A DNA stretch of 64,000 nt, taken from Tilletia caries. Lineage: Eukaryota; Basidiomycota; Exobasidiomycetes; Tilletiales; Tilletiaceae. The stretch spans positions 744,001 to 808,000 of the forward strand of contig JALUTQ010000020.1 in the NCBI GenBank assembly GCA_032718865.1, given 5' to 3'. Below are positions 1-64,000 of the stretch, piece after piece (within the stretch, counting starts at the first letter, position 1; every line of letters begins with the position of its first letter). The notes under the pieces are model-generated. The model had not been told where the DNA came from. It made no database searches and saw only the letters and a program-made list of their open reading frames with translations. A program made the position numbers and the translations under genes.

Positions 1-983
1 CCCCGCAGATCCGCTCCGGCGTCCTTTCAGACCGGCCCACGCCTGCCGCCAGCTCCCCGCCGCTCCCCGTCGTCGTGTCCGGAGCGCATACTCCGTGGAT
101 GTGCCGCTTCAGTCTTCTTCACGCCATTCTTCTCTCCCCGGCGTCAGGAGTGCTCTTTTTTCTCGGCCGGGCGCTGCGTCTCCTCTGGCTGCGTCTCCTC
201 TGCACCTCCCTCAATCGCTCGCTCTACCCACGCTTGCCTTCGGGCAATCGGGCATCGGCTCTCCTGCCCCGTGCGCTCTGCTCCTGGAACTGTGAGTCAG
301 TGACTCGTCCCCAGCGAGTGTATACATGCTGACATCTGTTCAGTCTTCCTTCTTATTGCCGCTCGCCAACCTCCTCAGATCTCAAATCTCAAACTTCAAT
401 ATTGTGTCGCCGCCTTCCGCGCTTTGATCGTGAACCCCTCCGCATACTTCCCTTGCGTACATTGTGATTCGTGAGTTCACCCCTCCCCTCCCCTGCGTCT
501 CCGACACCGCAACTCGCCACTCAACACACCAACGCGTATCCCACTTTTCTCTGCCACGTTTAGCTTCCCTTTTCTCTGAGCTTACCCAGTGTCGGGTCTT
601 AGTTGGCGCTTCCACTCGCTCCGTACCCGCCCTCGCGTCCGCACTTATACTGATCATTCTGACACTTTTTCTACACTTCCATTTTCGTTCTCTTCTACTT
701 TTCTAGCCGCCCTGCACCAGAGCGTCTCGGAGGCACCTCAGCGCCCACAAGTAAGTTGCATCCCACGCTCACGTCGCTCTGCGCAGTGCCGCACGTTCAC
801 AGTTTCACACCCCTGCTCATCTTAACCGTCTCGCCCTCCACAGCCATCTCACGTCAACATGGAGGAGGGGTCTGCCTCTGCACCTTATGTTCACTGTGTA
901 CAGAGGTACGTATACTCTTTGCTCTGAACTCCCTTTCCCTGCCACACAAATTGGTCGCAATTAGGCAGTTAGATTCGTCAAAT
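1..983. other. Pyrimidine-rich non-coding stretch, no gene supported
   Basis: All frames are short and none resembles a known protein. The plus strand is C/T-rich with several GTAAGT/GTGAGT-like donors, for example after a short ATG exon near 859. This could be the 5' leader or promoter of a gene outside the window or one already decayed. I see no domain, so no CDS is called. Confidence 0.4.
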
Positions 984-2940
984 TTATGAAAGATGCATGA
1001 CAGGCCCGTCCAGCGGCGTGTGGTCGTAGAGAATCCTTCGCCTGTCGTCGTCAAACGCGCGATTCCAGACCCCCTCCTTCGTGATACGCGTGCGGAAGAA
1101 AGATGAAATTGGCTGTAAGCGTCCTCGTTTACTTCCGTCTGGTGAAGAGCTTCGCTCTTCGGAGGGCACGAAGCGGTAGTAGTGCGTCTTGTTGAAGGCC
1201 TTGACAAACCAGGTGAAGTATTCGAAGGAGGGTGGGAAGCGCGCGTTGGGCATGCTGGCAAGGAGGTCGCCCGTGTTTTTGAATGGTGCGGCCTCGGAGC
1301 TGTGCAAGTGCAGGACGCGTAAGGACTTGGCCGAGCAGAGATCCACCAAAACTCGAGCTAGATCGCGCTCCGATTGTGGATGGTCGAAAAGTCGCTTCAC
1401 GTATGAGGAGCTGACCGCTATGTCCTTGTCTTTGTACCCGACGGCGAGCTCGGTCAAGTTCGGCAAAAAGTCGGAGGAGAAAGCGGAGTGGAAGTGAGGC
1501 CGGAGCTCGTCGAGACGGTCGTACACGTAGAAGAGGTCGAGACACGTAATAGCCTTGGCAGGGTCGGGATTGCGGGATAGCCACGAAGATGTAGAGAGGT
1601 CTTGGAGGTCAAAAGGGTAAGCTGCTTCCACATGTGAGAGCCGACCGCCTTCGAGCGCGTATTGTTCGAGCTTATTCTTGAGTCGGGAGGTCGCGTTCAG
1701 CACACGGAGAGCTGGGAAAACGTCAACTGGGAAGTCGCCTTTCGCTGGGGTATGTAAGCCCTTGAGTTGCGGATGCCGCTGGGCGAATTTGGTGCGAAGA
1801 TCGATCGGTGTTGACCGTTGACCACGACAAAACGCCATGGTGCCTGTGATGTTGCAGGCGAGGGAAAGTCTGCCGAAAACTGAATGTAGTATCGCCAGCA
1901 CGTTCGGTCTCAAGGTGGATATCTTCGAGGGTGGACTGATTCTGGTCCAGGAAGGTTTCGACGCAGCTGACGAGAACATGGGAACGGATAGGAGGCTTAA
2001 TCTTGAGGACCAAGTGGGAGAGATGGCTGTGGGCGAGAAGGGGGAAGATATTTGCTAGATTTTCCAATTCAAAGAAGGTGAGGGAGAGGTCGCGCAATGA
2101 CGAGGCTGTGGCCGCAGAGAGTTCCTCCCAGAAGTCGAGTGGAGCGGCGGGTCGTGAGCCACGTTGATATCTGCGTGTTGTGCGCTCTACCAAGTGGAAA
2201 AGGCGCAAGCCGAGTGCTTGACCGCCGGGGCCGCTGTCGTCGCTATCGTGACTGGGTTGAGGGGATGAGCGCGTCGGCGCACATGTGCGCTGGATGAAGC
2301 GACCAATCGAAGCCCACTCTTGATGGCAGCATTTTCTGTAGTTTAGCAGACTCTCTGAGCCCCAGACCTCGAAAGCTTCGTTGATAAAGATGCGTAGGGC
2401 GACAACGCAATTATTCAAGCGGGGAAAGGGGCGGAACGCGGTCTCGAGATGTATGCTCTCCGCGACGTCAATGGTGATATCGATGGAGGGTAGCCGAAGA
2501 AGAGTGGATGACTGTGCGACAATCATGGCCAGCAGCTGATTGACCTCGTGCCAGCGTGGACGGAGGTAGCGTTTGGTTTTGCTTGAGACAAGGACAGGTG
2601 ACTCGCCGTCAAAGTTGCGATTTTCGCTGTAGTATTCGTCGCGGATGCGTAGATAGCGAATATGGGAGAGCAAGGAGGGGTTTTCGACAAAGAAGTTGAG
2701 CTTCTTGTCTGCTGAGCTGAGTGCGAGATCGAGATACCTGACCCAGTGTGGCAGAGCAACTGCGCGCAGGAATTTGGACACTGAGGCCAGGGTGATAAGG
2801 TCGATTCGTTCGGTGGTGCAGCAGGTGCAGAGAAGGCTGACCAGCTCGGGGATGTTGAAGAAGCGCTGGGCGGCCGTCATGTCCCGGGACTCGTTCCGGT
2901 CGGTGCGACTCGCGTTGCTGTCCTTGTGATGTGACTGCAT
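984..2940 (-). CDS. F-box/LRR-like protein, reading frame broken once
   Basis: Two overlapping minus-strand frames make one protein of about 650 residues. The first (2940 to about 1845) starts with a polar leader, then an F-box-like helix block (FFNIPELVSLL...LITLASVSKFLRAVALPHWV, residues about 25-75), then LRR-like stretches with regular Leu/Ile spacing. The second (about 1860 to 984) continues the LRR-like pattern (FPALRVL, LTELAVGY, LRVLHLHSS). The join needs a one-base shift near 1850 in the overlap; no GT-AG intron fits. Family knowledge: such fungal proteins are SCF ubiquitin-ligase substrate adaptors, with the F-box binding Skp1. The start at 2940 is the first ATG; the ATG at 2880 is an alternative. 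The substrate is unknown. The frame break may be a sequencing error or a real inactivation. Confidence 0.6.
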
Positions 2941-3431
2941 GCTGCTGTTTCGACTGGCTGTGCGGGACGGAGACGTGGGCGTGGAGTGTGGACACGAGAG
3001 AGGAGAAAAAGGGAGGGAGGATGGAGAGGAAGAATTTTCAGATCCGGGCGGACGAGCCGATTTATCTCATCTCATTTCTCCCGCCGTCTACAGTATGGCG
3101 CAGACGTCAGGGACAGACAAAAACAAGAAGCGAGCGGCGAAAGTACACTACCAACTGGTGGGAGTATCAGGCTTAGCACCGACTGGCTGTGGAGCGGCTT
3201 CATGTAAGAGGAAATAAACAGGTCAATCCGATTCCGCGTGCGGGACCTGCAGGGCCTCTCCTTCTTCTCGACCGCGCGTGCGGCGTGAAAGATCACTCTG
3301 ATGTCCATGATGAATGATCCGACGACGTAGGATTGGAGGGACGGGGTGAGAGGGAAGCGTAGGTGGTGGAGGATGTTCCTCGCAGGACCATCTGGAAGTG
3401 AGGCTTGAGATCATCAGCAGTGTCATCCTAG
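2941..3431. other. Intergenic region between tandem minus-strand genes
   Basis: Contains the presumed promoter of the F-box gene and sequence downstream of the 5-oxoprolinase fragment. Small open frames here (for example 3223-3435 minus) resemble nothing I know. No TATA box or repeat stood out. Confidence 0.3.
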
Positions 3432-3984
3432 TCAATTCAAGAATGCGTGCCAGATGTCGAACTCGCCTTCACCTTCTCTTCGGATATTCCCTTGAGGAAC
3501 TGCCACCGCCTCTCCGCTGATGCCTTGAACGATCTTCGGGCCACTTGCTCCATTGCTGATCTCCTCTCCACTACCGTCGACTTCGTGAGAAGGCAGGTCC
3601 TCGCCCGAGTATGCTTTCTGATTCTTGTCTCGATCGTCGCATTCGATCCTGTTCTTTTCCCGCTTCAAGTGCGTGGTATGTCCGATCAGATTCTCGCGCT
3701 CGTCAATCTCAGTGACGCCACTGCAGAAGACGTCCGGCTTGCGAATGCTGGTGTCGAAGATCCGTGGGCGATTCTGGTTGCCAATCTGGACGACATCCCT
3801 GAAGCCTTTAGTGGTGACGAAGGCGTGCTTCTCCCCATTACACTCGAGCAAGGCATTGGTCGCTACGCTAGTCGAGAGTCGGATGTAATCGATCTCGGAC
3901 GTTTCGATCTTTTGACCTCGGGGAATCTCGCGGCCGGTGACCATCTTGAGGACTGGGGTAAAAACCGCCACCGCAGATGTTCCC
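3432..3984 (-). pseudogene. 5-oxoprolinase N-terminal fragment (relic)
   Basis: In the minus frame that ends at 3432, about 140 residues match the hydantoinase A/5-oxoprolinase N-terminal region: a GREIPRGQKI segment, then SVATNALLE, a TTKGFRDVVQIGNQ-type block, RPRIFD..IRKPDVF and a VQGISGEAVAV end. Intact fungal 5-oxoprolinases (ATP-dependent opening of 5-oxoproline in the glutathione cycle) are about 1280 residues. Here the ATPase start and everything after roughly residue 190 are missing, and the frame stops at 3432. Its start coincides with the end of ALG13, so it is a translocated scrap lying on the same strand immediately downstream of that gene. No function is expected. Confidence 0.7.
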
Positions 3985-4590
3985 TCAGGCGTGGAAACCA
4001 AGCCGATCGTCGACGAGCTGAGCGAAGGTCTGCGGACTCCAGCTCGGAAACGCCTTGAGGGTGGACTGCTTGTGTGTCTTGTCCGATGTGAGTTGCTGGT
4101 GTACTTGCTCCCAAAAAGCCCGCGCGTGTTCCTCCAGTCCGATGTCGCCATCCGGAACCCGACCAACGAGAAGGTACCGGTCCTTGCCGAGAGCTCGTGC
4201 GAGCTCAGATTGGTGGTCGTCCATGAGAGTGTGGTTTGGGACGACGATGAGCGATGGGGATGACTTGGCCCGGAGGACTTCCAGAATCGTCCCTGATCCT
4301 GCATGGCTGATGACAATGGTGGCCTGCTGGATGAGGGTGGTGAGAGAGGGAGTGTATGGAAAGAGATGGAGTGTGATGGAAGGAGAGTATTGCTGTGAGA
4401 GTGAGTCTGAAGTGGGGACGAGGTTCAGCTGGCTGTAATTGATGTGCGAGGTCCCGTACTGGATGTGAATATCGACCTCGTCTTCCTCTTCCTGTACCTG
4501 GAGCGCAGTGAGGAACGCAGGATGGAGAACGACATTGACGAGAGCATCAAAGCGAGTCGAGCCCACAGTCACCAGGATCGAAGCCTTCAT
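3985..4590 (-). CDS. ALG13: UDP-GlcNAc transferase catalytic subunit ALG13
   Basis: Single-exon protein of 201 residues, a usual length for fungal Alg13. It begins ILVTVGSTRFDALV (the N-terminal nucleotide-sugar fold) and contains VISHAGSGTILEVLR followed by LIVVPN..LMDDHQSELA, the UDP-GlcNAc-binding signature of glycosyltransferase family 28 C-terminal domains. Known role: with membrane-bound Alg14 it adds the second GlcNAc to dolichol-PP-GlcNAc on the cytosolic face of the ER, an early step of N-glycan assembly. I chose ATG 4590 because it places the conserved strand right at the N terminus; an in-frame ATG at 4626 would add 12 residues. The 3' end abuts a 5-oxoprolinase fragment on the same strand. 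Confidence 0.88.
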   Translation of the reverse strand: MKASILVTVGSTRFDALVNVVLHPAFLTALQVQEEEDEVDIHIQYGTSHINYSQLNLVPTSDSLSQQYSPSITLHLFPYTPSLTTLIQQATIVISHAGSGTILEVLRAKSSPSLIVVPNHTLMDDHQSELARALGKDRYLLVGRVPDGDIGLEEHARAFWEQVHQQLTSDKTHKQSTLKAFPSWSPQTFAQLVDDRLGFHA

Positions 4591-4696
4591 CCTGTCCTTA
4601 CCCTGTCGCTCTTGATGGCAAGTCATGGTCAGGGAGAGGAGTATGGAACGCCGTTTGCGCCAGACTTCGAGAATTTGGAAATCGAAAATCGAAGCT

Positions 4697-5088
4697 GAGC
4701 TCGACGACCTCGAACCGCCGCAGCTGGAGGTGGTGGTGACACCGACTACGACATCACCTTCATCTCATTGACCAATGCGACCGCTCAACGAGCACCTGAT
4801 CGCGCTGAGCACCTGGCTCTCGCAGCACGAGAGGGCATGCGCGTGGCCGCAACGAAGCGCCTTCAGGCATACCTCGATGCCAAGGCCCGCTCCAAGTCCC
4901 GCTTTTACACCGACGCGGTGCCTACGGCCTTCGTCCCTCTCGTCTTCTCCCTCGAGGGCGCTGAACACCCGCTAGCCACAACCACTCTCAAGCAATGGCG
5001 TTCCCTCATGCCTTCGTTCTCATATCTTGTTTCCTGTATCTCTGTTGTCCTGGCTCGTACGCGCGCTGAGACCTTCCGCCTTGTATGA
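4697..5088 (+). pseudogene. Possible LINE retrotransposon 3'-end relic
   Basis: An open frame of about 130 residues just downstream of a stop reads DTDYDITFISLTNATA, then an Ala/Arg-rich helix and TAFVPLVFSLEGAEHPLA. This order (D-x-D-I...N-A, basic helix, F-V-P-L-V-F..G) resembles the C-terminal tail found after reverse transcriptase in basidiomycete LINE-type proteins. No reverse transcriptase domain is present and nothing upstream continues the frame. It could instead be an unrelated hypothetical exon. Confidence 0.35.
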
Positions 5089-6845
5089 GCATTCATGCGG
5101 GATGGAGGGTGACGTGCAAAGTGTCCGAGTTTTCCCCTTCTCTCAACCCAAAGTTGTATCTTCTTCTCTACCACCACATGCAATCAACCTTTCACGACCT
5201 CACCACGACTCGTAGAGGCAGCAGCAGCATCATTTGCAAGTATATCCACAATCAAACCACAATGGCAACCATCTCAGCAGCTGTCCTCTGCTCTGGCGTG
5301 CGCGCGCTGACTTCTTTTTGATCCGCTTCGTGTGGTGCATGTCGCTCGATTGCTGATCACTCCTTTACACTGACTATGAACAGCGATCCTGCCTTTCCAT
5401 CCCCCACCCACAGCCACTCTTACTCTCTCTCTCTCACTTTACACAGACTTCTACAGATGATCACATAGCGCGCGCCATCCACGCAAAGGCGTACGTACTT
5501 GGACGACTCCCTACGGCCTACGGCCTACAAGTCCTCCAACCCCCTCACAAGCAGCAATCTCCGCAGTCGCAAGCCGCTGCTGGATGTCATCGTCGCTTTC
5601 CTCTTTCTTCTTCTTCATTCCTTGAGCCAGCGCGCCATCTACCTCGTATGGCAGATCGGAATCAAGCACACGACTCGGCGACCATGCATTCAAGGACGAG
5701 GTGGTAAGTCAGTTCTCCTTCCTTTGTACCGCAAGTCGCAATCCACCCCATCCGCCTCTACCAGCAGCTGATCATCACCCCCATGGCCAAGCACGGACTC
5801 TCCCTGTATGCCTCCATGCGCCGCCCATTGTGCACAACCACTCACTTGTTGCCATAGAACTCTGCTGCTGGCCTGCTGCTCCTTGACCTCAATGAATGCT
5901 CTCGTCTTGAACTCACTGCCGGCTGCTTATGTAATCGCATCAGGTTGGAAGGTTAGCATTATCAGTTCATGGTTCAGCTAAGGGGGCATATCAGAACGCG
6001 GTGCTGATCAGCACCCAGCGTTCATGAGCGTGAGCGCACTAGCTGAGCGCATGGTAGGCGGTCATAGATTGCGGTGGCGCCTCCGAGACAGACAGAGGAG
6101 GTTCCTGAGCCGGGAAGAGGACCGCGAGCCGCGACAGAGAAGCGCATCGACACACCGTCCGAGGGTGAGAAGGGGAGCACCGAATGAGAGGGACGAGGAG
6201 GAAAGAGCAGCGCAGCAGAGAACGAGAAGGGTGCGCAAGAGAGGAAAGCATCTGTGGGAAGTGAACGAGAGAGTGGAGTAGCGGCGAGTCATCAGCTGCT
6301 GCATGAAGCTCCTCCGATCCAGCAATAGAGCATGAACTCACCATCTAGTTGCACGCGCACAGGCAGCAGAGCCGTCCGCTCACCGTATTGGCATGTCCCT
6401 GTGTCTGTGATGTGGGATCTGAAGGAAATGTGAGCTGCAGGAGTGTGGTGAGGGAAGGGAAACAATCAGAACGCTGCTAGAGGTCAGCGGTCAAGAGTGA
6501 GTCACCACACAAGCGTAGGAGAAAGAGCGCCATCAGCGCAGCTGTTACCAGCAGTGAGAAGCCGAACTGTTTTCATAATGGCCAGGCGTGGGATTTGGGG
6601 TCAGGGAGGCGATGGAAGCCACGGACAAGTCGTGGTGAGGTGGTCGTGTCCAGCTTCAGTTTTCGATTTTCGATTTCTCGAAGTCTGGCGCAAACGGCGT
6701 TCCATACAAGCTTGCTTCTTACACATGCTCGGAGCGTTTCTGTTCACACGCACTTGGCAGCGAGAAGGTCACGGATGAGATCGACGGCCTGATAGATGAC
6801 ACCGAGGACTCGCACAGACTACTGATAGAAAGCGAGAGCGTGGCC
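5089..6845. other. Intergenic region upstream of the FHIP gene
   Basis: About 1.75 kb with only short unremarkable frames. The C/T-rich stretch at 5400-5450 and the purine-rich stretch at 6090-6280 are low complexity. I see no domain, RNA gene or transposon terminus. The last 100 bases before 6846 are open in the FHIP frame but do not resemble FHIP N-termini. Confidence 0.35.
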
Positions 6846-9800
6846 ATGGAATACTTTGCGCGCCTTCTGGGCAATCGAACTGGAACAGGAGCGGGAGCGG
6901 GAGCGGGAGGAGGAACACCACGCAGCGACACATCGTCGTCCTCCTCACCATCAACACCCGCACGCTCCGCCTTCCTTCGCGCCGTCGCTGGCATCGGGGG
7001 AGACCAAGACTCGTCAGCAAGCCCCAGCGCACGCAAACGCGGTCTCTCGTCGGGGGCAGGAGGAGGTCGCAAGGGAGGGAAGGCGCCCGTTGATCTCGCC
7101 TCTCGCTTCACCGCAGACTGGGAAGCTGTCAAGGTGAGTCTTTATTTCCATCGGCGAACAGGCCAGGACATCAGCCAGGCACTCACCCCTTCCTCCCCTT
7201 TTTGCTCTGCCTAGGCTACCTTGACGAACCCGGATCAACGCGCGCTGCACTATGGCATCGCCAGCTCCGACGTCCCCTTCCTCCTCGAACGCATGGCCGA
7301 CGCCCTCATCACCGAATCATCCTCCTTGCTCTCCTCGTCGTCCACGACGTCACAAGAGACGACAGACATACCACCTTGCATGGAGTATCTCCTCCGCTCC
7401 TCCCTTCTCGACAGACTCGTCCAACTCGCACTGCCCAACAAGCCCAAGGGATCCCTCGCACAGGCCATTCGCTTCTTCACGCGGCTCATCATCGCGCTGG
7501 ACGAATCATTCGTCTCGAGACAGGCGGTCCATCGGCCCCTGGCCAGACTGATCCGCGGCTGCGTTGGCGATGAGGACGGGGACGACCTTGACCGGCTTCG
7601 GGGTCTGGCGTTGGACATTTCTGGCCAAGATGACGATGATGACCAGGACGACGATGATGACGATGATGGGACCATTGGCGGAGGTGATCACGACGGCCCA
7701 CGTCGCAGACGCCGCACCCGCTCGCGCTACGGCCGCATCAACTCCGTCGAAGCGGCCTCCTTCGAACATGACCTCGTCGACCTCATGGCCCACATCGCAG
7801 CACGCATCAAGAGCACGCCCGAGCTCCTCCTCATCTTCTTCCACGACCGACGCAAGAGCTCTCACCAGCAACCCGGAGCCGGACTCACACCTTCCCCCTC
7901 TGTACAGGGGATCACATCACCTGAGACTGCTTCCTCGCCCTTTCTCAACTTCCTCGGTCCCGATGCCAAGCCGGACTTTCCGTTGTTCTCTTATCTGCTC
8001 CGCTTCATTCATCGAGAGGGCAACATCGGCGAACTTGCCCGCGCAGGCCTCCTTAATCTCGTCACCGTCGCCCTCGCGTCCGAACCGTTCGCCATGCCGG
8101 TTGAGAACCCTCCCAGTCGGAGCCGTAGCGGCAGCACCAGTAGTTCTCGCACCCGCACCCGTACCCGTACCCGCACACGCACGAACAGCAATGGCGGAGG
8201 CGGGGCATCTGCACGACAGGCTCTCGCCGCTTTCATTCTCAACTCGGACTTTGCGGAGGTACTGGGGGCAGGATTGGGAGCGGTCTATGGCCTGCTACCC
8301 ACCAAGCTCGTCCTTCTTCGACCCCAACCTACATCGACGTCCCAAACCAATCCGTCATCCTCATCAGCAGAGAAGAACGCTTCCACTCAGGAGGCGCTGC
8401 TGGAGAAGGCTGGGGCGTCCGGTGCGGCCCTCCTCGGGAGCGAGGGTATGCGACTTGGCGCTTCTTCCTCAACATCCCTCCCTCTACTCGACCTCGACTC
8501 GGTAGAACCCCACTTCCTGCTGGACGACGGCGCCACCATGTCCGCCGCTGCGTCCTCCGACACCTTCCCAGTCCGTCTCCGCTCGGCGGGCATGGCGAGT
8601 AGTAATGACCCCGAAGTACAGGCGCAGGTCCGACTGCTTGTCCTCCTTCTCGACTTTGCGCAGGACGTACTGGCCAATGCCGCTGAGGCGATCTATCGCG
8701 ATTCGGTCATTTCTGCAGGAGGAGATTTGCAGGAAGGAGGAGGAGGTGGTGGGGAAGGAGGGGAGACAACGATTGCGAGTGCACTCACCCTTGCCATCGT
8801 TCGTGCGGTCCGCTCGATATTCTTGCAGAACGTCGTCTACCCGTCCATGCTGGAATGCTCGGACGCCGACGGGTCCGCGACGGCCGTGATGGCCTACTTG
8901 GACGTCATGCTCAGCGTCATCGATGACCGGAGCGTGCTGGCGGATGTAGTCGTCGGCTATCTCGTCGGTGCTGCTGAGGGTGATCCTCTCGAAGGTGGCG
9001 GTGGCGTAGACGTGTCTACGGCGGAGACGACGCAGGAGGACGAAGAGGACGAGACGGAGAACGTGATCCGGCTCGAAGGCGGGCTTACCCGGTCTTCCAA
9101 TCAAGCAGGCGTCAAGGCGAACCGACGGCGAAGTGCGGCCCTCCGTCTCGTCCAGGAAGATTCCCGCGTGGCGTCGAACAACCGCTGGGGCGGGGTTGTG
9201 GACGGTGATGGCGAGCTTGCATTTGCGTACAATGCCTCGGGGGACGCGTTGGGGCGGTACACCCTCAAAGACCTGATTCTCTCCCACCTTGAGGAGTCAT
9301 CTTCTTCTTCGTCTTCATCGTCGTCGTTGAAGAGGAAGAAGAGGAAGGTCAGTGCGCAGGCGCGGCAGTGTTCGTTGAGGCTTTTGAGGACTGTCTTGGC
9401 GGAGCATGGCAGGTTCGTCATGGGGTCTTCGCTGATGGTGGGCTGTGTGAGGGAGGAAGGGGCGACGGGGTTCCCATTCCCTACCCCTGCTGCGCTCGCG
9501 CCTTCGGGTTCGAGTCGCGCGGCGGCTGGAGAGGGGAAGAATGGACTTCGTCAGGGAGCAGCAGGGGAGGAGGAGGAGCCGCAGTTCTGGCCGGATGAGG
9601 CGCCGGTTGTAGAGCTTAGGAAGCTGGACGATGAGAACTTTGGGCTGGATCGGTGGGGTGGGTTGGGAGGGGAGGATGAGTCGCAGCCTTGGTCGGATGG
9701 TCGGGGTCAAGTTCCGGCTCAGGGGTTCAGCAAGGGTCCCGCGAATGCGAATGGGAACGGGAACGGCTTTGGGACTACTCACAACGTTTCTTCCGTCGGT

Positions 9801-11545
9801 CATGGCTACGGCAACGGGAACGGTAACGGCAACGGCAGCTTCCGTCTCGCTACTGTCTCTCTCGAGTCGCATCTGCACGAGCTCGGGCTGTACTCGTACC
9901 TAGTCGGCACCCTGCGAGCCATCGACGACAACCCACAACCCGACGGCAAGAAGAAGCGGAGTCTCTCGGGCATCCAGGCGGCGAGCTACGAGCGGTACCT
10001 TCAGGACGCGGGGGACTTGCTCGCGGTCGAGAGTACGTACTTGTACGGCCTTGAAGCGGGTCGGTCTGCCCCTGAGCATTCGTTGCCCCAGTCGCCGTTC
10101 CAACATCGGCTGGTACCCCGCTCCGACCCGCTCCTTCGTACACTTGTCCACGCGCTCGCCCGGTTCTTCGCCCACTCGCCCGAGAGTAATCTGCTGTTGA
10201 CCGGCACGCTGGCGGCGCTTGCGCGGTGTCCGTACCGGAGTCTGGAGGGCTGGATGTGTCCCAGGCTGGATCGGAGGGAGGTTGGTGGGGATCAGGATAA
10301 GGACAAAGAGGGGGATGAGGTGTTGGAGGAGCAGGTTAGGTCTGTCGGGTCGTTCATGAGCTGGTCGCCTTCATGGATTACGACCTCGGTTGGCGGTCGA
10401 CACCAACACCGGTCTGGACTAGCATCGGAGGACGGTGACTGCCCGATCATCCTGTACATTCTGCTCGGCCTCGCTGCGCAGGTGCGGCGCTATGCACGTT
10501 CGATCCCGGACTTCGGGACGTACCTGCGTGAGCGGAGGGAAGGGCTGATGTTCGTCGAGAATCTGAATGATGCGTTGGGTCTGGGTGGGATCGGGGTCGA
10601 GGATGAAGATGGGACGCTTGGCTTTGGGGATGGTGAGCTGGACGGTTCGAGCGGGCGGTCGACTCCCACAGCTTCGTCCGCCTTCCGGACGGTCGGGGGT
10701 GGCAAGTCGGCCGGCTCGGCTGTTGTGCCGCCATCTCAGGTGGCGTCCTCGCTCCTGTCCACTGTCGAGCAGCGGCAGCAAGATCGGGGAGGGGAGGAGG
10801 GCGACCAGGCGGGTCTTCCGGCGGTCCTGTACTACAAGACGACCCCGCCGGAAGATGCGGGCCGACCGGGGACGACTTCGCTGCCCTCGTCCCTGCCTAC
10901 GACGGCCAGCCGGACGAAGAAGAAGGCCGCGGCGAACGCTCGAGGTCTGAAGCGCGGGAACGGCGGGGAGGATGCGCCTCGTGAGGGTGGTGGGGGGAGT
11001 GGGGTGATGGTCCAGCCTTTTGCGCGACATTATGCGGAGACGGGCTCGATCTTTGTGGGTACGGTTGCGGTGAGGCTGCCGACGGAGTGGCGGACGAAGG
11101 CGGAGGTCGCTGCTGATGCTGCTGCTGCTGGGGACGAGGAGGAAAACGGGGGGGTGGGGGGGGGTGGGGGGGGGTGGGGGGGGGCGGTGGTACTGGTGGT
11201 GGGCGTCGGATTCGATTCGAGGATGACGATGAGGAGGAGGAGGAGGATGATGATGAGGAAGACAGCGAGGACAGCGAGGACAGCGAGGAGGACGACAGCG
11301 TAGATACAACAGTCCCGTCGATCCCATCCGTGCGGCCGACCTGGACGCCGAATTCGAGTTCGAACAGCACGACGACGACGAAGGGTGTCCTGAAGAAGAA
11401 GCGGAGCGAGACGGAGTTCGTGACGCTCTCGGCTCTGCTGGACAATGTGGTCATCCTCGAGCAGGCGGTCATGGAGCTCTTGGCGGTCGTGCAGGTTCGG
11501 CGGTGTATGGGGATCGATGCTGTTGCGGTTGCGGGTGGGGTATAG
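6846..11545 (+). CDS. FHF complex subunit FHIP (RAI16-like), two exons, frame broken in poly-G
   Basis: Exon 1 is 6846-7133 (96 codons, ATG in good context), the intron is 7134-7214 (GTGAGT...CTAG, 81 nt, phase 0) and exon 2 starts at 7215. The protein begins MEYFARLLGN. After the intron it shows the RAI16/FHIP core: DQRALHYGIASSDVPFLLERM, PCMEYLLRSSLLDRLVQLA, FFTRLI, then LLLDFAQDVLANA and CSLRLLRTVLAEHGRFVMGSSL. Known role: FHIP with FTS and Hook links early endosomes to dynein; in smuts the Hok1-Fts1-Fhp1 complex does this. Disordered inserts include an Asp run (7630-7675), an Arg-Thr repeat (about 8148-8183) and an Asn-Gly repeat (about 9735-9835). The frame open to 11303 runs into an implausible Arg/Met tail. 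A shifted frame (11174-11545) gives an acidic linker and a helical C terminus ending SALLDNVVILEQAVMELLAV, so the break lies in the G runs at 11148-11184. Expected length is about 1540 residues. Confidence 0.85.
8148..8183 (+). repeat. 6-bp-period minisatellite coding Arg-Thr
   Basis: A run of CGCACC/CGTACC hexamers inside the FHIP gene encodes alternating Arg and Thr in a disordered insert. Confidence 0.7.
11148..11184 (+). repeat. Poly-G tract in the FHIP coding region
   Basis: Successive runs of 7-9 G separated by single T bases. The FHIP frame is lost across it, and frames on either side look genuine, which points to a homopolymer length error or slippage. Confidence 0.8.
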
Positions 11546-11953
11546 AGGGCTCGGTGAGGGCCGAAATTTTTTCCCCTGCATTCCCTTCCCCTTTTTCTCT
11601 TCATTTACACTCCTATACACGCAGCATCAAGGGATACCTCTCACTCTTTGGCAATCAATGTCCATACTTTTCCGTTCTCTTCTGTGTTCCTCAATCTTGC
11701 AAATGAACGTTTTTTTGGGGTCCCATCTGCTGCTTCGCCGGTCGCCTTCGAGGCGCAGACAGACGGACAGAAATCGGTTGACTAAAAGCCTTCGAGGCGC
11801 GCTGACGATTTTGACGCGTCGCGTCACCTCCCACTTCTCGCCGACATTGATTGTCCCTGCCTGCACGACTGTCACCCTCGCCAGTAGGCAGTATTCGGAG
11901 AGAAGCGACTACGCTACCTTCCCTGGCGAACGCGGTAGATCCATAGAGGCACC
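11546..11953. promoter_or_regulatory. Intergenic/promoter region of the TPR gene
   Basis: About 400 bp. It contains a stretch around 11757-11792 (acagacggacagaaatcggt) that recurs with few changes at about 20793-20823, in the leader of the H3-tail-like gene. An MCB-like ACGCGT lies near 11815. No terminator or TATA box could be fixed. Confidence 0.35.
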
Positions 11954-14806
11954 ATGCCGGACATCATCCACGGCACAGACGGGGCGGAGCCCCCTACGGA
12001 GGATTTGCCCTCCGTCGGTGTCGATCTCGATGCAGGGGACGAAAATGATCTCGCCGACATGGAAGACGCGTGTTCCTGTTGCTGGACGACCCAAAGCATG
12101 TACGACGAGGTTGAGTTATACGACTCGAGAGCGAAGCGAGAACCGGAACACACACGGCCTACAGCGAAGTGGGGGGAGGAAGACGAGATGGATTGGGACC
12201 CGCACGCCGCCGAGACCGCTGCCGAGACCGCCGCCACGTCCGCGTCCCATGAGCTCGTTCAGCTCTACAACGACATTGCCGTCCTCACTCATCTGTGCAA
12301 CGATCAAGTCCGGAGAGGCCTTGAACACGTCAGGTGGATCCATCGCAGCTGTCACCGGAGTCAGCGGCTCAGGCCACACGGCGAGCGATACTGTGTTCGC
12401 GTGATGCAGTTTTGGAAACGAGTCGCCCTACAAGAGGTCGCAAACGGCCAACGCAGCCCGCCTGGCACGGCAATTTCGATTCTGCTCAACTGCGTCGAGA
12501 AATTCGTGCTTCACTTCCGTGGCGATGTCGAAAGGATATGGTACATGTCTGTCGTGAATCGGAGCGCACGACGCGTCATGATCCGAAGGCTGTTAGCCCA
12601 GCACCTCAAGAATCTCAAGCAGAACCTCAAAAGCATCGAATCACATCTTCAACTCTTGAATTCGAACCAACGGATGGCACTGGGTCCGAGCCTAGACTCT
12701 CGTTTGCCACTTTTAAGCTCCGGTCCTCTGCAGACCGACTTCCTGCAGACAATGTCATCGGCCTTTAGCACGCTCGCCCGACTCCTTTCGCCTTCCGACT
12801 CGAAAACAGATGTCCAAAAATTGCTCGCACTCTACCCGTTCCTGCACAACATTGTTGCCGTGCCAATCTTTCCCACACAGTCCAGTACGACTCAAGGCTC
12901 CACTTCCCAATCTGGCGTCAGCTTGGATGCTCCAGTCGCGTCTGACCCGATCGCACCCGCCAATGCCATAACCACGGCTACACCTTCCGTATCAGTCGTA
13001 TTTCTCTCGGCGCTTGGCATTGCGCAGGGCGCTCCGGACGAGGAGACGAGCCTTATGGCCGCGCTTGAGGTCGCGCTGAAGGTGCACAGCAAAACACTCG
13101 ACACAGGCCTCCTCAGATTTGCTGACGCAAGCGCGAGCGTGGGATGGAAGCGTTCAGTCTCTGAGGCCGTATTCAGGCTGGTCCGCACATTAAAGCTCAC
13201 GTTACCGAGCCCGACCTGCTTCATCGGCTTGCACGGCTTGCTCATCGGCTTCACACAAATCGGCTTGTACGCTGAAGCTTGCGTTGCGGCCGAGCTTCTC
13301 ATCGCCATCTATCGGGAGTCGCTCCACCACGAACCTTCGGTCAAGATACAGCTCAGCCTCTGCAACGCCCTTGGCGCTCTGAGCTACCTATCCCTCCAGG
13401 TTAGTTTCCAACCCGTGGTTCTCAACTCCATTTTCGCAGCAAAGGATGCACTTCAAATTCTGCAACCTATCTACGAGCGGGATCCGGACCAACACATCGC
13501 CCTGAAGGCCAAGCTCGAAGCTCAACAGGTCCGCGCGTCGAGCAACCTTCGCCATTCGTCATCTTCAAGCGAAAATTATGATTGTGCGGTGGAACTCTGT
13601 CAGCGTGCTGTAGCACTTGACCCATCGAATCTCGAGAACAAGCACTGGCTCGGAGTCCTGCTGCAATACGGCTCGAGAAGGGGTCATCCTGAACATGGAA
13701 ACCAGAGGCTCGATATCCTTCGCGAGCTCAGTGCTGCTGAGCCACGTCTCTACGATCGCACACTAGCGCTGGAGATCCAGAATTATGCCGAGGGATCGGA
13801 CGTCGAGCTCGACGATTCCATTGCAGCGCTCGAAGAAGTCATTTTGATGTACGAGGGCTTCCCGGACGTGCGTTCTGTTCAAGACACCGAAAAGTTGGCA
13901 AAATTGTGTCAGGATCTTGCCCGTTGCTACCAAAAGCAGCATCGAAGTGACAAGTACATCGGCCTTCTGCGCAAAACCGTACAGCTCAGGACAAGTTTGC
14001 CAACCCCTACGCGAAACTTCAGTTTAGGGTCCGAGTTGCTCCCACACTCGATTCTCGAGCTCAGCAAAGCGTATTCAAAGCTGGAACAGTACGGAGAGGC
14101 GCTGGCCCTTGCAGAACGAGCGGAAGCACTGTATCGAGCCCACTACGACGAGTCTCTTTATGGATGTCAGGAGCAGATCACCAGCGTATACCTTGTGGCG
14201 GTCGGCAAACACATGCTCGGTCGCTACGCTGAGGCGGAAGCTCAAGTCCAGGAGGTGATGCGTGGCCAGACAGCAGCCTGGAAGCACGACTCGATTTGCG
14301 GTCCCGCAGACATGAACCACATTTGGGAATACGTCGAGGCGATGGGAACCCTCGGCGCTATTCAGTGCGCGCTCGGCGATACGGACTCTGCTCTCCACAG
14401 CGGTAGCGAGGCGGCCCGGTGGAGCAAGCGCAATTTGCGTCAGAACCGCGCCCGTATCGAGCGCCGGCGACGTATCGCCGGGAACGACATCGCATCCGAT
14501 CTGGGCAATGCGCACACGACAGACTACGTGCTCGAAGTCAGCATGCATCGCATGCTTGTCTTCTACACTGCGACCCTGCTTGATGTGGGCCGGGCCGAGG
14601 AGGCCAGGGCGGTCGTGGAGGAGAGCGTGGAAGGATTGGGCCGGTTGGAAGGGGTCGGGCCCCTGTACAAGACGGCGCTTCTTCTTTGCGTCAAGGTTCT
14701 GGACGCTGTTGGAGGGCGAGAGGACGAGGCGAAGGCGGTGAAGGATCAGGCAAGCAATGTGCCGTTCCGGGGTTTCCTGCAGGTTCTGGGACGCAAGACG
14801 GTGTGA
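11954..14806 (+). CDS. Large TPR-like repeat protein
   Basis: Intronless 950-residue frame with an ATG in strong context (accATGcc). The N-terminal 90 residues are acidic and disordered. Residues about 95-235 are helical (LVQLYNDIAVLTHLC...). Residues about 330-900 are regularly spaced helix pairs with TPR character, for example YDCAVELCQRAVALDPSNLENKHWLG near 541, a CYQKQHRSDKYIGLLRKTV segment near 660 and YGEALALAERAEALYRAHYDESLYG near 712. No enzymatic motif or membrane segment is visible. TPR arrays act as protein-binding scaffolds; basidiomycetes have many large uncharacterised ones, and I cannot assign a partner. It is downstream of FHIP on the same strand but has its own 400-bp upstream region. 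Confidence 0.75.
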   Translation: MPDIIHGTDGAEPPTEDLPSVGVDLDAGDENDLADMEDACSCCWTTQSMYDEVELYDSRAKREPEHTRPTAKWGEEDEMDWDPHAAETAAETAATSASHELVQLYNDIAVLTHLCNDQVRRGLEHVRWIHRSCHRSQRLRPHGERYCVRVMQFWKRVALQEVANGQRSPPGTAISILLNCVEKFVLHFRGDVERIWYMSVVNRSARRVMIRRLLAQHLKNLKQNLKSIESHLQLLNSNQRMALGPSLDSRLPLLSSGPLQTDFLQTMSSAFSTLARLLSPSDSKTDVQKLLALYPFLHNIVAVPIFPTQSSTTQGSTSQSGVSLDAPVASDPIAPANAITTATPSVSVVFLSALGIAQGAPDEETSLMAALEVALKVHSKTLDTGLLRFADASASVGWKRSVSEAVFRLVRTLKLTLPSPTCFIGLHGLLIGFTQIGLYAEACVAAELLIAIYRESLHHEPSVKIQLSLCNALGALSYLSLQVSFQPVVLNSIFAAKDALQILQPIYERDPDQHIALKAKLEAQQVRASSNLRHSSSSSENYDCAVELCQRAVALDPSNLENKHWLGVLLQYGSRRGHPEHGNQRLDILRELSAAEPRLYDRTLALEIQNYAEGSDVELDDSIAALEEVILMYEGFPDVRSVQDTEKLAKLCQDLARCYQKQHRSDKYIGLLRKTVQLRTSLPTPTRNFSLGSELLPHSILELSKAYSKLEQYGEALALAERAEALYRAHYDESLYGCQEQITSVYLVAVGKHMLGRYAEAEAQVQEVMRGQTAAWKHDSICGPADMNHIWEYVEAMGTLGAIQCALGDTDSALHSGSEAARWSKRNLRQNRARIERRRRIAGNDIASDLGNAHTTDYVLEVSMHRMLVFYTATLLDVGRAEEARAVVEESVEGLGRLEGVGPLYKTALLLCVKVLDAVGGREDEAKAVKDQASNVPFRGFLQVLGRKTV

Positions 14807-14999
14807 GGTGTGAGCAATGCGACCGCTATACGATGTTGTTCTTCGGTTCTTTTTTGTCCCATTCCAACGTTTGTCTTCCTCCTTCGAACATAGCGTTCTC
14901 ATACGCTCATAGACTTGCAATTTTCTTCTGCATTTCCTGACTTTGACTATGCTCTCTTCGCATGTGTGAATTGTGATGGCATCAGTTCACAAGCAGGGG

Positions 15000-15335
15000 C
15001 TGTTGTCAAGCCGGTCGGTGGGGGTCGGTTGGGACAACGACAGGTCTATCGCGATTTGATGATTGATCATCTCTGTGGGAGGCTTGCAAGATGGAAGAGG
15101 GGAAGAAGGAGGAACGATGATTGCGAGTGCATTCACCGTTACCATCGTTCGCGCGGTCCGCTCTATTATGTTCCTCCAGAACGTCGTCTATCTGTCCATG
15201 CTGGAATGCTCGGACGCCGACGGGTCTGCGACGGCCGTGATGGCCTACTTGGACGTCATGCTCAGCGTCGTTGATGATCGGAGCGTGTTGGTGGACGTCG
15301 TAGTTGGCTATCTCGTCGGTGCTGCTGAGGGTGAG
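15000..15335 (+). pseudogene. FHIP-derived relic, fragment A
   Basis: The frame from about 15078 reads GEEGGTMIASAFTVTIVRAV, LSMLECSDADGSATAVMAYL and VGYLVGAAEG, a near copy of the FHIP gene around 8755-8985 in DNA and protein. Homology stops abruptly after GCTGCTGAGGG. Without flanking exons it cannot make an FHIP protein. Confidence 0.85.
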
Positions 15336-16130
15336 CACATCTTGCTGGTGACTTCATTGACCTGTGCGATGTCAATCACGAACTCGAGCAGGCTCTTCGT
15401 CGTCGTCGTCGTCGGCTGGGTCGCGCCAGACGAAGGTGGGCTCGTCGTCATCTTGGGTCGTGGATCGCGGAATGGGAGGTCGGCGTTGACAGTAAGAGGG
15501 GCTCCTCCCGACTGCCAGCAGGACCGAAGTAGCGGGGCCGAAGCCTCCCCTTCTGTTCTTCGTGGTGAAGGGAGATTTGAGAAAGTCTGAGAGTGGAAGA
15601 TCTGTTAGCGTGGATATTCAACGTGCCTCAGGAAGTAGAGGGCCGAGATGAAAGAAGTGATGAGCGAGGAGCTTTGGACGACCAAGGAAGTTATGTATAG
15701 GAGGATGAGCGATGAGCGATGAGCGATGAGCGATGAGCGATGAGCTCAGAGAGGCCTGCCCGGAGCGAGTGGGAAGCGGACGAATGACAGTTGATCTGGT
15801 CAAAGGACGTCCAAACGTCGGACAGCATCGTGTTTGCTAACCATCCTTCGTCTTTTCGTGTTCATCCTCCGCTCAAAGCTGCCAGGCGCGTACAACATCT
15901 GACCCGTTCCTGATCGAACATACATCATACGTAACGTTTTGCATTGAGGTATCTCTTCGCTGAATGACACCCTCGGGCCTTTGAGATTCGAGGGGCCGAA
16001 AGAGCTCGCCCGCACTCACAAAGCCGGTCCTAAACGTTGTGTATCATCATTGCGCCGGCCTTGCTGAGAACGCCGCTCGGGCTTTGACGTTCTTGTTGCA
16101 CTCGGCCTCGGAATGGGATCGGAGCATCAT
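15336..16130. other. Unassigned region with heptamer microsatellite
   Basis: Holds a heptamer array (gatgagc repeated about five times, roughly 15704-15742) and no protein I recognise. A 43-codon minus-strand frame with an ATG near 15449 has a plausible disordered start but no match I can name. Confidence 0.35.
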
Positions 16131-16788
16131 TCACTTCGCATCCTCGTTGTCGAAGTGCTTGCCATCTCGAGCTTGAATGGGGTAAAGGAGCTTGCCAGGT
16201 TCCCCCGGGAGCGCCTCTGCAGAGATGCGTTCGGCCGCCTGGCGTCGCACAAGATCTCGATGCGTGTCCGCCGTCGGAGTGGTGGGCGCAACCGAACGAC
16301 GACCGTTCGTCGGGGAGGTACCCGAGTGCTGATGCCGAGCTGCCTGAATAATAGGTTCAACAAAGTATATGTACACCACGCCCGCCCCGCCCGCCACCAT
16401 GACTACCCCAAGGATTTTTCCTGGGGCTATCGACGCGACTTTCGACGCTACTCTTGTTACTGCTGAGGTAGAGGGCCGGTCAAGACGCAGCATTTCCGGG
16501 GTGACTATTAGCGACGCAGCATGTTACGATTGTCAGTATCAATCCCACACCATTCCGTATCACATGCCAATCCGATAAACTTACCGTAATAGGCGCGTTG
16601 CTCGATTCGCAGCGAGTGCGGTGGAGACTCCGGTACCGGCGATCCTATCAGCGGTGCAGTATGTTGCGATGCTCAGTACCAATCTCATACTATTCCGCAA
16701 CGTATACAGACCCAATGAACTCACCTTGAACGGAGCACACCGACACGAGCGCCAGCAGGACCAAAGCAGCGGAGTTGCAGATCTTCAT
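16131..16788 (-). CDS. Small secreted/membrane protein, family member 1, with twin introns
   Basis: Three exons: 16788-16725, 16644-16585 and 16504-16131, all GT-AG and phase 1, giving 165 residues. The N terminus MKICNSAALVLLALVSVCSVQ is a signal peptide. Residues about 65-85 (ILGVVMVAGGAGVVYIYFV) form a hydrophobic, possibly membrane-spanning segment. The tail is Thr/Arg-rich. The gene at 49833-50226 has the same order: signal peptide, a VP-rich link, a V-A-K/S-V-A...G-K helix, a hydrophobic segment and a Pro or Thr tail. The two introns are both exactly 80 nt and about 72% identical, so exon 2 (60 nt) seems to have arisen by duplication. A MITE lies about 300 bp upstream. Function unknown; a cell-surface or secreted role is inferred only from the signal peptide. 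Confidence 0.65.
16505..16724 (-). repeat. Duplicated introns (80 nt each) flanking a 60-nt exon
   Basis: Intron 1 (16724-16645) and intron 2 (16584-16505) align end to end without gaps with 58 of 80 identities by hand count; most differences are transitions. Both end in an AATAG/GATAG acceptor. Confidence 0.75.
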
Positions 16789-17083
16789 TCCCTTTTGACC
16801 TGGATGTGCTGGGACCTTGGGATGGAAGTTTGTCGAGGCGGGAGAGCCGAGAATACGCTGCGCAGATGAAGTGAAGGGCCGAGGTTTGGGCACTGGAGTG
16901 CTGTGGAAGGACCAAGGGACGCGAACTCGGAAGAATTTGCCTGCGTATCGCGGAGGAGAACGAAATGGAGGGAGAAGAGTATGAGCTCAGAAGGACCTGC
17001 CTCGAGCGAAGAAAGAGAGAATGGAGTGGGCAAACGGTTTGTTGGGAAAGGGAACACTCTCCGGTCCTCTTGACCTTCTTATA

Positions 17084-17559
17084 CGAGGTGGTTGTCAAAA
17101 GTATCCGGACACTAAAATTTTAACCATACGTTTACTAAGTGTTCGCCTCTATTGAGCTCTCGATGCAACTCAAAGACATGGATATGGAAGACGCTCAATG
17201 ATGGGCCATTTGGAAAGCCTCTATACCGGAGAACAACTTCTCTCTGTGGAGTTTTTCCCAGCTCTGACTTGGAAGACAGGTTGCTCTAAGTGGAAAGAGG
17301 AAGAAACGATTGCAATTAGTAATCTACTAGGTGATTTCAAACTCCTTCACACCCACCTTACTCAACCCAGCTCCTCATTTTTTCTCAATTTTTTGAGTCA
17401 CATATTCCGATGCTTCTGCACTCGCGCTAGAAGGTCAGCTAAGAGGTGTATTTTTACAGATTTTACTGACCAAGTTTGACTTAAGGTGAAATAGAGGCGA
17501 ACACTTAGTAAACGTATGGTTAAAATTTTAGTGTCCGGATACTTTTGACAACCACCTCG
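17084..17559. mobile_element. Tc1/mariner-type MITE with perfect 70-bp TIRs
   Basis: The left end (17084-17153) starts CGAGGTGGTTGTCAAAAG and is the exact reverse complement of 17490-17559. TA dinucleotides flank both sides (17082-17083, 17560-17561), the Tc1/mariner target. The internal 336 bp is AT-richer than the host and codes for no transposase I can see; a 93-aa frame at 17198-17479 has no DDE motif. It is non-autonomous, and the perfect TIRs suggest recent movement. Confidence 0.93.
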
Positions 17560-17561
17560 TA

Positions 17562-18089
17562 CGTATAAGGGCTTCTGTCTCCAAAGGAACGCGGAGGAAA
17601 CAGGTGTACCGCTGGCACGTCGAGTTTGCTGTCAGTATGATATGAGAAGGGTGGGAGGAACGTTTCGATTCGCTGTCAGATTGAGATGAGAGAAGCTGAG
17701 AGGGGATGAAGGGATGATGGGAAGAAGGGCGTCAGCCGACAAAGAAGAAGAGCGTCGGGTCTAAGCCTCTAGAGTCTAGGCCCTAGGGCCTGGACATCGT
17801 TCATATGCGACGGTGTTTACTAAGCACAACGAAGTGTCAGTTTACAGTGCAGTCGGATGAGTGACAGGGGGGGAAGAGGACCCAGAAGGAGTATAACGCA
17901 CAAAGGGACCGGCCAATCTGCTTAATGACGATCCCGACGGCAGTACCGTGCTTCATGCACATCAAGTCCCACGTTGTGCCCGAGTTCACAAAAGAAGTCA
18001 TCGCCGAGCATATCGATGTGGCCTTGGTTTCCTTCGTTCCAGACCACCGTCCAATTGTCCGCGTTGGCAGAGTTGGCTTGAATCAGGTG
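17562..18089. other. Unassigned region between MITE and second FHIP relic
   Basis: Non-coding as far as I can see. Nothing resembles a domain or RNA gene. Confidence 0.3.
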
Positions 18090-18390
18090 CGTTTGGTGGT
18101 CGATACCGGCACCGACCTGGGCAAGCGCAGGAAGAGGAGGACTAACCGATCGTGCTGCACGTTCCGCTCGGCCTCGCTGCGCAGCTGAGGTGATACGCGC
18201 GCTCGATCCCGGACTTCGGGGACATACCTGCGCGAGTGGAGGGGGGACCTGATGTTCGTCAAGAACCTTCCGGATGCGCTGGGATTTGGTGTGGGATCGC
18301 AGTTGGAGACGAAGATGGGACGGCTCCGGTTTGGGAATGGTGAGCTCGGATGGTCGTAGTGCGGCTCCTTTGGCATTCAGACGGTGTAAG
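18090..18390 (+). pseudogene. FHIP-derived relic, fragment B
   Basis: DNA matches the FHIP gene around 10385-10700: GGTCGATACCGGCACCGACCT, GCTCGGCCTCGCTGCGCAG, CGATCCCGGACTTCGGG, then GATGTTCGTC and GAAGATGGGACG-type blocks in the same order. Stops and indels break the frame. With fragment A it shows that FHIP gene sequence was once copied downstream of the TPR gene and then decayed. Confidence 0.8.
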
Positions 18391-19210
18391 GGGTCGTGAA
18401 TCTGCCATGCCGCCTTTGCGGATGTCGTTCATCGGTCATCTCCTCTTGTCGTCGCCAGCAGGATCAAGGATGCCGCATAAAAATGCCCAGAGTCTCAGCC
18501 CTAGAGTCGATGTGCATGGACATCCTTCCATGCACAGTCCTGTCAATCACAGCACGGGGAAGAAAAGGCCGTAGGTATCATCGCGTCATCGGCGCCGTTG
18601 TCGTGGAAACATGCGCTGATCAGCTCTTATCGATGCTTCGCGGCTGCAAGCACAAGCCAGGTGGAGATCTTGCTCTGCACGTTCTTGGTCCGTGAAGAGG
18701 CGCGCCTTGTGGGCCGTTGGGTGACTGGACCGTCCTAGAGAGAGAGAGAAAATAGGCGAGCTGTAAGGGAGAGGGAAGGAATGGGAAAGAAGAATGAGGG
18801 AGAGTAAGGGATGAAGAGGGAGAATGAGCGTGTTGAGGAGAAAATCGACAGAAAAAGAACGATCAGTGTGCTCCCTGCGTTCCCACACGCTCCACGGACT
18901 TGTCGTTCTATCGCATGTGGGAGCATCGGTGGTCGAGACAGAACACAGGCATCTCCAAGCACCTCCCAGCTCCCAGGCTGCGGACCCCGTCTTGAACACT
19001 CACATGAAGCAGATTCGTTCGACAAACGGTGCGAGGGGTATGTTACATCATGGATGAGGCTACAGGGTGCTTGTTTGGGGGAGGGGGGTCGACCGATCGT
19101 CGATTAAACCAGAAATATGGGCAGAGCTTGCGCCTCGCGTGTTGCTGATCGTTGAAGATGTTCGTCACGATAAGAGGGGGGGTGCGCAGTGCGAGGGTGA
19201 GCATGCCTCA
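18391..19210. other. Intergenic region with purine-rich tract
   Basis: About 820 bp. 18735-18850 is a GA-rich low-complexity block. No convincing coding frame on either strand. The right end is downstream of the H3-tail-like gene, so it holds its 3' UTR. Confidence 0.35.
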
Positions 19211-20755
19211 TCAAGCCGGGTATCCGCGGAAGTTGCGCATCGCGCATTGCTGGTAGTGGAACCGCAACAGGTTGCGGTTGGGCAAGACGGCCTCTTGAGG
19301 AACTTGCGGAGAGCACCGGAAGCGACTTTGGGGGATGACTGTGCCGTGATAGTATGAGCTCGGGTCCCCCTTGTCGAAGCCGTGGACAATGAAACTGTCC
19401 GAGTCGAGGTCGGCGAAGAGGGCCCATTTGCCCTCTTTGTAGGACTCGTAGAGATCGTCCCGCAGCAAGAGAGCGGACTGAGCCTGGAAGATGCCGCTTT
19501 CGATCGAGCTATCCCATGGTGAATTGACTCCGACGATATCTTGAAGGCCCTGTCGTCGTGGCGAGGGAACGGGAGACAGAGAGAAAGGAGAAAGAGGATC
19601 AGTGTCGGTTTTATGTTAAGAGGTGGACCAAATGTATGCACTCACCATCGGATCATCCGCGGGAACGATGAGACCTGCGACGCAATCTGTGGATGGAGCG
19701 GAGGAGACGAGACAGAAGGAGTCCCTGGCGATGACAGACTCGCGGAGGTCGGCTTCACCATCAACCGTGCTCGAGGACTGATTATCGTCCGAGTCGTCAT
19801 CGCTGTTGCCCTCGTCCAGCTGGGGTCCCTCCAGGGGAGTGCATGCTTCTCCCGTTCGACCGTCGTTACGCACAAAGACAGTGCTCGCAAGGGCCGGCCG
19901 GAGTTCGTCCTGTAGGTCCAATCGGTTGCCTTCGAGCTCGAGGTCGCCCTGTTCTTCGAAGCAGAGATGTACTTGCTCCAGCAGATACGCGAGCTTGCCG
20001 CACTTTCCTTCAGTGACGAACTTTACAGGGACCTTGACAAGCACACCATTGTCTACGGGGTCGAGGACTGTGAAACTGTCGCCGCCCCATGTCTCGGCTG
20101 CGATGTGCTTGACTACTGGTTCCGTGTCGTTGTCAGGGGGAGGCACCTGCACAGACGGCGTAGCATGAACGCGGATACCCCACTCCTGGCCGGTGCTTCT
20201 AGGCGCAAATCCCCCCGTCGACTTCATAGCAGTTTGATGAACCTGCTGATGCCTAGGCGCGATTCCTCCCGTCGACTTCATAGCAGTCTGATGAACGCGC
20301 TGGGACCTAGGCGCCATCCCGCCCGTCGACTTCATGGCGGTGAGACCAACTGACTGGGTTCTAGGTGCGATCCCGCCTGTCGACTTCATAGCAGTTTGAT
20401 AAACCCGCTGTGGCCTAGGCGCGATCCCGCCTGTCGACTTCATAGCGGTTTGGTTGCCAGTGGATGCGTGTTGTGCGTACGGGTGGTAGCCATGTGATTG
20501 GGCTGTTTGGTGGGCTGCACCGTCAGCGTTGCGACCTTGGACATATGTGTTTCGAGCAGGCGCGCCGCGGCTAGTTGACTGCTGTGCGGCTTGCTGGTGG
20601 GAAGCACTTGTTCCAGTATGAGGCCGGGGAGGAAGGTGAGCAGGAGGACGGGGAAGACCAGGGGGAGCTGAAGTGCCAGGTGCGGGCGCGACTTGCTGGC
20701 GACGGGGAGCATGGCCGCCAGTCGATTTCCGGGCAGTCAGTGGTACCCTCGCCAT
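19211..20755 (-). CDS. Histone-H3-tail-like repeat protein with HNH-like domain
   Basis: Exon 1 is 20755-19646, the intron is 19645-19550 (GTGAGT...ACAG, 96 nt) and exon 2 is 19549-19211; 482 residues. I chose ATG 20755 because it gives MARVPLTARKSTGGHAPRRQ, matching the first 20 residues of histone H3 at most sites. Residues 101-188 are five 18-residue repeats (54 bp) each with QTAMKSTGGIAPR, again H3-tail-like, with Lys9-Ser10-Thr11-Gly-Gly kept and Arg8 changed to Met. Residues about 190-340 are globular, then acidic. Residues about 341-480 match the fungal HNH_2 fold: RDSFCLVSS...DCVAGLIVP, ALLLRDDLYE, and a LLRFHYQQCAMRNFRG end. The A-A-H of active HNH_2 proteins is A-G-L here, so nuclease activity is doubtful. 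Function unknown. A nuclear or chromatin role is inferred from the tail mimicry only. Confidence 0.75.
20190..20457 (-). repeat. 54-bp tandem repeats (five copies) coding H3-tail-like units
   Basis: GTCGACTTCATAGCAGT-type blocks recur every 54 bp at about 20218, 20272, 20326, 20380 and 20434. Units differ by a few bases, and all keep the frame. Confidence 0.9.
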
Positions 20756-21247
20756 CTTGGGTGGGAAGCTGTGGAATGAATGTGAGTCAGTGGACAGACA
20801 GACAGAAAATCGATTGACCAAGGCCGCGCAAAGGGCGCAGCAAAGAGGCGCGCGTCGACGTGACGCGCACACCTACAGGAGGTGTTCTAAGTAAAGGGGG
20901 GGGGGAAAGATACAGCAGCGCTGCTTCCTTATGGGCATGGTACTAGCCCGGGTCGTATCGCTCCTTTGCAGCTCTGCCGGCGGAGATCAGTACCCCTGAC
21001 GGGCGTCTGCATGCGTGGAGGTAGAGAAAAGGAGGAAAAGAAAAGAGAATGTGCGAACGAAGATGGAAGGAAGGCAAGAGGGAAGAGAAAAAAGGTGGTG
21101 AGGACTCGGAATGATGATCTTGGGCGTACGAGGACCGGGGCGAGGCAGAGACCGTCGTGATTGTGATCGGAGGTGGTGGCTGGGAGAAAGGGTGGTCCGA
21201 ATATTGCCGTATGTATCTTGATGAGATGAGAATATGAGATTCCCCGA
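20756..21247. other. Region between the H3-tail-like gene and the LINE
   Basis: Contains the promoter/leader of the H3-tail-like gene, including the element shared with 11757-11792 and a G10 run at 20896-20905. From 21030 to 21247 it should hold the 3' end of the LINE; I could not find a poly-A tail or target duplication. Confidence 0.35.
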
Positions 21248-21356
21248 CTATGCACCGCCGCCGTCGATGCGTGCATACAGCTCACGCGTGTACGCCCCCG
21301 AGGCGCGCGCGAAGGCCAGCAGGGCTAGGATTCCCTTCTTGTCATTGACCAGCGCC

Positions 21357-23729
21357 TCATTTGTGTGCCGATTGCCCTCTCCGTCCAACAGTAGCGCGTG
21401 GTGCCGTGTGAAAGCGGGGCATGTGAGCGGGTGGAACGGGGACCGAAGCTTGCCGCACAGGGACCAACGCTCTGCGTCGAGGTGTCGGAACCGGTCGTGG
21501 TACTCCGCAAAGTCCCCGTGGCCGGTGCGGATCTGAAGAAGGATTCCCAGGTCCCGGCGAGGGAGCTGCAAGGTGGGCCCGGATCGGTGCACAGGAACGG
21601 TCACGCGCGTGTGGAAGTACCAACCAGAGCGAATTCCGGCGGCAGTGCTCCAAGCTGCGCGCCATGCATCGTGCGCTCTTTGGTTCACCTGTCTCCCAGC
21701 GTAGGAGACTGATGTTGCAGAGGGGTACACAGTGCCCACACCACTGCCCCCCTTTTGCAAGGTAATCCGCACGCTCGTTTCCGTTGACCTGCGCGTGACC
21801 GGGTACCCAACTGAGTTTCAGCCGGTTCCTGGGGTCCTTGTTCAGCCATCTCCTGGCTCGCCTGTCGAAGGTCTTGACAACGGAAAGGCTGCTGACGCTC
21901 ATGCCGACCGCAATAGCCTGTAAGGCGGCGTCGTTGTCTGCCCAGATGTTGATGTCCGTCAGGCCTCGTCGTTGCGCGTGATCAATGGCACTGCTGAGTC
22001 CAAATAAAAGCGCAATCAGTTCAGCGTCAAACACCTCCCGGTGAAGACCTGTCGAAGCCGATCCGCTGCTGATTTCCCGCCCGCGCCAGCATACTGTCCA
22101 TCCTGCTCCCGTGCTCCCCTCCTCCGTCCTAGATCCATCGGTGAAGACGCAGATCTCGTTCGCATGCCTTTGCAGCTCGATCCTGGTAGAAGCTGCTGCT
22201 TCTGTCTTGTTCCTCGGGAACGCCGATGCTGTTTTCACCTCGACGCCCAGCAAAGCACCAAGGGCCGTCCACCAAGGAGGTCGCAGCCAGTCGACTCGTT
22301 CGATATTCTGATCGCAGCGTTGGGCCAGTAGCGTAAGTCGTGTCCAGTGTCGCCTGAGATAGTGATCCAGAATTGTTGGTGGTCTCTGAGCGCGGTTCCA
22401 GCTGGTCGGCGGTCGCTGGTCTGTAAATCCGAAGGCTCCGGCTCGTCGCACGAGTGTGTGATTGCGACGTTTTGAGGCCAACCGCAGCGCGTACCGGTCC
22501 AGCATCCTGTCCAAATATTGCTCCATTGGCATGCACCCCGCTTCCACCTGCAATGATGGCACACTGGCAGTGCGCCACACTGGGAGAACCATTCTCAGCG
22601 CATTTGACTGTTCCCGTTCCATCGCCTGCACCTTGTGCACGGCACCACGCACCGCAACCGTCTGTACCTCCTCGTCCTGTTCCTCCTGTGCTCCTCTACG
22701 GGACTCTACCGCTCGGCGGCGGCCCTGCCACCACACCGTTGCCCCATATGTCATGATGGGCAAGACGCACGCAACAAACAGCCTCCGGGCGTCGCATGCG
22801 CGTAGACCACGCACAGTGTTGACGAGCATGCGCATGCACTGCGCCGCTTTCCGTGCCTTCGCGCACACGAGTTCGACGTGGCGCTTGAAAGAGAGCTTCG
22901 AGTCGAGGTGGAAGCCAAGCCACCTAACCGTGCTGCCTGGCGCAACCGGCGCTACCTCGCCATCGGGAAGGTCGACAGGCAGTAGCGGCGCCGGTTCCGA
23001 CGGGCGGCGGACGTGTGGTGGAGGGAAGTGGATCAACTCCCGCTTGTTTGGGTCGAATGTCAACCCAACTTCCTCCGCCCACGCTGTCGCCGCTCGATAT
23101 CCGTAGGCCAAAGTCTGGCAATTCTGTTCAATGTCAAGAGAAGAAGTGTAGATCAATCCATCATCGATGAAGCCAATCACCCTGAGTCTTCGCAGAGTGC
23201 GGTCTCCGCTTTGAGGGCCAAACAGTCGCAGCAGCGGGCTTACGAAGATGATGAAAAGAATAGGAGAAACCGGGGATCCTTGAGGGATGCCTGTGTTGAG
23301 TTGAGACATCGCCGACGTCTCGCCATCTAGCCTGATAGCCGCATGCCGAGCTGTAAGGAAGGACCGCACCCACCGCACCAGATGCAAAGGGCAGCCAAGC
23401 CGGTAGAGGAGGTGGACCAAACGTTCGCCATGAGTAGCATCGAATGCCCCCTTGACGTCGAACGCCAACGCCGATGTTGTGCGTTGATCCAGCTTTGCCC
23501 AGCCTGCCTCCACATCGTGAATGAGGGTTAGCGCCGCATCATCGGTGCTGCAGCCGGGCATGCCTCCAAATTGCTCGGGAGGAACCCATCCATACTTCCG
23601 CGCGTAGAACGTAAGCCGTTGGGCGACGATCTTCTCCAACACCTTGCCCAGGCAGGGGAGAAGGGAGATCAGCCGATACGAGCGTGGTTGGGCTGGATCG
23701 CGATTGCCGCTTTTCTTCAGAGCCACCAA
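21357..23729 (-). pseudogene. LINE reverse transcriptase and RNase H domains
   Basis: Visible RT motifs in order: SYRLISLLPCLGKVLEK, AFDVKGAFDATHG (first Asp), NTGIPQGSPVSPILF, GFIDDG (the F-x-D-D active site), and VRWLGFHLDSKLSFKRHV. RNase H follows with FTDGSRTEEG, DAELIAL, WADNDAALQA and WVPGHAQVNGNERAD, carrying the acidic residues and His. After KGG the frame turns to nonsense, while frame 21772-21248 gives the genuine tail (LQLPRRDLGILLQIRTGHGD, CPAFTRHHALLL). The element is therefore not functional as read. Confidence 0.9.
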
Positions 23730-25000
23730 GTCGCTTGGCGAAACACCGAGGGGTGCCAGCCAAGGCGGAGTGCGGTCGACAGAAGCTTGACCATACTTGT
23801 CTTCGCTGACGGCCAGAGGCGGCGAAGAGTGAGGAACCCCACGTCGTCCGGACCAGGCGCTTTCTTCGGATCCTGTTCGAACAGGGCCCGCTCCATCTCC
23901 TGTTCCGTCAGGGCCTCATCAGCCGCTGTCGTTTCGTGAGGGATGTGGAGGTCGATTGGTGGGAGGTTGGCGGCGACGGGTGCTGGTAAGAGAACCCTCC
24001 GCAACACCTCCGCCTTCTCCGCTGTCCCTACCACCACATTTCTATCTTCATCGACCAGTGGGGGACTCCTATACCTTCTTCTCCCCTCTGACCATCGCAT
24101 TGCCCCAAAAATGTCATTGCCCTGCAGGTCGTCGATCTTCTGCCGTGCCCATGATCGCTTTGCCTTGGTCACCGTCTTGTGAAACTGAGCGCGACAACGG
24201 CCAAGCCGCTCCTGGTATCGTTCTGACCGCGGAGAACGCTGCTGCTGCTGTCGTGCCGCTCGATATTTCGCATGTGCTCTCGCGCAATCCGCATTCCACC
24301 AGGCGTAACCCCCCCGCTTCCCGGATGAGCGAGGGGTGCTGTTCTCCAGTGAAGCCTTCAGGGCCATACTGAAAGCTCGGGTAGCCTCGTCGAGTTGATC
24401 CGTCGCTGTTGGGCTCGTGCCGTCTGCCGCAACAGCGGCAGCTGTGATCAGGCCTTCGAACTGCGGGATCATTGACTCAAACTCCGCCGTCAAGATCCCC
24501 ACATCCGTCCTCCGCTCCGAGAGCCTTCCCAGTCCCTCGTGGCGATCCCCACGAGCAGGTCTGACCTCCAGCTCCGTCCATATGACCTCATGGTCCGAAC
24601 CCACATGCAGATCTGAACGGACTCTGCATTCGCGGAGCCATCCTAGTCTGTGAAGAGCTGGGGAGAGAAAGACCAAGTCAAGTGCTGCGCCTCCTCCTAC
24701 GCTCCCAATACCCCTTGTGGCTGTGCCTGCCTCCAAGCCCAGTCCCCATCCCTGTGCTCCCATCCAATTCGACAACAATCTTCCCGCTGTATTTGTCCTC
24801 CCGTTCCAATCCTCCGTGGCCCAGTTGGCCTCATGCGCATTGAAATCTCCCGCCACCAGAACCGCTTCCTCTGCCTCGTTCCACCGAGAGCCAGTCACGA
24901 CTCTGACCCCGTCCGCTTGACCTCGTTCTCCTCGAGGTGCATTATATGCATTCACCAGCTGCAGGCGCTGGCTGGCAAAGCCCCGAATCTGCAGATGTGA
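23717..25000 (-). pseudogene. LINE endonuclease domain (partial)
   Basis: The APE-like motif VAGDFNAHEANW and the C-terminal GSDHEVIW are present, with the domain-typical LDLVFLSP between them. The stretch after it (AWWNADCARAHAKYRAA, PGPDDV, GWHPSVF) is the usual LINE linker into the reverse transcriptase. The frame ends at 23717 because a base is missing just before LVALKKSGNRDP, where the RT starts in another frame. Confidence 0.85.
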
Positions 25001-25005
25001 GTCAG

Positions 25006-26384
25006 TGGTGGTGCTCCAGTTGGACGATCTTCCAAAGTTCCAAGACGCTCGGACCTCATCGCCTCATCGCCTCATCTCGAAGTTCTCCAACAGTCATCAA
25101 GCAGATCCAGCAGCCAGTCTTCCCCCAATCGTACAAGGAAACCACATTCAACGATGAGGAACACTTGCTCTGCGACTGATTCGAAGGCAGAAGGGTGAGT
25201 TCCATTCCCAGCTCAGTACTGACGAGAAGTTGTCTAGTCCCCAGCGAGAGCGAGGGACAATCGGCCACGTGAGGTAGGAGAGACGCGACGTGTCCGTAAA
25301 CATGACCTTTCTCTTCCTTCATCTTCTCTTCCCAGCTGCCGTTCCGTATTCTCATCTCGCAGGGCAGACGTGGCAGCGAAGATGCGTTCCTTTTCCTTCT
25401 CCCCTTCAATCATACATAACCTCCTTCGTTGCTACAGCATCCCTCTGCAGCGGTATCGCTCTCTCAGTCGGCTCACATACTTCTGAGTTTTCCCACCCAC
25501 CTCCCCGTGCGTTTCCTCCCCAAGCGCTGCTTCCCCGGTTCGCACGCGCGACCGGACAGCGTTCGAGCTCGCTACACCACCAAGTTGGCCGAATCCTCTG
25601 GGACGGTTTGGGAAAGAAACGGTCCCGGGAGAGTTCACAATCTAGTTCTCTGACACCCCATCAATTTTATTTCCTGAACCCTTTTTCATAAACACTTTCT
25701 GAACGGTCTGTCTGAAAAACGGTTCGAGAGGTTTCGTATGGGGAGCTTCCTGGACGAAATCTCGGCATGGTACTGGAGTTTATTACCCTCTGGCTCCTTG
25801 TTGGACTGTGTCGTTGTCGTTATCGTCCACATCGTCGCCCTCAATTCATCTGCTCATTGCTGACTTTTTGGCCTTCATTTATGATTTACCATTGACTGAT
25901 GATGCTATCAGGTGTGGGCCGGACAGGTATAGGACCGTAAACCTCCCTCAACCCCCATCCCGAGCGACACAATCCGTCATTCAGAATCATCTGTTGCGGC
26001 TCCTCCTGGTGGTCATGCTCCACGACATTGACGGTGGCGTCAACAACCTCCCGCTCTTGCCTGCGCTGACCTGATGCAGTTATTGCACAGCTATGTGCGG
26101 TGCAATGGTGAGCGACATTGCACACAAAACTGACCGACTGTAAATTGAAGGATGATACTGATATCAGTCCGAGTCTTCAGACTCGACCGCATTGGAATCA
26201 CTCACTTTGAGAGGTATGAGGAATCGACCTTGACCGCACACAAGTTCGTGAAGCCCAAATGGGTTTGCGCCGTCAACTTTCCTGATCTCAAAAAGCGGCT
26301 GAACAAGAACCAAGCACTGCTGAGCCGCCTCCGGGGCGTCGTTGGGAAGGCTCTTCGGATTACCAAACAGTGATACGATTCGAA
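25006..26384. other. Unassigned region containing a dispersed repeat
   Basis: Around 25490-25600 a block of about 105 bp (cccacctccccgtgcgtttc core) recurs at about 35655-35760. A 73-aa plus frame at 26152-26373 has no domain I recognise. Otherwise nothing found. Confidence 0.35.
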
Positions 26385-29300
26385 CTATGTTGGTCTGTAG
26401 AAAAATATGAAGGGTGTGTCAGAAACTGTTGCAGTGGTCCAAGTGCCAACACATCTTCCCTTGGGGCCCACATTATCAGCTCCTTCTTCTTCTGCTTCTG
26501 GCGGCAAGTGACCGTGGAAAACTGCGCACGAGTTCGCGTATATCCTCTCCTTCTCGTCGTTGACAATCATCTTGAGTTGATCGTAGGTGGCCTGAGAGGT
26601 TGCGACATATGCGTCAGGAAAAATGAGCTCTGCAGCATCCGGATAGGCCTGCGTGACATTGATACGAGGGAGGTCCAGTTTCCTGTGAGAACCTGTGAAT
26701 TGATGTAAGTTGAAGTGAATTGTGAGTTTGTTCTTCGGGTAACATTTCATTCTTCCCTGCGATGCGAACCTTCCTTCAATTCTTTCTGCTTTGCTTCTAC
26801 ACCGTACAGGTGCAGAAGCGCGTCCATCTGAAACGTTGATGCGAAATCCATCAACGGAGCTGCACTGGTACGTTTGCGGTCGAGGATGATCCGCCGAATC
26901 AACTCTTGGCCGTACAGACGCAACGCAATGTCTCTTGAAGGGGCACCTCTGTTTGAGCACATGCTGGCGTTCCGGGCGACGGAGTTGAAGGACTCGTATC
27001 GCTCGGTGGCAAAGTTCTTTGCCGGTCCGTGCATCACGATTCCAGTCCCGAGATGCGTGAGCGGGATCCACCAGTAACATCGCGGCGAAAAAGTTTGTCA
27101 ACGCAGTCTTTAGTTGAGCCTGATACGCAACGTGCGGCGTGCCGTCGCCCAGGAATGAATTAAGAATGGTGGTGTTGGAGACGCCGTGAATTGTGAGCCG
27201 TGAATCGTGCGAGAAAGAATGAGGAAAGAATGTCATCTGTCAGCCTGGATCAACTCATTCATCGTGATGGACTGTGAGCCTGTGATGTACCTGATATTGG
27301 TCTTTATCGCATCGTGGCAGTTCCTCCACCAACACAAGACGAGTCACCACACCTGCCCAGCGCCACGCCTCCCATACACTCTCTGACAACTGCCCTGCCT
27401 CTTTCACCGGAAGGATCGCGAGCCAAACGACTTGAGCAAGAGCGCGCATGTCCTTTCCGGTCAACCCTCCGGCGTTGTTGATCAAGTACACGCCGTCTAG
27501 GGTGGAAGATCTGCCGATTGCATTGAGGTTTGCATCGCTCAGCCTTGTAGTGACCTCCGTAAACAGCGCGTTGTTCTTTTTCACCGTCTTTGCTAAATCT
27601 GAAAAAAGGTACTTCAGTGGACCAAGCAGCCACGTGTGTAAAGCTTCGACCGGAGTGCCAGCGCAAACTTCGAAGCCTGTGGCGTCTGGTGTATGTGTAG
27701 TGTGGAGAACTGTCAGCGAAGCCTAACCTGAGACTGAGTCCCGAGCAGCCAGCAACTGAAGACTTCTCACCATGAAGGCGCAACAAAGATCCGCACCAAC
27801 GTTCCGTTCGCATTCTCTCCTTCCTTGCGCTGACCAGTGCGTCCGTCTCCAATCTAGAACGCCCGGACGTTTCCAATTCTTTGCGCAGGGTGTAGAGGAT
27901 GTCGCACTGTCTCTTCGTCGCCTCGTCCTTGGTTCCTGTCTCTGTTCTCAGCCTCTTCATTTCCGCTTCGCTGACATTGGCCGACGACGCTTCAATTTGA
28001 GCCCAAAGGGCAGCCTTGATGCTGTCTGCGGAGCGAGGGTCCCCTTCCTAAGGCAATACAAGAGAAAGAAAAAGATCTGATTTATTAGTGCCTGGAGATC
28101 ATTGAGTCGAGAGACCTGGTAGTGCTGCGCTGTGCTCATCGATATCAAACTACCCACCTTCAGATACGCCATCATTCCATCTTGTGTTTGCAATCCGAGA
28201 CTGGATCCGTCGACATGGCACAGTCTACAGAACCTGTTGCCCTTCATACCAATGGAAGACGAAAGCGAAGCTGCCATGGGATTGTCTGCCATGATCGCTA
28301 AGAGGTGCGGACGTATCATCACATTCTCCTGACGAGAGGCGTCGAAGACGGTGATGAAAGTGCGATGTAGCTCGCTGAGGGACATGAGAAGAAGAAAAGC
28401 GAGTGCTGGTCAGTTCCATCCAGAGACCAGCACGATGAGTCACCAGAAAAGAGAGAGATCTGAGATACTCACATCAACTCGTCTGCCGCGGCGGAGAGCT
28501 GAGCCTCTCCGCTGACGTCTTTGCTGATGGACATCAATCGTATGTGGGCATCCAGGTCTAGAGAGGATCGATCCAGAGTTGCATTGGAGAAATACACTGC
28601 TTCGTGTTTGTTCCATCGTTTAGAGCGAGCCCCGGACAGGTCGTCGATGAAGAGGACCACCGGGACGCTGAACAGGGCTTTCGTTCCGCATCTGATCCGA
28701 TCCGCGTTGACCTGACTGACCTCCTCGTCTCCGTCGTCTGTAGAAAAGTAGAATAGAGCATTATGATCCGTCAACGAGATTCTTCCTAGCGTCCAGCCAC
28801 TACCAAGTACCAACCTCGATGATACTTACATAGAGGCAGAAGCTGTAGTAGACGACGACGTTCGGGCTCGATGCTCAGCTCGTTCACGGAAAATTCTACA
28901 CGCTCGTCGGTAAGAACGAGGTGTCCTTCGCCACTTCGTACAACTCTCCCGTCCCCCATGACTGTTCCCTCTCCGGTTTCATAGAAGCTGTCTGGGCGGA
29001 TGATTTTTTGATGCAGATGATAGACCTCTCTCGACCAGACGTGTGCTCCTGATACGTGCACGGTCATAGGCACGGCAGTGCGCTGGTCGAGGTTGTATGC
29101 CTGGGCATCTCCATCTCGAAGCTCGCGTATGACCGTCCCTCGACGTGGTAGCAGCTTCATCTGCGCCCGTGTGTTACGATTGCCAAAGTCCTGCAGTTCA
29201 TGTCCTTATTATGTCAGTGAACGTCAAAAAATCCAACGTACAAAGCCGGCTCATGTTTGAAGTCGGTGCCAAAACTCACGTCTTGTAACAGTCTAGAAAC

Positions 29301-30196
29301 CGTATTACGCCAGAATATTTGCTTGTCTCCTGTTTCCTGTCGTACGAGCACGTCTTTTCCCGCCTTGTATATCTTCGCCAGCGCTCGACGACATTCGCTT
29401 ATGGTCGGCACGTTTCTTGCATCCAATGCCTCAGCCATTTGCAAAGCCGACTCCAGTGTGGCCAGCGAGTGTGAATGACGAGGGCTCAGAAGGAAAGCCA
29501 GGGCTGAGAATATCTGCAGTGGAGTTATATGTGTAAGATTCTGTCAGATGGTCTCTTCCATTCTATCGATTCATCCAGATACTCACTTGCTTGCTCTCAA
29601 ACGATCCCCAACCTTCCCTAACATCTTCTGCCACCATCCTATCCAAAGATGGTCCTGCACGAGCAAGTAGTGCTTCGTCATCTCGACGAAGCTGGGCCAT
29701 CTCTTCCTGCAAGCTGGCAACCACATCGTCGCGCTCGTCCGCCAATTTCCAGAAAACACGCTCGTTCCGGGAGGCGTACCATTGTGGTAGGTTAACGCCA
29801 GCCCAGAAGTCGTCCGGTCCACCTTCAGGGTCGGCGCCAAGTTGGGCTTCATCGGCAGCACCGGCATTGTCCGGCGTGAGGTCGCGTTGTCTTTGCTGTA
29901 GACAGGCCAAGAAGCCGAAGTTGAGCATCGGGAGCTGGACAGTGAGCGGAACGTATGCTCACATTCTCGTTTTCATCTTCCCTTGGTCTTTGGAAGAGGC
30001 GCAAGTTCCTCTTGTGGCGCGCGGTCTTGATGTGATCCTCCACCAGTCCACTGCGATAGACCGACGGCCGGTTTCCCTCCCAAGCGCAGGGTTTGCACTG
30101 GACTTGGATCGAGCCAGACCCCTCTTCTTCCAGCACCTCGAAGTATTCTCCGACCGCTGCCCGGACCTCGTCTGCTGTCTGCTTCACAGCGGGCAT
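26385..30196 (-). CDS. DDE-transposase-like multi-exon gene, one frame break
   Basis: Exons traced with canonical GT-AG ends: 30196-29963, 29895-29587, 29513-29280, 29190-28830, 28737-28473, 28374-28158, 28047-27771, 27676-27291, then about 27118-26770 and about 26690-26385. Introns are 67-110 nt apart from the less certain last two. The N terminus has a C2H2/BED-like finger (CKPCAWEG...HIKTARHKRN). The core reads LFIDDLSGARSKRWNKH, IMADNPMAASLSSSIGMKGNRFCRLC, TPVEALHTWLLGPLKYLF and HGPAKNFATERYESFN, a set shared by a transposase-like family common in basidiomycetes. The Asp, Asp and Glu in FIDD, ADNP and RYESFN are candidate DDE residues (inference). Near 27085 one base must be skipped to join KTALTNFFAA to the PLTHLGTGIVMHGPA frame. 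No terminal inverted repeats found. It may be an old or immobile copy. Confidence 0.65.
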
Positions 30197-30603
30197 CGAA
30201 GGTCAATGGCCGCTCGGCTGGACTGTAAAACGTGGCCTGGATGGTAAGTAACATGATTGGTAGTGCGCGCGTCAATGCGTTCCTTTACTCACAAGTCACT
30301 GAACTTACCACGAGCTTGTTCCTCAACTCAGTGCAATGGCGCAAATGTCCAGGCAAAAAGCGTTTCGAATGGTGATGTGTGGTCGAAGAGGAGGATGGAT
30401 GTCGCGCGTCGCGTCGCGCTCCCAGAGCATCCGTTGTCGGGTTGTCGAGATCCGAGAGTTGAGGATTGGGTGCTGACGGTGAGCAGAGACTTTGAGCAGT
30501 TCAACCAACACTCAGCATCACCCCCCACCACCCCCACCACCACCTCATCATTTCCTTTGTGTTCTCGTCTTTCAAGCCCCAGTCCACCTCTCACGTATCC
30601 GAA
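30197..30603. promoter_or_regulatory. Bidirectional intergenic region between divergent genes
   Basis: About 400 bp separates the ATG of the transposase-like gene (minus) from that of the 386-aa gene (plus), so both promoters must lie here. A CCACC-rich tract precedes 30560. No TATA box was obvious. Confidence 0.45.
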
Positions 30604-32262
30604 ATGGCTGAAGGGTTTGACCTACAAGACCTCTTCAGTTCCCAGCAAACTTCCCTTCCCTCCTTCTCCCAGTCCAGTCAGCAGATTCTGACCCAGAACA
30701 CTCGCCCTCTCAACGCCAACTCCGCCTCCTCCTCATCAAGCGGTGTTCTCGGCTCTTCTCCATTCAAGAAACAGGCACCAGCGGGAGGCCTTAACCCCCA
30801 CTCATCACCTTCCAAGAAACGGAGCTTCCCAATCTCTGACGATGAAGACGCAGACGAGATCGCAACCACTCTCGATGAGCTCCCACCCGCGATTGCTTCA
30901 TGGGTCGTCAATCTGTTCATGAACAAGGACAATGTTAACGAGCTGATTGCGTTTGGGAAGAGCTACGAGAGTGTGAGTTGTCTGTTGTTGCGTCTGGCAG
31001 TCGCTCTTCATTCCAAATTGCTGATTACTTTATACAACATCAGGCCAAGTCTTTGCCTTGTCCCGAGTACAAATATCGTTCTTACGGACAACAGCTGCTA
31101 GTGGCCCAATCCATTTCCCGCATCGAGTCGACAGTGGACCGGATTGTGGACGAGGCCATCCCACTCCTGAAGAAACAGCGCGTTGCTCTCGAGGAGATCA
31201 ATGAATCAGTAACGAGCATCAAGACGGACAAGGACAATTGCTTGACTGAGGATGAGGTAGTGAGCATCCTGCCGAATTTTTCGTTTTTTTCCCCCACCAT
31301 TGCACACGTCGTTTCTCACCTTTCATTTGACTCTGGCAATTTTAGTCTTCTTTGAAGAAGGTAGTGGCCCATGTCTTTTTCGGCGGCGATGCCCAGGGAT
31401 ATAGTAAGGATTCCGCCATGTCCAAGGTTGTTTCGGTGAGTATACCGTATGCACCACCATCGTCCTGACTCCTGGCTCCTGAGCCTCAAGGCTCGATATT
31501 TACTTAAGATCATAATGTCCATCCACAACTTGTCAGCTCTACCTGGATCATAACCCCTCGGCTGTCAGCCCCTCCTTTGCCAGCCGCTACGAATCGGGGA
31601 ATATCGACTTCAAAAACGAGGTCATGGCGGTTATCAAGAGAAAGGTATCCAGCCTACGCTCTAACGTCTGGGACCAGGTATGTTCATTCTGGAGTCTGGC
31701 CTGTGTATCTGTTGTTCCTGGTCATTCTGATTGTGATATCCCTCAAAGATCTACATTTCGCTTGGTATGATAGAAGGCAAGCCCAAGCTGACTCTCTACC
31801 AGCTCTACAACAAGCTCACAAAGACGTACAAAGTGCCTCTTACGAAGAGTTGCCTGTTGGGCAATGGCAAATGCAATTAACCCTGATCTTAACTCTTTTC
31901 AACTTTCCGCTTCCGAACACAGCGCAGCGTAGCGGCTAAATCAGCGAAGACTAAGCCCGAGTCAGTGAAAGGAGCAGAACAAGCTACTTGGTGGGACACG
32001 GTCGATGCGTCTGTCGAATCGATGGCTAAACAGAAGCGAGAAGACGTGAAAAAGTAAGCCAGAGAATCCTTCTCATCTGCGTTCCCGACACTGAAGTCTG
32101 AACGCTGAACCTTTGTTTTCCCGTCGCAGAGTTCTGCAAAATATCTATGAAGCCGACAAAAAGAAGTACGGAAAGTTCGACCGCGAAGAAAAAAGCTACG
32201 TAAACGGAAACATCGACAAGGCCATCTCCTCCGCATTTGCTGCTGCGTCGATTTCTGATTAA
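30604..32262 (+). CDS. Unknown 386-residue protein, seven exons
   Basis: Exons 30604-30972, 31044-31256, 31346-31435, 31537-31677, 31749-31832, 31923-32053 and 32130-32262 join in frame with GT-AG borders (one GTGCCT donor at 31833 is less usual). The Ser/Gln-rich N terminus includes LFSSQQTSLPSFSQSSQQ and an NLS-like PSKKRS (residue about 78). The middle has a helical segment (ISRIESTVDRIVDEAIPLLKKQRVALEEI). The rest is Lys-rich and helical, ending in AFAAASISD. I do not recognise the family. Divergent pairing with a transposase-like gene raises the possibility of a second element-encoded protein, but a host DNA-associated protein is equally possible. Confidence 0.6.
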
Positions 32263-34354
32263 AGTGAGCATTGATTACAGAACCAACGCCTTGTTCCGTT
32301 AAAGGTTTTTTTGCTTTGTTTTTGTTTTGTTTTTGAAGTCCAAGCTGTTTGACCTTTGACCCTTTCTTTCATGTTTGTAGACGTATGCGAACCTTGGCCT
32401 TTTTACTTTCGATTTCCACCCTGTCGAATTCCTACCTTTCGGGCGACTCTGTCTCCTATCCCCATCAGCCATGCACTCAACGCCCCAACCCCATCTCACG
32501 ATTCACGAAACTTGGAACCACCCCTCGACTTAAACCCCCACGTCCAGAATCAGCAGACGTTCAGCCACTTTCACGGTTCACCACGACACCCCTCCCTGCT
32601 CACCCTCAACGCTCCGTAATCACTTTCTTCGTCCCTTTTCCCTTTCTCCAGCTTTTTCCCCGACGACTGTAACCCATCTTCTGTTGCTTGCTAATCTTCC
32701 TTCCTGTTCTTCAGTTGGTCGCTAACGATTGACGGTCAGCTTCGCTCCTCTATCCAGCTTCTTTCTCTTTTTCCAGCTTTGACCAGTTTCTTCTTTGACG
32801 GCTGACCTCTTCCCCAGCCTCATTCTCATGCTCATTTGCTCTCCTTTTTCTTCTGATTCGTCATTCGTATTTAGAGAACAGAGTGCAGCGCGTGCGGGCT
32901 GCCCAGTCGCCAAGCAATGGATAACCAGAAGCACGAGCTGATGCATCTTTCCTTTCGATCTTCATTTCGTCGAGACACCCGTCGTGAAGCAATCCAGCCC
33001 TTTCACGTTCAGTCACACCAGCTTCGTAACCAAAAGTGAGTTTCCTCGTTGCACAGTCTCTTAACCCGTTGTTATGTTGTTGTGGGATCTGACGACGCGT
33101 ACGGTGCAACCCTCTTCATTTCCTTCAAGTACAAGACGTTAGATGGCCCCTCAATCGGCTACCCTTTTTCATGCGCTGAGCGAATCGTCGCTATTGAGTA
33201 TTGACTCATCTCTTTTTTCCCTGTCCACCAGCAGACGGCACGGGACTGGATGGTCAATGACCACGTCGTCTCTCCATATGCACCAGTCACCACGCTACAG
33301 GCTCTACAGTATAAGCAATCCATACGTGCATTCATAAATATCAACGGCAACATCAACGGGTGTCGCGCGTGAAACGAGGTTGTGAAGGTGATCAGGGAGC
33401 CCTCTCAGCGGTGCTCTGGAGCGGAAATGACAAAGACTGCAGGAGCGGTGGAAAATGAACAGTCCAGGAAGCGTCCAGGGATTGGTTGGAAACGGTCAGG
33501 GGACGATTCAAATTTTGTTCTGTTGAAACCGTTCTGGAGGAGCTCCCTGAACTTTCTCTGACTGTCCGGGGAAGCTGGTGGTGTAGGCTTGCTCATCCCA
33601 CACGAGGCAGTCGGGCTGCCACCTGTTTCCTTGCTCCTTCCCTCGCAATTTCATTTACTCATTACTCTCGTCTACTCTCACTTACAGGACTGACCACGCA
33701 CACGACGACGTCCAGCGCAGAGAGTGGCCTTTCCTTCGAACTGTCAGGCACGGTGGCGCATGTGCCTTCTCTGGCAAAACTATCAAACCGTGGCCAAAAC
33801 AGTGTGCATGATGCATGTAGAAATCTCCGGCCGAACCTTCCCCTCTTGGCCCAAGCATCTGGTGCAGGCCCGGACCGCAGAGTGCCACTGCTGCATATCT
33901 GTGCACTGAGAGAACCGCAAAAGAACTGCTCCCAAGGCGACAGCGTGTGTAACGTGCGTTACCCCCAAAAAATCTTGGATGCGGCATCACTGGAGGCAGG
34001 CATGATGCATGATGCGCATAATCTCATTTTCCCACGGCATGATTGATGTTTGATCGACCTCCCTGCCTTCGTCATCCCTCGCTTCATTCCTTCTCCCTTC
34101 CATAGAGTCTGAGAATGTTGTGCAGCAACCCTCGATTGGGTCTCATCTCGCATCATGCATGGGCAATGCTTGCATGGTAAACTTGACCGATCCTACACCT
34201 TGCCGCAGAGCTTCGCTGTTCTGGACCATATATATAAGCTCCGCCTCCCTCCCTACAAACGCCTTCCCCCAATCCCCATCACCGCTCACCATATCGTTAC
34301 TCTCTCCCCATTCCCTAGTCTCCCTCTCCCTGCTCTCCTTGCGCCCTTTTCTTC
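32263..34354. other. Long non-coding region
   Basis: Mostly C/T-rich on the plus strand with short frames of no recognisable kind. No transposon ends, RNA genes or domains seen. A TATA-like TATATATAAG lies at its right end. Confidence 0.35.
34229..34239 (+). promoter_or_regulatory. TATA box candidate
   Basis: TATATATAAG about 120 bp before ATG 34355, followed by a C-rich leader, a layout typical of strongly expressed fungal genes. The gene it would serve is uncertain. Confidence 0.45.
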
Positions 34355-35260
34355 ATGCTGTCGTCTCTCCGAACTCGGCTGCGATCATCGCACCTCGACA
34401 CACACCCTCTTTTTGTGACGATACGCTCGACCTTTCCACCTTCTTCAAGCGCGCTGGTACGCGCACGTCTTCATCATCAGCTACCACAAGTGAGTACTCT
34501 CTTCTCCTTGCCACCATCTCACCTGCCCTTGCTTCTTGCTGACCGACCGGCCCTTTCCGTCCTCTTCGATCTCCACATACAGAGTGCTCCGGAGCACTTT
34601 TCCCCCCTCCCGCCTCATCAACCCATATGCGCATACTTGTGACAGACAGTAAGTTGTCCATGACCTTCCTACCTTCCTTCCTGTCTGTTGTTGCTGACGC
34701 GCTCATACACCTTGCTCCTCTGTCGCACCTTCTCTTTCAGTCAATGCCGATTTTCAACTCGGGCTCTGCACACACACGCCGGCATGGGGAGGCACCCCAA
34801 CCTTCTTCGGTCACCCTCACAGGTGAGCTCAATGGAGGTGCAGCAGTAGTGATGACCGTGCTAACGTTGCTCTCTTTCAACTGCGACGTCTCACAGGATT
34901 CCAGGGCCGACCTGCTTCGCGCACGTTCGCCCTCGTCCGATGAGTGAGTGTTCTCAAGGATCTATCCGTCATCAAAGCGTGATATCCCAGCACTGACCAA
35001 ATCCTACTGTCCACTTGGATCCACAGACATCGACCATCCTTTCAGGATACTGCTCGTCGTGTGCGCGCTTCCGCGTGTACGCGATGGGAATTCGGTATCC
35101 ATCTGCTACGCGCAGTCGTCCAGCGGACGAGTCTCCGGACTCCGAAGCGAGACCTCAATGGCCAATGGGTCATTAGTCCAACCCTCACCGAACAGAAATA
35201 AGACGGCGTCGGCAGAGCGAGTCCGCCTCATGATACATATACAGTTGCCGCGCACTTAGG
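34355..35260 (+). other. Possible small multi-exon gene, structure unresolved
   Basis: From ATG 34355 an open frame runs to a GTGAGT at 34490; joining to the acceptor at 34582 gives a 64-residue peptide without a domain. Further exon-like blocks with good splice sites follow (34740-34820, about 34900-34940, 35028-35185) but do not join into one clear frame. It may be an expressed leader or a decayed gene. Confidence 0.25.
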
Positions 35261-35654
35261 GTTCTCGAGGTTCATTCGCCATTCGGAGAAATTCCGTTGG
35301 TCTTGTAGCACGGCCTCGTGCAAGCCCGACGCCGACCTTGATACCCAAATTCGAGGGTTCTCATTTGGGACACCTGGTTCTGTTGCGCTGACTATACCGC
35401 TGAGCGTTCATAATGTTCAGTCCTTCGCGGTGAAGGCGCGCTGACTGCCGGCCGTCCGAGACGGAGTGTGGCGTCGGATTATTTACTGTTCCAGCGATTC
35501 TACAGCGAAATGAGATGAGATTGCGGTCGGCGGCCAGGTTGGACAGGTGAAAATTCTCTGCTCTGCTCCTTCGAGCTGCTTCTTCCCCTCCATCATCTTC
35601 GTCTCCCTCGCCTCTCTCCCTCAGACGCTCGGTCGACGACTTGAGCGTGTCCTT

Positions 35655-35765
35655 TGCTGTCCCACCCACCTCCCCGTGCGTTTCCTCCCCTCCTAGCGCC
35701 GCTAGTCCCGGACCGCACGCAGCGGCGGACACGGCGTTCGAGCTCCAAGCACAACCCCCAATTTG
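35655..35765. repeat. Dispersed repeat, second copy
   Basis: Matches about 25490-25600 (cccacctccccgtgcgtttc core followed by CGTTCGAGCTC). The origin is unknown, and no terminal structure was visible. Confidence 0.55.
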
Positions 35766-35958
35766 ATGCGCTCGTCTCCTTGTCTAACTGATTACATTAG
35801 AACACCACACAGTGCGAGGACGGCGGAGCACTCTTGCTCACTTCTCCCTTTCCCCTTCTCCTTCTCCTTTTCCCCCATCCCCTTCCTTACTTCACCAAAC
35901 ATTCCTTACAGCTTGCCGCTTCTCGTTCGACATGCGCCCCCAATCCTTCTGCAAGCCA

Positions 35959-36660
35959 ATGGCCCGTCTCTTGCTCTCCGCCATGATTGGCTTGCTCTTC
36001 TCAGACGCTACTACAGTGAGTGCCCAGTGCCCTTGCTCAGTAAAACGAGGCTACGCTGACCGAGACTGACGTTTCATGCTCTCTTTCTACAGCCGTCTTT
36101 CGACAGTACGCCTTCACAGACGTCTACTGTCCAGTTGCGTGCGGTGACAACCCGAAGACCAAACATGGACTGTACAACCAGTGTATCAACCGGTGCAACG
36201 ATTGTGACCTCGCAGGGAACAAAGGTTGGCTTCCCTCTGTGAGTGGAACTTCTCCAGAGTCTCATGTGGTATTGCAAAGTCATCGCTGAAGACCTTCTGC
36301 TTCGTCTTGCCGTCTCACGTCTCGCGTCATCAGGAGTTGGGGGTGAGTGGAGTCCCTTCCTGTGACCTGTCCAAGCATGCATGTATCCTCATTGAAGACG
36401 TTCTTGCGCCTTGATACCACCCAACTGCCTGTCCTTTCTTCCCCGTGCAGAGTCACCCCTTGCAGTTCCCCAGCTGCGCAGGAGCCTGCAAGGGCAAGGA
36501 ACCGGGTTGTATCGACGGCTGCTACAAAGCACAGGCGACGTGTAGTCCCCTCGGATCGGACAAGCAGGGAGACTTCTGCCCGCAGAACATCGAGCTCTGC
36601 GTGGTGGACTGCAAGAAGACGAGGCCGGGACGTCCGGGACAGTGCATCTCGCACTCTTAA
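35959..36660 (+). CDS. Secreted 14-cysteine protein, copy 1 (intact)
   Basis: Exons 35959-36015, 36107-36238 and 36451-36660 join in phase 0 to give 132 residues. The signal peptide is MARLLLSAMIGLLFSDA. I prefer ATG 35959 over ATG 35932 because the paralogues start at the equivalent site. The mature part has 14 cysteines: five in exon 2 (YCPVAC, QCINRCNDC) and nine in exon 3 (CAGACKG, GCIDGCYKAQATC, FC, LCVVDC, QC). The spacing is shared with the gene at 47707. Small, secreted, Cys-rich and multicopy are the usual marks of fungal effectors or surface proteins; no known family is recognised. Intron 2 is unusually long for this window (212 nt). Confidence 0.78.
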
Positions 36661-37236
36661 ATCAGTAGGATACATGCTGTCTTGTGTCTGACCTCGTTTC
36701 GGCTCCTGTTATGAACATCCATTTTGGTTGGCCGTTCAAATTGGTACTGGGTGTGACATGTGACGAAGATGCAGATGGTATTACTTACATACAGTGAGAT
36801 GATCTTGAACGAATTTTCTGTGGTGTGCCGCAGTTGGGCTTTGGTGGGAGGCTGAGAAGTGGGGATGAAAAACCTGCGTCCCAGCTCTCGCACCCGCCCG
36901 CTCGTCCTCTCGCCTCTTTCTACAGCACACAACGTTCCTGACGCCTTCTCTGCTCTCAATGCCTTTGCTTCTTCGAACCAGGTCCGCTTTGGTAAAGCAC
37001 GCAACGTCACGAAGTCACGCTCTAGCTCACCTTGCTTCTCCTTGGCGAGGCGACTCGAAGTTTCACCATATAAGAATCCCAGCCTGCTGACATCTCCTTC
37101 TCATCACTCACCCCTTCCCATCTGCCATTATTTGCTTACCTTTCCGTCAGCTCTGCCGCCGCTCTGCCCAGTCACACCATCCCCTCTCACAGCCCCTATC
37201 CCTGTACTAGGACGCTTGCAATACCTCAACGAAGCC
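36661..37236. promoter_or_regulatory. Upstream region of the second copy, with TATA-like box
   Basis: Intergenic. CATATAAGAA at 37067-37076 lies about 165 bp before ATG 37237 and is followed by a C/T-rich leader, matching the arrangement before the other copies. Confidence 0.5.
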
Positions 37237-37640
37237 ATGACCCGCATGATTCTTGTAATGACTGGCCTCATCTGGACAGACGCTGCTGTGAGTTATCGTT
37301 CACCACATTCTGCTTCAGAAAACGTCGTCCGCTGACGCTGGCTTGCACCTGGCCTGCAACAGTCTTCGGGATAGCATGCCTACTTTGAGGTCAATTGCCT
37401 TCCTCGCTGTCAGACCTTCACTGACAACGCAAAGGACTGAACCCCCGCTGCGTCAGTCGCTGCACGAGCTGCAATCAAGTCGGATGCAGAGGATTTCTTG
37501 CCTCGTTATGTGTCAAGCACCCTGTTCTCCCGTATCAAGCTGCTGATTGTCAGATTCCCAGGCTGCTCCGCCTCTCGGACCATGCGAAGAACTGAATGCG
37601 TTGAAGTTCGCCAGCTTGCTTCATCGCTCATCCTCAGTAA
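37237..37640 (+). pseudogene. Secreted 14-cysteine protein, copy 2 (broken)
   Basis: Exon 1 (37237-37287, MTRMILVMTGLIWTDAA) keeps a signal peptide and a GTGAGT donor. Exon 2 starts at 37375 (HAYFEVNCLPRCQ) but a one-base shift near 37432 is needed to reach NPRCVSRCTSCNQVGCRGFLAS. The exon 3 equivalent (RFPGC, from about 37549) has lost most cysteines. The copy ends about 40 bp before the copia element. Confidence 0.75.
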
Positions 37641-37680
37641 AAAAAAAACGGTGGATGATTTCACTTAGTGAAATGAGGTG

Positions 37681-37957
37681 TGTTGAATATGATCAGGATC
37701 TCCGGGATCAGACTCTGCACACAGTGTAGAGGAAACGCTTAGGGGATGGGATTGCAATGGAGATACTACAGGGATCTTATAGGAAGCAGGACAGACTGAT
37801 AGGAGAGACTGAGAGTGAAGTAGTAAGGAAGGTAGATGTTGAGGACGACTGTAAACCGTTGATCGTTGAGCTTGAGGTGCAGGTCGGAGTACTGGTGAGG
37901 AGGAAGGTCGGTCCGGTTTGGCCGAGATGTATGGTGTCGCGAGGACAGGTTCCAACA
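37681..37957 (-). repeat. copia 3' LTR
   Basis: 277 bp, TG...CA ends. A purine tract (GAGAGGGAG on the minus strand) sits just inside it and would serve as the polypurine primer. Confidence 0.95.
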
Positions 37958-38056
37958 CTCCCTCTCAGCGAAGACAAACAAAATTCCGACCACCACATCC
38001 ATCACCACCGCCATCATCAGTGCCGCCGCCACCAACACAACAACAAACGAACACCA

Positions 38057-38430
38057 TCAGTAGACGAAGGTGAGTGCCGTGTGGCTGTAGGCTGTGTTGC
38101 TGCGGTTGTGGAAGTCCTTGATGATGAGGTACTTGTTGCTGATGCCGACTCCCTCTTCTTTGATGCGCAGGAGTCCGAGTGGGTCGTTGTGGTGAGTGTA
38201 GGAGGTCCGGATCGCGTCTCCCTCTGGTTCGGACGCGTCGTTGAACTTAATCTCCTTGTTCTTGCCTTACAGGTACTCCCTCTGCTCGGCGGCACCGGTG
38301 CTGTCGGCGAGGCCGAAGTCGAGGAGCGCGGAGGAGGGGTCTTGCTGCTTGGTGAGTATGGCGCGAGCGTATGCGACGTCTCGTGGATGCATGTCTTTCT
38401 GATCGAACATGTCTTCTTGCAGGTCTAGGA
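38057..38430 (-). other. Unidentified coding-like segment inside the copia element
   Basis: The minus frame reads DMFDQKDMHPRDVAYARAIL...SALLDFGLADS, then one TAA, then KNKEIKFNDASEPEGD...SNKYLIIKDFHNRS and a stop at 38057, about 125 codons. It is not copia integrase or RT as I know them. It lies where those domains are missing and could be captured host sequence. Confidence 0.4.
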
Positions 38431-38547
38431 GAGGTCGAGCTCGGTGGCGTTCCGCCGTGTCCTGCGCTGCTGCTGGTTGGTTCCGGGCTTGGTGCTGCCG
38501 GTGAGTACGGCGTCGATGTCGAGTGGCTCGCGCGCGTGTATCTTGTA

Positions 38548-39783
38548 CTAACCCTCCTCGCGTGTTGCCGTTGCGACGCAGGTTCGGTCAGGGCGGGTTA
38601 CTCGACAGGTGTCCTTGGCAAAGATGACCTTGAGACCCTCGTCCACCATCTTTGACACAGACAGTAGGTTGGATACGGCTCCGGGCACATACGCTGCCCC
38701 ATAGATGCTGATGATCTCTCCGTTCTCCGTGCAGACCTTGACGGCTCCGATCCCGAGGACGGGCATTCGGTCTCCGTTGGCGGTTGTGACGACGCGACTC
38801 TCCTCGACGGGTTCGAACTCGGTGAACCATCGGAGGTCGGTGACGATGTGCTCAGTAGCACCGCTGTCGACTATGAAGGTGAGTAGCGACCTCGTTCCTT
38901 CCTTGTCGGTGCACAGCATTACTTGACCCATGTAAATGGTCTCGCTGTGCGTCTCGCGTCCAGTATACGCATAGTCCGCGCGGTCACTGACGCCTTTGTC
39001 CTCTTCTTCGTGTCGCTCCTTCGTGCGGCACACGTCTTCGTCGTGTCCCTTCTTCTTGCAGTAGTCGCAGCGCGCGTTGCGGTCCGATCGGGGAGAGCGT
39101 TGGCGGTCGTTGTTGCTCTTGGATGCCGATGCCTGGTGAGCAATCAGGGCGGTCTCCTTCTTTGCCTGCGCGGTGTAGTGGTGCTGACGATGCTCTTCCT
39201 CCGTGATGTGAACTTGCAGTCGCTCGTAGGTCGCGGCGCTACCGAGGACGTCCATGGCCATGGCGAGGCCGCCGTAGCTGCTTGGGAGCGTGGCGAGGAG
39301 GTGGACGACCTTGGCCTTCTCGGTGAGTGGATAGCCGACGGCGTTGAGGTTGCTGAAGATGGTGTCGATCTTGCCGATGTGCTCACGCATGTCCTCTTTT
39401 GGTTCGGATCCCAGGTCGATGAGCTGCTTCAAGAACCGGGCCGTGTTGGCGTAGGAGCCGCTGAGGCATTCCTCTTTGGCGACCTCGAGCATGTCGATTG
39501 GTGAGTGCTTCTTGATGACCTTGGCTTGAATCGAGGGACTGCAGCTGAACCCGATTATGTACGCAGTTCGGTCTTGACGCCTCCTGAACATCTCGACGGC
39601 CAGGGGATTGACGGGGCCGGCATCTTCGTCGTCGTTCGGGACGGCGGCTGGATCGATAGTGTCCAGGAGGTCGCGGCCGCGGAGGATGAGGAGGAGGAGC
39701 GGGTGCCAATGGGACCAGTTGGAGCTGGTGAGCTTCGCCATGTTCCCGGCAGCTCGAGTGTCGGCGTCGTGGGTGTCGGTCAT
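38548..39783 (-). CDS. copia Gag-protease polyprotein
   Basis: 411 residues. The N-terminal UBN2-type Gag region (NWSHWHPLLLLILRGRDLLD, LIDLGSEPKEDMREHIGKID) is followed by a CCHC zinc knuckle (CDYCKKKGHDEDVC, residues about 240-255) and an aspartic protease (FIVDSGATEHIV, residues about 308-319, then the NLLSVSKMVDEGLKV block). The frame stops soon after the protease, where integrase would begin. The start at 39783 is the first ATG after the primer site. These proteins would form the particle and cut the polyprotein. Confidence 0.88.
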   Translation of the reverse strand: MTDTHDADTRAAGNMAKLTSSNWSHWHPLLLLILRGRDLLDTIDPAAVPNDDEDAGPVNPLAVEMFRRRQDRTAYIIGFSCSPSIQAKVIKKHSPIDMLEVAKEECLSGSYANTARFLKQLIDLGSEPKEDMREHIGKIDTIFSNLNAVGYPLTEKAKVVHLLATLPSSYGGLAMAMDVLGSAATYERLQVHITEEEHRQHHYTAQAKKETALIAHQASASKSNNDRQRSPRSDRNARCDYCKKKGHDEDVCRTKERHEEEDKGVSDRADYAYTGRETHSETIYMGQVMLCTDKEGTRSLLTFIVDSGATEHIVTDLRWFTEFEPVEESRVVTTANGDRMPVLGIGAVKVCTENGEIISIYGAAYVPGAVSNLLSVSKMVDEGLKVIFAKDTCRVTRPDRTCVATATREEG

Positions 39784-39879
39784 CGTGCGGGAGTAGAAGA
39801 GTGGGGGATTGGGCTTCGTAGGGATGTAAGAAGTGAGTAGAGGATGTGTTTTGTGTTCTAGGCCAGCTAGGGGGAGGTA

Positions 39880-39891
39880 GGGCTCATAACC
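39880..39891 (-). other. copia primer-binding site (tRNA-iMet anticodon arm type)
   Basis: Directly inside the 5' LTR the minus strand reads GGTTATGAGCCC, complementary to GGGCTCATAACC, the anticodon stem-loop of initiator tRNA-Met. Some copia elements prime from a half-tRNA cut in that loop, so this matches known biology. Confidence 0.8.
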
Positions 39892-40168
39892 TGTTGAATA
39901 TGATCAGGATCTCCGGGATCAGACTCTGCACACAGTGTAGAGGAAACGCTTAGGGGATGGGATTGCAATGGAGAGACTACAGGGATCTTATAGGAAGCAG
40001 GACAGACTGATAGGAGAGACTGAGAGTGAAGTAGTAAGGAAGGTAGATGTTGAGGACGACTGTAAACCGTTGATCGTTGAGCTTGAGGTGCAGGTCGGAG
40101 TACTGGTGAGGAGGAAGGTCGGTCCGGTTTGGCCGAGATGTATGGTGTCGCGAGGACAGGTTCCAACA
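39892..40168 (-). repeat. copia 5' LTR
   Basis: 277 bp, one mismatch to the other LTR. It should hold the element promoter. Confidence 0.95.
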
Positions 40169-40173
40169 AGGTG

Positions 40174-41655
40174 AAAGGGGAACTTCCACGTTTCCTCTAC
40201 GTCTCCCAGTTTCGTCAACGGGAAGGGAATGTTTGCGCCATCTTTCCTCCTCGATTTTGTAACCGCCCTCTCGGCTATGCGGGCAATAAGCCCCAGACAC
40301 CGCCCAGATACCGCACTCACAGCCATCCAGACACCGCCCAGATACCGCACTCTCAGCCAATAGACAGCGACAGAAGCAGATAAGCAAAGACATCATATGA
40401 TTGCACGCAGAGAGAGAGATACAAGAGAACAGCGTCGAGCGCGATGAAAGGAAGAGGTGAGGAAGGCTGAGACTGAAGGAGGGGAGAGGGAGGCAGACAG
40501 GGAAGCAGACGGGGGGGCAGAGGGGAGGGACAGGGGAGGAGTGACGGAGAACGACGGCGGAGGCCGGAGCCAGTTCTCGAGGAAGCGCTCGTGGCCTGGG
40601 ATGTGCTGAGCTGTTGAGCAAGAAGAAGAAGTATATGTTAGCAAGCTTGAAACCATGGCTATGTCGAATGTTAGAAAGTAGTAGACTTACAGGCGCTTGT
40701 ACGAGAAGAAGGGGGAGAGGTTGGCGTCGGCCGTCGTCGAGGTACTAACTGTAGCAATGAAAGAGAAGCGTGAGCTGTTAGCTTAGAGAGAGAAGAAGTG
40801 AAAGTGAGCAGAGGAGAGAGCTTGGTCAGTGGTCAGCGGGAGATGGTCAGAAGAGAAGCAGGACGAGAGCAGTCAGTGGTCAGCAGAGGTCTGGTGAATT
40901 TTCAGTGGGAGTGAGAGAGAGACGTCAGTGCAAAGGCGCAGCCAGCAGCAGCGTGATGGACTCACGGGGCAGATGCGCATGCTGATGCGTGGGTGGATGG
41001 GATGGATGGCAGGTCGGTGGAAGGGCGCGTGGTGGTGTGGTGGTGCGAGTGCAGAAGAAGCGCACCTTTTTTTCTTCTCTTCTCGACGTCTCTCGGCCGA
41101 GACCGCTCCCCAGCGCTGGCAGCTGGATGCCTGAAAATCGCTAAGTTCCAAACTCTGCTGCATGGACGCTGTGTTGTAATTGAGGGAGCGGGAGGTGTTG
41201 TAATGAGCGATACAAAAAGAAATATTAGCCCAGTCAAAATGAGATGCGGCACACTGCGCCAAAAGCCGGCCGCAAAAAGGAGACGTTTCGTGGGTCGAAC
41301 ACGGTAAAAAACGTGGATCGGCCCAGAAACATCCACGTTTGACCCCGGACATCCATGTTTTTTTTTTTACAGAGCGCTCATCGCTCATCGCTCATCGCTG
41401 GACGCTGATCGCTGTTCCTGGAGTCCGGGCCTTAATAACATGTAACTAGAGTGCGCCTTTTGAGGCTACGGCTGTGTGCCTCGTGAGCTCCGGAGTCTTG
41501 AGCCGAGATATCCGAGACGCTCCGCGTCGACTCGACAAGTCACAGTGGAGTGAGTGGGTTGCTCATACTAACAACCACACAACACCTGCGACTCTAGCTT
41601 TCGGCTCAAGACTGGCAGCAGGTTCTGGTTCTTCGTTTCTTCGTCTACAAGCAAG
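40174..41655. other. Region between copia and the DIRS-like element
   Basis: Contains two copies of a tandem unit of about 33 bp (agacaccgcccagataccgc) near 40292-40358, a GA-rich tract at 40440-40550, a T12 run at 41359 and a gctcatc heptamer array at about 41381-41402. The right end should include the left terminus of the DIRS-like element, which I could not define. Confidence 0.35.
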
Positions 41656-44042
41656 ATGTCGCAGGGTGGTTCTAACCTCGATCGCGCTGTCCTTGCAGCT
41701 CAGGAGCTGGCCGACCAAGTGGCCGCCGACATCCGATCTCTTCAAGGTCAGAAGCAGCTTGATTCATACATGCAGCATATGGCCGAAGGTACATCACATG
41801 CCGAGGCACTCATGGCAGCACAGCAGGCATCGCCCAGAGCGGCAGCTCAGACGGAGTTGCGCGGGCCGCCCAACCTGGGCGCAAATACCTCGGGTCCCTC
41901 GGTTCGGTTTGGCAGCTCTCCTATCTCGCCCGGAAGGTCCTCGTCCGGTGGAGCCGCAGCGCCAGTCACGTCCAAGACGGTGGCAGAGGGCTCCTTGTCT
42001 CGCTCTGGTGGGATTGGTCGAGAGGTAAGTCTCTTCAGGTCCGGTCTCTGGTTTTGGGTGGTTCTTGGTTCAGGTCCAGGACAGGTCTTGGTTCAGGTCA
42101 ATCTTGCAGCATACTTACTCTTTATGCCTGCTTGTTTCCCTCTACGTTGGTTTAGGTGTCAGGCGAGGAAGGCACTGGTGGAGGGGAGTCCTCAGCATCT
42201 GGCGCGCTGCGTTGTGCGCTCACCGCCCGCGCCAAAGAAAAACGACGGGCTCGGGAACGAGTGCCTACGGGCGAAAGCGAGGGCGTCGGTCGAGGACAAG
42301 CTCGCCAACGCACGGAGGGCGCAGGTCGCGCGCGCGTGGAGATATATGAGGAGGAAGAACAGGTTGCGGTTGGCACGGCGCGAAGCAAGCAAGCTTCTTC
42401 CTCGCGGTCTCGACAGGCTCCTGAGGCCCGAGGCCAACATCGGCAGGAAACCCCTACCTGCACGCCGAAGGAGGCTCTGCTCATGCTGTTCGCCGAGTAC
42501 TCTCCCAATAGCCGACAGCAGCTTTTGGACGCCTTCGCTCGCATGACTCGGTTCCCGGCTACATCTGACGACGCGCATATATCGCCCTCACCCCAAGGCC
42601 CCAGCGTCCGTCGGCAAACACAGTTGGATCCAGGTCAAGGTTCTCCCCAGGGGTTCAATCAGTCCCCTTTCCTTGGTCCTGGTCCTGGTCCGAGCCCCAA
42701 TCCACACATGGGCTACGGGCATCAAGCTCAGCACTTCCATCTAGGTCAAGATCAAGAAGGGTTCGATCCTCGAGGTACCAACGCTCCTTCCTTCGGCAAC
42801 CCTCGGTTTAACGAATCGGGCCGCATCCCGTCTGGTCTGGTTGGCTCTGGTCCTCATCATGACTCGGTACACCCAGGCTACATTCGGGCCAAGACGGTCG
42901 GTGATCCTATCGCCACTTTCAATCCACAGGGCGTACTGGGCACCTTTCTCCAGCTACCCGCGGCAGGCGTGCTTGCGAAGATTGCGTCACTGCAATACGT
43001 GGCGCTTTGGCATTTTACGAAGGAGGGAATGGCCGCGGGACACGAAAAGGCGGTCTCATACTCGGAGGCTGGCAGGAAACTACTGGAACAGCTGGGATCC
43101 TCCGATGCGGCGGTCCCTAAGGCTAAGATCAGAGACGAGTTCATGTCTTTCGAGCTTTTCTACCGAGCCTCCGCCAATCAGCTGGAAATCACACGTTACC
43201 TCGCCGAGGCAGAGCACGACCCGGTCAAGAAGCATATCTTGCTAACAGAGGCAAATGCTTGGGAGAAGCAGTACAGCCTGGCGATCAAGGCTTCATCGGA
43301 CTGGCCGGTAGTGATTCACTACATCGCCTCGGTCCGAGAGACCTACTACAAGACTCCGGTGGGTCTGGGCCGGCTCAGCCCTTTCCTCTGGCAGCCTGCC
43401 ATCTGGGAAAACTCCGAGCGACTGCGCCGGGAAGGAAGGCTTCCTCGGGCGGACGAATACTCGCCGGTTGCTGCCTACCTGCAGCATGGAAGCTCACACG
43501 GGCAAGCCGAGTCCAGTGGCCAAGGAGCGCATCGCCAATCACAGGGAGGCTCACGGGGAGGTTCATCACAGAAGGCGCGCGGTGGTGGTCAGGGCGCTGG
43601 CTACGGAGGTTTCCAAGGTCAGGCCGGGGGTGGTGGACACAGCACCGGTTGGGGTCCTCCCCGAGGAGGTGGCTCTCAGCAAGCGCCCTTTCGATCAGGC
43701 CCCCAGGTTGATCACCGCACAACCCCGGGGGCTCCATGCACAATATGCGGTCGGACTCAAGCCCAGCTCAACCACCCCTTTAGCTCCTGCAGGGGCACGC
43801 CAGCAGGTCGGAAGAAGCCCCACGCTACCAGAACGGACCGTGGTCATCTCGTCCGGGTCAGCGATGGAGGATCAATTTGCATGCTCTGGAACAGGGGTAT
43901 CTGCCCCCGAGCAGAAGCTGGTCAAGCGTGCTGGCAACACGAGTGCTCCCTCTGTGGAGACCAGAGCCATGGGGCACACCAATGCCCTCGTTATGGCCAA
44001 GGATTTGCGGCCGGAGCTGGCGGCTCTGCCCCGTCCGCTTGA
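41656..44042 (+). CDS. DIRS-like element Gag-like protein
   Basis: Exon 1 is 41656-42024, the intron is 42025-42155 (GTAAGT...TTTAG, phase 0) and exon 2 is 42156-44042, giving about 751 residues. The first half is disordered and charged. The middle is helical (GVLGTFLQLPAAGVLAKIASLQYVALWHF, then an EFMSFELFYRASANQLEI block) as in capsid-like domains. The C terminus is Gly/Gln-rich with zinc-binding clusters (CTICGR, CMLWNRGICPRAEAGQACWQHECSLCGDQSHGAHQC). It probably binds element RNA. The RT frame starts within its last exon. Confidence 0.75.
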
Positions 44043-45617
44043 TGCGGATGGGCTGCAGAGTGCTCTCGAGGAGCTTGGGCTGATGGACGCCTTTGGAGAA
44101 ATAGTGAGGGGCGTCCGGGACGGGTTCGATTTCGGCATTCCAGCCATCAGGGAAACGAAAACTCCTCCCAACCACAAGTCGGCGGTGGTACATAAGGAGG
44201 TACTGAAGGGGATTGCGAAGGCAGAGGTGGAGAAGGGTCGGTGGATTGGTCCTTTCTCGCGGCAGGAGGTAGAGAACTGATCGGACCGTTCCAATCATCC
44301 CCTATGGGGGTCATCCCGAAGGCCAACGGCAAGTTTAGGCCGGTACAAGACTTCTCCTTCCCTAGGAACGACGCATACACAAGCATCAACAAGTTCATCG
44401 AATCGGATGAATTCATCACAGGATGGGATGGGGTAAACGACGCGTTCAAGGCCATCAACGATCTCCCCAACGACATCCAGGGGGCAACAATGGACGCGCA
44501 GGAAGCTTTCCGAGCTTGTCCGGCTAGGATCTCGCAGCTTCCAGGCATGGTGGTCATGCTGGAGGAGGGGGTTTTCTACATGGACTTCTTTCTCGGCTTT
44601 GGTCTCTCGTCGGCGACAGGCGTCTGGGGGAAGGTGGGCGATTGCACGAAGGCCATTATCGAGGGCAGGTTGGTTGGGAGGGTAAAGGTGCTGAAGTGGG
44701 TGGATGATTTCCTCATCCTTCGGCTTGATCCATCGGTCACGGTGGAGGACGTTCTGCGGGTCACGAAGGACATCAACTTCCCCTGGAACCCGGCAAAAAC
44801 GATCGACTTCAGCGACTCACCGAAGTACATTGGCTGGGTCTTCGATATTGCTCGACGAAAGGTCATCTTGCCACGGGACAAAGCCGACAAATACAAGGAT
44901 CAGGCCCTGCCCTTCACGGACGGAGGAAGGCAGTCGCTGAAGGACACGATGAAGCTGCTCGGGTCGCTGCAACACGTAGCTTACGTCTCGAGAGACCTGC
45001 GGCCGTGGCTGTCGGAACTCTCGGGGTTCGTTGCTGGGTGGGAACAAAACAACCCCTTTCAAATGCGGCATGTAAAGCCGGAGGTCCAGAGGGAGGCGGC
45101 TAAGTGGGTGGCGGAGCTTTCGCTGATGCCCTTCGTCCGGTCATTCGCTCGGCCGACTAAGGTCTTCGAGCCGAAGGTGTGGGTAGACGCCTCCTCTGAA
45201 TGGGGAATCGGGGTGATCGTGGGTGATGCATGGTCTGCTTGGAGCTGGACCCCGGGTTGGGACGCAGACGGGCGCAACATCGGTTGGGCTGAGGCAGTTG
45301 CATTGGAGCTCGGCCTGCGAGCAGCTCTCGCCTTGGGGGCGCGAGACTCCCTTGTCCAATTCTTTTCGGACAACCAAGGGGTCCTATTCGGCTATAAGCT
45401 CGGTCGGTCGCGGGGGAAGCAGGTCAACTCGGTGTTGAAGCGGGTAGTGGATCTGGAGAGGGACGAGAAGGTGAGGTTGGACATCAGATATGTGGAATCA
45501 GCCAACAACCCGGCCGACGGTCCTTCGAGAGGCGTGTTCCCGTCCGGGCCACGACTGCCGGAATTCAAGATCCCCCCGCTCATCAGCCAGTATGTCAAAG
45601 CGATACGGATCGCTTGA
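43900..45617 (+). CDS. DIRS-like reverse transcriptase-RNase H, one frame break
   Basis: The first part lies in the frame ending at 44280 (LQSALEELGLMDAFGEIVRG, KGRWIGPFSRQEVE). The main part is in the frame to 45617 (LIGPFQSSPMGVIPKANGKFRPVQDFSFP). The two need a one-base shift near 44275. RT motifs: GATMDAQEAFR, GLSSATGVWGKV, LKWVDDFLIL (active-site DD). RNase H: VWVDASSEWGIG, AVALELGL, FFSDNQGVL, ESANNPADGPSRG. It overlaps the recombinase ORF by 26 bp. Confidence 0.8.
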
Positions 45618-46890
45618 CTGGCTGATGAAAGAGCATAGGAGGACGAACAAGCACACGAAGGTCACAGAGAAGGCGAGCTTCGGGGGGAGCTCAGAAGTCG
45701 ACTTTGCGATCCCGTCTGCGTTTCCGCCTCCGCCAGGGTCAGGTGTCTTCAAGGAAGATGAAGAGCACCTGCGCAAAACTCTCTTCCCTAGGGTTCCACT
45801 CTCCGATCGCCTTCTCAAGTGGCGTCCAGGCTTCGACATCGCAAACTCTCTCACTCTCTCTTCCGGCAAAGCAATTCCCGACTCCACTCATATTGATCTG
45901 GCGGTCAGTAGGGCACTTGGCGCGGCGTTGGAGCCTTCCACGCGTGAAAACTACGGGTCGGGTATCGGAATCTTCATCGCCTTCTGCTTCGACTTAGGAC
46001 TTTCGGTCAGGGACATCTTCCCCATCTCGGAGGGCCTGCTACTCGCCTTCGTTGGCACCAGGGCAGGCTCAAAGTCAGCCAAGACGGTATCCAACCACCT
46101 ATCGGCATTGGCGGCATGGCACGAGTCCTGGGGTGTTGAATGGGTCAAATCTCCTCTGGTCGGCAGGGCACTCAGAGGTGTCGCGAAGCTCGCTCCCGAC
46201 AAACTTCCCCTTCGTCCTCCCGTACAATTTCAAGACCTCGTCGCCGCTCGTACTTTTCTCAATCCGACTACTGATTCACTTCATGCAGCTACGTGGGCTT
46301 GCGCCCTCATGTCGTTCTGGTCGGCATGCCGATTAGGAGAAACGACATGTCCTTCGGCCAACTTCTTTAATCCGGCACGGCACGTCTCGAGGTCAGGGGT
46401 TGGTCCCTTCAGGTCTCCGGCAGAAGGTGCTGAGGCAGTGGGGATCCACTTACCGTGGACTAAGACGACTTTGACGACCGGCATGACAAAGATCCTCTCG
46501 ACTCAACAAGGCCTTCTCGACCCAATTCAGGCTCTCCGCTGGCACCTGGTCTTCAACTCTCTCCCTTCCACGGTCGACTCTAAAACGCCTCTCTTCGCAT
46601 ACAAGGTCCGGGCAGGGAAAGGTTGGCGTTTGGTTCCTCTCGCGAAGGAAAAGATGCTGGTCACATTCTCGGATGCCCTCAAACGGGCAGGGCGGCCAAC
46701 TTTCTCTGGACACTCGTTCAGAATCGGCGCGGCGACTTACTACTGGCACAAGGGTGCGTCGGTAGACGACACCAAGCTTCTGGGAGGCTGGGTATCGGAC
46801 TCCTTCAGGCTATACCTTCGAGACCCTGTCGCAGGCATTGCTCCGGTTCAACAACGACTCGCACAAGCATCATCGTCCAGGTCAGGTTAG
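45592..46890 (+). CDS. DIRS-like tyrosine recombinase
   Basis: 432 residues from ATG 45592, overlapping the end of the RT ORF. The N-terminal SAM-like binding domain contains TRENYGSGIGIFIAFC. The catalytic domain carries Arg in SACRLGET (about 246), the H-x-x-R box GHSFRIGAATYY (about 374) and the nucleophile Tyr in SFRLYLRD (about 407). All four recognisable catalytic positions are intact. It would integrate the circular cDNA by strand exchange without target duplication. Confidence 0.88.
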   Translation: MSKRYGSLDWLMKEHRRTNKHTKVTEKASFGGSSEVDFAIPSAFPPPPGSGVFKEDEEHLRKTLFPRVPLSDRLLKWRPGFDIANSLTLSSGKAIPDSTHIDLAVSRALGAALEPSTRENYGSGIGIFIAFCFDLGLSVRDIFPISEGLLLAFVGTRAGSKSAKTVSNHLSALAAWHESWGVEWVKSPLVGRALRGVAKLAPDKLPLRPPVQFQDLVAARTFLNPTTDSLHAATWACALMSFWSACRLGETTCPSANFFNPARHVSRSGVGPFRSPAEGAEAVGIHLPWTKTTLTTGMTKILSTQQGLLDPIQALRWHLVFNSLPSTVDSKTPLFAYKVRAGKGWRLVPLAKEKMLVTFSDALKRAGRPTFSGHSFRIGAATYYWHKGASVDDTKLLGGWVSDSFRLYLRDPVAGIAPVQQRLAQASSSRSG

Positions 46891-47706
46891 ACTTCTTTCT
46901 TCTCAGTTCATGGTTAAATCGGTTCTCGTTCAGGTTCGCTCGTTTTCCCTCGTTGTTGGCTCTCTCCCTCTCTGTGCTCTTGCATCGCAACGCATTCCTC
47001 GTAACGTTGCTACCTTTGCTATCTCGGTTCACTCATGGTCTGGTTAGGTTATACTAGGTCTTGTCTGTGGGCAACTGGCAGGCAGAACTGTGCTCCCATT
47101 GGTGATAATGGCTCATCGGCGTCCCGCCAAGGCGCTTCCTTCTTTGAAGGTCGCTACCTATGGTCGCAACGGGTCGGCGGGAACGCTCGCTGAGCCTTTT
47201 ATGAGGAACTTGTACTTGGGGCCAGTTGACTGCCAGGCCGGTCAGACTCTTCAGGAGTCTCACAGACATGCGTATCACCAGATATGTGTATTCCCTCTCA
47301 GGTGCTACTTGCTACAGGTCTCAATAGGTAGGCGAACGAGGTATGTATATGCCAGTATCAAAGTGACGTATTGACAGCTTGCGCCAACATCTAGGAACCG
47401 GAACTCGCAGTCTGGCGCCTTATATTACATATGTAAGTATCACTTTGAAGAAAAGGGGACATTCATTTCGGCAAGCCAAGACGAGGTGATGAGGATGGCG
47501 ACTTGCGACGGACAGCGGACAGCGGACTCGCTTTCCTTGATCACCTTTTCCCCTATATGTACATAAGCTTGACCTGATCTTTCCCCCCTTCCGTGCTCTT
47601 TCTTTCCAACCTGATCCCTCCTCCTTCACCTCCTCCACTACCTCACCTCTCCGATCATTTTCAAACTTTCCGCCCTGTCCTCAGCACCCCAACTCGCAGC
47701 AGAAAC
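46891..47706. other. DIRS 3' flank and duplicated promoter of copy 3
   Basis: 46891 to about 47430 is non-coding and probably includes the right end of the DIRS-like element. From about 47432 to 47706 the sequence is the leader/promoter of the next gene and is nearly the same as 63165-63420. Confidence 0.45.
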
Positions 47707-47815
47707 ATGACTCGTATCCTCCTGTTCGTCTTGGTGGGCCTGGTCTGCGCCACCGCTACTGTGAGTCGCCACCATTGTGTTCTGCTTCAGTTGCTGAGTG
47801 TATACTGACCATTGG
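47432..47815 (+). repeat. Segmental duplication, copy A (matches 63165-63530)
   Basis: Shared blocks include gccaagacgaggtgatgagg, gacagcggacagcggactcg and cctctccgatcattttcaaa, then exon 1 and the start of intron 1. Small indels separate the copies. Confidence 0.85.
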
Positions 47816-48371
47816 TGTACCTCTGTTGAGATCCCTCTCCGTCAGCGTGCCGCATTCATCGCAGTCGACTGCGATGCACAGTGCCATACGGTCGCCAAAC
47901 GCGAGGCTGCTTGGTCAAGATGTGCCACGCGTTGCTACGAATGTAACGTGGCAGGGAAGAGAGGCTGGCTTGCCTCAGAGCAGGGAGTAAGTGTAGCGGA
48001 GCCCTCAAGGAAGCTTGTGTGGATCCAAGTGCGCGCTGACTGACAATTATCCTCCCTATCAAATCACCATTCCCACATCTTGTCACATCCAGAGCCACCC
48101 CAACCAGTTCGCCCGTTGCGCAGACCCGTGCAAAGGAGATCCAAAGTGCATCGACGAGTGTCACAAAGCGCAGTCCCGCTGTGGTCCCCTCGGATCGAGA
48201 CAGCAGCAAAAATTCTGCCCGCTGAGCGTCGACGTATGCTTGCTTGACTGCACGAAGACGGAGCCAGGACATGATGGAAACTGCATCCAGTATTCGTACT
48301 CAGCGAAAGTACATACACCTCGTCATGTGATGCGTCATGCGCGTCATTCTCCGCCAAGGCAGCCTTCATAA
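47707..48371 (+). CDS. Secreted 14-cysteine protein, copy 3 (intact)
   Basis: Exons 47707-47760, 47846-47986 and 48093-48371 join in phase 0 into 157 residues. Signal peptide MTRILLFVLVGLVCATAT. The 14 cysteines match copy 1 in order: five in exon 2 (VDCDAQC, RCATRCYEC) and nine in exon 3 (RCADPC, KCIDECHKAQSRC, FC, VCLLDC, NC). The Cys framework is kept while the residues between have diverged strongly, for example GLYNQC versus EAAWSRC. The C terminus is 20-odd residues longer (basic, His/Arg-rich) than copy 1. Secreted and effector-like by character; the target is unknown. Confidence 0.8.
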
Positions 48372-49674
48372 CCTTCCGACAGTTGTTTCAACATCTTCTT
48401 GCTCTTGACCGACGGCCAGGCTGATGCTCCCGGTTCGACAGACGGCGCCAAATGATCACTGCGTTGTTGATGCTGCTCAATCCTGTATATGCGTATCGCC
48501 AGATTCAGTCTCGTACCAATTCACGTTCCACATCGTACGGCTCCATTTGATATTTAATTCACGAGACAGAGCGAGGAGACAGAGCGAGAGAGAGAGAGAG
48601 CCGGCAGCCACAAAGCAGCGGAGCTGTCGAAGTGAAGGAGAAGGGGGCAGGCGAAAGGGGCACGACGTGCTGCAGAGGAAAGCGGAACGCTATAGATGTG
48701 AGAAAGTTAAGGCTAGAGGGTCAGCAAGTACTAGCGCGTCCGCAGCAAGGGTCAATACGTGGGCAAAGCGTTGGAGAAAGGTCAGCAAAAGAGGGCTTCG
48801 GGCGCGAGTCTGGAAGGGAGAGCGGGCTGCAGATGGTACGAAAGAAAGGACGGAAGTGACTGGGAATGCATAGGAAGGTGTCATAAGTGCACAGACGCAG
48901 AGAGGAGAAATTACCGCAGTCAACGTAGCCAAAGAACGAGCTCGAGCAGAGTCAGGCAACGTGGAGGGAGAGACTCGTGAAGCTCACTAATTCTGCGTGT
49001 CCCGAGCTGCAGGAGTAAAGGGAGATAGAAAGACGGGAAAAAAGAGCGAGAGAGAGACAGAGAGATAGAGGGACTAAGTGAGAGATAGGAGGCAACGCGC
49101 GCTGAACGGTAGGTCGAGAGGGTAGGAGGTGGAAGGGGCACCGAGGTGAAACTCACAGACACTGAGGGTGGGCTCAAAGTACTATCAGCTGTGTGGTGGT
49201 GGTGGTTTGCGCTGGCATATGTAGACTGCTTGTGGTTGAGGAGAGAACGACAACGAAGGGAAGGAAAAGGGAAGTTCTTCCACCCAGAAAGCGATGTCCG
49301 AAAGGAGCACACGATGTCGATAATAAGGGCAAAGGGCCGGAGGCAGTGGCGTATTGCGGCTTCGTGGATGCCAGCGGAGCGAACTCCGAAAATGACCTGT
49401 CGCGACAGGCAGTCGCTCGGAGTTTGAACACAGCTCTCGACATCGCCTCTCATCAGTCATCACAGGCGCGAACGTTCCTACAGTAGTACGCAAATGAGAG
49501 GAACTCGTTCGGCGACACGTCTGAAATGAAAGGGCGGGCGGAAAAGGCAGAGCCCAGGCTCTTGTTTGGCGAGCAAATGGCGACACAGCACGTTTTTATT
49601 CCTGCTGGCATCATCCTATATTCCTGCAAGTCGCTCACTTGGCGCGCTGATTCTCATTACATACCGTTCAGCAG
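48372..49674. other. Low-complexity intergenic region
   Basis: Purine-rich on the plus strand with a GA run at 48585-48600 and others near 49040-49090, and a GGT run near 49193. Frames here are low-complexity artefacts. No gene supported. Confidence 0.4.
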
Positions 49675-49686
49675 GGATAAAAGTAG
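49675..49686 (+). promoter_or_regulatory. TATA-like box of the small secreted gene
   Basis: GGATAAAAGTAG about 150 bp before ATG 49833, followed by a pyrimidine-rich leader. Confidence 0.45.
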
Positions 49687-49832
49687 AGCAGGATTTGCCA
49701 ACTTTGAACTTTGGAGCAACCACCATCGCCGATTATGTACCGCCTCCTTCTTTTTTTCTCAGGTGCAGCTGGTCTGCTACACATTCGCTACTTTCACTTC
49801 CACTTCCACTCTCACCTCCACCACTGTCAAAC

Positions 49833-50226
49833 ATGAAGACAAGCCTTCTCCCTCTCACCATCGCTATATTGACCGTCGTGGCTCACGCTGCACCCGTGGT
49901 ACCGTCTTATTGTGAGTAGCGATCCTGTGTGGCTGACTGCCATCGTATCCAAAGCATTGTGCTGATGATTTTGCGGTCCTCAACCTAAAGACATCGAGGC
50001 GCGAATGTTTCATGAGCGAGGCGAGGTTGTCAATCCTCAAGAGGTGGCCAAGGTAGCCCAGTCTGCAGGGAAGGTCTCCAAGAAGGTGCTATTCTATGGG
50101 GCACTCGGCGGGGCCTCGCTGATGTGGATCATCGATCACCCACGCGAACCACCCCCATACTGGAAAACGAAACCCTCATCGACACCCTCACCGACACCCC
50201 CATCGACTGAAGGAGACTACGATTAG
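49833..50226 (+). CDS. Small secreted/membrane protein, family member 2
   Basis: Exon 1 is 49833-49911, the intron is 49912-49990 and exon 2 is 49991-50226, giving 104 residues. Signal peptide MKTSLLPLTIAILTVVAHA, then a basic/acidic stretch with QEVAKVAQSAGKVSKK, a hydrophobic segment VLFYGALGGASLMWII and a Pro/Ser/Thr-rich end (PSPTPPSTEGDYD). The order matches the protein at 16131-16788. Only one intron is present here where the other gene has two related ones. Function unknown; the hydrophobic segment could anchor it in a membrane. Confidence 0.68.
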
Positions 50227-51229
50227 CCCCACAGTTGGTCGTACGACGGCAGCAAGGATGCGAACAGATCTCATGTGAAGCAGTTCCTTCGCGACACAAG
50301 CTTCAACTTCCGCCGTGGTCTACCTGATCAGTCTACACCTCAGCGTCGGTCGTTCAGTGCGGACGAGATGCGAACATACTTCGCGTGAAGCGAGAACAAG
50401 TCACAAGTCCAATGTTTCGTCGATTAAGACCGACCACTTGGAGAAGGCATTGCTCATTAATTGCACCGCCAGCGATTGCTCCTCCTGCTACGAAATCGCA
50501 AGTACATATGTTGTTCTCTCCAATCACCTTCCCGTGTCTTTTTCCCGAACGTTGTTCCTCTGTCTGTGCACGCGACCGATACATCGTCTCGAGTTCGCTA
50601 TACTTGTCGACCACATGCGTCAGGAGGCTGGACTGCGTTACTGAGCACTAACGCATTTCACATGCGCATCCTTCTTGTTCACCGTTCTACAGATACATAC
50701 CCCATACTCCAACGTCCCTCTCTCTCTCTCTCTCTCTCATCCACTGATCTTTCCGATGCCTACCACACTCTTTCAACTCTTTTCCTCCTTCTGCAGGTCA
50801 TCGGTCTTTGGTTCCTTGCACCTTCTCATTTTTGAAAGCGCATCGGTGCTCGTACGTTTTACTGTGAGCATCAGGACTCGTTGTTATAATACTGATCGCA
50901 CACGCCAGGCCGAGTCACGTCACAAGCGTCATCACCGAAGATGATTGCACCGTCCAGGCGGCTGTGGAAACGCCTCCATTCTGAATCACCTTCAACGCTC
51001 GAAGCAATGCACCTGATCCCCCCAACACACAGCACTTCCGCTTCTCTTCCCGTCTCCACCTCCGCTCCCGCTCTCAACACCATCTTTCTCCACATTCATC
51101 ACCAGCAACCTCGTCCTTGACAGCTTCCTACTCCTCATGAGCTCCGACTCCTTCCACCGCAACGATCAAAGCCGGCCCAGCTCCCTCAAGCGACGAACAC
51201 CTCAACAACGGCGAGAATAGCAACAGCAA
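50227..51229. other. Unassigned region
   Basis: Contains a CT dinucleotide run near 50720-50740. Short frames only, with no domain. It may include the upstream part of the decayed regulator gene that follows. Confidence 0.3.
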
Positions 51230-51781
51230 CATGGCTGCGGTGACTGCTCATCGCGAACACCCTCACTGCCAGCACCATCACCAGCCCTGCATCCCTGTGC
51301 TCGTCTTCATAATCGCTCTATCGAGCACCGGCCCAGTACGCGGCCAAATTCTCTCAACTAGTCTCCTCGTCCTTGAACGTGTTAGCCTACCCGCTCCACT
51401 CTCATGGCTTCCTCACCTCGGCCACAGCGACCGGACGTGGTCTCTACAATTCATATCTTCTGCCTCCTTCCGGCATGATCCAGCCCATCTCTTCCATGAT
51501 CAAGTCCAAAGGTGAGCAAATTGCCAAGTCGTCTTTTCTCATCCCTTTCTACCCCACTCTCACAGCGAGTGCAAATCAAGAACATCTGCATGAACTGGCA
51601 ACGAGCCTTCAAAAAGTGCGACATCAATCGTCCCTGCTCGCGCTGCATCAAGTACGGCCTCACCGACACCTGCTTCCACAGTCCAGCAAAGAACACAAGC
51701 GCGGAAGAGGGCTCATCAAGCGTCGAACCAATACATTGGGCAGCCCGGCGTTGACGGCGTAGTATCGGCTTTCCCTTCGTA
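51230..51781 (+). pseudogene. Zn2Cys6 transcription factor relic
   Basis: From 51566 the frame reads RVQIKNICMNWQRAFKKCDI then NRPCSRCIKYGLTDTCFHSP, a fungal zinc-cluster domain in which the second cysteine is Trp. A one-base loss then moves the usual following motif into another frame (KEHKRGRGLIKRR). The presumed upstream exon also has a stop in the frame that would splice to it. These DNA-binding regulators normally need all six Cys to hold two zinc ions, so the copy is dead. It lies beside the O-methyltransferase gene. Confidence 0.75.
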
Positions 51782-52179
51782 CTCTTCGTCCCTGGGCTAA
51801 AGCGGCAGCCGCCTCGGCAGCAGCTTCTGCAGGTCATACATAACTCATACTTGTCTTCGTCTCGTTTTAAACCTCCTGTAACGTAATCTGTGTTTGGCTG
51901 GTTCCTACTTTTCATCGAATCGTCCATCGTCCATCTCTTATCTCCTGAGTTGGAAACTATGTCCTCAATTGTCTTCAAACTTCGACACGAAGCAGATGCT
52001 GTCTGTTCTACTCCTGACGGGTGTGGCAATGGCCGGTTTCGTATGATTTTGTGACTGAAGCGTATTCTCTGGTACAAAGGGTATTGATACAGTGTATTGT
52101 TTCTGTCACCGCAACTTGCGCTGTGGACGCGGATCCGTATCTGTCTAGGAGCCCAGCAGCCCCTCCCAGGCCTCAAGCC
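51782..52179. other. Intergenic region between regulator relic and O-methyltransferase
   Basis: About 400 bp with no coding signal. It should contain the 3' end of the O-methyltransferase transcript. Confidence 0.35.
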
Positions 52180-53690
52180 TCAGATGGGAACACACTCCAA
52201 AACAGAGAGCCGGTAGTGAGAGCGGATCTTGTGGATTTTGGCAAGCTTCCACCCGGCAGGTGCAAGGACGTTCTCCTCGAACTCGGCCTTTGTCCGTTCT
52301 TGTGCCTCAAGAAGGGTCATCATGATCATATCTGCCAAACAGGTACGAGTGGTGAGCGCAATTGAGATGCTGGTGCAGCTCTGCGTGGACTGCTGGCGGG
52401 CAAAGAGACACTCACCAACTTTGTGAGCCATACTAGAACCACCTCCTAGGTTGGCAAGCAGAGGCGCCGAGGAAGAAGTAGGCGGCAGAGCGGGCTCGAT
52501 GATGATGTCGGAGATGAGGAGTCGGGTCCGGGATGGGTCAGCGACGTCTCGAATGTTCTTCAGGATCTGGATGCTCTCCTTGTCACTGAATGGAGGCAAA
52601 GGAACAGGGTCAAAGATCGTAATTTGAGACTTCGCCTCAAGGCCTTTCAAAGTACTCACGGCCAGTCATGCTGTGGCAAGGTATGAGAAGGAGTCTGTGA
52701 ATATACAACCGACAGAGCACCTTTGCCAGCGCTATAATAACTCACGATGATGTGCTTCATGTAGTACACGTCCGCGCCCTTCACACTTTGAGCCTCGAAG
52801 AAGTTTTGTGGCACGAGTCTGTAGTTGTACTGTGATCCGCGCGTTGTCCAAAGCTGAAGAAAGAGTCGTGGGCTTGAGAGTGAGCGCACTGCCATGTGGT
52901 ATGAAGCCTAATGGGGCGGAGAAGGGTGCACACTCACCTCCTTAGAACTCGCTTCAAGCACGTTAGGAAGGTCCTCAATCACAAACTCCCAGCCGGGCAG
53001 CTTCGGTGCGATACGAAGAGCCTGATGTCCCGCGCCGGCACCGACGTCAACAAAGACCCCCTTCGGGTTCTTGACTGCAAAGTCATTCCCCCACGGTACG
53101 TCTTCAAAGATACTGTCTCCGATGCTGATGTGTTCAGTGGCCTCCTTCATGGCCTCGTCGAAGATTCGTCCCCGTTCCGGGTCCTTCGCAAGCACGTCCC
53201 AGAAGACGCCACCCAAGGCACGCGCCGCTCCTGAATGAGCGACCGAAAATCCGGAGGAGTGTTCTTTATCCGAAAGGCACTCGTCTAGCTTGCTTGCGGC
53301 GGGAAGTACGTCCCAGGTCCAGTGTGTATAGGCATTGACGCAGGATGTAGACGTGTAGGAGCGGAGTGGGCCCGCATGACGAGTGTTGGTAAAGACGTCC
53401 GGAGCGAGTTCGAGAAAAACGTGCTGTGAGGCAAGAGAGCGGAGGATTCGGGCGAGGTGACGGGAGTCGATACCGGCTTCTTGTGCGATCGTGGCGATAG
53501 GAACACCCTTTGTTGCGTCGGGGTCATGCTTGTGGATTATATCGGCAACATGGTGCTCTGTGATTGAATCTCAAACTGTCAGATGGTGCGTAAACGCATG
53601 AAGGAATTTCTTACAACTTACTGGCGACGACGCCGATGGAAGCCGAGTCAAGCGAGCTCAGTGCGAGCTTCGCACAGTAGAGTGGCGGGG

Positions 53691-53925
53691 TGAAGGGTCG
53701 CGAACCTCAGAGCAGACAGAGTCGACAGTAACGGGCTTGGTTGTGATTGTTCTAGCTCGTGGTCTGCTAGATCTATGTACAACACGTCCAAGAGGAAGAG
53801 AGAGTGAAAAAGGACGGAAGAGAAAATGATCACGAAGGAGTGTGGAGGTGATCGCGACGAGCCACCGTTGGAATGTGAAGAGGGAACGAATAGAAGAAAA
53901 GGAAGGGACAGACTCAGGCCCTACA
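53691..53925 (-). repeat. gypsy 3' LTR
   Basis: 235 bp, minus-strand ends TGTAGGG...CCTTCA. A purine-rich TTGGGGGACAG just inside is the likely polypurine tract. Confidence 0.93.
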
Positions 53926-55279
53926 CTGTCCCCCAACAGAGCGAGTCCAGGAGGAAGAACGAGAGGGCGAGATCGAACTGAGAATGTTTAGATGGCGGAT
54001 CGCTTTGTGGAAGAACGTGTGCGTGGACCTTTCCCCAGACTTTAGTATGGGGTTATATCTGCCCCTTAGATCTTACGGCCGAGACGAATGTTGCAACATC
54101 GCTCGAATAAAATCTTTCAAAACTTCTTGAAATCTTCGCAAACTTCGCCTGGGTGTCCGTGTTCTAAGCATCCATCGACGCTCTCGATTTCTCTCAGTTT
54201 TATTTATGAAGATAGCAATTTGCTGTTCACATGCCGTTCTTCCGCCGTTCGTTGCCCGTTTCTGTTTGTCTTCCACCTCCACTTTTCCCACGCCTTCGAT
54301 AGCCGTAGTCAAAAGTCAAAACCCTCCGAGGAAGTTCATAGCCATAGTCAAAACTCAAAACCCTCCGAGAATGTTGAAAGGTCTTCAACTTTTTGACGAA
54401 CGCATTACGCACTACGCAGCTACCAAGTACCAACTGCACAACTTACTCCAGCGTTCACTAACCTTCAACCCTGACCTGCCTACAACTTACAAGTCGTGCC
54501 AGTGGTAAGTTGCTTGAGATACACGCAAACATCTACCAGGTGAATGGTGATGGTGCCCCAAAAATCAAAATGCTACTGACTACTGAGTACTGACTACTGG
54601 TACTGGCTACTGACTACTGACTACTGACTAGGATTATTGAGGTCTGACTGTTTGAGTGCTGATATTCCTACGTTCTTTTTCTATTCCGATTTTATTCTTG
54701 CTGCTGGTAGATGGTAGTCCGGGGTCCTGATCAGCTTCATCGCTTCTATTTTAATCTCCTACGTTCTACCGGACTTGGCCTTACAATATTGACCCATTGT
54801 CAAATGCATTCATGCTGCATGCTGCATGCATCATCGCGGGCAGCAGTGCTTATGTTCTGACTTCTCAGAACCCTCTTGCAAGAACGAATGCACTCACACA
54901 CTGAGCGCCATTCTATCAGATGAATGAGATACTGATCTGCTCATCAGCTTATCTGCGCATGGGCTCATCCGCTCATCATATACGTCATGTGTGACAACTC
55001 ACGGCGGAGAGCTCGAAGGGTAGCAAAGCTACCCTGAGAGCGAGGCGCGTAGGGCGTCTATGTCATTTGGATAATTGACTGTGCCGAGTGCTTCTGGACC
55101 ATTGTTTGGGTATGCCATCCACATCTGACAGGTGACAACTGACAGGTCACAGCATTGAGCACGTCTTTTGAGAATTCGAGTCTAAGATATTCAGACCAAG
55201 CATTAAGCAACATCAGTCCACAAGGCATGCAGTCTCTTGCTACTTTTCATCTCCCGTTCATGTTCTAATTTCTATAAAC
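53926..55279. other. gypsy 3' untranslated region
   Basis: 1.35 kb between Pol and the 3' LTR. Holds a tandem unit of about 41 bp twice near 54297-54376 (agtcaaaaccctccgag core) and a TACTGACTAC-type simple repeat at 54568-54632. No further gene. Confidence 0.5.
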
Positions 55280-58200
55280 TCATGGCCTCAAAAAGTCTGG
55301 GGAACACTCTGGCTCAAAAGCCAGGCCGGTGGGATGAGTGAGGTTGGCGGGGAGGTTGGGGAAGTGGTCGACAACTTTAATTGCGTCCTCCCACGTATCT
55401 GCGGGCGCAGTTTCGTCGACGTTCCCACGCCATTGAATCAAAAATTCACGCCTTGACTCGTTTCCAAGACTAACGTCCCGAAAATCGACTACAGCAACGG
55501 GAGTGAGGTCGCTGTCGAAGGCGTCGTGTTTGGGGACCTCAACGTCGACGTCATCGGCGCCCTTCCAAGGCTTCAAGAGCCGAGTATGAAAGGTAGGATG
55601 AACCCGAAGCCAAATAGGCAGGTCCAGACGGTAATTCGGACTTGATTCCTTGAGCACTGAGAACGGCCCGACCCATTTTGGAAGCAGTTTTCCAGCCCAA
55701 GGACGCTTCTTGTCCTCTCGAAGCCGCAAGTTTGTAGTGGAGAGAAGGACGCGCTCACCGACAGCGTATGTCGGATCGTCTCGCCGCGATCGATTTGCGT
55801 CGCGAGTCTGGGTCGTTCGAGCAGCCATCACGCCGTCCCACGCCCAGTCCCGCAGGAATTCCACGCGAGCGGCAAAGTCGGACGCACTGACTGGCTGCAC
55901 ACCCTTGACGATGGAAGGAATAGCTGCGGGGGTTTCGCCATAAATGTAGTCAAATGGGGTCATGCCAAGTGAACGATTCAGAGATGAATTCATCGCAAAC
56001 TCAACGTGCGGTAGAAGCTGCTCCCAATCGGCGTGAGGAAGACGCTTCTCCAGCAGCAAAGACCGAAGAATTTGGACGACGGTCTTGTTGGCTGCTTCCG
56101 CTTGTCCATCGGTTTCGGGGTGAGAAGCGGTGGACATCTTGAGATCCACTCCTGTACCACGCATCAAGCCTTGCCAGAAAGCGCCTGTAAATCGTGGATC
56201 CCGATCCGAAACCAACGACAACGGCCACCCATGCAGGACGTACACCGTGCGAAGGTAAAGTTCCGCGGCTTCCTCGCCTGTCAGGTTTGTCTTGCATGCA
56301 GCGAGACGGACCTGGGTTGATGCTCGATCGATGCTGACCATCAGAAAATTGTTCCTTGATTTTCCTGCCGGAAATGGTCCAACAAAGTCAATAGCCACAT
56401 GTTTCCATGCCCCACGCGGAATTGTCAACGACCGAATGAACCCAGCGGCACTTTGGGAAGAAGACTTGGAGCGCTGGCACGAGTCGCACTCAGCGCAGAA
56501 GTCCGTCACGTCTTTGACCAGAGTCGGCCACCAGTAATGTCGTCTGATAGAAAATATCGTGTACCGCACTCCTTGATGACCCACTCCGATGTGTGATTGT
56601 CGTAGTATTTCGCTTTGCTTCTGCTTTGGCACAACTAGGAGCTCTGGCTCCCCAGACCGTATCGCATAGAGCATGCCGGCCTCAGCATCCCAGCGGTAGA
56701 GCGTTGGGTACCGCTCCGGATGTGCCACGACGTCGGCGAAGGTATTATCGTCTGCGTACGCAATTGCCCATCCCGGAGACGTTCGCTCGTCGACTGTTTC
56801 TGTTGCTTGGGACTCGACGACCTTAAGGCGATCGCCCTGCACCGACAGCCGACCGTCCTCGTCCTCGCCGCGGCATGGGTCGCAGACTTCGTCCGACACC
56901 GTGGTGAATGCCTCCGGATACTCCAGAGCAAGCTTGGACAGATAGTCGCTAAGCTGATTGCGAGTCCGAGGCACGTGAACGATCTCCTGTACAATGAACT
57001 CAGAAAGGAAGTCATCCCAGCGCCAGGACTTTCCCTTTAGCTCGGCCTTGTCCCTCAACCGCGAAGCTGTCTTGCTGTCTGTGACGAGGGTGAGAGGAAC
57101 GCCAAGCAGCTGACTTCGAAACGCACTGAGAGTGGCCACCAGGGCGAGGAGTTCTTGATCTGGCGTAGCCCAGTTGGATTGAGCGGCGGTGTACTTCTTG
57201 GAAAAGAAGCCTGCCGGACGCATATTGTCATGGCGCTCCCCTTGACCAACCCAGCCACCAACACCAATGACAGAAGCGTCTGCCACTACCCAAACTCGTC
57301 CGCAGGGATCGTTCGATTTTGCCAGAGCAGAGTTGATAGGAGAAAGAGCAACTGTCCGAGAGACCAAGTCTTTGACCTGTCTGAAGGATTCCTGTCGCAT
57401 GGGAGTCATGAGGAAGCGAGCTCCTTGAGTGGCGATCTCGGATAGCGGCGCCGTTAGGAGCGCAACCTCGGGCATGCGATCGGAAAGGTAATTGACCATG
57501 CCCAGAAAGGATTGCATTTGCTTGATGTCCTTGGGCTCCGGGTGCTTTGCGATGTCTAAAACCTTCCGCTCGTCCACATGTACTCCGTTTGCATTGACCC
57601 TGAAGCCTAGCACTTCAAGATCGTCTCGTGCAACTTCGGCCTTCGCGAATGAAACCTTCCACCGGTGCTCGCGCAGTCTTGACAACACCCAGCGAAGAGT
57701 CTCGACATGATCCTCAATCTTGGTGTGGATGTATAGGTTGTCCATGTACGCTCGTATTCCCATCTGCTCGCCACCCTCGAAGCTGATGTCCATATTCCGC
57801 TGAAATGTAGCCCCCGCGTTTGTATCGCCCTGCTGCATCACCAACCACAGGATGACGCCTATGGGTGTTCGTGTGGCAGTCTTTGGAACATCCTCAGGAT
57901 CGACGCGAACTTAATGATAGCCGTCCGGAAAGTCAAGAGCGGTGCAGACACCACCATCGCGCTGGATCGTACGACACACAGCATTGCGAATGGTGGCCTG
58001 GTCGGGCGGAGCGTACTGATCCTTGACGGTGTTTGCGTTCCGCTGTCGGAGGTCGCTCACGAACCGTGCCTTGCTCGCGTCGGCGGGCTTAGGGCGGGCC
58101 ATGATGGACGCCGCACCGTTTGCGACTCCACGAGCCCAAGTTCCGCTCCTCAAATGCTTTTCTGCGAGAGCATAAAACTGGGTGAGGAAAGCGTCAGGCA

Positions 58201-58828
58201 TCTTATACAGTCTGGTGTTGTTCACCAGCACCTCGTCCACCAGCGGAATGCGGTGGTTCATGCCTTCTCGAAGAGGAGGCAGCTCGTCGCTAGCGCCGTC
58301 TTGGAAGACATCGGAGAACTCCTCCAGCAGGGCGGTAATCTCCTCGCGAACGACGGTCGGGACAACATTGCTGGTGACGACGAGTCCAGATTCGTCCTTG
58401 CAGAATTCTGAAGGCAGGACGCTGGAGGACAAGACCTCTGGAGCCGCGAGAAACTCGCCAGTCAAAGCTCGTGCGTATCGTTCGGCAACCGTTCGAGCTT
58501 CCTGCTGATCAAATGAACCTTCGCCGATTTGAATCTCCCCGTTGGCCCAGACTGCGAAGTTATCTCGATGCACCAGTAGATTTCGCTTGATCCAATCAAT
58601 CGACACGAAAGCATCGTACCGGTCCAGTGCGACCAGCTGGAACACCTCGCTGGAACGCACTTCACCGCTGGGTGATTGCGTATCCAGCTGTGCCCAGTGG
58701 TTGATGCTTCCCTTCGACCCGACGGTGGTCTGCTTGATGGAGAGAGGATCCTTGTACTGGTGGAACGGTAGGTCGTGCAGCTTGATGAAGCTGGGCTTGA
58801 TAAGGTTGTGCGTGCAACCATCGTCCAC
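55280..58828 (-). pseudogene. gypsy Pol: protease, RT, RNase H, integrase, chromodomain-like
   Basis: Protease: DDGCTHNLI at about 58825; a repeated GGTG/CCTGGTG stretch at about 58832-58840 puts it out of frame with Gag. RT: LDFPDGYH followed by a TAA at 57911-57913 where Gln is expected, then VRVDPEDVPKTATRTP. The active-site box reads YMDN instead of the usual Y-x-D-D. RNase H: VWVVADASVIGVGGWV, DQELLALV, TDSKTA. Integrase: HHCC finger (H...CAECDSCQRSK) and the catalytic set VAIDFVGPFP, VSDRDPRFTG, DGQAEAANKT. The C terminus (LIQWRGNVDETAPADTWED, about 55430) is chromodomain-like. The stop, frame shift and Asn make autonomous movement unlikely. Confidence 0.85.
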
Positions 58829-58839
58829 CAGGCACCAAG

Positions 58840-61800
58840 GTGTAGGCCAACTTTCCTCCGATCCTGATCATCAGCTTGAGAGGTATCGCACGCGGTCCAA
58901 TCCGATCCATTGGCTCCATACCAAACTTGCTCAAGAGAGACACCCCATGAGCTTCAGCGGCCTCGTCCTCTTCGCCTTCGCTGCCGTCTCCATCATCGAC
59001 CAACCTCGAATGGTGGGAAGAGGCTTTCTTGCCCTTGGGACACTCCGCCTTAGAGTGACCGGTCCCCGAGCACCCGAAGCAAAGATGGTTCTGCAGGTGA
59101 TGGGATAGTTGATCCGCGGTCAGCATCACACCCTGATTGGTGGTGGCTGCCGTCCGAAACGAACTTGCTCCGCCACTTGGAGTCGACTGGACTGACGAAG
59201 ATGCCGTCATAACTTGACTTGCCGTATACGAGCGCTTCTTCTTGCCGTCCGTCGTCGCTTGGGGCTAAGGTTGTCCCCGGAGTAACGCGGAGGGCTCCGC
59301 CTCCGCACTTCCAAATTCCGCCGGAATTTTGACTTTCTGAGGCGAGCTCCGCCTCCGCAGACTAAGACAGAGCGGAAAAAAACCAGCTCCGCGTTCCGAC
59401 GGAATTATACAAAAAGTTGAAATCCCAGCTCCGCGCTCCGCGTTTTTTTCTGTGCGTTTTTCGTAATGCTCCTCCGTGCTCCGTGTATGCGGAGCTCGGA
59501 ATTCCGCGGAATTCCGTCGGAGCGCAGTGGTGGTATAAGTTGCTCTCAGAATGACTCTAATACACTCAGAGCTATACATTCACCATCCGACATTGTTGCG
59601 GTATTGACTCCAGTGCTATTTTTGAAGCTCTCAACGGATGATGGTGCCTGTTTTTATCCCCTGCGGGTGTCTCGAGGATGCCTATTTTTCTCGAAATTCC
59701 GCACTTTCCGCGGAAATTTTTGCGGAATTCCGGCGGAGCGCACCCAAAAATGAGGTCACGTGACCCTTATTTTTCAACTATCACGTGACCTCATAGCTCC
59801 GTCGGAATTCCGCGGAAATTCCGCCGGAATTTTCACACAATTTTGACGACTCCGCGCTCCGCACTTTTGGCAAGTGGGCCCAGGATTGGGCTCCGCCTCC
59901 GCACAAATTCCGGCGGAGTCCTCCAAGCGGACTCCGTGCTTTTTTAAGGTCAAAAATTTCTCAAAAGTGAGCTCCGCGCTCCGCCTCCGGCGGAGCCCTC
60001 CGTCGGAGGAGTGCGGAGTCCGCAAAACCCCAGCTGCGCGTCAACTCCGGGGACAACCTTACTTGGGGCAATGCCTTCACGGGCTTCTCGGAGCGTTCTG
60101 CTCGTCGCTGTAGGTTTTGACGCCGACGTTGATCCGTTTGAAGCGCGTTTTCTCGCAACTCGTCCCAAGTGTTGACGCGCACCTGAACCATAGCATCGTT
60201 CATGCGATCGGAGAACGCGCCCAACAGACGCATGCGCATGATCTCGTCGTTACACGAGGGACCCAAGCGAAGCTGATGCGCCTCAAGCTCCTGGATCACC
60301 TCATGAATTGGCCGTTCGACCCTTTGCTCCTCGTCCCATTGCTGCACGTTCCAGAACTTGTTCCAAGTAAGCTCCGGAGCTACGAGAGGCAGGTATCGAA
60401 CTTGGAGTTCTTCGCACACCGTTTGCCAGTCCGAGTAGTAATAATCCTTGGAATTGAAGAATATTCGGGCCTTTCCGGTCAACTGTCCACCGAGGACAGA
60501 GACTTTCGTGGCCTCGGAGACGTTGGAAGGGTAGGTTCGGAAGACGCGTTGAAGGTCGAAGACGAACGACTCGTAGAGGTCGAGATCTGCTTCTCCTGCG
60601 TACTCGATCGAGGGCTTGATCACAGGACCCCTTCCACCACCGAAGGAGCCATGGCTGGTCCCGTAGCTTCCGGCCATGCTCTCTGGTGGAGGAGGCATAA
60701 GCCTAGGGTCGAATTGGACTCCGGGAGCTGCTGGTCCAGGGGTGCTCGACCACTGTGACGGACGGACGATGGGCCGAGGCTCGAAGAACGCTCTGGCGGG
60801 GGAAGGACGAGGCATAGGCTGCTCAGCCGGCTGAGAGGGGGTCCTACGAAGAATTCCGGGAGGAGGGTGGTACGATCCGGCGCGATCGTTGGGACCGAGC
60901 GGTCGGTTGAACGCCAGGCCGCCTGCTATGCTCTCGGGTAGGCGATGAATGCCGGAACGAGATGAAGGAGCGGCGGAAGTAGCTTGCTGCCTTTCCACAC
61001 GAGGAGCTGCGGTGTGCTCGACCGCAGGCTGACTTCCGAAGTCTTCGGCAAAGGTGACCACAGAGCCATCTCGCTCCAGATCTTTTCTTTGACGCAAAGG
61101 GTTTGAAGTCAAAGACGCACGATCGGCAGAGCTCAGCTCGCGACTGAGAGCGCGCTGCAGATACATTGCCAACGCCTTGACCGCTCCTGGATCTTGTGTG
61201 ACTCTGACCAAAGCAGGGTCAGAGAGCTCGAAACCGGCAGCAGAGAGGTAGTCCGAGGCCAATTCCGCTCCAGTCTGCTGGTCAGCGATTCTGGACGTGG
61301 TTCGGCCCGCATCTTGGCGCGCTGGCGCAGAATCTTCGTGCTCGCTCTCGTCGGGCGCCTCCACGGGCCGGTCGGCGTAATCCACGTCCGAATCCGGCTT
61401 GATGGGACCGGAGACCGGACGAAATCCTCCAATCGGCCCCATCTCAACCGTGAGGTCGATGAGATCGTCTTGAGGGAGGCGTGCGTCCGCCTCAGCTCGT
61501 CGCTCGCCGCTGGCAGGGTACCACCGCTGCTGCTGCGGGGACGAGAGTCGAGGAGACAAGGGCGGGGGCAGCGAGCGACCGCTCCTGCCTGTTGCCGATG
61601 TCCCATAACTGCCCTCTATCTCCTCTTCGATGGGAGAGAGCAGATCCATCTCGGTCTTGCCGCTAGATGGCATCGCCTTCTTCGCTGCTTCTGTTGCGTC
61701 GTCGTACGCGTAGGCAGAGAACGGTGTCGTCGTACACCAGGCGGAAAACACGTGCATGTCATCGTACATAGCGCGTGCAGATAGTGTCATCGTACACAAA

Positions 61801-61949
61801 TAGATCGCGTGTCGTCGAACAACGCAGAAAGGGAAGAGCGGGTGGAACCCTAAAATCAGTGAACGCTTCAACTGGTTGAAGGTGCTCGAGCCGAGAGGTG
61901 TGTGCCTCCAACTCGAGCACTTCGAGCGGATGCGACACTCCCCTGGCAA
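58840..61949 (-). CDS. gypsy Gag with zinc knuckle (interrupted by MITE)
   Basis: The N-terminal part is long, disordered and Pro/Ser-rich. The capsid (retrotrans_gag-like) region has YESFVFDLQRVFRTYP, LTGKARIFFNSKDYYYSDW and WNVQQWDEEQRVERPIHEVIQELE near residues 470-600. It ends with a CCHC knuckle (CFGCSGTGHSKAEC) at about 59090-59050. The MITE at 59266-60061 cuts the frame after VKALPQ; the frame resumes correctly on the other side of the 8-bp duplication, so Gag was intact before that insertion. Confidence 0.8.
59266..60061. mobile_element. hAT-like MITE nested in the gypsy element
   Basis: Starts TAAGGTTGTCCCCGGAGT and ends with its exact reverse complement (18-bp TIR). Flanked by the 8-bp duplication CTTGGGGC (59258-59265, 60062-60069), the hAT target size. 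The inside is filled with short palindromic units built from TCCGC/GCGGA and GGAATT-type words on both strands and has no transposase. Frames through it are artefacts. Confidence 0.92.
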
Positions 61950-62119
61950 GAGCGGGGTACGGGCTTACCAAATGGGACGGATGTCCAGGGGTGTCGCGCT
62001 GTCGACTGCTGTTGCTTGCTGCTGCTGCGCGTGCGCGGAGAGAGGTTGACGGCTACTCCTGCGGTGTTGCCGTGTTGGTGAAGAGCGCAGAGGACCAAGC
62101 AGATGTATTGTCGAAAAAG

Positions 62120-62354
62120 TGAAGGGTCGCGAACCTCAGAGCAGACAGAGTCGACAGTAACGGGCTTGGTTGTGATTGTTCTAGCTCGTGGTCTGCTAGA
62201 TCTATGTACAACACGTCCAAGAGGAAGAGAGAGTGAAAAAGGACGGAAGAGAAAATGATCACGAAGGAGTGTGGAGGTGATCGCGACGAGCCACCGTTGG
62301 AATGTGAAGAGGGAACGAATAGAAGAAAAGGAAGGGACAGACTCAGGCCCTACA
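62120..62354 (-). repeat. gypsy 5' LTR
   Basis: 235 bp, identical by eye to the other LTR. The bases just inside (CTTTTTCGACAATAC on the minus strand) do not match a tRNA end I recognise, so priming is unclear. Confidence 0.93.
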
Positions 62355-62606
62355 CGGGGGAATGAGCTGGGCCAGGAGTTGAGTAGTTGCGCCTTGGAGC
62401 AACTGAACCGCCTGCACAAACTCGGCAGAAGGAAGGGTGCCCTGCCCGCGGTCCGAAGCGGCGGCCTCGACGCCTCCCTCCGCGCGCCCGCCAATCGCCA
62501 AAGTGGGCAGAGCTTGGTTGTTGGAGGCGTAGGCGTTTTCGATGGTAGACGTTGCTGAGGTGATGAGCTCGATGAGCTTGGAGGATTCAGTACTGAGAGT
62601 GGCCAT

Positions 62607-63164
62607 GGTGAGCATGTGAGATGAAGCGATGAAAGTTCAAAAGTGAAAAAAGAAGAAGCGTGTGTGTGTGTGTGGGGTTGGCTGGGAGGGAAGGAGCTGC
62701 TGAGTCTTTAAAGAGATACGTACGGATCCATGTTCACGGCATAACGTTGCGGTGACGAAAACTATATACTGTACCATCGACTGGCGGTCTGAGCTGACAG
62801 AACCCTTTGCACCAGAGGATACGCTACAGCCACAAAAGCATCAACCAGCGACATCCGTCCCCGCGTGATCCTTACTCCCCCTTACGCCTTACGCCCTTCT
62901 CTCATCGCGAAACTTAAATCAACCAAACCCTGCGCATCTCCATACATACCTCACGTCCACATGCAAAAGGGTCTTCTGGAGAAACGTGTCGGACATTGGT
63001 GGCGACTGGCGGCCGGCGGATCGGAAAATTGCAAGCAACGGCATTGCGCCAAGCTACGAGGTGCCTTTCCCAAATCAGGAACAACTGAATGTATAGACTT
63101 GTCACTTTTCTCCCGCAGTTGAACCTGGAACAAGCCGTGTTACGCCTTCATTTACATGTTCACA
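62607..63164. promoter_or_regulatory. O-methyltransferase promoter and intergenic region
   Basis: Upstream of ATG 62606 on the minus strand. A GT run at 62662-62674 is a simple repeat. No TATA box was clear. The right part has no recognisable feature. Confidence 0.4.
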
Positions 63165-63530
63165 TATGTATATGTTGAAAGAAAGGGGGTATGCATTTCA
63201 ACAAGCCAAGACGAGGTGATGAGGATCGGACAGCGGACAGCGGACTCGCTTTCCTTGATCACCCTGTCCTCCCTGTGTAAGTTTGACCTGACCTTTCTCC
63301 CTTTCCGTGCTCTTTCTTCCCAACCTGATCCCTCCTGCTCCACCTCCTCCACTACATCACCTCTCCGATCATTTTCAAACTTTCCGCCCTGTCCTCAGCA
63401 CCCCCACTCGCGCAGAAACATGACTCGTATCTTCCTGTTCGTCTTGGGTGGGCCTGATCTGCGCCACCGCTACTGTGAGTCACCACGTGTTCTGCTTCAT
63501 TTGCTGAGTTTACTGATCATTGGTGTAAGG
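63165..63530 (+). repeat. Segmental duplication, copy B (matches 47432-47815)
   Basis: Promoter, leader, exon 1 and the start of intron 1 of the 14-cysteine gene family. Homology ends at ATTGGTGTA, where another repeat begins. Confidence 0.85.
63420..63530 (+). pseudogene. Secreted 14-cysteine protein, copy 4 (5' end only)
   Basis: ATG at 63420 opens MTRIFLFVLG as in copy 3, but one extra G in TTGGGTGGG shifts the frame inside the signal peptide. The GTGAGT donor is kept. No exon 2 or 3 appears before the window ends. A repeat interrupts intron 1 at about 63530. Confidence 0.8.
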
Positions 63531-63795
63531 AAGAGCACGGAGTGCCCCGGAATTTCCGCACTCCGGGGAGGACCTCCGCAGCAATTCCGGGGCCTCTCAG
63601 GGCATTCCGCATTCCGGTTAAATTACTCTTCTTTCGGGCGCAGAGCTCCGTATTCCGGGGAAAGATTCAAATTCGTACATCTGGAATTCCGGCTTCCGTC
63701 AAAATTTAGGCTTCGATCAATTTTCGATTCCGCATTCCGCAGCTCCCGGAATGCGGAATTTCGCCGGATTCCGGGACTCTCCTCCGCAGTCGCAA
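63530..63795. mobile_element. Probable MITE-like repeat, right end undefined
   Basis: Begins TAAGGAAGAGCACGGAGTGC inside the duplicated intron and is packed with TCCGGGG/GGAATTCC/TCCGCA words very like those in the hAT-like MITE at 59266-60061. The matching inverted end was not found before the end of the window. Confidence 0.5.
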
Positions 63796-64000
63796 GATCA
63801 TATGAAAACGAGTCGACCCCTTTCTAAATCGGCTTTGTACTCGTCCACAGTCTACATTGAAGCTCTGCATTGGCCATTTGATGCCTCACTCGCGTCAATT
63901 TGCTCCTCTTCAAGCCTCATGTGTCCTGTTGAGACCACAAGACTGGGTCTCCTCATATGTGAAACTCGCCGGAGAGTCTCATTGATAAATGAAACCCCGA
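63796..64000. other. Unassigned right edge
   Basis: No coding frame or terminal repeat recognised. The sequence is cut by the end of the window. Confidence 0.3.

What the first reader, a model, noticed from the sequence alone, without database searches (positions are those of the whole stretch)
19211..20755. Protein with six histone-H3-tail-like segments joined to an HNH-like domain
Seen: the N terminus matches H3 residues at most of the first 20 positions (ARKSTGG.APRRQ), and five further 18-residue units repeat QTAMKSTGG.APR. K4 and K14 are gone, while K9-S10-T11-G-G is kept in all six; R8 is kept only in the first copy. Established: short H3-like tails can be substrates or decoys for chromatin enzymes and readers (histone mimicry). 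Inference: the array could titrate H3K9 modifiers or readers, or be modified itself. The repetition makes chance similarity unlikely.
Basis: partly seen in the sequence, partly recalled or inferred. Interest (0 to 1): 0.87.

Follow-up and report, generated by a model that had tools for sequence, protein, structure and literature searches.

The report
Histone-tail array protein in wheat bunt
A wheat bunt fungus carries a single gene whose protein strings together six segments resembling the start of histone H3, with the repeated core kept unchanged by selection, in a genome that also holds dozens of altered histone H3 genes, many near jumping genes.

Summary
A two-exon minus-strand gene (window 20755..19211, 96-bp intron) encodes a 482-aa protein with an H3-like N terminus and five 18-aa units with the core TAMKSTGG(I/M/F)APR. 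The core is under purifying selection: 0 nonsynonymous against 39 synonymous pairwise differences, while the spacers change freely. A neutral minisatellite is rejected. The "HNH-like" domain is not supported. The only relative found is a T. controversa protein, 99% identical where aligned, one unit shorter.

The surprise is the context: 35 H3-related loci against about 5 for H4. Of 25 readable tails, 17 lack K9 (R, F or Q instead), and 16 of 35 loci lie within 10 kb of KDZ or hAT transposases, 1.9 expected. Three of five units match the KDZ-linked H3 variant L036 better than canonical H3, by one residue only.

Best reading: a multivalent H3-tail mimic for a tail-binding factor that needs neither R8 nor K14. 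This is inference; DNA shows no recent H3 capture.

The parts
19646..20755 (-). exon 1 (aa 1-370): H3-like N terminus, linker, 5-unit array, first part of the C-terminal region
   Evidence: open frame from ATG to GTGAGT; orthologue P0003 joins the same residues
19550..19645 (-). 96-bp intron, GT..AG
   Evidence: the same join in P0003
19211..19549 (-). exon 2 (aa 371-482) with stop
20696..20755 (-). H3-like N terminus MARVPLTARKSTGGHAPRRQ (A1, R2, T6-G13, A15-R17 kept; T3V, K4P, Q5L, K14H)
   Evidence: phmmer to histone H3, best E 0.002
20453..20695 (-). A/P/Q/H-rich basic linker between the N-terminal copy and the array
   Evidence: sequence; pI 11.9 for aa 1-99
20198..20452 (-). five tandem units, core TAMKSTGG(I/I/M/I/F)APR, 18-aa period; core under purifying selection
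19211..20155 (-). acidic C-terminal region aa 201-482 (pI 4.1-4.8 in its parts), no recognised family
19748..19816 (-). acidic, Asp/Ser-rich stretch aa 314-336
   Evidence: (aa 314-345) and sequence
20793..25063 (-). LINE-type retroelement frames (endonuclease, RT, RNase H); repeated DNA was tested for 20793-21350 only and reaches to about 38 bp above the ATG of the array gene

Best explanation
Shown: a single-copy gene of the T. caries/controversa group encodes a protein with one N-terminal and five internal H3-tail-like segments joined to an acidic C-terminal region. The core T-A-M-K-S-T-G-G-x-A-P-R of the internal units is kept by purifying selection while the spacers and position 14 vary, and the number of units differs between the two proteins seen. 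Shown too: the same genome holds many H3 variants with altered tails, a large share near KDZ or hAT transposases. Inferred: the array is a multivalent ligand, a decoy or a scaffold, for one or more proteins that bind an H3-type tail through K9-S10-T11-G12-G13 and A15-P16-R17 and tolerate the loss of R8 and K14. Repetition would raise avidity or the number of sites. The acidic half may shield the basic half or bind partners. Only the N-terminal copy (T-A-R-K-S) could also serve as a canonical K9 methylation or S10 phosphorylation site.
For: Register at the true N terminus (MAR..TARKSTGG.APR) and H3 matches of the N terminus and, separately, of the array. Core pN 0/240, pS 39/90; 7 of 11 core columns vary only synonymously (4 do not vary) and 7 of 7 other columns vary nonsynonymously, Fisher p 6e-4. 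Two of the five units, folded as RNA, show nothing unusual that would explain the codon pattern. 6 of the 16 A-x-K-S-T-G-G sites of the whole genome are in this gene. Position 14 is hydrophobic in all five units, as in 2 of 25 H3 tails (L036 I, L029 L), both 3.6-3.8 kb from KDZ transposases. Writers and candidate readers exist: 2 Pre-SET loci over the cut-off and 41 chromodomain matches, many of them repeats and probably retroelements. Near-identical protein in T. controversa.
Against: No DNA-level excess over synonymous redraws links any of the six segments to any of 25 H3 tails (P 0.33-0.71), so descent from H3 is not shown and convergence stays open. By residue identity L036 beats canonical H3 by one residue (12 against 11 of 13) in units 1, 2 and 4 only; in units 3 and 5 it ties with canonical tails, and the N-terminal copy is closest to L025, L027 and L043 (13 of 17). 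R8 is lost in 5 of 6 copies, against classical K9 methyltransferase or Aurora-type recognition. Only two-residue basic clusters (R9-K10, R18-R19), no classical nuclear localisation signal. No expression, localisation or binding data. No orthologue found outside one T. controversa cluster of 8 sequences. A LINE sits about 38 bp above the ATG, so expression in this strain is uncertain.
Confidence: 0.38

Rival explanations
1. Convergent or structural repeat: the core is kept because it folds or binds something unrelated to chromatin, and the H3 resemblance is a coincidence of a short motif.
For: No DNA-level kinship with H3 tails; R8 and K14, well-known contact residues (recalled), are missing in the array; the C-terminal region has no chromatin family.
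Against: The N-terminal copy is in the register of H3 from the start codon on, and two separate parts of the protein match H3; A-x-K-S-T-G-G is otherwise rare in the genome.
Confidence: 0.28
2. Old capture of an H3 first exon, later duplicated; the tail is kept as a modification platform (S10/T11 phosphorylation, K9 acylation or methylation) that regulates the acidic C-terminal part, not as a decoy.
For: T6, K9, S10 and T11 are kept in all five units, 20 sites; the unit period 18 equals the K9 to K27 distance in H3 (H3 numbering recalled); H3 genes are often mobilised in this genome.
Against: No DNA signal of capture; the canonical -1 Arg is lost in 5 of 6 copies; no modification data.
Confidence: 0.22
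3. Neutral coding minisatellite with an accidental H3-like reading.
For: T. controversa has exactly one unit fewer, apart from the stretch that may be an annotation intron; tandem 54-bp structure.
Against: Core pN 0 against pS 0.43 with free change in the spacers; in a simulation 1 of 20000 draws had 8 core changes all synonymous.
Confidence: 0.03
4. HNH-type nuclease with an H3-like targeting tail.
For: The C terminus (LLRFHYQQ..NFRG) reminds me of fungal HNH_2 proteins; this is recalled, no call shows it.
Against: No hit in Pfam at E up to 10, NCBIfam or PDB; no HNH_2 match over the cut-off in the genome searched exon by exon, and the one weak place is no relative of the C terminus; no His in aa 264-425.
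Confidence: 0.05

Closest known systems
Histone (H3K9) mimicry by non-histone proteins, e.g. G9a/GLP automethylation sites and EHMT2 substrates (PMC9768651 and PMC10611923; passages seen)
   Same: Short H3-like linear motif in a non-histone protein, with A-R-K-S in the N-terminal copy
   Different: Six copies in one protein; five lack the R that the EHMT2 motif demands; K14 replaced; a fungal orphan protein
Transposon-carried histone H3 in fungi: Pyrenophora tritici-repentis H3L (PMC3538342, passages) and Pseudocercospora fijiensis hAT-H3 (PMC6710886, abstract, passages and first part of the discussion)
   Same: Many extra H3 genes, with hAT elements
   Different: Here a basidiomycete, intron-bearing copies, KDZ as well as hAT nearby, K9 replaced in 17 of 25 readable tails; the array gene itself is single copy and not in such an element
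Fungal DNA transposons that carry TET/JBP dioxygenases (PMC12730594, listing and passages)
   Same: Epigenetic cargo on fungal DNA transposons; the KDZ name occurs in the paper
   Different: Cargo here is histone H3; in that text 'histone' occurs 4 times, none as a histone gene carried by a transposon, and 'Tilletia' does not occur

Membership tests
Histone H3K9 mimic (EHMT2-type motif) | [GCSAKLN]-R-K-[TGQSVMALNKER] around the lysine | tested here: not met
   Met in 1 of 6 copies (A-R-K-S at aa 8-11); the other 5 have A-M-K-S
Histone H3K9 mimic (EHMT2-type motif) | Motif kept by selection | tested here: met
   Core pN 0/240, pS 39/90 among the 5 internal units
Histone H3K9 mimic (EHMT2-type motif) | Modified or bound by an H3K9 writer or reader | not testable with these tools
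   No binding or mass-spectrometry data
Histone H3 (or H3 variant) | Histone fold after the tail | tested here: not met
   No Pfam match for the whole protein at E up to 1; its three pieces at E up to 10 gave only one sub-threshold match unrelated to histones; the PDB matches shown cover the tail-like parts
HNH endonuclease | HNH profile match and His/Asn metal site | tested here: not met
   no His in aa 264-425
Transposon-borne H3 element | Multicopy DNA with a transposase nearby | tested here: not met
   Gene body single copy; nearest hAT match 34 kb, none of the 38 KDZ matches on the contig
Neutral coding minisatellite | No constraint on the encoded unit | tested here: not met

The most novel reading that the evidence does not exclude
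The array is one side of an arms race over the H3 tail inside one genome: transposons (KDZ, hAT) carry H3 variants whose tails escape or rewire K9 marking (K9R, K9F, K9Q, R8K with K14I/L), and a single-copy gene displays six H3-like tails, the internal ones with the same altered features as the KDZ-linked variants (no R8, hydrophobic position 14), to soak up or redirect the factor that reads those tails.
Probability: 0.09. Interest if true: 0.92.

Novelty: new variant of a known kind. Interest (0 to 1): 0.65.

Why it matters
The histone mimics in the passages I saw are short motifs within larger proteins. A tandem array of H3-tail cores, kept by selection, would be a natural avidity probe for H3-tail binding proteins. 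The setting is at least as interesting: a fungus with 35 H3-related loci in which the silencing-linked lysine 9 is often replaced, many of them near DNA transposases, would let one test directly whether mobile elements use altered histones to evade silencing.

Tried and rejected
HNH domain: looked for in Pfam, NCBIfam, PDB sequences and the genome (19); nothing. The one sub-threshold HNH_2 place (L005) does not resemble the C terminus. Neutral minisatellite: rejected (59). RNA structure as the reason for the codon pattern: 2 of 5 units folded, z -0.27 and 0.07 (90). Recent capture of an H3 exon: no DNA signal (69). Paralogues of the array gene: none; the third match has E 0.04 and stops inside. 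A second A-x-K-S-T-G-G array in the genome: none; of the 3 sites outside this gene and the H3 loci I looked at 2 (one, L079, is a short decayed H3-like frame), not at the third (C30).

Papers. What was listed: 20 of 342, 1 of 1 (a brown alga; listing only), 7 of 7, 10 of 14, 10 of 159, 10 of 34, 6 of 6, 8 of 23. Among those listed I saw no array of H3 tails and no Tilletia H3 expansion. 'Histone' does not occur in the main texts of PMC10684912, PMC9172201 and PMC7184893 and occurs twice in PMC10849329, about CENP-A and in a reference. Absence in print rests on these searches of open papers only.

Rows dropped: of 35 H3 loci, 10 (L044, L046, L048, L049-L055) were left out of the 25-tail comparison because the tail is broken, missing or very divergent. 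Some of the 25 are damaged themselves (stop in the tail of L028, frame change in the tail of L031, in exon 2 of L035); L047 lacks a readable start; L024's tail exon ends at K14, so its later codons are intron. Many of the 25 are near-identical copies, so 17 of 25 counts loci, not events. The binomial values treat copies as independent, which they are not. All genome counts are lower bounds by the tool's own note.

Full report
What is there. The reading frame lies on the minus strand. It runs from ATG at 20755 to the last exon-1 base at 19646 (donor GTGAGT), over a 96-bp intron, to a stop ending at 19211, and gives 482 aa. A T. controversa protein (P0003, 432 aa) has the same splice and is 99% identical where aligned (87% in the gapped BLASTP), with two substitutions outside the array. 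It lacks one 18-aa unit and a further 32 aa. Those 32 aa correspond here to 96 bp that begin GT, end AG and keep the frame, so they may be an annotation intron. Because the fifth unit shows only synonymous change in its core, I read it as coding. The window's genome is 38.1 Mb in 40 contigs.

Anatomy. Residues 1-20 read as an H3 N terminus with T3V, K4P, Q5L, K14H. Residues 102-186 hold five units with K at 106, 124, 142, 160 and 178. The first 200 residues are strongly basic (pI about 12), the parts after that acidic (pI 4.1-4.8). No domain family matches, and the C-terminal region has no PDB relative. I recall a resemblance of the last 40 residues to fungal HNH_2 proteins; no call supports it.

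More than chance, and selected. The protein matches histone H3 chains through its N terminus at best E 0.002, and aa 86-201 alone match at best E 0.003. Among the five units the 11 core codons (T6-G13, A15-R17) differ by 0 nonsynonymous and 39 synonymous changes summed over pairs (240 and 90 sites); the other seven columns give pN 0.48 and pS 0.59. Position 14 is I, I, M, I, F, never K. Two of five units folded as RNA show nothing unusual.

Relatives. The protein search with the whole sequence (the 7997 candidates sharing most words were scored) and with residues 205-482 (1598 candidates) each returned one T. controversa cluster of 8 sequences. Relatives that share no 5-residue words would be missed. 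In its own genome the gene is single copy. The DNA around it had no other match from about 17661 to 20792, between repeats to the left (a 480-bp repeat at 17082-17561 with 32 further near-full-length copies) and a LINE whose repeated DNA starts about 38 bp above the ATG (40 of 69 candidates were scored).

The genome's H3 genes. A search with H3 gave 89 exon matches, one of them this gene's N terminus; I grouped the rest into 35 loci. H4 gave 7 matches at 5 places. A typical filamentous fungus has two or three H3-type family members (PMC3538342, passage). Among 25 loci with a readable tail, position 9 is K in 8, R in 9, F in 4 and Q in 4. Exon-2 codons of 11 chosen pairs have pN/pS 0.09-0.23, so the folds look constrained although K9 is not. 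Groups of loci share about 2.1-2.6 kb at 91-99% identity including flanks. The four K9R copies L031-L033 and L037 have a KDZ transposase 2.8-3.7 kb away (E 4.8e-45 for the one beside L033). The four K9F copies have a hAT transposase end 0.8-0.9 kb away. Of 35 loci, 12 lie within 5 kb (1.05 expected) and 16 within 10 kb (1.92 expected) of either. Other Tilletia proteins: P0018 (T. laevis/caries) contains L036 at 100%, T. controversa has K9F and K9R forms, and T. horrida has a K9R/K14Q form.

How the array relates to them. Units 1, 2 and 4 match the L036 tail (QTAKKSTGGIAPR) at 12 of 13 positions and canonical L025 at 11 of 13; units 3 and 5 tie between L036, L029, L027, L043, L045 and canonical L025 (10 and 11 of 13); the N-terminal copy is closest to L025, L027 and L043 (13 of 17). 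So the edge is one residue. In kind, the five units share with L036 and L029 the loss of R8 and a hydrophobic position 14, and those two lie 3.6 and 3.8 kb from KDZ transposases. At the DNA level no segment is closer to any H3 tail than synonymous redraws are (P 0.33-0.71). The likeness is therefore old or convergent, not a recent capture.

Mechanism. K4 (N-terminal copy), K14 and, in five copies, R8 are missing. Readers of A1-R2-T3-K4, GCN5-type acetylation of K14 and R8-dependent enzymes are therefore poor candidates for the internal units (recalled biochemistry, except the EHMT2 motif of PMC10611923). What is kept, K9-S10-T11-G12-G13-x-A-P-R, points to a binder of the middle of the tail. 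Multivalent decoy or scaffold is my best reading at 0.38; it is inference. The genome has two Pre-SET loci and many chromodomain matches, so K9 methylation machinery is plausible.

Novelty. Transposon-carried H3 is known in Pyrenophora tritici-repentis and in Mycosphaerellaceae (PMC3538342 passages; PMC6710886 abstract, passages and first part of the discussion). An H3-tail array in a non-histone protein was not seen among the papers listed, nor a Tilletia H3 expansion in those. I call the array a new variant of histone mimicry, and the K9-replaced, transposase-linked H3 set a new variant of a known kind.

Noticed in passing
L021-L055 (own genome, 35 loci): Large H3 expansion with K9 replaced by R, F or Q in 17 of 25 readable tails; many loci near KDZ or hAT transposases; H4 is not expanded.
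   Followed up: partly
L049, L050, L052: Divergent H3 relatives, perhaps CENP-A type (recalled); L049 and L050 lie 0.24 kb from a hAT transposase end and are 98.6% identical over 2.1 kb, so a centromere-type H3 may also be mobile.
   Followed up: no
L033:52-149 and G000:C5:1655129-1655222, same in C19, C23, C30; also C39:92926-93023: A piece of about 98 bp recurs in inverted orientation about 8-12 kb from each of the four K9R H3 copies; possible element ends.
   Followed up: partly
L079 (G000:C19:1095001): Short frame with MARTK, then 20 other residues, then QTARKSTGGKEPK: looks like a decayed H3 tail with an insertion, about 3 kb from H3 locus L040.
   Followed up: no
window 17082-17561: Repeat of about 480 bp with 72-bp inverted ends and 32 further near-full-length copies at 91-100% identity: MITE-like.
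   Followed up: no
window 20793-25063: LINE frames (endonuclease, RT, RNase H) whose 3' end abuts the array gene.
   Followed up: partly
window 7215-14803: Neighbouring host-type genes: a RAI16-like protein and a protein with TPR matches just below the cut-off.
   Followed up: no
window 20198-20452: The 18-aa period equals the K9 to K27 distance in H3 (numbering recalled); unequal pairing of the two ARKS motifs could have started the array.
   Followed up: no
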